NCBI GenBank assembly: GCA_012519705.1 | Contig: JAAYPR010000005.1 | Coordinates: 1 to 60,516 of the forward strand | Reading direction: 5' to 3' | Origin: Campylobacteraceae bacterium | GTDB taxonomy: Bacteria; Campylobacterota; Campylobacteria; Campylobacterales; Campylobacteraceae | Length of the DNA stretch: 60,516 nucleotides | Shown: in pieces, positions 1-60,516 of the stretch | How the letters are laid out: every line of letters starts with the position of its first letter | How positions within the stretch are numbered: position 1 is the stretch's first letter | Made by a program: the position numbers and the translations under genes | Notes under the pieces: model-generated | The model's input: only the letters and a program-made list of their open reading frames with translations | What the model was told of the DNA's origin: nothing | Database searches by the model: none

Positions 1-1
1 T

Positions 2-103
2 AAAGTTTTGCTTTTTGCATGGTCTATTTGGTGGCTTATTGACTTAGTTATCACTATAGATATGGTTGAGTCGGCAAACGAAAATGCTTTAAATAAAGCT
101 TAA
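2..103 (+). CDS. C-terminal fragment, possible TM2-domain membrane protein (partial)
   Basis: Only the last 33 codons lie in the window; the frame is open from base 2 and stops with TAA at 101-103. The peptide has one hydrophobic stretch containing IWWLIDLV, followed by a short polar tail (ESANENALNKA). A Trp-Trp-x-x-Asp pattern at the end of a membrane helix, followed by a polar end, resembles the last helix of TM2-domain proteins; that link is inference from a short fragment. A strong hairpin follows 18 bases after the stop, so this is probably the end of a transcript. Confidence 0.45.
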   Translation, partial: KVLLFAWSIWWLIDLVITIDMVESANENALNKA

Positions 104-121
104 GTGTTACTAATTGTTATA

Positions 122-156
122 TAAATTTAAGATTTTTGTTAAAAATCTTAAATTTA
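122..156 (+). terminator. Perfect 16-bp inverted repeat, probable terminator
   Basis: Arms at 122-137 and 141-156 are perfectly complementary around a 3-base centre (GTT). The stem is almost all A and T. It sits between the upstream gene stop and nhaA. A second, smaller hairpin (7-bp arms 159-165 and 169-175) follows. It probably ends the upstream transcript, though an operator role cannot be excluded. Confidence 0.5.
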
Positions 157-218
157 ATCTCTATTTCAAATAGAGTTCACTAGAATTGGATATCAAATCT
201 ACAAAGTAAAGGTTTTAT

Positions 219-1406
219 ATGAATTTAATTAAAAAACTATTTTCTTCAGAGAGCGGAGCTGGGATGTTGCTTTTATTTTCAGCATTTCTAGCTTTAGTTT
301 TTGTAAATACTCCAGGTCTTAGCAAATTTTATGACTGGTTTATACATTTTAAGATTCTTCCGTTTGAGCCACTGAGCATTCAAGGAAGTGTGCACTTTTG
401 GGTAAATGATGCCTTGATGGCGATATTTTTCTTCAGCATCGGCTTAGAGCTTAAAAAAGAGATGATAGAAGGTCAGCTTAAGCACCTATCTCAAGTTATG
501 CTTCCTATCTTTGCTGCTCTTGGCGGGGTTATTATGCCAGCAGTTATATTTGCTATCATTAACTGGGGTGATCCTATCGCTATAAGAGGTTGGGCGATAC
601 CAACAGCTACGGATATCGCTTTTGCGGTTGGGGTTTTAGCATTGCTTGGTAGAAGACTTCCAACAAGTCTTAAAATTTTCGTTTTAACTCTAGCTATCAT
701 GGACGACTTATGTGCTATCGTGATTATCGCACTTTTCTACTCAGGAAATCTTAGCTTTATCTATCTATTGCTATCACTTGTGGCGGTTATCGCTCTTTTA
801 GTGATGAATAAAAAAGGCGTTGCTAGCAAAACACCTTATATAATAGGCTCTGTTTTACTATGGCTTTTTGTTCTAAACTCAGGAATTCACGCAAGTATCG
901 CTGGGGTTGTAGCCGCATTTACTATACCTCTATATAGAAAAGATGGAAGCTCTATGATAAATGAGTTTGAGCACGCTATCGGCTTTCCGGTAAACTACAT
1001 CATCCTTCCTCTTTTTGCCTTTGCAAACGCAGGAGTAAGCTTAGCAGGACTTGAGATGAGTCACGTACTTGGAACAGTTCCAGTGGGAATTTTCCTAGGA
1101 CTATTTGTTGGAAAACAGGTTGGAATTTTCCTATTTAGCTATATCATCATCAAAGCCGGCTTTGCATATATGCCAGAAAGAGCAAACTGGAAGCAACTTT
1201 ACGCAGTCGCGATAATCTGTGGTATAGGCTTTACTATGGCACTATTTGTTGATGGACTTGCTTATGGTGAGCACTCTATGGCACTTTATCACGGAACTGA
1301 TAAACTTGCTATTTTATTTGCATCTTTAGTTTCTGGTATAGTTGGATACTTCTTTGCAAAAGCAGTTGGAAATAATCCAGACGGAACACCTAAAAAAAGA
1401 AACTAA
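219..1406 (+). CDS. nhaA: Na+/H+ antiporter NhaA
   Basis: NhaA is the inner-membrane electrogenic antiporter that expels sodium in exchange for protons and controls cytoplasmic pH. The 395-residue length is normal and the protein is hydrophobic throughout, fitting twelve membrane helices. The diagnostic pair of aspartates of the ion site is visible at about D162-D163 (motif IMDDLCAI), preceded by the TATDIAFAVG segment that carries a further conserved aspartate of the unwound helix. An AAAGG-type ribosome site lies upstream of the ATG. The gene stands alone, with hairpins on both sides, so it is probably monocistronic. Family identity is secure; ion preference is not shown by sequence. Confidence 0.96.
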   Translation: MNLIKKLFSSESGAGMLLLFSAFLALVFVNTPGLSKFYDWFIHFKILPFEPLSIQGSVHFWVNDALMAIFFFSIGLELKKEMIEGQLKHLSQVMLPIFAALGGVIMPAVIFAIINWGDPIAIRGWAIPTATDIAFAVGVLALLGRRLPTSLKIFVLTLAIMDDLCAIVIIALFYSGNLSFIYLLLSLVAVIALLVMNKKGVASKTPYIIGSVLLWLFVLNSGIHASIAGVVAAFTIPLYRKDGSSMINEFEHAIGFPVNYIILPLFAFANAGVSLAGLEMSHVLGTVPVGIFLGLFVGKQVGIFLFSYIIIKAGFAYMPERANWKQLYAVAIICGIGFTMALFVDGLAYGEHSMALYHGTDKLAILFASLVSGIVGYFFAKAVGNNPDGTPKKRN

Positions 1407-1417
1407 TCTAAAAATTT

Positions 1418-1455
1418 GATAAATTTGGCTTGCTTTAAGCCAAATTTATCTTTAT
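1418..1455 (+). terminator. Terminator after nhaA
   Basis: A 14-bp stem (arms 1418-1431 and 1437-1450) with a 5-base loop is followed by a T-rich tract. It lies just after the nhaA stop and before the tRNA gene. Confidence 0.75.
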
Positions 1456-1482
1456 TATGCTACACTTCTATTTTTAAATTTT

Positions 1483-1558
1483 GGTTCTATAGCTCAGTTG
1501 GTAGAGCACTACCTTGACATGGTAGGGGTCATTGGTTCGAGTCCAATTAGAGCCACCA
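1483..1558 (+). tRNA. tRNA-Val (anticodon GAC)
   Basis: A full cloverleaf can be drawn. The acceptor stem is GGTTCTA paired with TAGAGCC and the D arm contains AGCTCAGTTGGTAGAGC. The anticodon stem CTACC/GGTAG encloses TTGACAT, giving anticodon GAC for valine. The T arm contains GGTTCGAGTCC. The gene is 76 bases long and encodes its own 3' CCA. No other tRNA is adjacent, so it appears to be a single gene. Confidence 0.95.
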
Positions 1559-1818
1559 TTCACACTTTCAGATAAGCTAAATAACTCTAACAAACTACCT
1601 AAACAAGCCACTTTTAAAGCATTTTATAAGTTAAGCTAGTTTGTAGTAATTCAAGCAAATTTAGAAACAAAAGGTACCAGATTGGCTACCAAACCAACCA
1701 ACAAAAACTCTTACTAAACAAAAGATACAAAAATGATATTCTTAAAATAACCCCCTATTTTAATACTAAAAAGTAAAATTTATGTTACAATACATCAAAT
1801 AACCTTATGGAGGAAATT
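1559..1818. other. Non-coding stretch with a possible promoter near 1785
   Basis: About 260 bases separate the tRNA from the next gene. I see no gene in it. A TTACAAT-like -10 element at 1785-1791 precedes the GGAGG ribosome site of the next gene at a plausible distance. No integrase fragment or repeat of the tRNA 3' end is visible. Confidence 0.4.
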
Positions 1819-2322
1819 ATGAGAAAAACAATATTTGCATTAATTTTTATGATTAATAGTCTTTTTGCTTTTTGCGATATTTTAGAAGAGCAAGATGGCT
1901 TTGGCAAGGTAACGGCGACGACTTATTGTATTAGTGAGAAAGGTGAAGCTGGTATTGCAGTTATTAATGAATCAAACATTTTAACTCTTTACCTTTTTGA
2001 AGGTAGTTTTCATAAAGAGCAAGTTATTAATGAAAACTACTCACACAACATCGTGAAATTAGCGGTAGATTCCAAAGATGCCATAGAAGTTCAAGGTATT
2101 TTTAACTATAGAACAGCTGATTATATGATGAGTATTTTTCTTGAAGAAAATGCACAAGATTTCTTAAGAAGAAGAGAGCTACTTAGCATAGAAACAGAAA
2201 CTCTTGATGGTCCACAAGTTTTTAATTTTATAATAAAAGACTTTGATAAAAGCAAAAGATACAGAAGCACAGAAGAGTATGACAGGGCTTTGGAAGAAAA
2301 GTTAGAAAAACTAAGAAAATAA
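1819..2322 (+). CDS. Hypothetical exported protein
   Basis: I do not recognise this protein. The reading frame opens at 1807, but that ATG lies before the GGAGG ribosome site, so translation most likely starts at the ATG at 1819, giving 167 residues. It begins with a Sec-type signal peptide (MRKTIFALIF, then a hydrophobic run ending near SLFAF). A cysteine follows the hydrophobic run, but the residue before it is Phe, which does not fit a lipobox. The mature part is polar and ends in a Lys/Glu-rich, probably helical tail. It is a periplasmic or surface protein of unknown role, transcribed alone and facing the znu operon. Confidence 0.75.
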   Translation: MRKTIFALIFMINSLFAFCDILEEQDGFGKVTATTYCISEKGEAGIAVINESNILTLYLFEGSFHKEQVINENYSHNIVKLAVDSKDAIEVQGIFNYRTADYMMSIFLEENAQDFLRRRELLSIETETLDGPQVFNFIIKDFDKSKRYRSTEEYDRALEEKLEKLRK

Positions 2323-2337
2323 TTTTAAAATTATCCA

Positions 2338-2369
2338 AATTTAGCAAAGCATTACCGCTTTGCTAAATT
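2338..2369. terminator. Bidirectional terminator between convergent genes
   Basis: The 13-bp arms (2338-2350 and 2357-2369) are perfectly complementary with a 6-base loop. It lies between the exported-protein gene and the 3' end of znuB and covers the znuB stop codon, so the last codons of znuB form part of the stem. Confidence 0.75.
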
Positions 2370-3158
2370 CTTAAAAGTCACAACTATAAAAAAACAAACC
2401 GAAGCTACCATTATGATACTTGCTCCGCTTGTTAGGTTAAACTTATAGCTAAGCATCAGTCCTGTTATGCAAAAAATTGCTGAGATAAAGGAGGCTTTTA
2501 TCATCATCTCTGCTAAGTTTTTAGAGAAAATTTCAGCTATATATGGCGGTATCGTAAGCAGAGCGATAACTAAGATAAGCCCTACAACTTGGATGGTTGC
2601 TACCACACAAAGTGCCATCATAAAAACTAAGATATAATAAAACAGCTCAGTCTTAACTCCCCTTAATTTTGCAAACTCCATATCAAAGCTTACCGCACAA
2701 AACTCTTTGTAAAACAGAACCACCAAAGCCACGATGCCCACATCAACAGCTGTGATAAAACCTAAACTTGCTCTATCTATCATCAAAATAGAACCAAACA
2801 AATAACTCATAAGATCAGAACTATACCCAGGCGTTAAGTCTATAAAGATTATCCCAAGAGCCATTCCAAATGCCCAAATAGCCCCTATTATCGAGTCAAA
2901 CCGCTCTTTTTCTTTTAGAGTTAGCGAAGCAACTACAACGGCTAAAAAAACTGAGAAAACGCTTGCCCCAAGAAGTGGCGAAATTCCTAAGAAAAATGCT
3001 ATACCGATTCCCCCATAAGCTCCATGTGAAATCCCACCTGCTATAAAAGTCATCCTATTTATCACAACCAGTGAGCCAACCACTCCGCACGCTATACTTA
3101 TCAAAATGCCACCTAAAAAGGCGTTTTGCATAAAAGTTAGACTTAAAATTTCTTGCAT
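2352..3158 (-). CDS. znuB: Zinc/manganese ABC transporter permease, ZnuB family
   Basis: This is the membrane channel subunit of a type III (ABC-3 family) metal importer. The protein of about 268 residues is strongly hydrophobic with roughly eight membrane segments and contains the family segment HGAYGGIGIAFFLG near residues 47-60. An upstream GTG at 3164 is in frame, but the ribosome site (AGGAG) is placed correctly for the ATG at 3158, so I use that. The gene overlaps the end of znuC by 16 bases, which implies coupled translation. Substrate assignment to zinc rests on the neighbouring histidine-rich binding protein and Zur-like regulator; manganese is the alternative. Confidence 0.9.
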   Translation of the reverse strand: MQEILSLTFMQNAFLGGILISIACGVVGSLVVINRMTFIAGGISHGAYGGIGIAFFLGISPLLGASVFSVFLAVVVASLTLKEKERFDSIIGAIWAFGMALGIIFIDLTPGYSSDLMSYLFGSILMIDRASLGFITAVDVGIVALVVLFYKEFCAVSFDMEFAKLRGVKTELFYYILVFMMALCVVATIQVVGLILVIALLTIPPYIAEIFSKNLAEMMIKASFISAIFCITGLMLSYKFNLTSGASIIMVASVCFFIVVTFKNLAKR

Positions 3159-3886
3159 GAACACTCCTGTAAAATCAGCTCCACATCGCAGTAATGCTTA
3201 TGGTTTTTATCAAGATGCTTTAAAAACTCACCTCTTTTAGAGATGTCGATGTCGTGCATCACAAGGCTTTTATTCACATAAGCAACCTTTGTAGCGTAGT
3301 TTATCGCCACGTTTAAATCATGGCTTATCATCACAACGCCAACCCCACTCTCATTTACTCGCTCTAAAATGTTGTAAATTTCAACCTGTCCTTTTGTGTC
3401 GATACTCGCCGTTGGCTCGTCTAAAAACAGCATCTTAGCCTTGCTAACTAACGCTCTTGCTATATAAACTCTCTGTCTTTGTCCGCCACTTAGCTCGCTT
3501 ATCCTTCTATTTGCAAACTCACTCATCCCAACAGTTTCAAGTGCTTGTAAAGCGTCAACTCTGTCTTTTTTTGTATAAAATCTATTTCTATCTATCACGC
3601 CCATTAGCACTACTTCTAAAACGCTTATTGGAAATGCACTATTTATAGGGATATGTTGCGGGACATAGCCGATAAGTTTTGCACTTTTTTTAGGCTCAGC
3701 TCCAAGGATTTTTATCTCTCCACTATCAGGTTTTAAAAGTCCTAAAAGAAGCTTTAAAAGCGTGCTTTTTCCGCCCCCATTTGGACCTATTATCGCTAGT
3801 AAATCCTTGTTATCATAGCTAAAACTAACATCTTTTAAAACAGGCTCTTTGCCGTAACTAAAGCTTAAACTCTTAACCTCTATCAT
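3143..3886 (-). CDS. znuC: Zinc/manganese ABC transporter ATPase, ZnuC family
   Basis: This is the ATP-hydrolysing subunit of the same importer. It has a Walker A (GPNGGGKST, near residues 35-43), a Q-loop (VPQH), the signature LSGGQRQR and a Walker B (LFLDEPTA) followed by the switch histidine (SHD). The C-terminus is Cys-rich (CDVELILQECSC), which could bind metal but is not diagnostic. The length of 247 residues is normal. The start overlaps the stop of the upstream permease by 4 bases, so all four znu genes look like one transcript. Confidence 0.93.
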   Translation of the reverse strand: MIEVKSLSFSYGKEPVLKDVSFSYDNKDLLAIIGPNGGGKSTLLKLLLGLLKPDSGEIKILGAEPKKSAKLIGYVPQHIPINSAFPISVLEVVLMGVIDRNRFYTKKDRVDALQALETVGMSEFANRRISELSGGQRQRVYIARALVSKAKMLFLDEPTASIDTKGQVEIYNILERVNESGVGVVMISHDLNVAINYATKVAYVNKSLVMHDIDISKRGEFLKHLDKNHKHYCDVELILQECSCKKF

Positions 3887-5262
3887 AAAACACCTAATTT
3901 ATCAGACATAATAAACATAAAAATTCCTATTGAAAGCATCACAAAAAGAGCTAAAAACTCAATATAAAGTTTTAAATTCTCAAATTTCACGCTTGTAAAT
4001 TTATTAATACTTGCACCAAAAACAGCTGCTATAAATATCACGCTAGCCATTCCAAGCCCCATAAAAATGGCACTTATAAAAGCCGCCAAATAGCTTCCTA
4101 AATTAAAAGCCAGCAAGAAAACTAAAATAGTCCCAGCACATGGAACTATGGCCGCACTTAAAGCTATAAACCACTCACTTTTAGCTAGGTTTTTATCACA
4201 GCATAAGCAGTGAGTTGACTCTTTTGCCATGGATTTAACTCTACTAACAAATATATATGAAACAACTAAAATGATAATTATAGCTGAAATTTTTGTTGTA
4301 AAAACAAATGTATTTATAGTTAAAAAATTTGATATAACACCAGTAACAAACATACTAACAACAACTAACAAAAACGAACCTATCACATGGAAAAACCCGA
4401 TTTTAAGTGCAAATAAAAAGCTCTTTAGGTAACTTCCGCCATTTGCCATAAAATAACTTGTTGTTAGTACTTTGGCATGCCCTGGTCCTGCTGCGTGAAA
4501 AAAGCCATAAATAAAAGAGATGATTATGATGCTTAAAGTTAGTGTTAAATTCAGTCCACCCTCGCTACTTCTAAAAAGTGTTTTTAAGCTCTCAAGCGAA
4601 CTTACAGTGCGGCTTTCTATAAAGTTTGTTTTTTGAGTTTTATCTATCTCTTTTAAGGCTTGATTTATCGCATCTTGCACATTTTCTTTAGCTTGTCCTT
4701 TTTCAAACCTTGCAAAAACGGCGTTTAAATTTGAGTTATAAGAAACAAACATATCATCTGAGATATTTTCATTTCCCACATTTAAAAATGTAAATTTAAA
4801 ATACCCACTCACGTCATTTGCCATAACTTTCAAAACCCTGTCTTGAATGAGTTCTAAGCTTACATCTTTTTCAAACTCAAAAACTAGTTTGTCATCTAAA
4901 ATTTTAGTTTTTGGGTTTTTAAACTCGCCATCTAGCTTTTTGGTTTTGCCATCTGGCATATCATAAAACTCAAAGCTCATTAGAAAGTTCTGTTTTTCTA
5001 CATAGTCTAAAAAAGCTTTATTTATCATTTCTAACTCATCATCTTCTAGCTTAGAGTTTTTGTTTAAGTCATAGCTCTCTTTAGTTAAATTTGTAAAATT
5101 TTGAGAAAAAATCCACTCTATTTTTATGGATGTTAGGTTGCTCTCTTTGGTTTCTAAATCAAGATAAATATGTGCTGTAGGAATCATCAACGCACAAAGA
5201 GCACAGGAAAATGCTTGTGAGTTTAAAATCACAAGCATTAAAAAAGAAAATAGTAGTCTCAT
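3883..5262 (-). CDS. DUF1007-NicO fusion: metal permease-like membrane protein
   Basis: Two parts are visible. After a signal-like N-terminus, residues about 20-215 form an extracytoplasmic domain of the DUF1007 type, containing a calcium-loop-like DLNKNSKLEDDE. The remainder has about six membrane helices with the NicO/RcnA signature (FHAAGPGHAKVL) and a loop with HCLCC. NicO proteins move nickel or cobalt across the inner membrane. Here the gene lies inside a zinc-uptake operon, between znuA and znuC, overlapping znuC by 4 bases and ending 3 bases from the znuA stop region. A zinc-related role, either helping import or exporting a competing metal, is inferred from context. The two domains in one chain occur in some proteobacteria. 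Confidence 0.82.
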   Translation of the reverse strand: MRLLFSFLMLVILNSQAFSCALCALMIPTAHIYLDLETKESNLTSIKIEWIFSQNFTNLTKESYDLNKNSKLEDDELEMINKAFLDYVEKQNFLMSFEFYDMPDGKTKKLDGEFKNPKTKILDDKLVFEFEKDVSLELIQDRVLKVMANDVSGYFKFTFLNVGNENISDDMFVSYNSNLNAVFARFEKGQAKENVQDAINQALKEIDKTQKTNFIESRTVSSLESLKTLFRSSEGGLNLTLTLSIIIISFIYGFFHAAGPGHAKVLTTSYFMANGGSYLKSFLFALKIGFFHVIGSFLLVVVSMFVTGVISNFLTINTFVFTTKISAIIIILVVSYIFVSRVKSMAKESTHCLCCDKNLAKSEWFIALSAAIVPCAGTILVFLLAFNLGSYLAAFISAIFMGLGMASVIFIAAVFGASINKFTSVKFENLKLYIEFLALFVMLSIGIFMFIMSDKLGVL

Positions 5263-5265
5263 ATA

Positions 5266-6111
5266 TTATTTTAAATTTTCCACAAAAATATCAACTATTT
5301 TTTTCATCTCGCTAAACCACTCTTCTGGAAGCTGGTCTATCTCTACAACCTTCGTTCCTGTTTGCTCGGCTATCGCTTTGGCTGACTTTTGTGAAAACTG
5401 TGGTGAGATGAAAATAACTCTAATGTCCTCTTTTTTAGCTTCTTCTGTGAGCTTTTTTAAATCAGCTGGCTTTGGCTCTTTGCCCTCCATCTCGATAGGA
5501 ATTTGAACTAAACCATATCTTTTGGAAAAATAGCCCCAAGATGGGTGGTAAATCATAAATTTATTTGTTTTTAACTCTTTTAGTTTCTCAGCAGTAGCCT
5601 TGTCAAACTCATCTAGTTTGTCTTTAAATTTAGCCAAATTTGACTCAAAAAGCTCTTTTTTCTCTGGATACTCTTTTATAAGTGCTTCTGCGATATTTTC
5701 AGCTTGAGTTTTTACTAACACTGGGTCAAGCCAGATGTGCGGGTCAAGTCTATGATTATGCTGTTTGTCCCCACCATGATGATGTGAAGCCATCGCAATT
5801 TTTTCAATTCCCCTGCCTGTATCTACAACTTTTAAGCTTGGAAACTGGTTTTGAAGTTTGACTAATGAGACTCTATCAAACTCAACTCCAACGCTAAAGT
5901 GTAAGTCACTTCTCTCAACGCTTTTCATCTGAGATGGCTTAACTTCGTAAGTTACAGGGTTTGAACCTTTTAAAACTAGAGCTTCAACCTCTACCTCATC
6001 TCCTACGATTTGTTCTACAAAATATTTTGTTGGTAAAATAGTTGTCGTAACTAAGGGCTTTCCAAACAGACTAACGCAAGCTACTAAACTCAAAAAAGCT
6101 ATTTTTTTCAT
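5266..6111 (-). CDS. znuA: Periplasmic zinc-binding protein, ZnuA family
   Basis: This is the periplasmic receptor that delivers metal to ZnuBC (cluster A-I binding protein). The reading frame extends to 6153, but the correctly spaced AAGGA ribosome site precedes the ATG at 6109-6111. That start also gives a clean signal peptide (MKKIAFLSLVACVSLFG), for 281 residues. A histidine-rich loop (SHHHGGDKQHNH) precedes the LDPHIWLDP motif that supplies a metal-ligand histidine; a further ligand lies in IYHPSWGYF. The histidine-rich loop favours zinc over manganese. It is the first gene of the operon and diverges from the Fur-family regulator. Confidence 0.93.
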   Translation of the reverse strand: MKKIAFLSLVACVSLFGKPLVTTTILPTKYFVEQIVGDEVEVEALVLKGSNPVTYEVKPSQMKSVERSDLHFSVGVEFDRVSLVKLQNQFPSLKVVDTGRGIEKIAMASHHHGGDKQHNHRLDPHIWLDPVLVKTQAENIAEALIKEYPEKKELFESNLAKFKDKLDEFDKATAEKLKELKTNKFMIYHPSWGYFSKRYGLVQIPIEMEGKEPKPADLKKLTEEAKKEDIRVIFISPQFSQKSAKAIAEQTGTKVVEIDQLPEEWFSEMKKIVDIFVENLK

Positions 6112-6221
6112 ACTCTTCCTTTTAAAAAATTTGAGAAAGTATATCAAAAGCAACTTAGTTGCAACTTAAAATTTAATGATATCTTTTATGATTTTATGAT
6201 ATTATAAACCAAAGGATTTTT
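6112..6221. promoter_or_regulatory. Divergent znuA / zur control region with palindromes
   Basis: The 110 bases between two divergent starts hold a palindrome of 6-bp arms around one base (GCAACT-T-AGTTGC, 6150-6162) close to znuA. They also hold an imperfect AT-rich inverted repeat with two TTATGAT copies at about 6173-6209 close to the regulator gene. The latter overlaps a TATTATAA-like -10 element. Either could be a Fur/Zur operator. The autoregulated divergent layout supports this, but the sites do not match a textbook Zur box closely. Confidence 0.5.
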
Positions 6222-6575
6222 ATGGATAAGAAAATGTTTTTAGAGCGTCACGGCATAAAAGTAACGAGCTTTAGAGAAACCTTAGTAGAACTACTTCTTA
6301 ACGCTAACAAACCTGTTAGTTATGATGAGTTAGTGGAAAAAACAGGGGTAAATAAAACTACTATTTATAGGAATTTAGCACTTTTTGAAGAGAGTGGAAT
6401 TCTCATCTCAAGTGAAAATAACGGCAAACATTTTTATGAGCTAGCAAAAAGTGCAAAAGCTTACTTTGTCTGTGACATCTGCCATGAAATGAAAGAAATT
6501 TCTATGCCAAATTTAGGCGATATGCATGTAAAAAGCGTGATGGTAAAGGGGGTTTGTGATGGGTGTTCAAAATAA
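6222..6575 (+). CDS. Fur-family metalloregulator, probably Zur-like
   Basis: A compact 117-residue Fur-family repressor. The N-terminal winged helix carries the DNA-recognition segment TTIYRNLALFEE (about residues 46-57). The C-terminal part is short, with two Cys pairs of the structural zinc site (CDIC and CDGC). The usual 150-residue Fur has a longer histidine-rich dimerisation domain; the shortness and the placement divergent from znuA suggest a zinc sensor. Fur and PerR roles are less likely from context but not excluded. Its 3' end overlaps the methyltransferase gene by 17 bases. Confidence 0.82.
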   Translation: MDKKMFLERHGIKVTSFRETLVELLLNANKPVSYDELVEKTGVNKTTIYRNLALFEESGILISSENNGKHFYELAKSAKAYFVCDICHEMKEISMPNLGDMHVKSVMVKGVCDGCSK

Positions 6576-7290
6576 TTTTTGGGATAAAAAGTCTAAAACT
6601 TATAATAAATTTGATGGAAAGCTAAACGAGTTTCAAGAGAGGTTTTTTAAAGTTTTGGATAAATTTGGTGTGGATTTTGAAGGTAAAACTCTTATAGATA
6701 TAGGGTGTGGAACTGGGGTTTATACACTTTATCTAGCCACTCTTTGCAAGTCAGTTTTAGGCATCGACAGCTCTGAAGGAATGCTTTATGAGCTAAATTT
6801 AAACCTTTATGACCTTGACTATCTAAATGTAGAAACCAAACTTGTTAGCTTTGATGAGTTTGAAACGGATAGGAAATTTGACATCGCATTTCTAACCATG
6901 AGCCCTGCCCTAAAAACAGAAGCTGACTATGAAAAGTTTCTAAACTTAGCAAATTTAAGAGTCTATATGAACTGGGAAGAGAAAAGAAGCTCATCTTTAG
7001 TTGACCCATTTTTTAAAAAATATGGATATGACAATCTCAACAGAAACAGGGCTATATATCTACAAGAATACCTTGATAATAACGCTATTTCATATAAAAC
7101 TGAAATTTTAACTGAAACAAGAATTGCAAAAAGAAGCTTTGAGGAAGCATTTGAAAATGCTTGCTGGCACTTAGAGATAAGTGGGCTTAAATTTAACAAA
7201 AACGAGGTTAAGGAAAACATCAAATCCCGCCTAAAAGATGGCTATATAGACGATGTTATAAAAAGTAAGATGCGAGTTTTGGTATTTTAA
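6559..7290 (+). CDS. SAM-dependent methyltransferase, class I
   Basis: A Rossmann-fold methyltransferase of about 243 residues. The SAM-binding motif I is clear (LIDIGCGTGVYTLYL, about residues 34-48), followed by the acidic end of strand two (GIDSSEGML) and a later FLTMSPAL in the motif IV position. The substrate is unknown. A GTG at 6556 directly precedes the ATG at 6559; the GGGGG ribosome site fits either. It is translationally coupled to the Fur-family gene and is followed after 12 bases by the large helicase gene, so the three may be cotranscribed. No DNA-methyltransferase catalytic motif (such as DPPY or NPPY) is visible. Confidence 0.8.
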   Translation: MGVQNNFWDKKSKTYNKFDGKLNEFQERFFKVLDKFGVDFEGKTLIDIGCGTGVYTLYLATLCKSVLGIDSSEGMLYELNLNLYDLDYLNVETKLVSFDEFETDRKFDIAFLTMSPALKTEADYEKFLNLANLRVYMNWEEKRSSSLVDPFFKKYGYDNLNRNRAIYLQEYLDNNAISYKTEILTETRIAKRSFEEAFENACWHLEISGLKFNKNEVKENIKSRLKDGYIDDVIKSKMRVLVF

Positions 7291-7302
7291 AGGCTTTTAA
7301 AT

Positions 7303-10300
7303 TTGATAGCTTTTTTAGATATAGAAACTAGCAAATCTAGTGATAAAATTTATGAACTTGGTTTAAGTGTTGATGAGTTTAAAGAAAGACACACTTCAGT
7401 TTCTAAAATTTGCGAAGTTTTTCATGCTAAAAAGCCCAAATTTATCTGTGGGCATAACTTCATAGAACACGATAAAACCTATCTTTCAAACACTGGCTTT
7501 AACCAAATTTTACAAACCACTCATATCATTGACACGCTCTATCTTTCAATGCTTCTTTTTCCAAACAAAAAGACTCATAAGTTAGAAAAACCATATAAAA
7601 CCGAGCTAAATATAGAAAACGACCCGCTAGGTGACGCCCTTCAAACAAAAGAGCTTTTTTATCTACTTGATGCTAAGTTTAGCTCGCTTCCTAAAACCTT
7701 AGCCCAAATTTTTGTAAACTTACTCTATGATAGCGAGTATTATAAAGGCTATTTTATCTATAAAAACTTATCTAAAAAAGAAGTTGATATCTATGAGTTT
7801 ATCAAAGACAGAGTTGAATGCAGTAAAGATGACATCATAGGACTAGAGCAAACCACACCGCTTGAACTAGCTTATGTGATTTCCTTTTTATATAGTGATA
7901 GAAACGCTTCTATTTCACATATTTTGATAGAGAAATTTCCTTTTATTGTTTGGATTTTAAAGAAAATTTGCTTTAACTTTAAGAGTATAAATTTAGAAGA
8001 GTTTGCACTAAATGAGTTTGGATTTAACACTTTTAAAGAGTTTGAGCAAAGAGATAGCCCACTTTTAAAACTCTCTCAAAGAGAGATTATAAACTCAGCT
8101 TTAAAAGACAGCTCTCTTCTTGCAATACTTCCAACAGGTGGTGGCAAAACCTTTACTTTCCAGCTTCCAGCCCTTATCAAAGCAAAGTCTTATAACGCCC
8201 TAACGGTAGTTATCTCACCACTTCAAGCGTTAATGAAAAACCATGTTGATAGCTTTAAAGAGAAAAACCAAAACTTTAGCGTTCAAGCAATCAGTGGTTA
8301 TCTAAGTCCGATTGAAAGGGCTTCTATCTTAAACGAAGTTCAAAACGGCACAACTGATATTTTATATCTTGCCCCTGAAGCACTTCGCTCAAACTCACTA
8401 TTTAACGCTTTAAAATGTAGGATTATAGATAGGTTTGTTATAGATGAAACTCACTGCTTTTCATCATGGGGACATGACTTTAGGCATGACTATCACTATA
8501 TAGCGGTTTTTATAAAAGAGTTGATTGATAACTCTAAGATGAAAGATACTATCCCAGTATCATGCTTTACAGCTACAGCAAAGCCTGAAGTTTTAGGCGA
8601 TATAAAAGAGTATTTTAAAGAACATCTTAACATCAAATTTGATGAGTTTTTAGCTTCAGCAAAAAGAGAGAATTTAACCTATGAAGCCATAGAAGTAAAA
8701 GATGAAAATGAAAAGTATAACGCTTTAATAAGTGAAATTTCATCTCTTGGTAAAATCCCAACTATCATCTACCTACCACAAAACGCAAAAGGCTGTAAAG
8801 AGCTATGTGAAAAGCTAAATGATGACCCAAGGATTGAGCATTTAGGCTTAACTATCGAGCCATTTTATGCAAAAATTGATGATGAGATAGAGCTAGGCAT
8901 TAGAACTGGTAGAAATAAAAGTGAGATTTTAAATGATTTTATAAATAACACCATAGACATCGTCATCGCCACAACAGCCTTTGGGATGGGGATAGATAAA
9001 CCTGACATCAAAGCCGTTATCCACTACGATGTTTCTGACTCACTTGAGGCGTATTTACAAGAGTCAGGGCGTGGTGCAAGAAGCAAGGATATAAACGCAA
9101 AATGCATCATCATTTACTCAAAAAACGACTTTGATAGAACATTTTCCAAACTAAATAGCACAAAAATAGATGCAAATGAGATCCAAGCCATTGTAAAAAC
9201 TCTTAAAAAAGAGAAAAATAGCACAGTTTATATCTCACCAAAAACTTTAGCCACAAACTCAGGAATTGATACAGAAGACTCTAAACTAGACTATGAAAGC
9301 ATCATAAAAACAGCTCTTTTAGAACTTGAGAGATGCGAAATTTTAAAAAGAGGAAGAGATAGATACACCATATTTGCAACATCGCTTTTGGAAAAAGAGA
9401 AGCGAAATATGGAATACATTAGAAGCGTTCTAACGCCTAAAAAAGAGCTTTATAAAGGGATATTTAATGCAATGATTTTAATCATGCAAAACATTATCCA
9501 AAGAAGCAAACTTGAGCCAATCGAGATAGATGACTTAGCAGAAGTTATAGGAAGCGATAGAAAAACCATCTTTGACTCTATTTACACTCTGCAAAATGAA
9601 AACCTTATCCGCTATGAAAACGATATCTCAGCTTTTGTAACCGATAAGATAAAGTCTGAGTTTAAAGAGCATTTTGAACTAGAAAAAGAAGTTCTTGAGA
9701 TGGTTTTAACAAACCCAGTTTTTGATATAAGAGATATAGCACAAACTAAAACTAAAGTCGTTCAGGCAAAAAAGATAGTTCAAAATTTCAACTATCTCTC
9801 AAAAATAGAGTCAAATATCTTTAACGCTTATTTTTATAAAAATATCGCCAACATCCAGCTAAGTGATAAGGAAAGATTTAAAAACTTGGTTGAGCAAAGA
9901 AGAGAAATTTGTGAGTTTATCCTTGATGAGATGCTTATTTTACTAGGAAATGAGAAGCAAAAAGAAGTTGAGTTTGCATCTATTTCCCTGCAAAACAAAT
10001 TTAAATCACAAATTTCAACTAGCCTATTTCACCACTCTATCGTCTATCTTCACTCACTTTTAAAAAGCTTTACTCTTAGAAAAGGAAGGCTAATATATTA
10101 TAAAGCTTACAAGCTAGAACTTTTAGAAAAAATCAAAGAAAACACCCCTTACAGAAAAAGAGATCACTATAACAAAACCTTAGCAAAATACTATGAAAGA
10201 AAGATAGAAGCCGTTCATATACAGATAAGGTTCTTAGAAAAACTAACTAACAAAGACGATGATGTTAGCGAGTTTGTGAGTGATTATTTCAGTATGGAGT

Positions 10301-12033
10301 ATGATAAATTTAAGTCAAAACAGAAATTTGATAAAAACATCAAACTTCCACTAACAAAAGAAAAACTAACTCAAATTTTAGAAAACTTAAGCGATGAGCA
10401 AAAAGCTGTTTTTGATGATACAAAAAGCGAGTCTATCATGGTTTTAGCAGGGCCAGGGAGTGGAAAAACTAAAACCTTAGTTCATAAAATCGCTTCTTTG
10501 ATAACCAAAGAGAGCCATAAGGCGGAGTATTTTTTGATGTTAGCTCACTCAAGAGTTGCTGTTAGTGAGTTTAAGGACCGTCTTAGAGCACTAATAGGAA
10601 ATGAAGTTTATAGAGTTAAAATTCACACTTTTCACTCATTTGCACTAACACTTCTTTTACAAAAAGTTAGTAATGAAGATGAGCTAAAAAGTGTGGTAAA
10701 AAACGCAACTATTGGGCTTAGAAACGGTGAATTAGAACTTCCACTAACCGAAATGTTAGTGTTAGATGAGTATCAAGATATCTCAGAGGATAGCTATGAG
10801 TTTATAAAAGCCATCTATGAAAATATGCCAAGTAGCAAGAAAATCATCGCCGTTGGAGATGATGATCAATGTATCAATAACTTCGGTGATAGCAAGGCTG
10901 ACATTAAGCTTATAACTAAATTTAGAGAAGATTTTCCAGATAATCACTCAACTTATAGCCTAAAAACAAACTATAGAAGCAAGGCAAATTTGGTTAAGTT
11001 TTCAAGTAGGATTAGAGAAATTTTTAACTCAAGACTAAAAGTGGATGACTTAATCCCAGCAACTAACAAAAACGGTAAAATCGTCTTAGTTCGCTCAGAT
11101 AACTATCTATCAAATTTACTAAATTTTGTGGATAATAACGAGCAAAGCATATTTTTAGCAAGAAATAACAATGAAGTCTTGGAAATCTACTCATATCTTT
11201 TTAATAACGGCATAAACGCACAGTATCTTACCGAAAAAGCTGGCTTTAACCTTAAGGATTTAATAGAGCTTGTCTATTTTCAAAATGAGTTTGAAAAAGC
11301 TAATTTTAAAACCGCAATTATAAATTTAAAGCATAAATTCGCTAAATCTAAAAACTTAACCCTTGCCTTAGATGTAGTTAGTAAATTTCAAAACGAATAT
11401 GATATGAACGAGAGCCAAAAGTATCTTAAAAAAGCTTTTAGTGGGTATTTAAACGAGATAGACTTTGATGATTTTGAAAAGACCAACTCTAAAACGGTAG
11501 TTTCAACTATGCATAAGGCAAAAGGAAAAGAGTTTGATACGGTTCATATATTTCCAGACAATCTTGATTTAAATGATGAGTATGACAAAAGACTTCTATA
11601 TGTAGCCATCACAAGAGCAAAAGAGAAGCTTTTTATCCACTCAAAAAATCCTATTTTTCTAAACTACAAAGAGTTTTATGATGATGTTATAGAGTATAAA
11701 AACAGCGAGTTTAAATCTAAAGAGATTGTGAAGCTAATGGGCTTAAAATCACTTTGGCTATCAAATCCTAACACTAAAAACAATATAATAAAACAAAATT
11801 TAATGGCTGGGGATTTGGTAGAGATAGTTCCAAATAAGCACTCTTTTTATTTACTAAAAGATAATTTTGAAGTAGGCAGACTATCAGCAAATTTCGCAAA
11901 CAAAATAAAAGAGTATGAAGCCAAAGGATACAAACTAAACAAAACCGCTATAGTTGAATATGTTGTAGTTTGGGAAGGTGAATATGGTCTTATATTTTAT
12001 GAAGCATTATGTAGTATAAGCTTAAGGGCGTAA
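7303..12033 (+). CDS. Giant exonuclease-like / RecQ / UvrD fusion helicase
   Basis: A 1576-residue protein joining three enzymes of DNA processing. Residues 1-150 look like a DEDD 3'-5' exonuclease (FLDIETS at 4-10, GHNFIEHD later). Next is a RecQ helicase with Walker A LPTGGGKT at 276-283, DETHCFSSWGHDFRHD from 381, FTATA, and motif VI QESGRGAR. The C-terminal third is a UvrD-type superfamily 1 helicase with AGPGSGKT at 1049-1056, DEYQD at 1155-1159, DDDQCINNFG, TMHKAKGKEFD and VAITRAKE. All key catalytic motifs look intact. Translation probably starts at TTG 7303, just after an AAAGG. A role in recombination or repair is likely; a defence role is possible. It stands between a methyltransferase and a convergent terminator. 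Confidence 0.9.
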   Translation: MIAFLDIETSKSSDKIYELGLSVDEFKERHTSVSKICEVFHAKKPKFICGHNFIEHDKTYLSNTGFNQILQTTHIIDTLYLSMLLFPNKKTHKLEKPYKTELNIENDPLGDALQTKELFYLLDAKFSSLPKTLAQIFVNLLYDSEYYKGYFIYKNLSKKEVDIYEFIKDRVECSKDDIIGLEQTTPLELAYVISFLYSDRNASISHILIEKFPFIVWILKKICFNFKSINLEEFALNEFGFNTFKEFEQRDSPLLKLSQREIINSALKDSSLLAILPTGGGKTFTFQLPALIKAKSYNALTVVISPLQALMKNHVDSFKEKNQNFSVQAISGYLSPIERASILNEVQNGTTDILYLAPEALRSNSLFNALKCRIIDRFVIDETHCFSSWGHDFRHDYHYIAVFIKELIDNSKMKDTIPVSCFTATAKPEVLGDIKEYFKEHLNIKFDEFLASAKRENLTYEAIEVKDENEKYNALISEISSLGKIPTIIYLPQNAKGCKELCEKLNDDPRIEHLGLTIEPFYAKIDDEIELGIRTGRNKSEILNDFINNTIDIVIATTAFGMGIDKPDIKAVIHYDVSDSLEAYLQESGRGARSKDINAKCIIIYSKNDFDRTFSKLNSTKIDANEIQAIVKTLKKEKNSTVYISPKTLATNSGIDTEDSKLDYESIIKTALLELERCEILKRGRDRYTIFATSLLEKEKRNMEYIRSVLTPKKELYKGIFNAMILIMQNIIQRSKLEPIEIDDLAEVIGSDRKTIFDSIYTLQNENLIRYENDISAFVTDKIKSEFKEHFELEKEVLEMVLTNPVFDIRDIAQTKTKVVQAKKIVQNFNYLSKIESNIFNAYFYKNIANIQLSDKERFKNLVEQRREICEFILDEMLILLGNEKQKEVEFASISLQNKFKSQISTSLFHHSIVYLHSLLKSFTLRKGRLIYYKAYKLELLEKIKENTPYRKRDHYNKTLAKYYERKIEAVHIQIRFLEKLTNKDDDVSEFVSDYFSMEYDKFKSKQKFDKNIKLPLTKEKLTQILENLSDEQKAVFDDTKSESIMVLAGPGSGKTKTLVHKIASLITKESHKAEYFLMLAHSRVAVSEFKDRLRALIGNEVYRVKIHTFHSFALTLLLQKVSNEDELKSVVKNATIGLRNGELELPLTEMLVLDEYQDISEDSYEFIKAIYENMPSSKKIIAVGDDDQCINNFGDSKADIKLITKFREDFPDNHSTYSLKTNYRSKANLVKFSSRIREIFNSRLKVDDLIPATNKNGKIVLVRSDNYLSNLLNFVDNNEQSIFLARNNNEVLEIYSYLFNNGINAQYLTEKAGFNLKDLIELVYFQNEFEKANFKTAIINLKHKFAKSKNLTLALDVVSKFQNEYDMNESQKYLKKAFSGYLNEIDFDDFEKTNSKTVVSTMHKAKGKEFDTVHIFPDNLDLNDEYDKRLLYVAITRAKEKLFIHSKNPIFLNYKEFYDDVIEYKNSEFKSKEIVKLMGLKSLWLSNPNTKNNIIKQNLMAGDLVEIVPNKHSFYLLKDNFEVGRLSANFANKIKEYEAKGYKLNKTAIVEYVVVWEGEYGLIFYEALCSISLRA

Positions 12034-12048
12034 ATTTACGCCCCTTTT
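12025..12048. terminator. Bidirectional terminator, helicase / asparaginase
   Basis: A perfect 18-base palindrome (GGGCGTAAATTTACGCCC, 12025-12042) is followed by CTTTT. It overlaps the helicase stop codon and serves the two convergent genes. Confidence 0.8.
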
Positions 12049-12067
12049 AAAGTATATTATTTAGATA

Positions 12068-13147
<1,080 letters not shown>

Positions 13148-13284
13148 CTAAAAATTAATTATGTTTTTAGTAAATTTAAAAAAATATTAAATTTTATAAA
13201 TCTTATTTTAGCTGGGATTAATGAGATATTTTGTTTTTTCAAGGAAAACAATCAAAAATTTAAGCTTATTTTAATATCTTTTAC

Positions 13285-13332
13285 TATACAATACTTTTAA
13301 TCAAAAGATAAAAATTATTCTTTAGATAATTT
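13285..13332 (+). promoter_or_regulatory. Probable peroxiredoxin promoter with inverted repeat
   Basis: In the 241-base gap between two divergent genes, TATACAAT at 13285-13292 is a reasonable -10 element for the peroxiredoxin gene. Downstream, AAATTAT (13312-13318) and ATAATTT (13326-13332) form a 7-7-7 inverted repeat resembling the AT-rich sites bound by PerR or Fur. Peroxide control of a peroxiredoxin would be sensible, but the operator call is inference. Confidence 0.4.
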
Positions 13333-13355
13333 AAAACAATTTAAAAGGAGTAAAA

Positions 13356-14060
13356 ATGGCGTGTGACGCAGGTGTAACAGCTAGAGCTGAAAAAGTTACA
13401 ACAGAAAATGAAAACAAAATAGAACAAAAAAATAAGGAGAAAAAAATGAGCGGAACAATGGTTAGAAGAAAGATGCCAGAGTTTAAAATGGATGCATACG
13501 ATGCTAAAACAGGACACTATACAACAGTTTCAAGTGAAGACTACAAAGGAAAATGGACAGTAGTTTGTTTCTATCCAGCAGACTTTACTTTCGTATGCCC
13601 AACTGAAATCGCAGCGATGAACGCAAAATATGATGAGTTTCAAGCTCTTGGAGTTGAAATTTTACCAGTTTCAACTGATACAAAGTTCTCACACAAAAGA
13701 TTTGTTGAGACTGAGCCTATCTTAAAAGATTTAAAACTTACAATCGGAGCTGACGTTACAAAAAGTGTAGCAGAGAGCTTTGGAGTTCTTGTTGAAGAAG
13801 AAGGCGTTGCTTTAAGAGGAAGATTTTTATTCAACCCAGAGGGAATTTGTGTAGCTCAAGAAGTCCAAGCTGACAGCGTTGGAAGAAACGTAAATGAGTT
13901 TATAAGACAAGTTCAAGCGTGGCAACATGCAACAAAAACTGGCGAAGTTTGCCCAGCAGGCTGGAGACCAGGTAAAAAGACACTTCCAGTAAATACAGAT
14001 GTTGAACAAATGACAGGAAGAGTTGGTGACTATATAACAATAGAGGAAATTCTATCTTAA
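13356..14060 (+). CDS. 2-Cys peroxiredoxin (AhpC/Prx1 family)
   Basis: A thiol peroxidase that reduces hydrogen and organic peroxides. The peroxidatic cysteine lies in DFTFVCPTE, the conserved Arg in GRFLFNPEG and the resolving cysteine in GEVCPAGW. Two starts are possible: the ATG at 13356 with AAAAGGAG, giving 234 residues, and the ATG at 13446 with AAGGAG, giving 204 residues and the normal family length. The extra 30 residues are polar (MACDAGVTARAEKV and a Lys/Glu/Asn run) and have no counterpart in the domain. The 13446 start probably makes the core enzyme. A terminator hairpin follows. Confidence 0.92.
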   Translation: MACDAGVTARAEKVTTENENKIEQKNKEKKMSGTMVRRKMPEFKMDAYDAKTGHYTTVSSEDYKGKWTVVCFYPADFTFVCPTEIAAMNAKYDEFQALGVEILPVSTDTKFSHKRFVETEPILKDLKLTIGADVTKSVAESFGVLVEEEGVALRGRFLFNPEGICVAQEVQADSVGRNVNEFIRQVQAWQHATKTGEVCPAGWRPGKKTLPVNTDVEQMTGRVGDYITIEEILS

Positions 14061-14071
14061 TAAACCACATA

Positions 14072-14098
14072 GAGAGAGGCTAGTGCCTTTCTCTTTTT
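14072..14098 (+). terminator. Terminator after the peroxiredoxin gene
   Basis: A 9-bp stem with one G-T pair (arms 14072-14080 and 14085-14093) and a 4-base loop precedes TTTTTA. This is a classic Rho-independent signal. Confidence 0.8.
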
Positions 14099-14138
14099 AT
14101 TCATTCAAAAAACTAAAATTTAACTTTATATCATACTT

Positions 14139-14909
14139 TTAATATCTTACCTTATTTATAGCCATAAAATCTCTTAGAGCATCATACTCTGAGTTTGTTA
14201 GATAGCGCCATTTACCACTTTTAAGCATACCTAAATCAACCCTTCCAAAACTAACTCTTTTTAAGTCCATAACTTCTAAATCAAAGTAGCCAAAAAAGCG
14301 TCTTAACTCTCTATTTTGCCCTTCATTTATCATAACTTTTAACCTTGTATAACCACCACTTGAACTAAGAACAGAGTATGAAATAAACGGCTTAAACTCC
14401 ATAGATGTGATATCCGTTTTTGGATGAGCACCTTTTGTTGCATCACTTGCATAAAAACCCTCTTTCATAGCTTTTATAACCTCATCTGTTATTTCACCTT
14501 TTACTTTTAGATAATAAACTCTCTCAATATCACTAGTCATCAAAGCATCAGCGATGGCCGGAGCATCTGTTAGAAGTAGTAGCCCCTCACTTGCATAGTC
14601 AAGCCTTCCAACACTAACAAAGTTTTTAAACCCACTTGGCAGTGAATCAAACACAGTTTTTCTACCTCTATCATCTTTTTTAGTAACTAACTCACCTTTT
14701 TGTTTGTTATAAATTATCATCGTAAACTCTGTTTTTTTCTTAACCAAACGCCCATTTATACGGACTTTATCCTCAAAGTCTACTTCTATAAAATCACTAA
14801 CAACCCTGCCATTTACGCTAACTTTGCCGTTTTTTATCAGCTCATCAGCCTCGCGTCTTGAATACCCAGTGTTGTGTGAAATAAACTTATTAATTCTCAT
14901 TTTTTGCAT
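14139..14909 (-). CDS. rluB: 23S rRNA pseudouridine synthase, RluB/RsuA family
   Basis: This enzyme converts a uridine in rRNA to pseudouridine. The N-terminal S4 RNA-binding domain (RINKFISHNTGYSRREADELI, split by the start choice) is followed by the catalytic domain with the family motif GRLDYASEGLLLLT, whose Asp is the catalytic residue. The 256-residue length fits RluB; RsuA or RluF are alternatives. The ribosome site AGGA overlaps the stop region of the upstream kdsD, 2 bases away, so the pair is coupled. This is the last gene of the rsmA-rnj-kdsD-rluB run. Confidence 0.9.
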   Translation of the reverse strand: MQKMRINKFISHNTGYSRREADELIKNGKVSVNGRVVSDFIEVDFEDKVRINGRLVKKKTEFTMIIYNKQKGELVTKKDDRGRKTVFDSLPSGFKNFVSVGRLDYASEGLLLLTDAPAIADALMTSDIERVYYLKVKGEITDEVIKAMKEGFYASDATKGAHPKTDITSMEFKPFISYSVLSSSGGYTRLKVMINEGQNRELRRFFGYFDLEVMDLKRVSFGRVDLGMLKSGKWRYLTNSEYDALRDFMAINKVRY

Positions 14910-14911
14910 TT

Positions 14912-15868
14912 TTATAATCCTAAATTTGTAAGATCGTGGATATGTAGTATCCCAATCGGTTTGTTAGATGCATCAACCACTATAAGAAGCTGAATTCTAA
15001 AACTCTCTATAAATTTCAAAGCATCATAAGCTAACATGCTAGCGTTAGTTATGACTTTTGGGTTTTTAGTAGCGTGGTTTATAGCTTTGTCATTTATGTT
15101 AAAATCCTCTTTTTGTAACGCTCTTCTTAAGTCCCCATCGCTTAAAATCGCAACTAACTCACCGCTTTTGTTAGTTAGTAAAACAGAGCCAAGTTTTCCG
15201 TGAGTCATCGTATCTATGGCTATTTTCAAACTAACATCATCGCCAACAATAGGAAGCTCATTAGTTCTCATAACTTCACTAACTTTTAGATAAAGCCTTT
15301 TTCCAAGACTTCCACCTGGGTGGAAATTTGCAAAATCCTCAGCCTTAAACTCTCTCATCTCCATCAAACAAACCGCTAATGCATCGCCTAACGCTAACGT
15401 TAGCGTAGTTGAAACAGTTGGAGCTGCTCCGATAGGACAAGCTTCTTTTATGATTTCTAAGCTTATAACTACATCGCTAAATTTAGCTAGGGTGCTGTTT
15501 TTATTCCCAGTCATTGCGATGATTTTTACACCAAATCTTTTTAGATGTGGCAGAATTTTAGCTATCTCTTCGCTCTCTCCGCTATAACTTATGGCTAAAA
15601 TAACGTCATTTTGCTCCACCATACCAAGGTCACCATGAAGTGCCTCTGTTGGATGTAGAAAAAAACTAGGCGTTCCAGTGCTTGCAAAAGTTGCCGCCAT
15701 TTTAGCCCCTATATGCCCACTCTTTCCAACTCCTGTAACGATGAGCTTACCTTTGCACTCATAGATGAAATTTAGAGCTTCTTTAAAACTCTCATCAAGC
15801 AGATTTTTATGTCTTAAAAGCTCGTTTGCTTCTAACTCCAAAACCTCTTTTGCGGTGTTTAAAATCAT
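14912..15868 (-). CDS. kdsD: Arabinose-5-phosphate isomerase, KdsD/KpsF
   Basis: It interconverts ribulose 5-phosphate and arabinose 5-phosphate, the first step to Kdo for lipooligosaccharide. The N-terminal SIS sugar-isomerase domain shows GVGKSGHIGAKMAATF (about residues 46-61) and the SYSGESEE phosphosugar loop. Two CBS domains fill the C-terminal part from about residue 200, and GSLGKRL links the two. The length of 318 residues is normal. The gene sits between rnj and rluB on one strand. Confidence 0.93.
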   Translation of the reverse strand: MILNTAKEVLELEANELLRHKNLLDESFKEALNFIYECKGKLIVTGVGKSGHIGAKMAATFASTGTPSFFLHPTEALHGDLGMVEQNDVILAISYSGESEEIAKILPHLKRFGVKIIAMTGNKNSTLAKFSDVVISLEIIKEACPIGAAPTVSTTLTLALGDALAVCLMEMREFKAEDFANFHPGGSLGKRLYLKVSEVMRTNELPIVGDDVSLKIAIDTMTHGKLGSVLLTNKSGELVAILSDGDLRRALQKEDFNINDKAINHATKNPKVITNASMLAYDALKFIESFRIQLLIVVDASNKPIGILHIHDLTNLGL

Positions 15869-15893
15869 CTTCTTTTTCCACTTATATTTTTAC

Positions 15894-17861
15894 TTAAATC
15901 AGCTGTAAAACAGGGACAATAGTCGGGTATTTCTTAAGTTTTCTAAAGATATGTTTTCTAACAGCTTGTCTTATCTGACTCTCAACCGCCCTTTCATCGT
16001 GCATTAGCGAGTCTTTGATATTGACTAACAGCTGAGTTATAACTAGTTCCATATCCTTAGTGAACGCTTTTTGCTCTTTTGATGCAAGAACTCCGTATGT
16101 GATAACTCTAGTTTTAACAAGTCTTTTATCTTCTCTATGTATCCTAGCTAGGATTATCACCACTCCAGCATCAGCTAGGTTTTGTCTGTTTTTAACTATA
16201 TCATCAGAAATTTCTTTATTGATTTGATTATCAACATAAATTTTACCAGTCTTAACTGTTTTTACTCTCTTCATATAGCCATATGATACTTCAACTTGAT
16301 CCCCATCACTCATAAGATAGATGTTTTTAGGATCAACCCCGCAATCAATTCCCGTTTTTGCATGCCTTACAAGGTGATTATACTCGCCGTGAACCGGTAG
16401 GAAAAACTTAGGTTTTGCAAGTCTTAGCATTAACTTTTGCTCTTCCTGTGCAGCGTGACCTGAGACGTGAATTTCACTAAAGTCATAGTAAGCAACTTCG
16501 GCACCACCTTTTAGTAGGTAGTCGATTACGTTTGAAACGCTTGTTTCATTCCCTGGGATTGCTTTGGCTGAGATGATGATTTGGTCGTTTTGCTTTATCT
16601 TTATAGATTTATGCTCGCCTATCGCCATCCTATAAAGTGCACTCATAGTCTCACCCTGTGAGCCAGTAGTGACGACTAGAATTTCATTATCTCTATATTT
16701 GCTAAGTTCGCCTGCGTCTATAAATATCTCTTTTGGAAACTCCACATACCCTAGCTCCATCGCGGTAAAGAGGTTTCTCTCCATTGAACGCCCTATTACG
16801 CAGACTTTTCTGTTGTATTTCATACCTTGCTCTATAGCTTGAGCAACTCTGTGGATGTTTGAGCTAAAAGTACTCATTATAACTCTGCCTTTTGCCTTAC
16901 TAAAGATATCATCAAATGTCCCGCCTACAACCTTTTCACTCTTAGTTGAGCCCTCTCTGTGTGAGTTTGTACTATCACTCATAAGAAGTAAAATTCCCTC
17001 TTCGCCGTAGTGGGCGATTCTGTGGATGTCTGTTGGGTAGCCATCTATCGGGGTGTGGTCTATTTTAAAATCCCCTGTGTGAAGGATAGTTCCAGCTTCT
17101 GTTTTTATAGCAAGAGCTGAAGCGTCTATGATAGAGTGAGTTACATGTATCCACTCTATTTCAAAGTCTCCTATTTCATAAACTTTTCTTTTCTCAACTG
17201 GTCTAAATAACGCTCTTTTTGCTTTTAAACCATGCTCATCAAATTTGTTTGATATCATCCCAAGGCAAAGCGGTGTTGCGTAAATCGGGTAGTCAAACTC
17301 TTTGTAAAAGTATGGCATCGCTCCGATATGGTCTTCGTGAGCGTGAGTTATGACAACGGCTTTTATTTTGTCTTTTATTTTTCTTATGTAGTCAAAGTCA
17401 GGGATTAAAATATCCACACCAAGCATGTTATCATCTGGGAAACTCATCCCAACGTCAACGATTATCGCACTTGTATCAGTTTCAAAAACAGTTATATTTC
17501 CGCCGATTGCTCCAAGTCCGCCAAGTGGGGTGATGCGAACTTTGCTATTATTTCCTTTTTGAAACTTAAGCGGGTTAAGTCTAAGTTCTTGAACTGCTTT
17601 GTTAGCTGCTATTGATAGCTTTATATCATTTTGCCAGTCTTCGTTGCCACTTAGAGTTCTTGAAACGTTGTTTCTTCTTCTTTTTCTAGGTTGTTTTTGA
17701 GCTGGTTGCTCTGCTGGCTTTGTGCCTGATTCTTTCTGTAGGTTTCTTCTTCTGTTAGCGTATCTGTTAGTCTTTTTCATCCCTGTATCTCTGCTAACAG
17801 GCTTTGTTTGTTTGTTATCTGGAGCGTTGTTGTTAGCTCCGTTAGTTCTGTTCTCTTCCAT
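15894..17861 (-). CDS. rnj: Ribonuclease J
   Basis: This is a metallo-beta-lactamase-fold endo- and 5'-3' exoribonuclease, the main mRNA-decay enzyme in Campylobacterota. The zinc motif HAHEDHIGAMPY is present, followed by HTGDFKIDHT and the beta-CASP domain with SGHAAQEEQ and the late HGEYNH. The first 110 residues or so are a long Arg/Asn/Gln-rich extension, as described for Helicobacter RNase J. The AAAGGTGAAAA site fits the start at 17861, which lies 20 bases inside the 3' end of rsmA. Confidence 0.95.
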   Translation of the reverse strand: MEENRTNGANNNAPDNKQTKPVSRDTGMKKTNRYANRRRNLQKESGTKPAEQPAQKQPRKRRRNNVSRTLSGNEDWQNDIKLSIAANKAVQELRLNPLKFQKGNNSKVRITPLGGLGAIGGNITVFETDTSAIIVDVGMSFPDDNMLGVDILIPDFDYIRKIKDKIKAVVITHAHEDHIGAMPYFYKEFDYPIYATPLCLGMISNKFDEHGLKAKRALFRPVEKRKVYEIGDFEIEWIHVTHSIIDASALAIKTEAGTILHTGDFKIDHTPIDGYPTDIHRIAHYGEEGILLLMSDSTNSHREGSTKSEKVVGGTFDDIFSKAKGRVIMSTFSSNIHRVAQAIEQGMKYNRKVCVIGRSMERNLFTAMELGYVEFPKEIFIDAGELSKYRDNEILVVTTGSQGETMSALYRMAIGEHKSIKIKQNDQIIISAKAIPGNETSVSNVIDYLLKGGAEVAYYDFSEIHVSGHAAQEEQKLMLRLAKPKFFLPVHGEYNHLVRHAKTGIDCGVDPKNIYLMSDGDQVEVSYGYMKRVKTVKTGKIYVDNQINKEISDDIVKNRQNLADAGVVIILARIHREDKRLVKTRVITYGVLASKEQKAFTKDMELVITQLLVNIKDSLMHDERAVESQIRQAVRKHIFRKLKKYPTIVPVLQLI

Positions 17862-18651
17862 TTTTCACCTTTAAATAATTAAAAATCTTTATTAATAAGG
17901 TGGTATTTAACTGATGTGATCGTATAGATTTATCTAAGTCTAGCTCACTATAAAGAGCGTCTATCTGCTCTTTTGGCAAGTTTAAGTTCTTAGCAAGAGT
18001 CTTTCTAGGGCTTGCAAAACAGCGTTTTAAAAACTCTTTGAATTTTGGGTAGTCATCCTTTTCAAGTGTGTTAAATTTCTCTTTTTTGCTAAATTTAACC
18101 ACACTAGACATTACCTTTGGTGGTGGCTCAAAAGAGGTCGGGGGAACGTCAAATAGTAGCTCCATCTCTCCGTTTAGGTCAGCTATAACCGCAAGTGAGT
18201 TAAGTTTGTTTTCAGCCATTACAAACTTTAGAGCAACTTCACGCTGAATCATAACGATAAAACCTAAGCATTTCTCATCATCTATAGCTTTTAAAATGAT
18301 ATTTGTCGCTATGTAGTAAGGCAAATTTGCCACTAGATAGTAACTGTTTTTGCTAAGACCTTCTTTTTGCCAAATTTCTAAAGCATCTCCTAAAATAAGC
18401 TCGAACTGTCCATCTTCAAGCTCTTTTTTAAAACTCTGCTTTAGAATTTCATACAAATCTTTATCAATTTCATAACTTCTAACTCTACTTACCGCTAGAA
18501 GCTCTTTTGTTAAATCACCTAAGCCAGGCCCAATCTCAACTAAATCTGAATTTATTATAGCTAAGTCATTGGGAATCGCTTGGATGATTTTATTTAAAAC
18601 GGTGCTATCTTTTAAAAAGTTTTGACCAAATTTTTTCTTTGCTTTTATCAT
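17842..18651 (-). CDS. rsmA: 16S rRNA dimethyladenosine transferase RsmA
   Basis: It dimethylates two adjacent adenosines near the 3' end of 16S rRNA during small-subunit maturation. The protein begins with KKKFGQNFL, the SAM motif is VEIGPGLGDLTKELL, and the catalytic NLPYYIAT is present. The length of 269 residues is standard. It is the first gene of the rsmA-rnj-kdsD-rluB run and is divergent from hisF. No strong ribosome site is visible before its ATG. Confidence 0.94.
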   Translation of the reverse strand: MIKAKKKFGQNFLKDSTVLNKIIQAIPNDLAIINSDLVEIGPGLGDLTKELLAVSRVRSYEIDKDLYEILKQSFKKELEDGQFELILGDALEIWQKEGLSKNSYYLVANLPYYIATNIILKAIDDEKCLGFIVMIQREVALKFVMAENKLNSLAVIADLNGEMELLFDVPPTSFEPPPKVMSSVVKFSKKEKFNTLEKDDYPKFKEFLKRCFASPRKTLAKNLNLPKEQIDALYSELDLDKSIRSHQLNTTLLIKIFNYLKVKNGREQN

Positions 18652-18673
18652 CTGATGATTTTATCTTAAAAGA

Positions 18674-18695
18674 GTTAATAAAGTGCTTTATTAAC
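18674..18695. promoter_or_regulatory. Inverted repeat between rsmA and hisF
   Basis: In the 90-base gap between divergent genes, 9-bp arms (18674-18682 and 18687-18695) pair around GTGC. The region must carry both promoters. The repeat could be an operator or a leader hairpin; I cannot tell which. Confidence 0.35.
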
Positions 18696-18741
18696 AAAAT
18701 TTCGCTAAAATTCACTCTTAATTTAGAAAAAAGGACTCAAA

Positions 18742-19497
18742 TTGAGTGAATATAAAAAAGTAATTCCATGTCTTGATATGAAGGATGGAAGAGTTGTAAA
18801 AGGGATTAAATTTACAGATTTAAAAGATGCTGGAGACCCAGTTGAAAGTGCGAAAAAATACTGCGAAATGGGAGCAGATGAACTCTGCTTTTTAGATATC
18901 TCAGCGACAAATGAAAACAGAAAAACGACTACCGATATAGCTAGTAAAGTTGCAAAAGCTATAGATATCCCACTAACTGTTGGTGGCGGTATAAGAACTA
19001 TAGAAGATATGGAAGCTTTGTTTAACGCTGGCATTGCAAAAGTTAGCATCAACTCAGCTGCTGTTAAAAACCCAAATTTGATAAAAGAAGCGACTGAAAA
19101 GTTTGGAAAAGATAGAGTCGTAGTTGCGATAGATGTCACAAGAGAAGATGGAAAATACTATGTTTTAACTCATGGTGGCGAAGTTAATACCAAAAAAGAC
19201 GCAATTCTTTGGGCAAAAGAAGTAGAGAGCCTTGGTGCATCTGCCCTACTTCCAACATCTCTTGACAAAGATGGTATGAAAGATGGGTATGATTTAGAAC
19301 TCATAAGAGAGTTTAGAAAAGCTGTAAACATACCTATCATCGCAAGTGGTGGAGCTGGTGAGCTAGTTCACTTTAAAGAGGCTATTTTAAATGGTGCGGA
19401 CGCAGTTTTAGCAGCGTCAGTTTTTCACTTTGGCGAGATAAAAGTTGATGAACTTAAAAACTACCTTGCAGAAAACGGGATAAAAGTTAGGCTGTGA
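18742..19497 (+). CDS. hisF: Imidazole glycerol phosphate synthase cyclase HisF
   Basis: HisF uses ammonia from HisH to close the imidazole ring in histidine biosynthesis, also releasing AICAR. The TIM-barrel protein of 251 residues has the two catalytic aspartates in CLDMKDGRVVKG (about residue 11) and VAIDVTREDG (about residue 130), and the phosphate loops VGGGIRT and ASGGAGE. Translation starts at a TTG after AAAAAAGGA. Other his genes are absent here, so the pathway is dispersed. It heads a tightly coupled trio with the next two genes. Confidence 0.95.
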   Translation: MSEYKKVIPCLDMKDGRVVKGIKFTDLKDAGDPVESAKKYCEMGADELCFLDISATNENRKTTTDIASKVAKAIDIPLTVGGGIRTIEDMEALFNAGIAKVSINSAAVKNPNLIKEATEKFGKDRVVVAIDVTREDGKYYVLTHGGEVNTKKDAILWAKEVESLGASALLPTSLDKDGMKDGYDLELIREFRKAVNIPIIASGGAGELVHFKEAILNGADAVLAASVFHFGEIKVDELKNYLAENGIKVRL

Positions 19498-20039
19498 GTA
19501 AACTAATAGTCTGTGCTGGGAAAATCGAGAGTTTTGAGTTTGCCACTCCTATAGGAATCGGTCTCATAGAAAGTGCTATAAATTTAACTAACATTTTAGC
19601 TGTTAGCAAACAAACAAACGTTAGTGAAGTTATCTTTGTAGGCACTGGTGGGCTCTATAGAGATGGGGAAATTTTAGAAATTTATGAGAGTAAATTAGCC
19701 GTTCAGCATGAAATTTCAGAGCTAGAAAACAACTCTTATAGCCCTATTTTTGCTGAAATTTGCCCGGATGTTTCACGTGAAACATCGGTTATAAACTCAT
19801 CAAATTTTATAACAACTAACAAAGAGTTAGCTAACAAATTCGCTAACCTTGGTTACTTTTTAGAGAATATGGAGTTTTATTCAGTTTATAGGACTTGCCA
19901 GTTTTTTGAAATTCCTTGCTCTGCTATCATCTGTGCTACAAATTTCTGTGATGAAAACGCTCACAAAGAGTTCATAAAAAACCATAACGCCGCAAAAGAA
20001 AAACTTGAAATTTATCTTAAAAGTAAAGGGTTGATTTGA
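19494..20039 (+). CDS. Nucleoside phosphorylase-like protein
   Basis: A 181-residue protein resembling the PNP/MTAN phosphorylase superfamily: [17 protein letters not shown] at the start, a VGTGGLY glycine loop, and [12 protein letters not shown], where MTAN-type enzymes place an acidic residue that contacts the ribose. It is shorter than typical family members (about 230 residues). The substrate is unknown; a purine nucleoside or futalosine-type compound is possible. The start is a GTG overlapping the hisF stop by 4 bases, and its own stop overlaps the rlmN start by 4 bases. Co-translation with hisF and rlmN does not reveal its function. Confidence 0.7.
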
Positions 20040-21109
20040 TAAATATACTTGATTATACAAAAGAAGAGTTAGAAGAATTTATAAAGCCGAAATTTAGAGC
20101 TAAACAAATTTATGAGTGGATATATAAAAAAGATGTTGATAGCTTTGATGAGATGCTAAATTTACCAAAAGATATGAGAAAAGAACTCGCTTCAAAATAC
20201 TACTTTGACCCACTTAAGAAAATCAAAGATGAAATTAGTAGCGATGGAAGTATAAAGTATCTCTTTGAGCTAAAAGATGGCAAAACCATAGAGAGCGTTC
20301 TGCTTCCTATGAAAGATGAGCTTTTTGACGAAGAAGGAAAGAGAATTCGCCATGCAAGATACACCATCTGCGTTAGCTCACAAGTTGGCTGTAAGATAGG
20401 CTGCACATTTTGCCTAACTGCAAAAGGTGGATTTGTTAGAAATTTAACTGCTGGTGAGATAGTAGAGCAAGTTCATTTTATAAAAAAAGAGAATAAAATT
20501 CCCCATGAAAGACGGGTAAATATCGTATTTATGGGGATGGGAGAGCCACTAAATAACCTTGAAAACGTCGCAAAAGCTATCAAAATCTTTACAGATAACG
20601 ACGGACTTGCCATCAGTCCACGCCGTCAAACCATCTCAACAAGTGGCTTAAGCACTCAGATAAAAAAGCTTGGAGAGATGAATTTAGGCGTGCTTCTTGC
20701 CATCTCACTTCACGCTGTCACAGATGAACTTCGTGAAAAACTTATGCCGATAAATAGAGCTTACAACATCGCTTCCATCATGCAAGCGGTTCGTGAGTTT
20801 CCGATAGATATGAGAAAAAGAGTTATGTTTGAGTATCTTATGATAGATGGCTTAAATGACAGCGTCCAAGATGCAAAAACTCTCGTAAAACTACTAAATG
20901 GTATAAAAGCAAAGGTGAATTTAATCTACTTTAACCCACACGAAGGAAGTCAATATGGTCGCCCAAGTGAAGAAAATATGATAAAATTCCAAGACTATCT
21001 CTCAGAAAAAGGCGTAACTTGCACCATAAGAGAGTCTAAAGGGATAGATATAAGTGCTGCTTGTGGACAGTTAAGAGAAAGAGCTGACGCAGAGAGTAGA
21101 AGCAAATAA
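20036..21109 (+). CDS. rlmN: 23S rRNA (adenine-2503-C2)-methyltransferase RlmN
   Basis: A radical-SAM enzyme that methylates A2503 of 23S rRNA and A37 of some tRNAs. The cluster motif is CKIGCTFC (CxxxCxxC, about residues 121-128), preceded by CVSSQVG. The C-terminal cysteine that forms the RNA adduct is in AACGQLRE. The length of 357 residues is normal. The start is a TTG in the 4-base overlap TTGA, with AAAGGG as ribosome site. The gene ends just before a repeat-rich stretch. Confidence 0.95.
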
Positions 21110-21154
21110 TAAACAGTATGTTTGTGAATTTGCAACAAAATACATTACAATCAC

Positions 21155-21383
21155 GTCGTTTTGAGATGGACTTTGTCCGGCGTGCAATCTAGATTTCAAA
21201 TTTTAAAGTATGTTTTTGAAGTCAAAATTTATTAAATTTAACTCTAAAATTTCAAAAACTAGATTGCTTCGTCACTTTATTCCTCGCAATGACGAGATAG
21301 AATGATTATTTATTATTTTGTTCTACACAATGACCTTGTGGAGTCATTGCGAGATTTACGAAGTAAATCGTGGCAATCTAGAC
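21155..21383. repeat. Three copies of a GTCATTGCGAG...GCAATCTAGA interspersed repeat
   Basis: Copies lie at 21155-21193 (diverged, plus), 21258-21295 (minus) and 21343-21383 (plus). Each is about 38 bases, with ends close to GTCATTGCGAG and GCAATCTAGA whose ATTGC and GCAAT parts can pair. The centre of the third copy is a perfect hairpin (GATTTAC-GAA-GTAAATC) and the first has GGAC-TTT-GTCC. An AT-rich flank of about 35 bases before the second copy recurs with a copy near 40250. No gene is visible in 21110-21392. Confidence 0.8.
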
Positions 21384-21394
21384 CTTATATTTTA

Positions 21395-22140
21395 GGCTCA
21401 AGACAACTTAAGCGGGTTTTCTCTTATTAATTTTAGTAATGTTTTATATAAATCTTTATTATCTTTTTTGATATTGTATCTATATTCGCACTCTTTTAAG
21501 TGTAGAATAAAATTATCTCTTTTTATACCTTTGAATTTACTTAGCCTGTGTTTGTAGTATCTCCAGAAGTTTTCTATTCCATTTATATGATTTCTACCAT
21601 TTGCAAACTCATCCTTAGAGTGCTTTACTCTATAGTGAGCCTTAGCACCTTGAGTCTTCTAAACCATCATAAGCTTTCCAACTATCAGAATAAATTACAC
21701 TCTCATTGAGATTACTAAACTCTCTCAAGATAGGCAGTAGTTCTTTACTAGAGCAGTTTTTAACAACTTGAGTATATACATAACCATCTCTTTTAAGCAT
21801 TCCAAATACAGGTGTTTTATTTCCTGCACCCCTGCCTCTTTTACCTCTTATTCTTTTAGCTCCGAAATAGCTCTCATCTATCTCTATCTCGCCACTAAAT
21901 TTAGATATCTTTTCGCACTCATTTGTCATTAAAATTCTAACCTGTTTGAGAATTTTATTTATGCTATTTCTTGAAACACCTGTTAATTCGGCTATTTTTG
22001 TAGCTTCAATATCTATGCAAAAATAGTTAATAATTTCTCTAAATTTCTTCTCTGAAATTCTTGAACGATATATATACTTATTTTTCATCCTTGAAATCAT
22101 AACTTAAAGCTCCTTTGTTAGAGTTTAAGTTGTCTTGAGC
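21395..22140 (-). mobile_element. IS1595-like insertion sequence
   Basis: Terminal inverted repeats of 19 bases match perfectly (21393-21411 and 22125-22143, ends GGCTCAAGACAACTTAA). If the outermost bases are assigned to the target, a 7-base direct repeat TATTTTA flanks the element (21388-21394 and 22141-22147). The family usually makes 8-base duplications, so one base may have changed. One transposase gene fills the inside. The element is about 746 bases and inserted across the stop codon of the neighbouring pseudouridine synthase gene. Confidence 0.85.
21398..22100 (-). pseudogene. IS1595-family transposase, frameshifted
   Basis: The first frame (22100 to 21642, 152 residues) has an HTH-like N-terminus, the IDESYFGAKR motif and SDSWKAYDGL, then stops. 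A second frame resumes near 21658 with AHYRVKHSKDEFANG and HINGIENFWRYYK. It continues to a stop at 21398-21400 inside the left terminal repeat. Together they make a complete IS1595 transposase of about 230 residues with the DDE-type acidic residues, so a single-base indel near 21650-21660 separates them. No clear slippery heptamer is seen at the junction, so inactivation is more likely than programmed frameshifting. Confidence 0.85.
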
Positions 22141-23046
22141 CTATTTTAAAACCAAATTTAAAAACCCACTTCTAGCGTCAAATTTAGACTCTATTTTATA
22201 AATTTCGCCGTTAAACTCAAACTCCAAACTCTGTGAATGTAGAAGTAGTCTTTTAGCTCTAGTTATTTCCGCCCTACTCTTTTCACTAACTTTATCATCC
22301 AAAAACTCTTCAGCAAATTTATCACTCACGCCATACATTGTATCTCCGATGATGGGATGTTTCACGTGAAACAAATGCACTCTTATTTGATGCTGACGCC
22401 CTGTTGTAGGGATACACTCAACCAAAGTCGCATCTAAACTTTCATAATTTTCAACTACTTTAAACATAGTTTTGCTAAATTTGCCATCATCACGGACCTG
22501 AATTCTGTTTTTCAAAGTTGTTGCACTTTTATCAAGCCCTAAATTTGCTACAACTTCAAACTCTTTTTTTATAACTCCTCCAACCATAGCAAGATAAGTT
22601 TTTTTAACTTCTCCATTTTCAAATTTTAGTTTTAACTCTTTTTCTACCGCCCTATTTTTAGATACAAGTAAAACTCCACTTGTCTCTTTGTCAAGTCTAT
22701 GGGCCACGCTTGCATCTCTACCAAAAAGATGCCAAATTTCATCATTCATAGAGTAAGTTGTATTTCTACCGTTTGGATGAGTTAAAACTCCGCTTGGTTT
22801 ATCAAAGACAGCAAAACTCTCATTTTCAAAAATCGGCTTTAAACCCCTTGGCTCACACTCATACTCCACCAAAAAAACATCTCCGTTTAAAACACTGCTT
22901 TTATCTACGCTTTCACCTTTTGAGTTTAGCACCCTGCCCCTATCTATGAGCCTTTGAGCATCTCTCATTGAGTAGCCTAAATTTAGTAAAATTTGATAAC
23001 TTTTTTCATTGTTAGCGACAGCGATTTTCTTTGGAAGATAAGGCAA
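22141..23046 (-). CDS. RluA-family pseudouridine synthase
   Basis: An RNA pseudouridine synthase of 301 residues. An N-terminal S4-like region (GYSMRDAQRLIDRGRV) is followed by the RluA catalytic motif HRLDKETSGVLL with the catalytic Asp, and RQHQIRVHLFHVKHPIIGD. The exact target (RluC, RluD or tRNA type) is not clear. The start is TTG at 23046 after AAAGGA. The stop codon TAG is supplied by the end of the adjoining insertion sequence. Reconstructing the site without the element suggests the original protein had three further residues. Confidence 0.9.
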   Translation of the reverse strand: MPYLPKKIAVANNEKSYQILLNLGYSMRDAQRLIDRGRVLNSKGESVDKSSVLNGDVFLVEYECEPRGLKPIFENESFAVFDKPSGVLTHPNGRNTTYSMNDEIWHLFGRDASVAHRLDKETSGVLLVSKNRAVEKELKLKFENGEVKKTYLAMVGGVIKKEFEVVANLGLDKSATTLKNRIQVRDDGKFSKTMFKVVENYESLDATLVECIPTTGRQHQIRVHLFHVKHPIIGDTMYGVSDKFAEEFLDDKVSEKSRAEITRAKRLLLHSQSLEFEFNGEIYKIESKFDARSGFLNLVLK

Positions 23047-23113
23047 GATTAATCCTTTTATGCTAGAATTTGAAGCTTATAAATTACAATATTTTTGATT
23101 AAAAGAAGGTAAA

Positions 23114-24442
23114 ATGATAGAGAGATATGCACGTGAAGAGATGAAAAATCTATGGACTTTGGAAGCTAAATTTGACGCTTACTTAGAAGTTGAGTTAGCA
23201 GCGGTTAAAGCTTGGAACACACTTGGCTTGATAAACGACACAGACAGTGAAAAAATCCTAAAAAACGCTAAATTTGATATGAAAAGAATAGACGAAATCG
23301 AAGCTGTTGTAAAACACGACGTTATAGCGTTTTTAACAAGTGTGAGCGAGAGCCTTGGGGATGAGAGTCGTTTCGTGCATTACGGTATGACTTCAAGCGA
23401 CTGTATAGACACAGCAAGAGCTATTCAGATGAGAGATAGTCTAAATCTCATCATCAAAGAGTGTCAAAACCTAAAAGAAGCTATCAAAACAAGAGCATAT
23501 GAGCATAAAGAGACTTTGATGGTTGGAAGAAGCCACGGAATTCACGGCGAGCCGATAACTTTCGGGCTAGTTCTTGCCATCTGGTATGATGAAATTGATA
23601 GAGCTATTAAACTTTTAGAGCATGCAAAAGAGACTATTAGCGTTGGTAAGATAAGCGGAGCGATGGGAAATTTCGCACATGCACCACTTGAGCTCGAAGA
23701 GCTAGTTTGTAAAAACTTAGGGCTTAAACCAGCACCCGTTTCAAACCAAATAATTCAAAGAGATAGATACGCTCAGGTCATATCAGCACTTGCCATACTA
23801 GCATCAAGCTGTGAGAAAATCGCCGTTGCTATCCGCCACTTCCAAAGAACAGAAGTTTATGAGTGTGAAGAGTTTTTTGACGCTGAGCAAAAGGGAAGTT
23901 CGGCTATGCCACATAAAAGAAACCCAGTTCTTAGCGAGAACATCACAGGGCTTTGTAGAGTCATCAGAGCTTACACAACCCCTGCTTTAGAAAACGTCGC
24001 TCTTTGGCATGAAAGAGATATAAGTCATAGTTCGGTTGAGCGGTTTATCCTGCCTGATGCGTTTGTGACGACTGACTTTATGCTCTACCGCCTTACAAAT
24101 TTAATCAAAAAAATGTTTGTCTATCCTAAAAATATGATGAAAAACCTAAATTTAACTGGTGGGCTTGTATTTTCCCAAAGAGTTTTGCTAGAACTTCCAA
24201 AACTTGGAGTCTCAAGAGAAGATGCTTATAAAATCGTCCAAAGAAACGCTATGAAAGTTTGGGCTGATTTACAGGACGGAAAAAGTGCTATAAACGACAA
24301 AGGCGAAAGTCTGTTTTTAGAGTATCTTTTAAAAGATGAGGAACTTACTTCAAAGCTAAGTAAAGAAGCGATAATTGAGTGTTTTGACTACTCATACTAC
24401 ACTAAAAATGTGGACGCTATCTTTAAAAGAGTGTTTAAATAA
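23114..24442 (+). CDS. purB: Adenylosuccinate lyase
   Basis: It catalyses two steps of purine synthesis: release of fumarate from SAICAR and from adenylosuccinate. The fumarase/aspartase superfamily signature GSSAMPHKRNP is present (about residues 260-270), with MTSSDCIDTA and GRSHGIHGEP near the active site. The length of 442 residues is normal. An AAGAAGG site precedes the ATG. It precedes the ribonucleotide reductase locus by 75 bases and could share its transcript. Confidence 0.95.
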   Translation: MIERYAREEMKNLWTLEAKFDAYLEVELAAVKAWNTLGLINDTDSEKILKNAKFDMKRIDEIEAVVKHDVIAFLTSVSESLGDESRFVHYGMTSSDCIDTARAIQMRDSLNLIIKECQNLKEAIKTRAYEHKETLMVGRSHGIHGEPITFGLVLAIWYDEIDRAIKLLEHAKETISVGKISGAMGNFAHAPLELEELVCKNLGLKPAPVSNQIIQRDRYAQVISALAILASSCEKIAVAIRHFQRTEVYECEEFFDAEQKGSSAMPHKRNPVLSENITGLCRVIRAYTTPALENVALWHERDISHSSVERFILPDAFVTTDFMLYRLTNLIKKMFVYPKNMMKNLNLTGGLVFSQRVLLELPKLGVSREDAYKIVQRNAMKVWADLQDGKSAINDKGESLFLEYLLKDEELTSKLSKEAIIECFDYSYYTKNVDAIFKRVFK

Positions 24443-24517
24443 TGACATATTAAGCTTAACAGAGTAAAATAGTCTTATTCAAAAAATTACAAAATAATAA
24501 CAAAAACAAGGCAGTAA

Positions 24518-26893
24518 ATGAGAGTAGTAAAAAGAAGCGGTAGAACCGAAGAACTAGATATTACAAAGATTAAAAAATACACAAGTGAGTCTGTAAAAGG
24601 ACTTGATAATGTAAGTTTAAGTGAGCTTGAAGTTGATGCGAAAATTCAGTTTCGCGATATGATAACAACTGAAGAAATTCAGCAAACCCTTATAAAAACA
24701 GCAGTTGATAAAATCGACGTTGACCGTCCAAACTGGACTTTTGTAGCGGCAAGACTTTTTCTTTACGACCTTTATCATAAAGTTACTGGCTTTACAGGAT
24801 ACAACCATTTAAGAGAGTATTTTGAAAAAGGCGAAAAAGCTGGACGTATAATGTTAGGGCTAAAAGAAAAGTATGATTTGGATGACTTAAACGACTATAT
24901 AAAGCCCGAGAGAGATTTGCAGTTTAACTACCTTGGCGTAAAAACTTTATATGATAGATACCTTATAAAAGATAAAAACGCTAAGCCAATAGAACTTCCA
25001 CAGCAGATGTTTATGGCAATAGCGATGTTTTTAGCACAAAACGAACTTGACAACCAAACTTGGGCGAAAAAGTTTTACGACCTAATAAGCAAATTTGAAG
25101 TAATGCTAGCAACCCCTACTCTATCAAACGCAAGGACTACTAGGCATCAGCTCTCATCTTGCTATATCGGCTCAACACCTGATAATATTGAGGGAATTTT
25201 TGATAGCTACAAAGAGATGGCACTTTTATCTAAATTTGGCGGGGGAATCGGCTGGGACTGGAACCAAGTAAGAGCGATGGGCGGAAGTATAGACGGGCAT
25301 AAAAACGCAGCTGGTGGAATCATCCCATTTCTTAAAATCACAAACGACATCGCCGTTGCGGTCGATCAGCTAGGTACTAGAAAAGGGGCGATTTCAGTTT
25401 ATATAGAGCCGTGGCATATGGATATAAGTGACTTTTTGGATTTAAGAAAAAACTCAGGGGAAGAGAGACGTAGAACTCATGAAATTTTCCCATCACTTTG
25501 GATAAATGATTTATTTATGAAAAGAGTTGAAAATGATAAAAAATGGACTCTTTTTGACCCTGTCGATGTGCCAGAGCTAAGCCAGTGTTACGGCGAAGAG
25601 TTTGAGAAAAAATACTGCGAGTATGAAAAAGATGAAACTATCTCTAAAAACATCATGATGGCAAAAGAGCTTTGGAAAAAGATATTAACAGCGTATTTTG
25701 AAGAAGGGATGCCGTTTTTATGCTTTAAAGATACAGCAAACAAAGCCAATCCTAACCCACATAGTGGCTTAATAAGAAGCTCAAATTTATGTACTGAAAT
25801 TTTCCAAAACACAGAGCCAAACTACTATAAAATCAAAGTAGTTTATGAAGATGATAGCGTGGAACTTTTCAACGAAGAAGATGACGTTACAACTGATGGC
25901 GGAGTAAATAAAAAAGCTAAAAAACTAACCGCACTTGACACTATGAATGGTAAAAAAATCTTTATAGTTGAAAAAGAGTGTATTGAGGGAAAAACTGCGG
26001 TTTGCAACCTAGCAAGCGTGAATTTAAGTAAAATTCACACAAAAGAGGACATTGATAGAGTTGTACCGATTGCGATTAGAATGCTTGATAACGTGATAGA
26101 TTTAAACTTCTACCCACACGCTAAAGTTAAAAGAACCAACTTAGCATCCCGCTCAATCGGACTTGGAGTTATGGGCGAGGCTGAAATGCTAGCTACAAAA
26201 GGCATCAAATGGGGAAGTTATGAACATCTTGAGTTGGTTGATAAAATCATGGAAAACATTAGTTACAACGCTATTTTATCATCATCAAATTTAGCTTTAG
26301 AAAAAGGAAAATACCCTGACTTTGAAGGCTCAAACTGGAGCAAAGGTATCATGCCAATAGACGTTGCAAATGAAAACGCTAAAAAGCTTGTCCAAAGAGA
26401 TGACTTGTTTGACGACGGTGCAAGAGACTGGGTGGCTCTAAGAGAAAAAGTTAAAAAAGATGGTATGAGAAATGGCTACTTGATGGCGATAGCTCCAACT
26501 TCAAGCATCAGCATTTTAGTCGGCACTACTCAAACAATAGAGCCTGTTTATAAGAAAAAATGGTATGAAAACAACCTTAGCGGGATGATACCAGTAGTTG
26601 TACCAAATCTAAATTTAGACACTTGGAATTTCTACGACTCAGCTTATGACTTAGACCAGACTATTTTAGTCAAAGCTGCTGCCATTCGTCAAAAGTGGAT
26701 AGATCAAGGTCAAAGCTTAAATATCTTTATGAGACTAGATGTTGCAAGTGGCGGGACTCTTCATCAAATTTACACTCTTGCTTGGAAACTTGGAGTTAAA
26801 TCAACCTACTATCTAAGAAGCCAAAGCCCTGACACAATAGAGGCTGAAAAAGCAGCGATGGATAGAAGCGTAGAGTGCTTTAGTTGTCAGTAA
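24518..26893 (+). CDS. nrdA: Class Ia ribonucleotide reductase, large subunit NrdA
   Basis: The oxygen-dependent reductase subunit that turns ribonucleoside diphosphates into deoxy forms, working with NrdB. The N-terminus is an ATP-cone (VVKRSGRTEELDITKI). Active-site elements include SSCYIGSTPDN, LCTEIFQN and NLASVNLS, and the C-terminal thiol pair is CFSC one residue before the end. The length of 791 residues is typical. Its partner nrdB is not adjacent: the anaerobic nrdD, its radical peptide and nrdG lie between. A large stem-loop follows this gene. Confidence 0.95.
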   Translation: MRVVKRSGRTEELDITKIKKYTSESVKGLDNVSLSELEVDAKIQFRDMITTEEIQQTLIKTAVDKIDVDRPNWTFVAARLFLYDLYHKVTGFTGYNHLREYFEKGEKAGRIMLGLKEKYDLDDLNDYIKPERDLQFNYLGVKTLYDRYLIKDKNAKPIELPQQMFMAIAMFLAQNELDNQTWAKKFYDLISKFEVMLATPTLSNARTTRHQLSSCYIGSTPDNIEGIFDSYKEMALLSKFGGGIGWDWNQVRAMGGSIDGHKNAAGGIIPFLKITNDIAVAVDQLGTRKGAISVYIEPWHMDISDFLDLRKNSGEERRRTHEIFPSLWINDLFMKRVENDKKWTLFDPVDVPELSQCYGEEFEKKYCEYEKDETISKNIMMAKELWKKILTAYFEEGMPFLCFKDTANKANPNPHSGLIRSSNLCTEIFQNTEPNYYKIKVVYEDDSVELFNEEDDVTTDGGVNKKAKKLTALDTMNGKKIFIVEKECIEGKTAVCNLASVNLSKIHTKEDIDRVVPIAIRMLDNVIDLNFYPHAKVKRTNLASRSIGLGVMGEAEMLATKGIKWGSYEHLELVDKIMENISYNAILSSSNLALEKGKYPDFEGSNWSKGIMPIDVANENAKKLVQRDDLFDDGARDWVALREKVKKDGMRNGYLMAIAPTSSISILVGTTQTIEPVYKKKWYENNLSGMIPVVVPNLNLDTWNFYDSAYDLDQTILVKAAAIRQKWIDQGQSLNIFMRLDVASGGTLHQIYTLAWKLGVKSTYYLRSQSPDTIEAEKAAMDRSVECFSCQ

Positions 26894-26909
26894 ATTTAAA
26901 CAAGTAAAT

Positions 26910-26964
26910 AAATCACTCTCGCTGGCAAAATAACAACTTTTAAGGTTGCCAGCGTGGGTGATTT
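26910..26964 (+). terminator. Long interrupted stem-loop after nrdA
   Basis: The arms 26910-26928 and 26946-26964 pair as AAATCAC/GTGATTT and CGCTGGCAA/TTGCCAGCG, with a short mismatched bulge between, around a 17-base loop. There is no strong T tract after it. It may terminate or attenuate nrdA transcription before nrdD, or be a structured leader for nrdD. The gap 26894-27085 contains no gene. Confidence 0.55.
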
Positions 26965-27085
26965 CTAAATTTAACCCTTTTTTATCACACCAAATTTTCA
27001 CTTAAATTCTGTATTTTTAACCCCCCTTTAAAGAGAAATTTACTACAATATTTTCTTAGGACTAATAATATTTTTGGAGTGTAGT

Positions 27086-29185
27086 GTGGTAATTAATAAA
27101 GAAATTTTAAAAAGAGATGGTGCTAGTGAAGAGTTTCACGCATATAAGATAGAAGATGCGATAGAAAAAGCTTTTAGAAGCGAAAACAAACCTTATGACA
27201 AAAATGTTTTTTACTCAGTAATTGATGAGATAATGTTTAAAAAAATAGTCGCTGTTGAAGACATCCAAGACACGATAGAAAAAGCTCTTTTTAAACACGG
27301 TCATTTTGAAGTACTAAAGAGTTTTATGCTCTACCGCCACACTCATAAAATGCAAAGAGAGCAAATTTTAGGGCTTAATGAAGACACAACTTACATCAAC
27401 TCAACCCAGACAATAGAAGAGTACATAAACGGAACTGACTGGAGAATCAACGCTAACTCAAACACAAGCTACTCAAACGCAGGTCTTATCAACAATACCG
27501 CTGGTAAAGTCATAGCAAACTACTGGCTTGACAAGGTTTATAGCAAAGAAGAAGGACTTGCTCATAGACGTGGGGACTATCATATCCACGATTTAGACTG
27601 TCTGACAGGATACTGTGCTGGATGGAGTTTAAGAGCGTTACTAAACGAAGGATTTAACGGAGTTAGAGGTAGAGTTGAGAGTCGCCCACCAAAACACTTC
27701 CGCGAAGCACTTTATCAAATGGCAAATTTCCTTGGAATTTTACAGAGCGAATGGGCTGGAGCTCAAGCATTTAGTAGTTTTGACACCTACCTTGCACCTT
27801 ATGTTTTTAGAGATAAGTTAAGCTATAGAGAGATAAAAAAGGCTATAACAAATTTCATCTTTAACCTAAATGTTCCTGCTCGTTGGGGACAGAGTCCGTT
27901 TACGAATATAACTATTGATATAAATCCACCAGAGGATTTAAAAGATCAAATTCCAACCTACGATGACATCCACCTTTTTAGCGATATAAAGGATGATGAT
28001 GAGCTTTTAGAACTAGCAAACTCTCGTGGTAAAAAAAGCCTTACAGATATGACTTATGGCGACTTTAAACCTGAGATGGATCAGATAAATATCGCATTTT
28101 ATGAAGTTATGACAAAAGGTGACAGACTTGGTCAGCCTTTTACATTCCCAATCCCAACTGTAAATATCACAGAAGATTTTGACTGGGATAGTGAAGTAGC
28201 GGATGCTTTGTTTGAAAATACAGCAAAAGTTGGCTCAAGTTATTTCCAAAACTTCGTTGGAAGCCAGTATATCAGAGATGAGAGTGGAAACTTAGTTCCA
28301 AACCCAAAAGCTTATAAACCAGGTCACGTTAGAAGTATGTGTTGTAGGCTTCAGCTTGACTTAAGAGAGCTTTTAAAGCGTGGTGGTGGGCTTTTTGGAA
28401 GTGCAGAGATGACTGGAAGTATCGGCGTTGTAACGATAAACTTAGCTAGACTTGGATATCTTTGCAAAGGCGATAGAAAGGCACTTTATGAAAGACTTGA
28501 CTATCTTTGTGACTTAGCAAAAAGCACTTTAGAGAAAAAAAGAGTTTTTGTTCAAGATATGTATGATAGAGGGCTTTATCCCTACACATCTAGGTACCTA
28601 CCAGGGTTTAAAAACCACTTTAGCACGATAGGTATCAACGGCGCAAACGAAATGATAAGAAACTTCACAGATGATAAAGAAAGCATCTCTACTAAATTTG
28701 GACGTGAGTTTGCTCTTGAAATGCTGGATTATTTAAGAGAGAAAATTAGAAACTATCAAAGTGAAACTGGAAATTTATACAACCTTGAAGCAACACCAGC
28801 TGAAGGGACAACTTATAGATTTGCAAAAGAAGATATTAAGAGATATCCTGATATTATTCAAGCAGGACATGGGGATAATGTTTACTATACAAACTCAACC
28901 CAACTCCCTGCAAATTTCGGCGATGATCCATTTGAAGCTTTAAATTTACAAGACGAACTTCAAACAAGTTACACTGGTGGAACGGTATTTCACCTATATA
29001 TGAAAGAGCAGATTAGCTCAACTAAGGCGTGCAAAGCACTAGTTAAAAACGTGGTAACCAACTATAAACTTCCATATATTACAATTACGCCAGTATTTAG
29101 TGTGTGCAAGATACATGGATATATTTCAGGCGAGCATGAGTACTGCCCGCATTGTGATGCAGAAATATTAAAAGAAGCAAATTAA
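27086..29185 (+). CDS. nrdD: Class III (anaerobic) ribonucleotide reductase catalytic chain, lacking the glycyl-radical loop
   Basis: It reduces ribonucleoside triphosphates under anoxia using a glycyl radical. The N-terminus is an ATP-cone (about residues 1-90). The barrel carries the catalytic cysteines in DLDCLTGYCAGWSLRALL and SMCCRLQLDLREL. The chain ends at about residue 699 with a zinc-site-like CKIHG...CPHCDAEIL. The family normally continues with a loop of the form RVxGY holding the radical glycine; here it is absent and encoded by the next gene. The first in-frame codon is a TTG at 27074, but GGAG spacing favours GTG at 27086. Overall length is close to that of the family minus its C-terminal tail. 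Confidence 0.93.
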   Translation: MVINKEILKRDGASEEFHAYKIEDAIEKAFRSENKPYDKNVFYSVIDEIMFKKIVAVEDIQDTIEKALFKHGHFEVLKSFMLYRHTHKMQREQILGLNEDTTYINSTQTIEEYINGTDWRINANSNTSYSNAGLINNTAGKVIANYWLDKVYSKEEGLAHRRGDYHIHDLDCLTGYCAGWSLRALLNEGFNGVRGRVESRPPKHFREALYQMANFLGILQSEWAGAQAFSSFDTYLAPYVFRDKLSYREIKKAITNFIFNLNVPARWGQSPFTNITIDINPPEDLKDQIPTYDDIHLFSDIKDDDELLELANSRGKKSLTDMTYGDFKPEMDQINIAFYEVMTKGDRLGQPFTFPIPTVNITEDFDWDSEVADALFENTAKVGSSYFQNFVGSQYIRDESGNLVPNPKAYKPGHVRSMCCRLQLDLRELLKRGGGLFGSAEMTGSIGVVTINLARLGYLCKGDRKALYERLDYLCDLAKSTLEKKRVFVQDMYDRGLYPYTSRYLPGFKNHFSTIGINGANEMIRNFTDDKESISTKFGREFALEMLDYLREKIRNYQSETGNLYNLEATPAEGTTYRFAKEDIKRYPDIIQAGHGDNVYYTNSTQLPANFGDDPFEALNLQDELQTSYTGGTVFHLYMKEQISSTKACKALVKNVVTNYKLPYITITPVFSVCKIHGYISGEHEYCPHCDAEILKEAN

Positions 29186-29212
29186 AAGTTAAATTTAACC
29201 AAAGGAGAGAAG

Positions 29213-29389
29213 ATGAACAAAGAGCAAGTTTTAAAGGCAAACGAACACAAAAGAACAAAATGCGTAGTTTACACAAGAGTTATGGGCTATCACAGACCAG
29301 TTGAGAGCTTTAACATCGGTAAAAAAGGTGAGCACGCTGAGAGAGTTCAGTTTTGTGAACACCCAACAAAAAAGGCTAAAACAGCGTAA
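29213..29389 (+). CDS. Separate glycyl-radical peptide of the anaerobic ribonucleotide reductase
   Basis: A 58-residue protein, too short for most gene callers. It contains YTRVMGYHRPVESFNIGKK, the C-terminal glycyl-radical loop of class III reductases (compare RVCGY in E. coli NrdD); the radical glycine would be G25. A cysteine at position 17 precedes it, as in the zinc-ribbon-proximal part of fused enzymes. It has a strong ribosome site (AAAGGAGAG), 27 bases after nrdD, and stops one base before the nrdG start. The full ribosome site and position argue for a real split gene rather than a decayed nrdD. It should dock on NrdD and be activated by NrdG. Confidence 0.88.
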   Translation: MNKEQVLKANEHKRTKCVVYTRVMGYHRPVESFNIGKKGEHAERVQFCEHPTKKAKTA

Positions 29390-30052
29390 ATGTTTCACGC
29401 TATAACACCTTTTACAACACTTGACTACCCTGATAAACTAGCTTGTATAGTTTGGTTTTCAGGGTGTAATATGCGGTGCCTTTACTGCTATAACGCCCAA
29501 ATCGTGGAGCAAAAAGGCACCATTACAAAAGATGATTTGTTTAAGTTTTTAAACTCTAGAGTTGGGCTACTTGAAGGCGTTGTTTTTAGCGGTGGAGAGT
29601 GCACTCTAAACAAAGAGTTTACGAGCTTAGCAAAAGATGTTAGCGAACTTGGTTTTAGCTTAAAAGTCGATACTAACGGCTCAAATCCTAGCGTTTTAAA
29701 AGAAGCGATTGATTACATCGACTACATAGCACTTGATTTTAAAGCCCCAAAAGAGAAATTTAGCTCTATAACACACTCAAATTTATACGATAAATTCATA
29801 GAAACTCTTGAGTTTTTAGTAGATTTGGACTTCCCTTTTGAAGTTAGAACCACCCTTCACGCTGATTTACTAGATGAAAACGATATCTCAAACATGGCTA
29901 AAACTTTAGAAAGCTTTGGCTATAAAAACAGCTATTACCTACAAAATTTCTTAGACACAGGACTGAATTTTGGAAATTTAACAGAGCCTAAAAATAGCTT
30001 TGATATAAATAAAATAAACTCAAATTTAAAAATCGAGCTTAGAAATTTTTAA
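29390..30052 (+). CDS. nrdG: Anaerobic ribonucleotide reductase activase NrdG
   Basis: A radical-SAM enzyme that makes the glycyl radical on the class III reductase. The cluster motif is CNMRCLYC (CxxxCxxC, about residues 26-33), followed by GVVFSGGECTL. At 220 residues it is somewhat longer than E. coli NrdG (about 154) and closer to the variant often named pyruvate formate-lyase activating-like. The ATG directly follows the TAA of the small radical-peptide gene, so the two are coupled. In this genome its target glycine lies on that separate peptide. Confidence 0.92.
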   Translation: MFHAITPFTTLDYPDKLACIVWFSGCNMRCLYCYNAQIVEQKGTITKDDLFKFLNSRVGLLEGVVFSGGECTLNKEFTSLAKDVSELGFSLKVDTNGSNPSVLKEAIDYIDYIALDFKAPKEKFSSITHSNLYDKFIETLEFLVDLDFPFEVRTTLHADLLDENDISNMAKTLESFGYKNSYYLQNFLDTGLNFGNLTEPKNSFDINKINSNLKIELRNF

Positions 30053-30115
30053 CTATATTATCAGTAAAATTTAGCTAAACTTTAGTCCAAAATACTCAAA
30101 TTTAGAAGGACGAAA

Positions 30116-31147
30116 ATGAAAATAGTAGATAAAAAGAAAATTTATAACCCAGAGTCCAACGAAACACTTACCGATAGAAAAGTTTTTGGTGGAAATCCAC
30201 ACGGAATTTTAAACTTCACAAAGGCAAAGTATCAATGGGCACTAAAGCTTTGGGACATAATGGAAGCAAATACTTGGTTTCCAAAAGAAGTTGACACCAC
30301 AGATGACGTAAGAGACTACAACTTCAACCTAACAACAGCTGAAAAAAGGATGTATGACCTAGTCTGGAGCCAGCTAATCTCAATGGACAGCTTCCAAACA
30401 AATAACCTTGCTGACAACATCAACCCTTACATCACAGCCCCTGAAATAAACGCTATTTTAGTTCGCCAAGCTTACGAAGAGGCAAACCACTCAAAAAGTT
30501 ACGCTGTAATGGTTGAGGCGATTTGTGAAAATACAGATATGATTTATGAGATGGAAAAGCACGACCCGATTTTAAAGAAGAAAAACGACTATATTTCAAG
30601 CGTTTATGAGGAGCTTGCGGGAGATGTGACAGAGACAAAACTCGTTCTTGCTATGGTTGCAAATCAAATTCTTGAAGGCATTTACTTCTACAGTGGCTTT
30701 ACTGCGATTTATGCGTTAGCAAGAGCTGGAAAGATGCTAGGCTCAGCCCAAATGATACGCTTTATCCAAAGAGATGAGATAACCCACCTTTTAGTCTTTC
30801 AAAATATGATTAACACAGTTAGAGGCGAACGCCCTGACCTGTTTACTCAAGATGTTATAAATAAAATCTATGAGATGTTTACAAAAGCAGGTGAGCTTGA
30901 AATCGAGTGGGGAAAATACATCACAGATAACCAAATCATGGGCTTTACAGATGATATTATAGAAGATTACATTCACTATTTAGTTGATAGAAGACTTGTA
31001 GCTATCGGGCTAAATAAAATTTATAATGTAGAACATCCAATTAAATGGGTTGAAGACTTTGCTAAATTTAACGACCAAAAGGCAAATTTCTTTGAAAGTA
31101 AGGTGACAAATTACAGCAAAGGAAGTCTAAGTTTTGATGACTTTTAA
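30116..31147 (+). CDS. nrdB: Class Ia ribonucleotide reductase, small subunit NrdB
   Basis: The ferritin-like radical-generating partner of NrdA. Di-iron ligands can be seen in EEANHSKSY (Glu, His and the radical tyrosine spacing ExxHxxxY of class Ia), in EELAGD and in [10 protein letters not shown]. The length of 343 residues is normal. Presence of the tyrosine supports an oxygen-dependent iron-tyrosyl enzyme. It is separated from nrdA by the anaerobic nrdD-nrdG genes and is followed 9 bases later by pcm. Confidence 0.95.
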
Positions 31148-31156
31148 GAAGGTAAA

Positions 31157-31789
31157 ATGAAGTTATTAGAAGCGTTAAAATGTGAAAAACTAGCTGATGA
31201 GATAGCTAACAACACTGAAATCTCCCCTGCTTTATACGATGCGTTTTGTAGTGTAAGTAGAAGTGAGTTTGTGCCGATTTTGGCTCATGCGTTTGACTTA
31301 AATCCACAGCCGATTTTGGCAAATCAGTGGATTAGCTCGCCTTTAACGGTAGCTAAAATGACAATGGCTTTGGAGCTTGATGGAGTTGATAAAGTTTTAG
31401 AAATTGGGTGTGGGACAGGGTATCAAGCTGCGATTTTAAGTAAAATGGTAAGGCGGGTTTTTACGATTGAAAGGATTGAAAAACTTGCAAATGAGGCTAA
31501 AAAGCATTTTGAAAACTTAGGCATTATGAACATTCACGTACTTCATAATGACGGAAACTCTGGCTGGAAAAAATACGCTCCGTATGAGAGAATTTTACTC
31601 TCTGCTGCTGCCAAGGAAATAGATGAGAGAGTGCTAGACCAGCTTGAAGTTAGAGGCATTTTAGTCGCTCCGATGGAAAAAGATGGCTCACAGCAAATTG
31701 TTAGAATAAAAAAAACTAGTAATTCAAACTATCAAGAGGAAATTCTAGAGCCTTGCGTGTTTGTTCCGCTATTAAAAGGGATAGAATGA
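31157..31789 (+). CDS. pcm: Protein-L-isoaspartate O-methyltransferase
   Basis: A repair methyltransferase that rescues isoaspartyl residues in ageing proteins. The SAM motif is VLEIGCGTGYQAAIL and the family motif before it is QWISSPLTVAKM, close to the usual IGYGQTISxP substrate loop. The length of 210 residues is normal. It overlaps the following ATPase gene by 4 bases (ATGA), so the two are co-translated. Confidence 0.92.
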   Translation: MKLLEALKCEKLADEIANNTEISPALYDAFCSVSRSEFVPILAHAFDLNPQPILANQWISSPLTVAKMTMALELDGVDKVLEIGCGTGYQAAILSKMVRRVFTIERIEKLANEAKKHFENLGIMNIHVLHNDGNSGWKKYAPYERILLSAAAKEIDERVLDQLEVRGILVAPMEKDGSQQIVRIKKTSNSNYQEEILEPCVFVPLLKGIE

Positions 31790-33555
31790 TAGAGATAAAA
31801 TCATCTCTTAGGCTTTTTGAAGAGAAAAAAAGTTCCAAAGAGATAGAAAAAGAGATTTTAAATCTCTCAAATTTAATAGATGAACTAAAGCAGACTGTAA
31901 AAAGCTTCAACCAAAGAGAGAGTGAGTTTTTACAAAAATCTTACATTGAGTTTATAAATATAGGTGTAAGTTCTATACTAAATTTAGGTTCAAATTTCCC
32001 TAAAGCTGGATATCTTTTTATAGGGCGTTTTTTTGAGAACAATATCAAAACTTTTTATAATAACTTCGCTTTAAAAGAGAAAATCATCCTAAATGAACCT
32101 AAATTCAGTAGCGACCAAAGTATCCCTGCCAAAGATATTTTAAAAGGTGATGACTTAAATACTGTCTCACTCTATATCTTTATAGAAAATATAGCGATTA
32201 GATATGAGAAATTTAGTGGGGATAGAGCCTTAAAAGATGAGTTTAAACAAAAACTTATAAATTTATACTCTCAAATTTATGAAATTTTTCAAGTTTTGAG
32301 TAAAAATTTACTTTCACAATATTTTAATATCACTCTAAATAACCATCCTATGATGCTAATAGAACTTATAAAAACATCTCTCTCATCAGAGTCTATTGAG
32401 AGTGTTGCAGAAACTTTTAGTGAAGAAAATGCTATTTTTACAACTATAAGTGAGGATGATGGTTTTGAAATTCTAGACAGAGACTCACTTATAGAGTTTA
32501 TATCTATTATATTTCTAAAAAATAGTAATTTATCATCTTTTATTTATAGTAAAAATAGTGTTTCTATATTAAACTCAGTTTTTAATGAAAATATAGAGAC
32601 TTTTAGCTCTTTTGTGGAGTTTAGTAAAATTTTTCTTGAGAAATTTAAAGTTAAAAATTACTCTACAAAGCTAGAAACTATACTATATTTTGAACTATTT
32701 TTTAAATTTATACTTAGTTTTAGTGATGAGAATTTAGCTAAAAACACTCTTTTTATGGGCTCTATAGGAGTTGGAAAAAGCAAAGCTATAAAAGAGATTA
32801 TAGAGATAAAAAACATAAATAGAGCTAATTATGAAATCTTATCCCTTAATCCAAGCTATAGCTATGAAAATTTGATGGATGGTTATGTAAATGGTAAATT
32901 TCTAAATGGTGAGTTTAAGCAAATGTGTATAAAAGCTATAAATAATCCAGATGAAAACTACTATATGTTTTTAGAGAATATCCACAACTCAGATATGAAC
33001 TCTCTTTTTTGTGAAATATCTAGACTTTTAGATGAAAGATACTCTAAAGCAAATAGAGCACTCCTAAGGACTAAAAACTCATATATAATTGATACACTTG
33101 AAGAGAAAGAAGAGTTTAGTGTTGTTGTAGAAAATGGAAAATCATATTTTGCAATTCCTGAAAATTTATACGTTATTGCTACTTTTGATGTAAATCATAA
33201 CTCAATCCCTCTAAATTTCCTAACTAAATTTAACCAAATCCATCTAAAATGCGACTATCAAGCGATACTATTTGAACTAAAAGAGATAAAAAATGCTAGA
33301 AGTTACGTTGAAATTTGTCAAAAAATAAATGAAATCATCTCATCAAAAACAGGTGAGGATATAGTGGTAGGACATAATATTTTCATAAGAGTTAAAAACT
33401 ATCTAAAAGAGAGTCATATTTCTGTAAAAACACTTAATGATTTTTACGAAAAAGAGCTTAAAATGATACTTAAATCTCTACTTTCAAAACATCTATCAAA
33501 TTTAGAAGTAAAAGAACTACTCTCATCTATAAAAAGCTATCTAGGTAGAATTTAG
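31786..33555 (+). CDS. Orphan McrB-like AAA+ NTPase with degenerate motifs
   Basis: A 589-residue protein. Residues about 1-45 are charged and probably coiled-coil. The middle is helical and unrecognised. The last half is an AAA+ domain related to McrB: Walker A GSIGVGKS at 325-332, SYSYENLMDGY, and FAIPENLYVIATF, matching the McrB order. The Walker B is altered (FLENIH at 395-400 instead of an IDEIN-type motif). The usual sensor Asn and arginine finger of ATMNTADRS/RRRF are replaced (ATFDVNHNS, TKFNQI). No McrC nuclease lies next to it. The ATG at 31786 with AAAAGGG is preferred to the longer frame. It may be a regulatory or defunct NTPase, or part of an unrecognised system. Confidence 0.7.
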   Translation: MIEIKSSLRLFEEKKSSKEIEKEILNLSNLIDELKQTVKSFNQRESEFLQKSYIEFINIGVSSILNLGSNFPKAGYLFIGRFFENNIKTFYNNFALKEKIILNEPKFSSDQSIPAKDILKGDDLNTVSLYIFIENIAIRYEKFSGDRALKDEFKQKLINLYSQIYEIFQVLSKNLLSQYFNITLNNHPMMLIELIKTSLSSESIESVAETFSEENAIFTTISEDDGFEILDRDSLIEFISIIFLKNSNLSSFIYSKNSVSILNSVFNENIETFSSFVEFSKIFLEKFKVKNYSTKLETILYFELFFKFILSFSDENLAKNTLFMGSIGVGKSKAIKEIIEIKNINRANYEILSLNPSYSYENLMDGYVNGKFLNGEFKQMCIKAINNPDENYYMFLENIHNSDMNSLFCEISRLLDERYSKANRALLRTKNSYIIDTLEEKEEFSVVVENGKSYFAIPENLYVIATFDVNHNSIPLNFLTKFNQIHLKCDYQAILFELKEIKNARSYVEICQKINEIISSKTGEDIVVGHNIFIRVKNYLKESHISVKTLNDFYEKELKMILKSLLSKHLSNLEVKELLSSIKSYLGRI

Positions 33556-33569
33556 AAGCAAATTTGCTT

Positions 33570-33577
<8 letters not shown>
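33548..33577. terminator. Perfect 30-base palindrome spanning two convergent stop codons
   Basis: Bases 33548-33562 and 33563-33577 are perfect reverse complements (GAATTTAGAAGCAAA then TTTGCTTCTAAATTC). The palindrome includes the stop codons of both the McrB-like gene and recJ and acts as a likely two-way terminator. Confidence 0.75.
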
Positions 33578-36792
<3,215 letters not shown>

Positions 36793-36940
36793 TTAAATTT
36801 ATTATGCCTTTATTATACCTTTTTTATATTTATTAAAAAGTAAAGTTAGATAAATTTGTTGCTTAATCCTAACAAAATTTATATTTATTTTTTAACTATT
36901 CATAAATATATATAAAATATATTTTTTTGAAATTTGTTAC

Positions 36941-36946
36941 TATAAT
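36941..36946 (+). promoter_or_regulatory. -10 element (TATAAT) of the cytochrome bd operon
   Basis: A perfect TATAAT lies 35 bases before the DUF4492 gene, in a 197-base gap that is very AT-rich. No clear -35 is seen, which is normal for Campylobacter sigma-70 promoters. The gap 36784-36980 also holds the pyrG promoter on the other strand. Confidence 0.6.
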
Positions 36947-36980
36947 GTTATTTTAATCTTATTATTGTAAAATTCACGCC

Positions 36981-37190
36981 ATGAAAGCTTTAAAAAATTT
37001 CGCCTCGATGTATATCGACGGCTTTAGAAACATGACTTTGGGTAAAACCCTATGGACTGTAGTTTTAATCAAACTTTTTATTATGATTTTTATACTAAAA
37101 ATGCTGATTTTCAACAACACAATTCACACAGAATTTGATACAAAAGAAGAAAAAATAGATTTTGTATACAAAAACTTACTAAAGGAATAA
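36981..37190 (+). CDS. Small membrane protein, DUF4492 family
   Basis: A 69-residue protein with one membrane helix (WTVVLIKLFIMIFILKMLIF) and a charged C-terminal tail. It belongs to a family found immediately upstream of cydA in Campylobacter and Helicobacter. The 1-base gap to cydA indicates coupled translation. A role in assembly or stability of the bd oxidase is likely from position but not demonstrated by sequence. Confidence 0.8.
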   Translation: MKALKNFASMYIDGFRNMTLGKTLWTVVLIKLFIMIFILKMLIFNNTIHTEFDTKEEKIDFVYKNLLKE

Positions 37191-37191
37191 A

Positions 37192-38712
37192 ATGGAAGAT
37201 TTACTCACTACGGTAAACTGGTCTAGAGCTCAGTTTGCTTTAACTGCACTTTATCACTTTTTATTCGTTCCTTTAACATTAGGTCTATCATTTATGCTTG
37301 CATTTATGGAGACTATTTATGTTAAAACAGGCAACGAACAGTGGAAAAGGATAACTAAATTTTGGCTTAGACTTTTTGCAGTAAACTTCGCTATCGGAGT
37401 TGCAACTGGTCTTATAATGGAGTTTGAGTTTGGAACAAACTGGGCAAACTACTCATGGTTTGTTGGCGATATTTTCGGAGCTCCACTTGCTATTGAAGGG
37501 CTTTTTGCGTTTTTCTTGGAAGCGACTTTCTTTGCGGTGCTATTTTTTGGCTGGGATAGAGTTAGTAAAGGCTTTCACCTATTCTCAACTTGGATGGTGG
37601 CAATTGGCTCAAACTTAAGTGCATTTTGGATTTTAGTTGCAAATGGTTGGATGCAAAACCCAGTTGGAACAACATTTAACCACGAAACTGTAAGAAATGA
37701 GATGGTAAGCTTTGCTGAAGTTGCACTTTCACCAACGGGAATTTCTAAGTTTTTACACACAGTGGGTGGAAGTTATGTAACATCGGCTCTATTTGTTATG
37801 GGAATTTCAGCTTGGTTTATCCTTAAAAAAAGACATTTTGTTATGGCTAAAAAAAGCTTCATAGTTGCTGCAAGTTTTGGACTTCTAAGCTCGCTATTTG
37901 TTCTATTTAGCGGGGATGAGAGTGCATATCAAGTAGCTCAAAAACAACCTATGAAACTAGCTGCTATGGAAGGTCTTTATAAAGGCGAAACAAACGCTGG
38001 AATTATCGGTGTTGGTATTTTGAACCCTGATAAAAAACTAGGCGATGATAACGAGGGCGTTATCTATAAAGTAGAAATTCCTTACGCCCTAGGCATCATG
38101 GCAACAAGAGGGCTAAATAACTTCGTTCCTGGAATCGAAGACTTAGTTTATGGAAACGAAAAACACGGCATCCCTTCAGGACAAGAGAGAATTGATAGTG
38201 GAAAAATAGCCCTACAAGCATTAGAGGATATAAAAATCGCCCTTGATAGTGGCAACCACTCAGCCATCCCAGAGTATAGATCAATCCTTGATGCAAATAT
38301 GGAAAACTTTGGATATGGATATCTAAATAGCCCTGAAGAGCTAGTTCCACCAGTTGGACTAACGTTTTATAGTTTCCGTGTGATGGTTATACTAGGTAGT
38401 TATTTTATAGCACTTTTCTTTGTGACAACTTATCTAAGTATGGCAAACAGTATTGAAAACTTTAGAAAACTACTTTGGCTTTGTGTATTTAGTATCCCGC
38501 TAGGATATGTGGCAGCTGAGGCTGGATGGATAGTAGCAGAGGTTGGAAGACAGCCTTGGGCGATACAAGACTTAATGCCTGTAAATGTAGCGGTAACTGA
38601 CTTAGCAAGTGTGAATGTTAAAACCACTTTTGCTCTCTTTGCGGTGCTATTTACAGCTTTATTTATAGCAGAGATAAAAATCATGCTTAAACAAATTAAG
38701 ATAGGATTTTAA
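37192..38712 (+). CDS. cydA: Cytochrome bd quinol oxidase subunit I
   Basis: This subunit carries the b558, b595 and d haems and oxidises quinol with reduction of oxygen to water. It has the RAQFALTALYHFLFVPLTLG segment with the first haem-ligand histidine, and AEVGRQPWAIQ, the GRQPW motif. The length of 506 residues indicates a short Q-loop. It is multi-pass in the inner membrane. Some family members are cyanide-insensitive (CioA); that variant cannot be told apart here. Confidence 0.95.
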   Translation: MEDLLTTVNWSRAQFALTALYHFLFVPLTLGLSFMLAFMETIYVKTGNEQWKRITKFWLRLFAVNFAIGVATGLIMEFEFGTNWANYSWFVGDIFGAPLAIEGLFAFFLEATFFAVLFFGWDRVSKGFHLFSTWMVAIGSNLSAFWILVANGWMQNPVGTTFNHETVRNEMVSFAEVALSPTGISKFLHTVGGSYVTSALFVMGISAWFILKKRHFVMAKKSFIVAASFGLLSSLFVLFSGDESAYQVAQKQPMKLAAMEGLYKGETNAGIIGVGILNPDKKLGDDNEGVIYKVEIPYALGIMATRGLNNFVPGIEDLVYGNEKHGIPSGQERIDSGKIALQALEDIKIALDSGNHSAIPEYRSILDANMENFGYGYLNSPEELVPPVGLTFYSFRVMVILGSYFIALFFVTTYLSMANSIENFRKLLWLCVFSIPLGYVAAEAGWIVAEVGRQPWAIQDLMPVNVAVTDLASVNVKTTFALFAVLFTALFIAEIKIMLKQIKIGF

Positions 38713-38713
38713 G

Positions 38714-39829
38714 ATGTATGAAGCTTTACAAATTTATTGGTGGTGTTTGATATCTTTAATAGGTGGGCTTTTTGTATTTATGATGTTTGTTCAAGGTGGG
38801 CAGACTCTATTTAAAAGCGTATCAGACAACGAAGTTCACAAGGATATGATACTTAGTGCTGTTGGTAAAAAATGGGAACTAACTTTTACAGCTTTAGTTC
38901 TTTTTGGAGGTGCCTGTTTTGCGGCGTTTCCACTCTTTTATGCAACTAGTTTTGGTGGGGCATACTGGGTTTGGATGGCAATTCTTTTTTGCTTTATCAT
39001 CCAAGCGGTCTCTTATGAGTATAGAAAAAAAGAGGCAAATTTCTTAGGTCAAGGAACATATGAGCTGTTTTTAATGATAAACGGCTCACTTGGAGTTATC
39101 CTTATCGGTATCGCGGTTGCGACGTTTTTTAGCGGAAGTGAGTTTACTTTGGATAGCAATAACTTCGTTAAATGGGATAACCCTCTAAGAGGCTTAGAAG
39201 CTTTAAAAAACCCATATAACTATCTACTTGGATTTACTCTGTTTTTCCAAGCAAGAGTTGGCGGGGCACTTTATCTGATGAACAACATTAATGATGCAAA
39301 ACTAAGAGCAAATTTAAAAACAAATCTTAAAAAAGACGCCCTACTTTTAGTGGTGTTTTTAGTTGCATTTTTAGTTTGGACTCTTTTAAGGGATGGATAT
39401 AGTGTAGATGCAAACGGCGTTGTAAGTATGGTTAGTTATAAATATGCTCTGAATTTATTAGAGATGCCACTTGTTGCAGGTATGCTTTTAGTTGGTCTTG
39501 TTTTAGCTCTTTTTGGGATGTATAAAGGGGTGTTTACAGATAGCGTGCAAGGAATTTGGAGTTACGGAGTTGGTGTAACACTGCTTGTAATGAGTGTGTT
39601 TTTACTAGTTGGATTAAACGGAACAGCATTTTACCCATCATATACAGACCTACAAAGCTCGCTAACTATCTATAACGCAAGTTCTAGCTTTTACACTCTA
39701 AAAGTTATGGCGGTAGTATCTCTTTGGGCACCGGTTGTGCTTGGGTATATAGCTTATGTTTGGAAGTTAATGGATAAGAAAAAAATGACTCCAGAAGAGC
39801 TTAAAAAAGAAGAAGGATTATACGAATGA
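38714..39829 (+). CDS. cydB: Cytochrome bd quinol oxidase subunit II
   Basis: The second core subunit of the bd oxidase, 371 residues, with eight to nine membrane helices. The start IYWWCLISLIGGLFVFMMFVQGGQT and the stretch FTLFFQARVGGALYLMNN match the family. The gene begins 1 base after cydA stops and overlaps the next small gene by 4 bases. Confidence 0.93.
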   Translation: MYEALQIYWWCLISLIGGLFVFMMFVQGGQTLFKSVSDNEVHKDMILSAVGKKWELTFTALVLFGGACFAAFPLFYATSFGGAYWVWMAILFCFIIQAVSYEYRKKEANFLGQGTYELFLMINGSLGVILIGIAVATFFSGSEFTLDSNNFVKWDNPLRGLEALKNPYNYLLGFTLFFQARVGGALYLMNNINDAKLRANLKTNLKKDALLLVVFLVAFLVWTLLRDGYSVDANGVVSMVSYKYALNLLEMPLVAGMLLVGLVLALFGMYKGVFTDSVQGIWSYGVGVTLLVMSVFLLVGLNGTAFYPSYTDLQSSLTIYNASSSFYTLKVMAVVSLWAPVVLGYIAYVWKLMDKKKMTPEELKKEEGLYE

Positions 39830-39957
39830 TAAAGTCAATTATTTTACTAGCGACTTGGTTTTTACTGATGTATTTAGGCTGGAAATTTGTAAAACTCAAC
39901 ATTGATCAAGTTGAGAAATTTGAAAACGAATACTTTGGCTCTGCTAAAGAAGAGTAA
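39826..39957 (+). CDS. CydX-like single-helix accessory protein
   Basis: A 43-residue protein overlapping the cydB stop by 4 bases (ATGA). It has one hydrophobic helix (IILLATWFLLMYLGWKFV) and a polar acidic tail. This size, position and topology match CydX/CydH-type subunits that stabilise the bd oxidase, although the sequence itself is not clearly homologous to E. coli CydX. It is followed by a terminator. Confidence 0.75.
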   Translation: MIKSIILLATWFLLMYLGWKFVKLNIDQVEKFENEYFGSAKEE

Positions 39958-39962
39958 CTTTT

Positions 39963-39988
39963 AAAGGGGTTTAAAAGCCCCTTTTTTC
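39963..39988 (+). terminator. Terminator of the cytochrome bd operon
   Basis: The 7-bp stem AAAGGGG/CCCCTTT (39963-39969 and 39978-39984) with an 8-base loop is followed by a T run. It ends the four-gene operon. Confidence 0.8.
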
Positions 39989-40080
39989 TATCTAATTTTA
40001 TAAATTTACAAAGTAAATTTCTTATATTCTAACATCTCATTTACTATTATTGTAATATTTGCAAAAAACCATACTCTATC

Positions 40081-40308
40081 GTCATTGCGAGATTTTTGAG
40101 TAAATCGTGGCAATCCACACTCTACATCCAGTCATTGCGAGTTTGTGAAACAAACGAAACAATCTAGACTTTGAATTAGAATTTGATTAAGAGCCAAATT
40201 TAAAAGAAGTGAATTTAAAAAAGAAAACCTAAAACTAAATTTGTTAAATTTCACTCTAGCACTTTAAAAACTAGATTGCCACACTTGCTAACGCAAGCTC
40301 GCAATGAC
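40081..40308. repeat. Three more copies of the interspersed repeat
   Basis: Copies are at 40081-40116 and 40131-40168 (plus) and 40271-40308 (minus). Their centres are different hairpins: GATTT/AAATC, GTTTGT-GAA-ACAAAC and CTTGC-GTTA-GCAAG (read on the minus strand). Stem sequence changes but pairing is kept. The rest of 39990-40348 is AT-rich with no gene. A further AT-rich repeat unit (CAAATTTACTGAAAATCACT near 40330) runs into the 3' end of the next gene. Confidence 0.8.
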
Positions 40309-40348
40309 GTATGGAGAGTTTTTATAACCAAATTTACTGAAAATCACT

Positions 40349-41158
40349 CTACAATTTTCTATCTAATCTTAAAAATTTAATTAATTCTTTAAATTTTAAA
40401 AACTCATCTTTGAAATTTTGTGAGTTTATCTCATCTATAGGTTTAAATAAATTTGGCTCTAACGCGTCACTTCTACTATCAACTAAAATCAAAATTTCAT
40501 TTTTATATAGCAATATATCAGCCCTATTTTTACCAACTAAAATTTCAAGCCTCTCTAACAAAACAGGGTTTAAAATATAAAGGCTTTCTTTTAACTCATC
40601 TGAAAAAACTTCAAACTCAAGTCCAAATTTAGGGCTATCAATGGCTATTTTTTGAAGTCCATCATTTTTTATAACTCCTAAATTTGAGATAAGTGTGGTG
40701 TTTTCAAAGTTTTTGTTAAACTCAGCTTTAAAAACTCTACCTTTAAAATTAAGATGAGATAAATCAAGCCTTGCGTCACAAATTTGAAACCAAACTCCAT
40801 TTATCTCGCCACTAAACTCATCATTTGCATTAAATTTGCCAAATTTGATGTTTGATAGGTTCTTTATATGGTTTATCAAATTTGAAGCGTTTCTGCTGTA
40901 TTTAAAAGCGTTTATCCCACTATCTTTAAACAAAGTTTCATTATATAAAGCGATAAATGAGTTTGTAACGCTAAATTTAAGTCCATAAATTATAAAAAGC
41001 CAAATTCCCACTAAAAAAAGAAGTGGAACTATAAAGTTATCCGCCGTTTTTATCATCATAAAAAACCCAAATATAAAGACTAAACTCACACTTCCACCGC
41101 TTATAAATAGCTTTCTAAGTAGGCTTTTACGCTTTTTTTCTAACTCTTTTATTTCCAT
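40349..41158 (-). CDS. DUF3137 family membrane protein (stand-alone copy)
   Basis: A 269-residue protein of the same family as the three genes near 42.4-45.1 kb. It has two adjacent N-terminal membrane helices (residues about 15-60), then a soluble domain with the pattern ISNLG...DSPKFGLEFEVFSDELKESLYILNPVLLERL. Family function is unknown; members often accompany LemA proteins. It is flanked on both sides by copies of the interspersed repeat, and its last codons lie in the repeat flank. It is separated from the main cluster by the carbonic anhydrase gene. Confidence 0.78.
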   Translation of the reverse strand: MEIKELEKKRKSLLRKLFISGGSVSLVFIFGFFMMIKTADNFIVPLLFLVGIWLFIIYGLKFSVTNSFIALYNETLFKDSGINAFKYSRNASNLINHIKNLSNIKFGKFNANDEFSGEINGVWFQICDARLDLSHLNFKGRVFKAEFNKNFENTTLISNLGVIKNDGLQKIAIDSPKFGLEFEVFSDELKESLYILNPVLLERLEILVGKNRADILLYKNEILILVDSRSDALEPNLFKPIDEINSQNFKDEFLKFKELIKFLRLDRKL

Positions 41159-41293
41159 ATTTTTCCTTTTTTATTTGAAATAAATTCTATAATCAAAAAA
41201 CTAATAAACTCTTTAAAAATTTAAAGTCTAGTTGTTGAGCTATGAAATACATTAGAGTCAAATTTGCTAAAACTAAATTCTTTAAATTTAACA

Positions 41294-41413
41294 TCTAGAT
41301 TGCTTCACTACGTTCGCAATGACGAGTAGAGAGTGTTTGTAATCAAATTTACTAAAAATCACTTTAAAATTTTAAAAACCAAATTACTTCGTGCTACACA
41401 CTCGTAATGGTTA
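41294..41413. repeat. Interspersed repeat copies, one clear and one decayed
   Basis: A shortened copy (CTAGATTGCTTC...GCAATGAC, 41294-41322) and a decayed one (about 41343-41413, with AAATTACTTCGTGC...CTCGTAATGG) lie between the DUF3137 gene and the carbonic anhydrase gene. The AT-rich flank (CAAATTTACTAAAAATCACT) matches that near 40330. No gene is visible in 41159-41516. Confidence 0.7.
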
Positions 41414-41443
41414 GTAAAGAGTTAAATTGAGTCAAATTTATTT

Positions 41444-41482
41444 ATTATTAACTTTTGTTAATAATCTTTATGTAGTATAAAT
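41444..41482 (+). promoter_or_regulatory. Carbonic anhydrase promoter with an inverted repeat
   Basis: A perfect 9-bp inverted repeat (ATTATTAAC-TTTT-GTTAATAAT, 41444-41465) lies just upstream of TATAAAT (41476-41482), a good -10 element. The repeat covers the -35 position and is a likely operator; the bound regulator is unknown. Confidence 0.55.
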
Positions 41483-41516
41483 AAGCCATCTGGCAAAATT
41501 TGATAAAAGGAGAGTT

Positions 41517-42161
41517 ATGAAAAATTTAAAACATTTTTCTACAATTTTGTTAGCATCAATGCTTAGTTTTTCAGTTGCATTTGCAGAATCTAACGTAACA
41601 TCATCAAGTGCTCTACAAGAGTTAAAAGATGGAAACGCGAGATTTCTTGCAAAAAAGCCAATAAATACAGACTATGAAAAGCAAATAGCAGAGACAAAAG
41701 ATGGTCAAAAACCACATTCTGCTATTCTAACTTGTATGGACTCAAGAGTTCCGCCTGAGATAATTTTTGATCAAGGTATAGGCAATATCTTCTCTTTAAG
41801 AAATGCTGGAAATATTGAAGATCCAAACATACTAGGAAGTTTAGAGTATGCTGTTAAATTTGCAGGTTCAAAACTTATAGTAGTAATGGGGCATACTAAT
41901 TGTGGTGCTGTAACAGGAGCGGTTGAAAATGTTGAGTCAGGAAACTTATCTCAGCTTTTAGATCAAATCAAACCTTCAATCAAAGATCCATTAGATGATC
42001 CTAAAGTAGTTGATAAAACTGCTATGAACAACGTTAAAAAAACAATTAATGATATCTTAGTAACTAGCCCTACTATAAAAGAGATGGTAGATAAAGGTGA
42101 GATAGAAATTATTGGTGCTTTTTATGATTTAAGTACAGGAAAAGTTGATTTTTTTAAATAA
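41517..42161 (+). CDS. Periplasmic beta-carbonic anhydrase
   Basis: It interconverts carbon dioxide and bicarbonate with a catalytic zinc. The ligands are in LTCMDSR (Cys, Asp) and MGHTNCGAV (His, Cys), and ILGSLEYAV follows the family pattern. A signal peptide (FSTILLASMLSFSVAFA) directs it to the periplasm, unlike the cytoplasmic CanB-type enzyme. The protein is 214 residues. It stands alone, with a good AGGAG site and a clear terminator. Confidence 0.93.
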   Translation: MKNLKHFSTILLASMLSFSVAFAESNVTSSSALQELKDGNARFLAKKPINTDYEKQIAETKDGQKPHSAILTCMDSRVPPEIIFDQGIGNIFSLRNAGNIEDPNILGSLEYAVKFAGSKLIVVMGHTNCGAVTGAVENVESGNLSQLLDQIKPSIKDPLDDPKVVDKTAMNNVKKTINDILVTSPTIKEMVDKGEIEIIGAFYDLSTGKVDFFK

Positions 42162-42169
42162 ACTTTTAA

Positions 42170-42198
42170 ATCAGGGCTATAAAAAGCCCTGATAAATC
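42170..42198 (+). terminator. Terminator after carbonic anhydrase
   Basis: The 9-bp perfect stem ATCAGGGCT/AGCCCTGAT (42170-42178, 42185-42193) encloses a 6-base loop. The tail is AT-rich rather than a pure T run. Confidence 0.75.
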
Positions 42199-42362
42199 TA
42201 AAATATTAATAGTAAAATTTCTATAATGTTAAAAATTTTACTATATTTTCATGCTAAAACTACAATAATATATAAAATTACAGATGCTTTACTACTTAGT
42301 TCCTTACATTAGCAAGTAAATAACTATTTATAAATTTGACTATTTTACAAATCTTTATTTTT

Positions 42363-43331
42363 TTATCTTACTTTCGCCCATAAATTTGAATCAAGAGCTA
42401 AAACTTCTACTATCCCTAAAACCGCTTCTAGCTGGCGTTTTATTGTATGGATTGGGTTTTTTGTAACTAAGCTTTGAGTAACATCAGGTTCAAAACTATC
42501 TTTTCCTACATTGATAGAAATATAGATTTTATTACCAATAAAGCTTATATTTATAGGGCTTTTTATGATAAGTGAGAGTGAGTTTATCCTCTCCATTAAA
42601 GCTGGACTTAGGATATACATCGCATTTTGAATATCGTCTGAATAAATCTTGAATTTAGTGTTAAACAAAGGATTATCCATATTTATAACGCTTAAACCAC
42701 TCATTATTCTAGGAGTTCCATTTTGCATAACAAAGGTTTTTGATGTGATAGTTTTGTTAAAATCTGCCATAAAAAACAGCCCCTCAAAAAGCTTTACATA
42801 ATTTTTTTTATCAGAAGAGTTTTTGCTAAATTTATCCATCACATAGTCAAAAAAATCTTGCTCTTCTTCCTCTATATCATATAAAACTATATCACTAAAA
42901 CTAAATAAAACACCATTTTTATACCCTTTTATCTGGTCATTTCCTCTTTGTGTGTCAAAACTAAGAAAAAGTTCACTTCTAATCATATCAACCGCGTCCA
43001 TATGTGAGTTCATGTTATAATTAAAGCCTAGTTCTTTAAAATAATCAACTAAATAAAACTCTTTAAATTGCTTTTTAAATTTAGTACTTTTTTTAGTGAT
43101 TATAACTTTAATAGTTGCTTTATAAGTCATAAAAAAGATAAAAATAAATAGGAAAAAAAAGATAATTCTTGCTAGATATCTGTTTTCATTATAAAACCCT
43201 TCATCTCCGATATAGAGTCCTAAAATAACAGAACCAGCCACAAACAGTCCAACCCCTATAGCTTCTAATTGATATAGTTTGTAATTAGAAAAAATCTGCT
43301 TGCGAACTCTCTCTAAATCTAAAAGTGTCAA
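42363..43331 (-). CDS. DUF3137 family membrane protein, paralogue 3
   Basis: A 322-residue family member, the most diverged of the cluster. It has two close N-terminal membrane helices (about residues 22-70). The soluble part contains SELFLSFDTQRGNDQIKGYKNGV, then FKIYSDDIQNAMYILSPALMERI and KIYISINVGKDSFEPDV, matching positions in its neighbours. It is the last gene of a four-gene run starting with lemA. The function is unknown. The two helices and large cytosolic or exported domain suggest a membrane-anchored partner of LemA. Confidence 0.78.
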   Translation of the reverse strand: MTLLDLERVRKQIFSNYKLYQLEAIGVGLFVAGSVILGLYIGDEGFYNENRYLARIIFFFLFIFIFFMTYKATIKVIITKKSTKFKKQFKEFYLVDYFKELGFNYNMNSHMDAVDMIRSELFLSFDTQRGNDQIKGYKNGVLFSFSDIVLYDIEEEEQDFFDYVMDKFSKNSSDKKNYVKLFEGLFFMADFNKTITSKTFVMQNGTPRIMSGLSVINMDNPLFNTKFKIYSDDIQNAMYILSPALMERINSLSLIIKSPINISFIGNKIYISINVGKDSFEPDVTQSLVTKNPIHTIKRQLEAVLGIVEVLALDSNLWAKVR

Positions 43332-43351
43332 TTTAGCTCCTTATTAAGAGT

Positions 43352-44233
43352 TTAACCCCAAATTTTAGTGTTTAAATTTAGCTCTTCTACTAAATTTATC
43401 AAATTTGAAATTTCTCTTTTATATTTTAAAACGATGGAGTTTTCACCCAAAAGTGTTTGAAAAATATCAGGCTCAAAGCTATCTTTGTTAAACTCAATGT
43501 AGATGTAAATTTGATTATCCAAAAAGGCGATGTTTAGCGGACAGTTAAAAAGCTCTTTAGTTTTTAGAATTTGTTCCATTAAATTTGGAGTTAGGATATA
43601 GCGAGCATTTATCTGGTCGTCTGTGTAAGTTCTAAACTCATCTTCAAACTCCGAGTTATCCATATGTGCCCTACTTCCAAATTTAAAACCAAATTTGTTT
43701 GATAAAACATAAGTTTGTGAGCTAAATTTTTTGTGAAAATCTGCTATAAAAAAGATGCCTGAAAAGATGGTTTTATAACTTACGTGAGTATTTCCCTTTT
43801 CATCTACAGTTTCAACTCTTTCTTGTGAGTAGATATCACTAAATTTAATATCAACACCCTTGATTTTGCCATAAATTAGGTCATTTCCGCTGTAAGTATC
43901 TGGAAATTTGTAGATATTTGTTCTATTAAAATCACTCAAACTCATATAAAGGCTTGGCTCATAGACTAAGTTTTCATTTATGTTTTGGATGATTTTTCTA
44001 ATAACGCTGTTTTTAAACTTATAGTTAAACTCTCTTGTTAAATTTGATTTATAAACAGCGTATCCTATCAGCCCTAACAACCCAGCAAATATAATAGAAG
44101 TAGCTAAATTATAAGTCTGTGTGTAGATAATAGCAGAAATTACTAAGCTGATTAAAATAATAACAAAGATAGAACTCTTTAGCTTTTTAGCTATAACAAG
44201 TCTATCTTCTTCAAGTTTTTCTAACTCTTGCAT
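43352..44233 (-). CDS. DUF3137 family membrane protein, paralogue 2
   Basis: The protein is 293 residues from the ATG at 44233, which has AGAGGAG upstream; the frame also runs to 44263. It shares long segments with paralogue 1, for example YSGNDLI and YTDDQINARYILTPNLMEQIL, so the two are recent tandem duplicates. The first 25 residues are highly charged, followed by two membrane helices. It starts 20 bases after the end of paralogue 1. Confidence 0.8.
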   Translation of the reverse strand: MQELEKLEEDRLVIAKKLKSSIFVIILISLVISAIIYTQTYNLATSIIFAGLLGLIGYAVYKSNLTREFNYKFKNSVIRKIIQNINENLVYEPSLYMSLSDFNRTNIYKFPDTYSGNDLIYGKIKGVDIKFSDIYSQERVETVDEKGNTHVSYKTIFSGIFFIADFHKKFSSQTYVLSNKFGFKFGSRAHMDNSEFEDEFRTYTDDQINARYILTPNLMEQILKTKELFNCPLNIAFLDNQIYIYIEFNKDSFEPDIFQTLLGENSIVLKYKREISNLINLVEELNLNTKIWG

Positions 44234-44253
44234 AATTTCTCCTCTTTTAAATA

Positions 44254-45147
44254 TTATCTCCAAATTCTAGTGTTTAGGCTCAACTCTTTTACTAAACTTA
44301 TTAAAATTTCAACTTCATTTTGGTATTGTAAAATTATTGAATCCCTGCCCAGCAATGTTCGAGAGATATCTGGCTCAAAACTATCTCTATTAAACTCGAT
44401 ATAAATATAAATTTTATTATCCAAAAAAGCTATATTTATAGAACAATTAAAAAGTTTTTTTATTTTTAAAATTTGTTCCATTAATTTTGGAGTTAAAATA
44501 TATCTAGCGTTTATTTGGTCGTCTGTATAAACTTCAAATTCATTTTCAAACTCACTATTGTCCATATAAGCAAGCTCTCCCCATGTCTTGACGCCAAAAG
44601 ATGATATAACATATGTTTTGGAAGTAAAATTTTTATGAAAGTCGGCTATAAATAAAATTCCTTGAAAAATATTATAATAGTTTACTCTACGATTTCCTCT
44701 ACTGTCTACTCTTTCAACTTTTTCTTGCAAGTGAACATCACTGAATTTAATATCAACACCATCAATATTTCCTAAAATTAAATCATTTCCATTATAAATA
44801 TCTGGATACTTATAAATTTGAGGATAGTTAAATTCCGCTAAATTTATAAAATCATATGGATAATATTCTAAATTTGGATTAATTTTAGATACTATTCTAT
44901 GCATTACGTTATTTTTAAATTCCATGTTAAAGTCAGCTGTTACTTTATCTTTATACCATTCATAAATACCAAAAGATATAGTGCAAGAAATTAATGCGGA
45001 AACGAGAGTTTCTCCCCCTAAAAATTTAAAATTTAGCAACGAAAAAATTATAACAGCTATAACAATAGTTAATAGAAAAAAATTAAATAAACGACCATCT
45101 ATCTCTTTTCGATAATCTTCTAATTTTTTTAAATATCTATAAGTCAT
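44254..45147 (-). CDS. DUF3137 family membrane protein, paralogue 1
   Basis: The protein is 297 residues. It begins with a charged helix and two membrane segments (about residues 22-60), then a soluble domain with YNGNDLILGNIDGVDIKFSD and YTDDQINARYILTPKLMEQIL. Its close similarity to paralogue 2 shows a tandem duplication. It directly follows lemA with 5 bases between. Function is unknown; in other bacteria DUF3137 genes also sit with lemA. Confidence 0.8.
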   Translation of the reverse strand: MTYRYLKKLEDYRKEIDGRLFNFFLLTIVIAVIIFSLLNFKFLGGETLVSALISCTISFGIYEWYKDKVTADFNMEFKNNVMHRIVSKINPNLEYYPYDFINLAEFNYPQIYKYPDIYNGNDLILGNIDGVDIKFSDVHLQEKVERVDSRGNRRVNYYNIFQGILFIADFHKNFTSKTYVISSFGVKTWGELAYMDNSEFENEFEVYTDDQINARYILTPKLMEQILKIKKLFNCSINIAFLDNKIYIYIEFNRDSFEPDISRTLLGRDSIILQYQNEVEILISLVKELSLNTRIWR

Positions 45148-45152
45148 AGCTA

Positions 45153-45713
45153 CTATTTAAACAGTTCACTTACATTTGGAGCTTGTTTTTCACTCTCTTC
45201 TATTTGGAAAAACTCCTCTTTTTGGAAGTTAAAGAAATTTGCTATAACATTACTTGGAAACATCTCTATAGTGTTGTTATAAGTCATAACGCTTGAGTTA
45301 TAAGCTCTTCTTGATGCTGAAATTTGCTCTTCAACTTCAGTTAAAGTAGCTTGTAAATGCATAACGTTTTCATTTGCTTTTAGAGTTGGGTATGCTTCAA
45401 TAGCCACGTTTATACCACTTAAAAGCTTTGATAGTTGGTTGTTTAAACTAAAAGTTTCAGCTGTATCAGTTGACTTTATCGCCCTACTTCTTAGCTCTGT
45501 AACTTTCTCTAAAACTTCTCTTTCGTGAATCATATACTCTTTTACAGTAGCGACTAAATTTGGAATCAAATCATATCTTTTTTTAAGTTGAGTAAACACC
45601 CCTGCTCTAATGTTTTTAACTTGATTTCTCTTACCAATAAGTGAGTTATAAACCCCAACCGCCCATAAAACTATAAAAGCTACAACGCCCAAAATCAGAT
45701 AAAGACCAGTCAT
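45153..45713 (-). CDS. lemA: LemA family protein
   Basis: The protein is 186 residues with an N-terminal membrane anchor (LILGVVAFIVLWAVGVYNSLIG) and the LemA core: KNIRAGVFTQLKKRYDLIPNLVATVKEYM, VTELRSRA and AYNSSVMTYNNTIEMFPSNVIANFFNF. LemA proteins form long helical membrane-bound assemblies whose role is unclear. It is the first gene of a run with three DUF3137 genes, suggesting a shared complex. Confidence 0.92.
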   Translation of the reverse strand: MTGLYLILGVVAFIVLWAVGVYNSLIGKRNQVKNIRAGVFTQLKKRYDLIPNLVATVKEYMIHEREVLEKVTELRSRAIKSTDTAETFSLNNQLSKLLSGINVAIEAYPTLKANENVMHLQATLTEVEEQISASRRAYNSSVMTYNNTIEMFPSNVIANFFNFQKEEFFQIEESEKQAPNVSELFK

Positions 45714-45802
45714 TTTATTTCCTTTAAGTAAAATTATGACATTTTACAAAAATTTCACTTGATATAACTTAAAAGAGTGTTTTGTATAAATTTGAAAGTT
45801 TA

Positions 45803-45826
45803 AAAGCCCCGTTAAAACAGGGCTTT
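45803..45826 (-). terminator. Terminator after typA
   Basis: The 7-bp stem AAAGCCC/GGGCTTT (45803-45809 and 45820-45826) has a 10-base loop. On the minus strand it lies just past the typA stop and is followed by a short T run. It separates typA from the lemA promoter region. Confidence 0.65.
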
Positions 45827-45835
45827 AAGGGAGTT

Positions 45836-47641
45836 CTATTCGCCTTTTTTGGCCATTCTTCTTCTAACAGTCGGGTCTAAGTATCTCTTTCTAACTCTAA
45901 TGTTTTTAGGTGTTACTTCCACAAGTTCGTCTTCTTCTATCCACTCTAACGCTCTTTCAAGTGTAAGTCTTCTAGGTGGAACAAGCTTTATAGCATCATC
46001 ACTTCCACTTGCTCTAATGTTAGTTAAGTTTTTACCCTTTATAGGATTTACATCAAGGTCATTTGGACGGCTATGTTCGCCGATTATCATCCCAATATAA
46101 ACTTTAGTTTGAGGGTCGATAAAAAGATCTCCTCTTTCTTGTAAGTTCCACAAACTATAAGCTAGTGCTGTTCCATCTTCCATACTAACTAGTGCACCAT
46201 TCATTCTTTTCTCAACTGCACCACTAAATGGACGAAATTCTATAAAGCTATGGTTCATCACACCCTCACCTCTAGTATCAGTCATAAACTGACTTCTAAA
46301 GCCGATTAACCCACGGGCTGGAATTTCAAACTCAAGTCTTGTTTGTCCATCGCCTGTTGGGTTCATTATAGTCATCTCTGCTCTTTTTCTACCAAGTTTT
46401 TCTATGATAGTTCCAGTACAGTCATCAGGTGAGTCTATAACAAGATGCTCAAACGGCTCACATTTTACCCCATCAATATCTTTTATGATAACTTCAGGTC
46501 TGCCTAGACAGAACTCAAAGCCTTCTCTTCTCATATTTTCAGCCAATATGGTGATTTGAAGCTCACCTCTACCACTTACTTTAAACTTACCTTCGCCTAA
46601 GTTCTCATACTTCATAGCGATATTTGTCTGCATTTCTGACTGAAGTCTCTCTTCGATTTTATTTGAAGTTACACTTTTTCCCTCAGTTCCAGCTAACGGA
46701 CTGTCATTTACACTAAATATAACACTTAAAGTTGGCTCTTCTATATGAAGTGCTTCAAGTGGCATAGGGTTAGTTGGATCAACAACACTATCACCAACAT
46801 CTAAAGCATCAAACCCAGCAATCGCTACGATATCCCCACACTCTGCCTCATCTATATCCATCCTATCAAGACCTAAAAAGCCAATAAGTTTTGAAATTCT
46901 ACCAGTTTCCTTTGTACCATCAGCTTTTGCAAGCATAACGCTTTGATTTTTTTTAATTTTTCCGTTAAATATTCTTGCAATTCCAATTTTACCAACATAG
47001 TTATCATAATCAAGCGTAAAAACTTGAAGTTGTAAAGGGTTTTCAACACTTCCACTCGGTGCTGGAACGTGAGATAAAATGGTATCAAAAAGTGGATCCA
47101 TATTCACATTTTCATCTTCTAAACTAAGTTTTGCATATCCATTTCTAGCAGCTGCATAAACTACTGGGAACTCTAACTGCTCTTCATTTGCATCTAAAGC
47201 CACAAAAAGGTCAAAAATTTCATCTATAACTTTATCAGGCGTAGCGGCAGGTTTATCTATCTTATTTACTACTACGATTGGTTTTAGTCCAAAAGAAAGA
47301 GCCTTTTTAACAACAAATTTAGTTTGAGGCATAACTCCTTCTTGAGCGTCCACTAAAAGTAAAACGCCGTCCACCATCTTTAAAACACGCTCAACCTCCC
47401 CGCCAAAATCCGCGTGACCTGGGGTGTCGATGATATTTATCTTAGTACCTTTGTATTTTATCGCTGTGTTTTTACTAAGAATGGTAATCCCACGCTCTTT
47501 TTCTATATCATCACTATCCATAACCCTATCATCTATAACTTTGTGTTCATCAAAAGTACCTGACTGCTTTAAAAGCTGGTCTACCATAGTAGTTTTACCG
47601 TGATCTACGTGTGCAATAACTGCTATATTTCTAATATTCAA
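45836..47641 (-). CDS. typA: Ribosome-associated GTPase TypA/BipA
   Basis: A translational GTPase related to EF-G that helps large-subunit assembly, especially in the cold or under stress. G1 is AHVDHGKTT (residues 10-18), with the conserved RGITIL switch, DTPGHADF and NKID. The C-terminal EF-G-like domains end with KKGE. The length of 601 residues is standard. Confidence 0.96.
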
Positions 47642-47662
47642 ATCTTTTCTCCATTTTAAATT

Positions 47663-48067
47663 TCATTCTTTAACTAGTTTATAACCTTGAGCGATAAGTT
47701 TTGTTATACCGCCACCTAAAAATATGACATTTTCATACCCATTTTTACTTAAATAAATAGCCGCTTTTAAGCTTCTATTTGTCGTTCTACAGTAGAGATA
47801 AACAGGTTTTTCTCTATCTATGCCAAAACTTTCAAGCTCTTTTAAAAACTCTACTCTTATAGTTTTTTTATCTGGCTTTGTAAAAGAAGCTTTATAAGCA
47901 CCTCTTATAACCCCTACCATCTCCCACTCATTTTTAAGTCTAATGTCGATAATCTGAGCTTTTTCATCAACTAGCTTTTTAATAAGTTCTGGATTTATCT
48001 CAACTCTTTTGATATCTAAAAAAAGAGGTATTATATAACTAAAAAGGTTTGTAACTAAATTCTTCAT
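47663..48067 (-). CDS. Rhodanese-like protein
   Basis: A 134-residue single-domain rhodanese. The active-site loop is YCRTTNRSLKAA, with the sulfur-carrying cysteine. The WEMVGVIRGAYKASF segment matches the HIxGAxxxP region. The first 20 residues are hydrophobic and could anchor it. It would carry sulfane sulfur; the acceptor is not evident. It follows 22 bases upstream of typA on the same strand. Confidence 0.85.
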   Translation of the reverse strand: MKNLVTNLFSYIIPLFLDIKRVEINPELIKKLVDEKAQIIDIRLKNEWEMVGVIRGAYKASFTKPDKKTIRVEFLKELESFGIDREKPVYLYCRTTNRSLKAAIYLSKNGYENVIFLGGGITKLIAQGYKLVKE

Positions 48068-48111
48068 AATCTTTTATTTTTAAAGCCTATCTATTTTAGT
48101 ATTTTTTAGTT

Positions 48112-48534
48112 TTAATTTTCATAAATTTTTACTTCATTTAGTAAAAACTCATAAACTCTTTGTTGTATTAGAGCATCATTTTCGTTGTTTTTGCTAATTA
48201 AGCGTCTCAAATGGGCAAAATTTATCTTTTTTGTAAATCTTGGAGAGAGTTTTAAACTTCTATCAATCTCTTTTAAAACTCTATCAAGGTCATAGTCTTT
48301 ATACTTTTCAACCATATAGATATACTCTTTTACTATGGCGATGATGAGCTCTTGTTTTATCCTACTTTTTGGATAAATTTCTTTTAAAATCTCTTCTAAA
48401 ATTTCAAAGTCACTCTCACAGATACTCTCTTTAGCAAGTAGCATTGAAGCAAAAACTTTAGCTCTAAACTCAAGCCCGCCTGACCTTAAAAAAATACCTC
48501 TAAAAAATGAGATAAATTTTATTTTTAAACTCAT
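48112..48534 (-). CDS. Hypothetical protein, all-helical
   Basis: A 140-residue protein I cannot name with confidence. It is rich in Lys, Ile and Glu and likely all-helical, with a conserved-looking segment MLLAKESICESDFEILEEILKEIYP that resembles the acidic repeats of TerB-like domains. It lacks the usual paired Asp motifs, so a TerB relation is only possible. It lies between the SRP RNA gene and the rhodanese gene on the minus strand. Confidence 0.65.
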   Translation of the reverse strand: MSLKIKFISFFRGIFLRSGGLEFRAKVFASMLLAKESICESDFEILEEILKEIYPKSRIKQELIIAIVKEYIYMVEKYKDYDLDRVLKEIDRSLKLSPRFTKKINFAHLRRLISKNNENDALIQQRVYEFLLNEVKIYEN

Positions 48535-48560
48535 ATAAACCTTTTTTAAGATAAATTTGA

Positions 48561-48566
48561 TATAAT
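48561..48566 (+). promoter_or_regulatory. -10 element of the SRP RNA gene
   Basis: A perfect TATAAT sits 7 bases before the predicted RNA start, as expected for a stable RNA gene. It lies in the short gap after the 5' end of the helical hypothetical gene on the other strand. Confidence 0.75.
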
Positions 48567-48573
48567 TCTTGCT

Positions 48574-48684
48574 CGCCTCTTCCTAGACCTGTGCAATGCT
48601 AATTTTAGGCATCGTTTCAGGGTAGGAATACAGCAGAACACTTAACTTTGGTATGTGCCGCAGTTATCTGGGAAGGGGTTTTCT
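48574..48684 (+). ncRNA. ffs: Signal recognition particle RNA (4.5S, ffs)
   Basis: The RNA core of the particle that, with Ffh, targets membrane proteins. The conserved apical core TTTCAGGGTAGGAATACAGC (48614-48633) carries the GGAA tetraloop and the asymmetric internal loop, matching bacterial 4.5S. The 3' half GTGCCG...TCTGGGAAGGGG pairs with the 5' CCTCTTCC (48576-48583 with 48671-48678), and a T run follows. A TATAAT is upstream. The 3' 40 bases overlap the end of the convergent HD-domain gene, whose stop lies at 48642. Confidence 0.88.
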
Positions 48685-49895
48685 AACTCAAAATGTCTCA
48701 TAAAATCATCACAAACTTTTAAAAAATTTACTCCCTCAACGGTTGGTTTTTCTTTGAAAAACTTATAACTTGACTCAAATCCTGATACTAACTCTTTACT
48801 TTTTACACCATAACTTATAGAAATTCCAGCTTCAAAAAACGCTGCTAATTTATCACAATGTTTTAGTGCTTTACCATCGATGGTTCTAAATTTATCTTCA
48901 TTTACCACGCTTAAACTTCCACTATAAAGCTTTGGCTTGTCTTCATAGACTCTATTTGCAAACTCATCTTTTATAAACTTATCGCCGTTTCTTACAATCC
49001 CTAAAATATAACTAAACTCATCTCTTGCGATTTCTGGGACAAAAGGCATGATTTTATCTTCAATCAGTCTCATCTCATATTCGTTTAAAATTTCATTCAA
49101 ACCTTCAATGCCGTATTTTACAGGGCTGATTATATCTCTTGTAAGGCTCTCTGGTAGGTCGTGAAACAAAGCACAAAAGAAGTTAAAATACGCCCTACTT
49201 TTGCATGCTTTTACTTCAAGTGAGTAAAAATACCCTAAAATTGCCACAACTAACATATGTCCTAAAACAGCAGTTTCTGGTATGCGAGGAGTTTGAGCCC
49301 ATCTTTTTTGAAATCTAAGTCTTCCACCTAAGTCAACAATTCTTGCTAACTTTTTATTCATCACTATTTTTCTAACGCCAATTAGTTCATAATAATCTTC
49401 AAGTTCATCTTCAACCGAGTTTTTAAGCTCTTCTATATCGCTTAAAAACTGGCTTGTTTGATAGACTATATTAAACTCCCAGCGAGTTGAGAGATATGAA
49501 GCTGCTTTTAAAATAAGGCGTTCTTTTTGGTGAGTTTTATCTGTTAGATAGTTTTTAAACCGTTTTAAAAACTCTCCATTTTCGATATCTTTTAACTCAT
49601 CTTCAAAGTTTGATAACACCCACTCATAAATTTGGGTTGAGCGGGTTTTTTGAATTTGATGAAACACATCAGGGCGGATATCTGTAACCATAACTCTAAC
49701 TAAAAAGTCAAATATCCCACCCTCGATGATATAGTTCATATCAATATCTTCTTCAAATTTAGCTATAAAATAAGCTATATAAAACTTATGAGCCTGTTTA
49801 TCAAGCTCAACTAAGCTTACCATCTTTGGGTAGTCATTCCAGCGTGAAATGGAAGCTGATTTGAAAATATGTTCTACTAAGTTAGCGGTTATCAT
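48642..49895 (-). CDS. HD-domain phosphohydrolase family protein
   Basis: The protein is 417 residues. The metal motif is in FFCALFHDLPESLTRDIISPVKYG, preceded by the histidine of LGHMLVVAILGY, as in HD-domain nucleotidases of the YfbR type (HD followed by PE). The N-terminal 200 residues are helical and not recognised. The length is about twice that of YfbR, so an extra domain or duplication is present. Its start overlaps the queF 3' end by 14 bases, and its last codons overlap the SRP RNA. The substrate is unknown. Confidence 0.82.
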   Translation of the reverse strand: MITANLVEHIFKSASISRWNDYPKMVSLVELDKQAHKFYIAYFIAKFEEDIDMNYIIEGGIFDFLVRVMVTDIRPDVFHQIQKTRSTQIYEWVLSNFEDELKDIENGEFLKRFKNYLTDKTHQKERLILKAASYLSTRWEFNIVYQTSQFLSDIEELKNSVEDELEDYYELIGVRKIVMNKKLARIVDLGGRLRFQKRWAQTPRIPETAVLGHMLVVAILGYFYSLEVKACKSRAYFNFFCALFHDLPESLTRDIISPVKYGIEGLNEILNEYEMRLIEDKIMPFVPEIARDEFSYILGIVRNGDKFIKDEFANRVYEDKPKLYSGSLSVVNEDKFRTIDGKALKHCDKLAAFFEAGISISYGVKSKELVSGFESSYKFFKEKPTVEGVNFLKVCDDFMRHFELENPFPDNCGTYQS

Positions 49896-50592
49896 CTTTT
49901 TTAACTACTGTTGGTTTTTTATCACTTGTGTTTAGTTTAAAAAATGGCTCTCTTTTTGGTTTTTTACTATCAAAGCTTTTTTTATCGTCTTTTCTATCGC
50001 CAAATTTAGAACCTCTTCTCTCTTTAGACTCTTTACTATCTTTAAATTCTCTTTTGTCATCTTTTCTAAACTCTTTTTTAAAGCCACTCTCTTTTTTCTC
50101 ACTAAAAACTTTTCTTTTCTCTTCGCGTTCTATTTTTTCACTTTTAAACTCATCTTTTATAGCTTTTAAAATCTCATCTTTTAGACTCTCTTTATCACTT
50201 TGTTTAGCTACTAAGTTTGAATCTATCTCTATAAGAGTGTGAACGTTTCCACGAGGGTTAAAGTCCCCTACTACTTTTAGATACTTTGGTTTTAGTTTTG
50301 TCTCTAAAACTTCATATATTTCATTTATGCTATTTTCATGGCTTATATTTCTGCTCATAAATGAGTTTATATAAAGCTTTATCGCTTTTAGCTCCACTAC
50401 AAACTCACCCGGGATATACTCAACATAAATTGTCGCAAAGTCAGGATACCCGCTTCTAGGACATAGACAGGTAAACTCAGGTAGAGTTATTTTGATAGTA
50501 TAATCTCTTTTGTTGTTGTTTGGCCAAATTTCAAGGTCTGTATCTACGTCAAACTCTTTTAAAATTTTTTCGCCATATTTCATATTTTCCAT
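49882..50592 (-). CDS. queF: preQ1 nitrile reductase QueF with a long charged C-terminal tail
   Basis: It reduces preQ0 to preQ1 on the way to queuosine in tRNA. The core (about residues 1-135) has the catalytic cysteine in CLCPRSGYPDFATI and the QueF motif ELKAIKLYINSFMSR. Residues from about 135 to 236 are a highly charged tail of Lys, Glu, Asp, Arg and Ser, with repeats of the type KDDKREFKDSKESK. QueF of this type normally ends near residue 130, so the tail is an addition. A second in-frame ATG 9 bases downstream of the start is possible. Catalytic assignment is secure; tail function is unknown. Confidence 0.93.
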   Translation of the reverse strand: MENMKYGEKILKEFDVDTDLEIWPNNNKRDYTIKITLPEFTCLCPRSGYPDFATIYVEYIPGEFVVELKAIKLYINSFMSRNISHENSINEIYEVLETKLKPKYLKVVGDFNPRGNVHTLIEIDSNLVAKQSDKESLKDEILKAIKDEFKSEKIEREEKRKVFSEKKESGFKKEFRKDDKREFKDSKESKERRGSKFGDRKDDKKSFDSKKPKREPFFKLNTSDKKPTVVKKDDNR

Positions 50593-50626
50593 ATTTTTCT
50601 TTCTTATTTTATTTTTTGCTTATTTT

Positions 50627-52030
50627 TTAAATTTTTGTTGGTTTATCTATATAAAACCCTTGAGCGTAGTCCACTCCCCTAGTCTTTACCTCTTCATAAA
50701 ACTTTGCTTTATCAACAAAACGAACCATAGTTTCTATATTAAATTTAACTAAGTTTTTATTTGTGATATTAAAAATTTCACCTATCTTTGGCTCATCTAT
50801 CTTTTTATTTATCTCTAAATCATAGATAACATAATCAACATCAAGGTATTTAAAATACTCAAAACTAGCATTATTTCCTAAAAACTGATTTATTGCTATT
50901 TTAAACCCATACTCTTTAAATTGAGTTATAATCTCAGCAAACCTTATCATTTCATCATAAGGTTCTTTTTCATAAAACTCAAAAACTATTTTATTTGGAT
51001 TAATAATTTTATTTGTTATCATCCTATGAATTTCATTTTTAAAGTCATGATTTCTAAGACTTACTGGTGAAATTTCTATAAAAACTCTACTATCAAAGTT
51101 TTCAAAATCAAAAGTTTTAGCAATAAATTCTATAACTTTTAAGTCATACTTTATCTCATAGTTATTTCTAGTAGTTATTTCCATAACTTTAAGTTTTGTA
51201 ACACTTCCGGCATCTTTTAAATTCAGAGTTATAGCTAGGTTTTGCAAATCTTTTTTATCTTTTAAAGATTTTATTGTCTGTTTTTTTAGTTCAAATTCGC
51301 TGTTGTCGATAGCATATTTAACTAGTTCATCCAAAACATCAGGTTTTATAACATCTACTTTATTCTCTTCTACATCTTTTTCATCATATAAAATTTTAGA
51401 AAATAAATAGTTTGTTATATTATCTATATCTTTATCATAATTCGCCTCAATAGTGGCAAAATTTATTTTAACTTCAATGTTATTTATACCATTATTTGAA
51501 ACTTTTCTCTCAAAAGTTTTAAGTAAATGATTAAGTTGTGAAATTTTACAATCTATTAAGAACAGAAAACTTCCACCACTATATCTACCAATTGGAATAT
51601 GTTTAAACCCACTATCTCCAAAATAATTTGATAGTTGTAAAACAAAATCTCTTAAAAGTTTATCACCATTTTTATATCCATATCTAAAATTTACATCTTG
51701 GATATTTGTTAAGCTTACTAAAGCTATACTTTTTCCACTCTGACTTTGTAGCTCTTTTTTTATAAGGTCTGTTATCTCTTTTCTAGTAAAAACTCCAGAA
51801 ACAGCATCTATTGTAGTATTTTTAAAAGCAAAATAGATAAAATAAACTACATAATAAACATAACATGCCACTAAAATAACTAGTAAAAAAAGATCTTGCC
51901 AAACAAAATCGTCTTTTGAAAACATTAAAAGTATAAGTAACCCTAACACTAAAACAAGTGGTAGGGAAATTTTAAGTGATAATTTAAACCTTTTTGATCT
52001 CTCAACCTCTTCGCTAAATAAATTTCCCAT
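50627..52030 (-). CDS. Degenerate GGDEF-EAL membrane protein
   Basis: The protein is 467 residues. Two N-terminal membrane helices (about residues 18-70) precede a GGDEF-fold domain with YGYKNGDKLLRDF and RYSGGSFLFL, where the catalytic GG[DE]EF is GGSFL. The C-terminal half follows the EAL fold (VFIEISPVSLRN, VFEFYEKEP) but lacks EAL and several metal ligands. It is therefore probably a sensor or scaffold, not a working diguanylate cyclase or phosphodiesterase. It begins 1 base after gyrB ends, so it may depend on gyrB transcription. Confidence 0.82.
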   Translation of the reverse strand: MGNLFSEEVERSKRFKLSLKISLPLVLVLGLLILLMFSKDDFVWQDLFLLVILVACYVYYVVYFIYFAFKNTTIDAVSGVFTRKEITDLIKKELQSQSGKSIALVSLTNIQDVNFRYGYKNGDKLLRDFVLQLSNYFGDSGFKHIPIGRYSGGSFLFLIDCKISQLNHLLKTFERKVSNNGINNIEVKINFATIEANYDKDIDNITNYLFSKILYDEKDVEENKVDVIKPDVLDELVKYAIDNSEFELKKQTIKSLKDKKDLQNLAITLNLKDAGSVTKLKVMEITTRNNYEIKYDLKVIEFIAKTFDFENFDSRVFIEISPVSLRNHDFKNEIHRMITNKIINPNKIVFEFYEKEPYDEMIRFAEIITQFKEYGFKIAINQFLGNNASFEYFKYLDVDYVIYDLEINKKIDEPKIGEIFNITNKNLVKFNIETMVRFVDKAKFYEEVKTRGVDYAQGFYIDKPTKI

Positions 52031-52031
52031 A

Positions 52032-54338
<2,307 letters not shown>

Positions 54339-54351
54339 TTACCTATCCTTC

Positions 54352-55428
54352 TTATAAAATCGTTGGCATTATAACGTTTATTAAGCCATCACTGCTTACT
54401 AAAAATGCACTCTCTTCGTTATTATACTCAAGTTTAAAATGAATATTTTCTATGCTATTTAAAAAGTCAAATATATATCTATTTGTAATCCTTAAATTTA
54501 AATCACTTACTACATCATTAACTAACTCTATCTCTGTTTTAGCTTCGCTATTATCTTCACTTATACTTTCAAAAATAAGTGAGTTTGGTTTGATGGTGAT
54601 TTTCATCTTTTCACAAACCATACTTATAGTTTTCATCCCTTCTAAAAATTTATCTCTTGGAAGAGTTAAAACATGAGCAAACTCTTTTGGGATAGCTCTT
54701 TCATAGTCTGGGAATTTTCTATTAATCAGCTTTGTAAAAAACTCAAAGTTTTCGCTAATTGCTATTAAACTACTCTCATCATAGTAAATTTCTACACTAT
54801 CAAAAAATAACTTTTGCATCTCATTTATCGCTCTTTTTGGGATGTTTAGATAGTTTTCATTTGGCAAAACTTCATTTTTACCCTCTATCGTATAAAGTCC
54901 CATTCTTCTACCATCTGTTCCAACTAAGTTAATAGAGTTTTCTTTTATATCTACAAAAGCACCATTTAGTGCGAAATTTGGGTGATTTGTGTCTATTGTA
55001 GGGAAAATCTTTTTTAACCCTCTTGCAAAACTGTTTGAATCTATTTCAAATTTTTTCTTATTTCCAATTTCTGGAAATTGTGGAAAATCTAGTGAGTTAT
55101 ACATAGGAAGCTTAAACTTAGATTTTCCTTGTCTTATAAATAAGAAGTTATTCATAGTCTCAACTATAATATCTTCATCTTTTAAACCTTTTAAAATACT
55201 AAGTAGGGTTGATACATTTGCAGTTGCTGATCCTTCTACTTGGATATTTAGGTTTTTAACTTTATATTTTAGTCCTATTTCATAATCAGTTGCTCTAACG
55301 TTTAGTGTTCCATCTTTAGCTTCTATTAAAATATGAGAAGTTATAGAACTAATATCTTTTTTATCAACATAAGGGCTTGTGTTTGAAATTACATTGTTAA
55401 ACAGCATTTTGTTTATTATAAATTTCAT
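54352..55428 (-). CDS. dnaN: DNA polymerase III sliding clamp (beta subunit)
   Basis: It forms the ring that tethers the replicative polymerase to DNA. The 358-residue length and three-domain pattern fit, with VGTDGRRMGLY in the middle domain and the C-terminal VIMPTIL, close to the family ending. It lies between gyrB and dnaA; the intergenic region to dnaA carries origin-like elements. Confidence 0.96.
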   Translation of the reverse strand: MKFIINKMLFNNVISNTSPYVDKKDISSITSHILIEAKDGTLNVRATDYEIGLKYKVKNLNIQVEGSATANVSTLLSILKGLKDEDIIVETMNNFLFIRQGKSKFKLPMYNSLDFPQFPEIGNKKKFEIDSNSFARGLKKIFPTIDTNHPNFALNGAFVDIKENSINLVGTDGRRMGLYTIEGKNEVLPNENYLNIPKRAINEMQKLFFDSVEIYYDESSLIAISENFEFFTKLINRKFPDYERAIPKEFAHVLTLPRDKFLEGMKTISMVCEKMKITIKPNSLIFESISEDNSEAKTEIELVNDVVSDLNLRITNRYIFDFLNSIENIHFKLEYNNEESAFLVSSDGLINVIMPTIL

Positions 55429-55560
55429 AGTGTTCCTTTTATTTTAAATTTAGTAGTAGTGGTAGTAGGTGGACAGTTTATGTGAATACCTTTGTTTAAC
55501 CACGCTATATCTTTGTTTGATGTAAGGTTTAAAAATAGATGTTGTTCACACTGTTTCACT
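55429..55560. promoter_or_regulatory. oriC: Origin element oriC2-like: AT-rich run, DnaA-trios and DnaA boxes
   Basis: Between dnaN and dnaA, an AT-rich segment (55436-55450) is followed by TAG-TAG-TAG-TGG-TAG-TAG (55451-55468), matching DnaA-trio repeats. Next come a GTGGACAG spacer and a DnaA box TGTGAATAC (55481-55489), and a second box TTGTTCACA (55542-55550) overlaps the end of dnaA. The order unwinding region, trios, box and the strand of the trios match the Bacillus-type unwinding module. No unwinding experiment can be inferred, but this is the best origin candidate in the window. Confidence 0.75.
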
Positions 55561-56883
55561 ATTTTTGCCTTGTAGAATTTTATTTTCTATTTCATCAATT
55601 CTAGTTTTTAAATACTCATCAGCGTCCATTAACTCAGTTATTTTTTTAATATTGTGACTAACTGCACTATGGTCTTTTAAACTAAAAAACTTAGCAATGC
55701 CTGGCATTGAGTTAAGAGTTAGCTTTCTAGCTAGATAAATTCCTATCCTTCTAGCTTCAACAATCTCTTTCTTTCTACTTTTGTTTTTTATATCGCTTGG
55801 CTTTACATTTAGCTCTTTTGAAAGAGTTTCAATCACATCTTCAAGATTAATAACCTCTTTTTTCTCTCTGATTTGATCTTTTAAGATGTTTTTTACAAAC
55901 TCAAGCGTTATTTCAACTCTAAGCATGTTAGAGTACATATTTAGTTTAGTTATAACGCTTTCTATCTCTCTAATGTTATCTCCCATATTTGTAGCGATAT
56001 ATTCAACTATTTTGTTATTTAGGGTGATTTTATTATCTTGGCTTTTTTTATTTATAATAGCTATTTTAGTTTCTAGTTCAGGCGGAGTGATGTCTGCTAT
56101 AATGCCACTTTCAAACCTGCTAGTAAGTCTTTCTTCAAAGCCTTTTAGCTTTTTAGGTGGTTTATCACTTATCATAACTATCTGCCCGCCAGCTTGTTTT
56201 AGCTCGTTAAAAGTGTTAAAAAACTCCTCTTGAATCTTATCTGTATTTCCTAAAAATTGGATATCATCGACTAAAAGTACATCAGGTTTTCTATATTTTT
56301 GTCTAAATTTATCCATAGATGAGTTTCTTATATGAAATGTAAAGTCGTTTTTAAACTGTTCGCTTGTGATACATCTAACAACTTTTCCATGCTCTATACA
56401 GTAGTTTCCAATCGCTTGTAAAAGGTGAGTTTTACCAAGCCCACTTGGGCCGTAAATAAAAAGTGGGTTAAAATCTTTCCCAGGATTTTGAGCAACTGAC
56501 TTTGAGCAAGTTGCAGCAAAGCGGTTAGAGTCGCCTATTATAAAGTTTTCAAAGCGGTATGACTCTATCATATTTGTGCTTTGAACTTTGTTCTCTTTTT
56601 TAACTTTTTCTTCTTTTTTGGTTAAGTTTTCTTTTACGCTATCTTGAGAAGTGATTAGAATTTTTGGTTTTACACCTGTTTTTTCTTGGATAATCTCTTC
56701 TATTTTTTGACCATATTTTGTTTGGATAAATTTAGCTATATATTCGTTTGAAGTTTTAAATATCATAAAAGATGGCTTTGAGTTTTTCTCATCAAACTCT
56801 AGTTTTTTTATATATCTATCAAATTCATTTGGTAAAATACTCTTTTCAAGCTCTTTTAAAACTTGAGTTTTAAGTGAAAGCAA
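55546..56883 (-). CDS. dnaA: Chromosomal replication initiator DnaA
   Basis: The AAA+ initiator that binds and opens the origin. It has Walker A GPSGLGKTHLL, Walker B LLVDDIQFLG, and in domain IV the DNA-recognition signature KDHSAVSHNIKKI. Domain I is short and domain II is a Lys/Glu linker. The protein is 445 residues, near the H. pylori length. Genes dnaA, dnaN and gyrB run in the same direction. Confidence 0.97.
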   Translation of the reverse strand: MLSLKTQVLKELEKSILPNEFDRYIKKLEFDEKNSKPSFMIFKTSNEYIAKFIQTKYGQKIEEIIQEKTGVKPKILITSQDSVKENLTKKEEKVKKENKVQSTNMIESYRFENFIIGDSNRFAATCSKSVAQNPGKDFNPLFIYGPSGLGKTHLLQAIGNYCIEHGKVVRCITSEQFKNDFTFHIRNSSMDKFRQKYRKPDVLLVDDIQFLGNTDKIQEEFFNTFNELKQAGGQIVMISDKPPKKLKGFEERLTSRFESGIIADITPPELETKIAIINKKSQDNKITLNNKIVEYIATNMGDNIREIESVITKLNMYSNMLRVEITLEFVKNILKDQIREKKEVINLEDVIETLSKELNVKPSDIKNKSRKKEIVEARRIGIYLARKLTLNSMPGIAKFFSLKDHSAVSHNIKKITELMDADEYLKTRIDEIENKILQGKNSETV

Positions 56884-56958
56884 ATTTATCCTTTTTTAGT
56901 CTGTTTTTAAAATATAATTTTATCTAAATTTAATAAAATCATGGTTAAATTTGAAAAT

Positions 56959-57000
56959 TATTTTTCACTATGTGAATAGAGCGTGAATAAGTTGTGAAAA
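56959..57000. promoter_or_regulatory. Cluster of DnaA-box-like sites upstream of dnaA (oriC1-like)
   Basis: Four sites of the type T(G/T)TTCAC or GTGAA(T/A)A lie close together: TTTTTCACT (56961-56969), TGTGAATAG (56971-56979), CGTGAATAA (56982-56990) and TGTGAAAAG (56993-57001). The spacing is about 10-12 bases, so they lie on one helical face. Such clusters mark the upstream part of the bipartite origin in Helicobacter. The dnaA promoter must lie in the same 124-base gap. Confidence 0.65.
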
Positions 57001-57007
57001 GGAATGA

Positions 57008-57511
57008 ATGAAAATATTAGGAATCGACCCAGGAACTCGCAACTGTGGGTATGCAATCATAGAAAAAAACGGTGTGAATATAAACTTAATTGAAGCAGGG
57101 TTAATCAAAATAAAACCCTCAACTCTAAACTACCAAATAACCGAACTTTGCGAGGGAATTGACATCATTTTTAAAAGTCATGAAATTGATGATGTAGCGA
57201 TTGAGGATATATTTTACGCTTATAACCCTCAAACTGTTTTAAAACTAGCCCAGTTTCGTGGAGCTTTAAGTTTAAGGATTTTGCAACTTCACGGTGAGTT
57301 TTATGAGTATACCCCACTTCAGGTTAAAAAAAGCGTTACAGGCAAAGCAAAGGCTACTAAAGAACAAGTTTCTTTTATGGTTAAAAAGATTTTAGGGATA
57401 AAACAAGAAATCAGGCCACTTGATATAACAGATGCCATCGCCATCGCCCTAGCTCACGCAAACCAGCTTAAATTTAAAGATGGATTTAATAGCAGTAACC
57501 TACAAAAATAA
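57008..57511 (+). CDS. ruvC: Holliday junction resolvase RuvC
   Basis: It cleaves four-way junctions in recombination with RuvAB. Acidic catalytic residues are in [13 protein letters not shown] (D7), [12 protein letters not shown] (E) and [14 protein letters not shown] (two Asp). The length of 167 residues is normal. It diverges from dnaA and its 3' end overlaps the next, convergent gene by 26 bases. Confidence 0.96.
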
Positions 57512-58862
57512 TATAAGTTATTTTAGAGTCATAAAGTGTAAGATTACTTATAAAAAACTTAATACCGTTAATTTCTATATAAGTTTGATTTTCATCGCTA
57601 AAATAAGGCTCTATTTTACTTAAAATTTCCTCTTCTGCAATCTGAGTAGTAAAGTCACTATTTGAAATAGTTAAATTTCTACTACTCATATCAAAACTAT
57701 TATAAAAATCAAGTTTATAGAATTTTGAGCATCCGCTAATGTCTAAAAAGTTATTTTTCTTATCATAATATTTATATAAACTATCCATTTGTTTTGGCTC
57801 TTTTAACCCCTCAACACCTCTACTAACTAGATAACTATATAAGTTATTTTTTCTATACTCATCTTCTATACTTTCATAAATTTTAAGTTGCGAGTTTATG
57901 GAAATTTTTTGCATATTAAAAGGTGAATAAACAAAAATAGAAATAAATAAAATAGTTGTCAAACTAATAGCTAAATTTGAGGTTTTATTTAGTAGTAAAA
58001 GAGTTAAATTTAAAATCAAAAAAGATGAAAGAAAAAGTATAATTATCCTATTTTCAGTAAATCCATATGAGTAATTTCTCTCTAAAATCGCCACCAAAGA
58101 GATAAGAGATAAGGTTAAAATAAGGGATTTTATAAAAACACTATTTTTTTCTTTAATTATAAAAAATATAAATGAAAAAAGAGAAAACCATACAGTTAAA
58201 TTTATAACACTAAAATCATCTGAATTTATAAATTTACTTATAAAATAAACTATTAAAAGAAGTGAATATGAGATAATAAAAATATCAGTTATTTTTATTA
58301 TAGTGTTAAATTTTAAAAAATAACTCTCTTTTTTATGGTTGTTAAAGAGTAAAAACATCACAAAAACAAAAGAGAGTGAGTTTAAAAAAAGTCCAAATTT
58401 AAAAGTTCTTATATCGAAAAAATAATTAAGCGAGAGAGTAAAAAATAGTATGAAAATATTTATCACCAAATATACACTAAAATTTTCTAATAATATATAA
58501 AATTGATTTGAAACTCTAGATTTATTAACTAAAATAAATAGAGATAGAAAAAGAGGTAGGATAAAAAAGAGATAGATATAAAATTTGATATTAATCTCAG
58601 AAACGGCTAAATACTCTATAAAAATATACAGAGAAAATACTGCTAAAACAGATTTATAAAATTTAGAGTTTAAGTTTTCAAAACTAAAAACAGCAAATGT
58701 TAAAGAGTAAAAAAACAGTATCTGTTTTAAAATTATCTCTTCATTATCTATATAAAATAGTCCAAAATTTGCTACTAAAAATAGAATTAAAGCAAAAGTT
58801 GTAAGAGGAAATTTAAGAGCTAGAGTTTTATAATCTAGCTCAAATTTATCTAGAAATTTCAT
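57486..58862 (-). CDS. DUF4153-like multi-pass membrane protein
   Basis: The protein is 458 residues with about eleven hydrophobic segments. The segment [19 protein letters not shown] resembles the YGLTExR motif of the DUF4153/DUF4173 family. The C-terminal 130 residues are soluble, with polar repeats and a final hydrophobic strand. Function is unknown. It is strongly Phe/Ile/Lys/Asn-rich. The 3' end overlaps ruvC, whose coding sequence constrains it there. Confidence 0.72.
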
Positions 58863-58868
58863 TTAATC

Positions 58869-59339
58869 TTATCTAACATTTAGCATCTGGCAAGCACCCA
58901 TATCACCTAATTTACAAGCTTTCATATAAAGTTCAGTGGCAATTGTAGTGTTTTGTTCAACACCGTAACCTAAATCATACATTTTTGCTAAGTTTACACA
59001 GCTATAGCTGCTATTGTTATCACACGCTTTTGTAAAGGTTTCAAACGCTTCTTCAAACTCGCCTTTTTGAACAAGTAAAAAACCTTTTAGCTCACACCCA
59101 ACACAAAACTCTATATCGCACGCTTTTGTGAAATATTCCAGTGCTTTTTCGTTGTTTTGATACTTATAAAAAGTCATCCCAATCTCACTACACGCCCAAG
59201 AGTCGCCTTTTGTGCAGTTTTCATCATAGCTTAAAAACTTTGGATTTTCAAAAATCATCTTTTCCAACTCTTTATCATTTTGGTTTTGCGATAATGCAAA
59301 AGTTAAAACCAAACCTAAAAAAACTAAAACTCTTTTCAT
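58869..59339 (-). CDS. Exported Sel1-repeat protein (Hcp-like)
   Basis: The protein is 156 residues. A signal peptide (MKRVLVFLGLVLTFALS) is followed by about three Sel1 helical repeats of the kind YFTKACDIEFCVGCELKG and CVNLAKMYDLGYGVEQN, each with a cysteine pair spaced as in Helicobacter cysteine-rich proteins. Such proteins fold into disulfide-linked solenoids and act in the periplasm or are secreted. The gene overlaps the amidohydrolase stop by 4 bases. Confidence 0.85.
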   Translation of the reverse strand: MKRVLVFLGLVLTFALSQNQNDKELEKMIFENPKFLSYDENCTKGDSWACSEIGMTFYKYQNNEKALEYFTKACDIEFCVGCELKGFLLVQKGEFEEAFETFTKACDNNSSYSCVNLAKMYDLGYGVEQNTTIATELYMKACKLGDMGACQMLNVR

Positions 59340-60516
59340 TTTTTCTCCTTTTTTAGAAATTTTTTCTTTTTATAAAACATGCTATCTTTAATTGAAACTA
59401 TTGTGTAAGGCAGACCTAGAGATTTAACATACTTTTCACCCTCTTTTAGGATGATTAAATTTGTTTTGTTATCAAAAAACTTTCCATTTTCATAAGCTAA
59501 ATTTCCGCCTACTATGGTAGCTAAAACTTCAGAGTTTTTTGGATTTACTAAAGTTAAATCCGCATCAAAACCCTCTTCTATACAGCCTTTATTATAAAGT
59601 CCTAGAACTCTTGATGGGATATATGAGCTTTTTAAAAGTAGCTCATTTATAGTTAAAGCTCCAAACTCTACAAGTTTTAAACCTAACTTTATAGTCTCAT
59701 TTCTTGGGAAAATTCCCCCATCTGTGCTTATCATATCAACGGTAAAATTTGAGTCAGTTTTATCGATAGCTAGGGCTATTCTTGAAAGTGCTGGGTTTAC
59801 ATCAAAACAAGCGGTTGCTTTTGTTTTCATTTTATCCCAGTACTCAAATGCCTCTTTGCCATAGAGTAGCTTTATAACGCCTTCTTCTTCTTTAGAAATA
59901 GCACAGTCTTTATTTAAAATAGCTTTTTTAAAATCTTCGTAATCATCGTTATATCCTTTAGCTTTTAAACAGTTTCTTGTTACATGACTAAGTGGTTTTT
60001 TATCCTCTCCAACTTCTGAAGATGTACCATTTATAGCAGATAGATAAGACTCAGATATTAAGTTTTTATTTTTTTTAAGCATAGTTAGTGCCATATCACT
60101 CTCTTTTGAGACTTGGTAAATTTGACCACGGCAGTAGCTATTAATATGTGCTATATGAAGTGAGTTTTTACCAGCTGCTTTAACAGCGTCTTTCATACCT
60201 AAGATATTACTTCCATTATCTGAGTTTCCAGCGTGATAAGCGATGTAAATTCCCAAATCATTACAAATTTGAATAACATCTTTTGATGTTTCAAAAGTTA
60301 TAGGAAAGTGTCCTCCCATGATTTTTAGACCTATTGAGCCTTTTTTCATACTCTCTTTTGCAAATTTTTTAATCTCATCTTTTTTTATCTCAAGTTTATT
60401 GAATCCATTTTCTAGGCAAACTCCATTTAAACTTGCGATATTTAAACCAACATTTGACTTTTTAACTACATCGTGAAGAAACTCAACTGGTCCTTTAAAA
60501 TCTGTAGCTGTAGTAA
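59336..60516 (-). CDS. Amidohydrolase family protein, 5' end outside window
   Basis: The frame is open to the window edge, so the N-terminus is missing; an internal ATG at 60349 is not the start, because homologous-looking codons continue upstream (TDFKGPVEFLHDVVKK). The visible part has AYHAGNSDNGSN, HIAHINSYCRG and MISTDGGIFPRN, a pattern of metal-ligand histidines and an aspartate in amidohydrolase-fold enzymes (D-aminoacylase and adenine-deaminase relatives). The C-terminal FDADLTLVNP matches the end of the composite fold. The substrate is unknown. Confidence 0.78.
   Translation of the reverse strand, partial: TTATDFKGPVEFLHDVVKKSNVGLNIASLNGVCLENGFNKLEIKKDEIKKFAKESMKKGSIGLKIMGGHFPITFETSKDVIQICNDLGIYIAYHAGNSDNGSNILGMKDAVKAAGKNSLHIAHINSYCRGQIYQVSKESDMALTMLKKNKNLISESYLSAINGTSSEVGEDKKPLSHVTRNCLKAKGYNDDYEDFKKAILNKDCAISKEEEGVIKLLYGKEAFEYWDKMKTKATACFDVNPALSRIALAIDKTDSNFTVDMISTDGGIFPRNETIKLGLKLVEFGALTINELLLKSSYIPSRVLGLYNKGCIEEGFDADLTLVNPKNSEVLATIVGGNLAYENGKFFDNKTNLIILKEGEKYVKSLGLPYTIVSIKDSMFYKKKKFLKKEKK

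Follow-up and report, generated by a model that had tools for sequence, protein, structure and literature searches.

The question raised by this locus is where the strands of the chromosome first part for replication, and whether the short gap between dnaN and dnaA is that place. The DNA analysed (the window) is 60.5 kb long and belongs to an assembly of 1.72 Mb in 52 contigs. On its minus strand lie dnaA, encoding the replication initiator DnaA (55546–56883; TIGR00362, 454 bits against a cut-off of 344), and dnaN, encoding the sliding clamp (54352–55428; TIGR00663, 201 bits, cut-off 138). The pair is flanked on the outside by gyrB, whose product matches TIGR01059 above cut-off, and by ruvC on the plus strand (57008–57511; TIGR00228, 183 bits, cut-off 101). 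The order ruvC-dnaA-dnaN is typical of the class (PMC5043019). The locus shows what is expected of an epsilonproteobacterial oriC: by profile matches and coordinates, its location in ruvC-dnaA-dnaN, and, by box scan, DnaA boxes with the TTCAC core and box clusters on both sides of dnaA (55481–55560 and 56961–57001). From sequence, conservation and orthology, we judge with a probability of about 0.93 that the gap at 55429–55560 is the unwinding half (oriC2) of a Campylobacter-type chromosomal replication origin. The module would be a known system, intact here and conserved across the bacterial order.

Architecture of the dnaA-dnaN gap

The gap holds a DnaA-trio array, TAG TAG TAG TGG TAG TAG, at 55451–55468 of the plus strand, recognized by its sequence, its rarity and its in-register conservation in 62 family genomes. 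Three TAG triplets (55451–53, 54–56 and 57–59) are followed by TGG (55460–62) and two more TAG (55463–65 and 66–68), which, read 3'→5' away from the box, gives GAT GAT GGT GAT GAT GAT. The original prediction of six consecutive TAG triplets, one imperfect, stands with a correction: five of the six are exact, but the trio consensus has a central A that TGG lacks, and strictly there are five trios, interrupted at the third from the box. This imperfection is unremarkable, since of the first three triplets it is the third that varies most across the family.

An AT-rich run and a DnaA box flank the triplets, as had been proposed. On the far side is a run of 14 A/T-only bases (55437–55450), the probable DUE as judged from its sequence and from orthology with the P1-mapped DUE of C. 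jejuni (PMC6052347); together with the trios it is probably the DNA melted first. On the near side, a 12-bp spacer, GTGGACAGTTTA (55469–55480), separates the first trio from a strong box on the minus strand, GTATTCACA (TGTGAATAC on the plus strand; 55481–55489), the equivalent of C. jejuni box 2, which has an intact TTCAC core and one mismatch to TTWTNCACA. Two further boxes lie on the plus strand: TTGTTCACA (55542–55550), which overlaps the dnaA stop codon in the orientation opposite to the trio-proximal box, and the weaker TGTTTCACT (55552–55560) in the 3' end of dnaA. Many relatives carry boxes of the TTGTTCACA orientation (GTGAA on the dnaA strand) after the dnaA stop, and 55560 is a sensible right-hand limit, these two boxes spanning the stop in the window.

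With TAG on the plus strand and the box on the 3' side of the array, the trios run 3'-GAT-5' away from the box, a polarity shared by the relatives. In strand, in polarity and in the order of its parts (box, spacer, trio, AT-rich run), the module matches the basal unwinding system (BUS; PMC8287927, PMC8235120), as originally claimed, and the spacing and register of box and trios are conserved, as expected of a BUS. The published search rule asks for a DnaA box with, no more than 16 bp away, three or more triplets in a row that carry a central A on the bound strand (PMC8287927). Counted from the strong box, there are two TAG (12 bp away), one TGG and three TAG, the strict run of three beginning 21 bp off; the distance falls within the limit if a weak overlapping box, CTGTCCACC (55468–55476), is taken as the reference, and two close relatives (L008 and L009) conform to the rule outright.

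The weak box deserves a closer look. The trio-proximal part of the spacer reads GTGG (CCAC on the minus strand), which may be a local GC-rich element or part of CTGTCCACC, a sequence with three mismatches to TTATCCACA that we considered as a candidate second DnaA box like box 7 of B. subtilis. The two readings appear equally likely, because the twin second box, which most relatives have with its core offset by 8 bp, is degenerate in the window and its clade, and CCAC also precedes the trios in relatives with other arrangements, e.g. L024. An arrangement with one box is plausible, given that in B. subtilis the upstream box alone is required for strand separation in vitro (PMC8287927).

The array is rare by any measure applied. 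Nowhere else in the window are five of six consecutive triplets of any kind identical (homopolymers excluded), and TAG arrays of equal quality occurred on neither strand of 1310 simulated windows (first-order Markov, equal length). Furthermore, the pattern TTCAC-N13-CTACTA-N3-CTACTA has a single mismatch-free match in the 1.72-Mb assembly, at the gap, the next-best sites having two mismatches.

Conservation and drift of the trios

Homologous gaps were located through DnaA in 62 Campylobacteraceae genomes, and 38 were distinct after near-copy removal. The TTCAC core is kept in nearly all of these 38, and in most family gaps it is followed 13 nt on (14 in genera g9, g11 and g12) by in-register triplets, mostly YTA (CTA or TTA) on the dnaA strand, that is, TAG or TAA on the other. 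Of the 190 triplets in the 38 gaps, 134 have T in the middle on the dnaA strand; when the phase was randomised 20000 times, the mean was 60.3 and no trial exceeded 113. An A ends 177 of the 190 triplets, and the second triplet from the box, which stays YTA almost everywhere in the family, is so in 33 of 38 gaps. Since the spacing of 14 was set by eye in four rows, the better evidence on spacing is an offset-free scan, in which the distance from the TTCAC core to YTAYTA peaks at 13 nt. The register between box and trios is thus tight, while gap length varies from 111 to 164 bp and the distance from trios to dnaN from 34 to 50 bp. Close relatives differ in triplet number (five or six). The conservation on which the original prediction had staked itself is therefore there: triplets and box distance are kept in relatives.

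The module extends beyond the family. The comparison outside it covered 20 genomes of the order, drawn from 18 other families. In 18 of these genomes dnaN adjoins dnaA, and 17 of the 18 have a clear box and trio array, the array of L108 being weaker. In two members of the order, L107 (G123) and L114 (G129), the DNA downstream of dnaA yielded neither a dnaN within reach nor a clear box and trio array. Exceptions also occur within the family. Genus g7 (L073, L074 and L075), whose DnaA (43–46% identity) ranks with the most divergent in the family, has dnaA-dnaN gaps of 27–34 bp that lack both DnaA box and trio, so that its unwinding site must be elsewhere. In g5, in one clade of g4 and in a side clade of the window's own genus, the box is kept but canonical trios are few, which argues that the family can do without the exact trio sequence.

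How these trios have changed is of some interest. In the g4 clade (L023 and L025), CTA on the dnaA strand has often become CAA in register with the box, i.e. TAG has become TTG on the bound strand, and the same change is found in the side clade of the window's genus (L020, L021, L036 and L037). This drift thus involves at least two separate lineages, with the second triplet mostly still CTA. Within the drifted rows, 18 of 19 CAA occurrences fall in the trio frame, the rows being related rather than independent. In g5, mostly A-rich triplets follow the second one. Separating lineages with at most two central T from all others takes four or more changes on a DnaA tree of 52 rows; by eye, no consistent change accompanied the drift at the DnaA positions that correspond to E. 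coli V211 and R245. We tentatively suggest, at somewhat less than even odds, that the triplet recognized by DnaA in single-stranded DNA has drifted in parallel from TAG to TTG within the family, the box register being kept and the second triplet remaining almost always TAG. Deviant trios lacking the central adenine were suspected previously (PMC8287927). If the suggestion is right, the drifted triplets are such trios, and those lineages do not need a central A in every triplet. This might be the part of the analysis that a specialist finds new.

Position of the origin and alternative readings

The original prediction called for a switch in GC skew, which was sought in the nearest complete congener (G013; DnaA 78% identical, contig beginning at dnaA) with twenty 20-kb samples. 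The skew is positive from 0 to ~0.87 Mb and negative from ~0.95 to 1.73 Mb, so that the sign changes near dnaA; the last 20 kb before dnaA are mixed (+0.03). The window itself is strongly negative at 45–55 kb, the side matching, with the strand reversed, the positive first 20 kb of G013. Because the sampling was in a relative and the last 20 kb before dnaA are mixed, the skew places the origin only to ~100 kb.

A second group of boxes lies on the other side of dnaA. The ruvC-dnaA gap contains at 56961–57001 a cluster found by box scan (56961–56969 on the plus strand; 56971–56979, 56982–56990 and 56993–57001 on the minus strand), the last three boxes being exactly 11 bp apart, and most complete congeners examined have similar clusters with 10–11 bp spacing. 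It is probably either an oriC1-like second half of the origin or a dnaA autoregulatory cluster. Bipartite origins are known for the class (PMC5043019), and the arrangement in the window fits these rather than the monopartite case of C. jejuni. Elsewhere in the window, another 200-bp stretch (22181–22420) has five DnaA-box-like sites (TTWTNCACA, at most two mismatches), as many as the densest stretch upstream of dnaA. The proposal that the dnaA-dnaN gap is the strand opening site is thus backed by conservation, skew and orthology with C. jejuni, and was incomplete in that it missed the upstream cluster.

Might the first opening instead take place mainly in the ruvC-dnaA gap, leaving the dnaA-dnaN gap an accessory role? 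The densest box cluster near dnaA is indeed there, with four boxes in 41 bp. However, the sole TAG-type array is in the dnaA-dnaN gap and none accompanies the cluster; A. butzleri, S. denitrificans, W. succinogenes and H. pylori all unwind in oriC2, downstream of dnaA (PMC5043019), and C. jejuni does so in the dnaA-dnaN gap (PMC6052347). We consider it very unlikely that the first opening is mainly at the upstream cluster.

Equally improbable, in our view, is that the conserved block serves dnaN as promoter or leader and that the triplets belong to that signal instead of an origin. Proximity speaks for it, in that the first trio stands 34–50 bp before the dnaN start throughout the family and a conserved purine-rich ribosome-binding sequence adjoins that start. 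The array, however, keeps register with the upstream box (13–14 nt), whereas its distance to dnaN ranges over those 34–50 bp and exceeds 100 bp in L105; a three-base period with the trio consensus is foreign to promoters; and the orthologous gap of C. jejuni unwinds with DnaA in vitro (PMC6052347). The variation between five and six triplets in close relatives, and an array that is pure TAG but for one triplet, would also suit a microsatellite made by slippage that came to lie beside a box by chance. To this we give the least credence of all, next to none, as degenerate in-register triplets recur in other families as well as in the 38 distinct gaps, with the strand unchanged and the distance from the box nearly so, and the window has no second triplet array. 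The unwinding half of an origin is the reading that we retain for the dnaA-dnaN gap.

Proposed mechanism and comparison with known origins

By analogy with C. jejuni and H. pylori, we infer the same DnaA- and trio-dependent unwinding at 55429–55560. The C-terminal domain of DnaA would bind the GTATTCACA box (55481–55489) as double-stranded DNA, and an oligomer of ATP-bound DnaA would grow from there onto the plus strand. Its AAA+ domains would each bind a single TAG triplet in single-stranded form and stretch it, which would melt the trios and the A/T run (55437–55468) and allow the helicase to be loaded. The pair of boxes at the dnaA stop and the phased upstream cluster probably act as an accessory scaffold or in regulation. 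The probable opening site of the chromosome would thereby be narrowed to ~32 bp, with a near-perfect trio array in a Campylobacter relative, as opposed to the degenerate trio of C. jejuni. In addition, the family alignment offers a natural gradation between perfect trios and trios without the central base, from which it could be learned what triplet and what base DnaA needs.

The closest experimental reference is the dnaA-dnaN gap of C. jejuni, where DnaA-dependent unwinding was mapped with P1 nuclease and where twin boxes overlapping by 1 bp accompany a degenerate trio (PMC6052347). Its experimentally bound box 1, AATTTCAAC (PMC6052347), is found at the twin position in family loci L061 and L063, which read AATTTCACAATTTCAAC and then TTA TTA TTA. 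Genus g2 is therefore jejuni-like, and the module in the window is an orthologue of the mapped DUE; this likeness is also the ground on which the family is called Campylobacteraceae. The two origins are alike in the gene gap used, in box orientation, in an A/T-rich DUE adjoining the trios and in further boxes in the 3' end of dnaA; the register is also the same, the jejuni-like g2 members having their TTA triplets after 13 nt. They differ in that C. jejuni has the twin boxes, no GC-rich element and the degenerate trio, whereas in the window a single strong box is followed by a CCAC element and then by TAG trios that are nearly perfect. Furthermore, the C. jejuni origin is described as monopartite, whereas the window has the extra phased cluster upstream.

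In H. pylori and others, strand separation by DnaA needs box and trios (PMC8287927); the box-plus-trio module of H. pylori is functional (PMC8287927), and its trio mutants show no unwinding (PMC8235120). H. pylori oriC2 (box ts2, GC-rich element, DnaA-trio, AT-rich region; PMC8235120) has the module order and polarity of the window, and both have about five CTA-type trios (complement TAG) preceded by a GC-rich element. Unlike in the window, dnaA does not lie beside dnaN in H. pylori, and its proximal boxes are the topology-sensitive ts1 and ts2, of which ts1 has no clear counterpart in the window. The BUS of B. subtilis (PMC6669920, PMC8287927) is built on two tandem DnaA boxes (#6 and #7), whereas the window has an epsilonproteobacterial box with the TTCAC core and a degenerate second box; nevertheless, both share a box platform, a short GC-rich spacer, six trio positions and A/T-rich DNA beyond.
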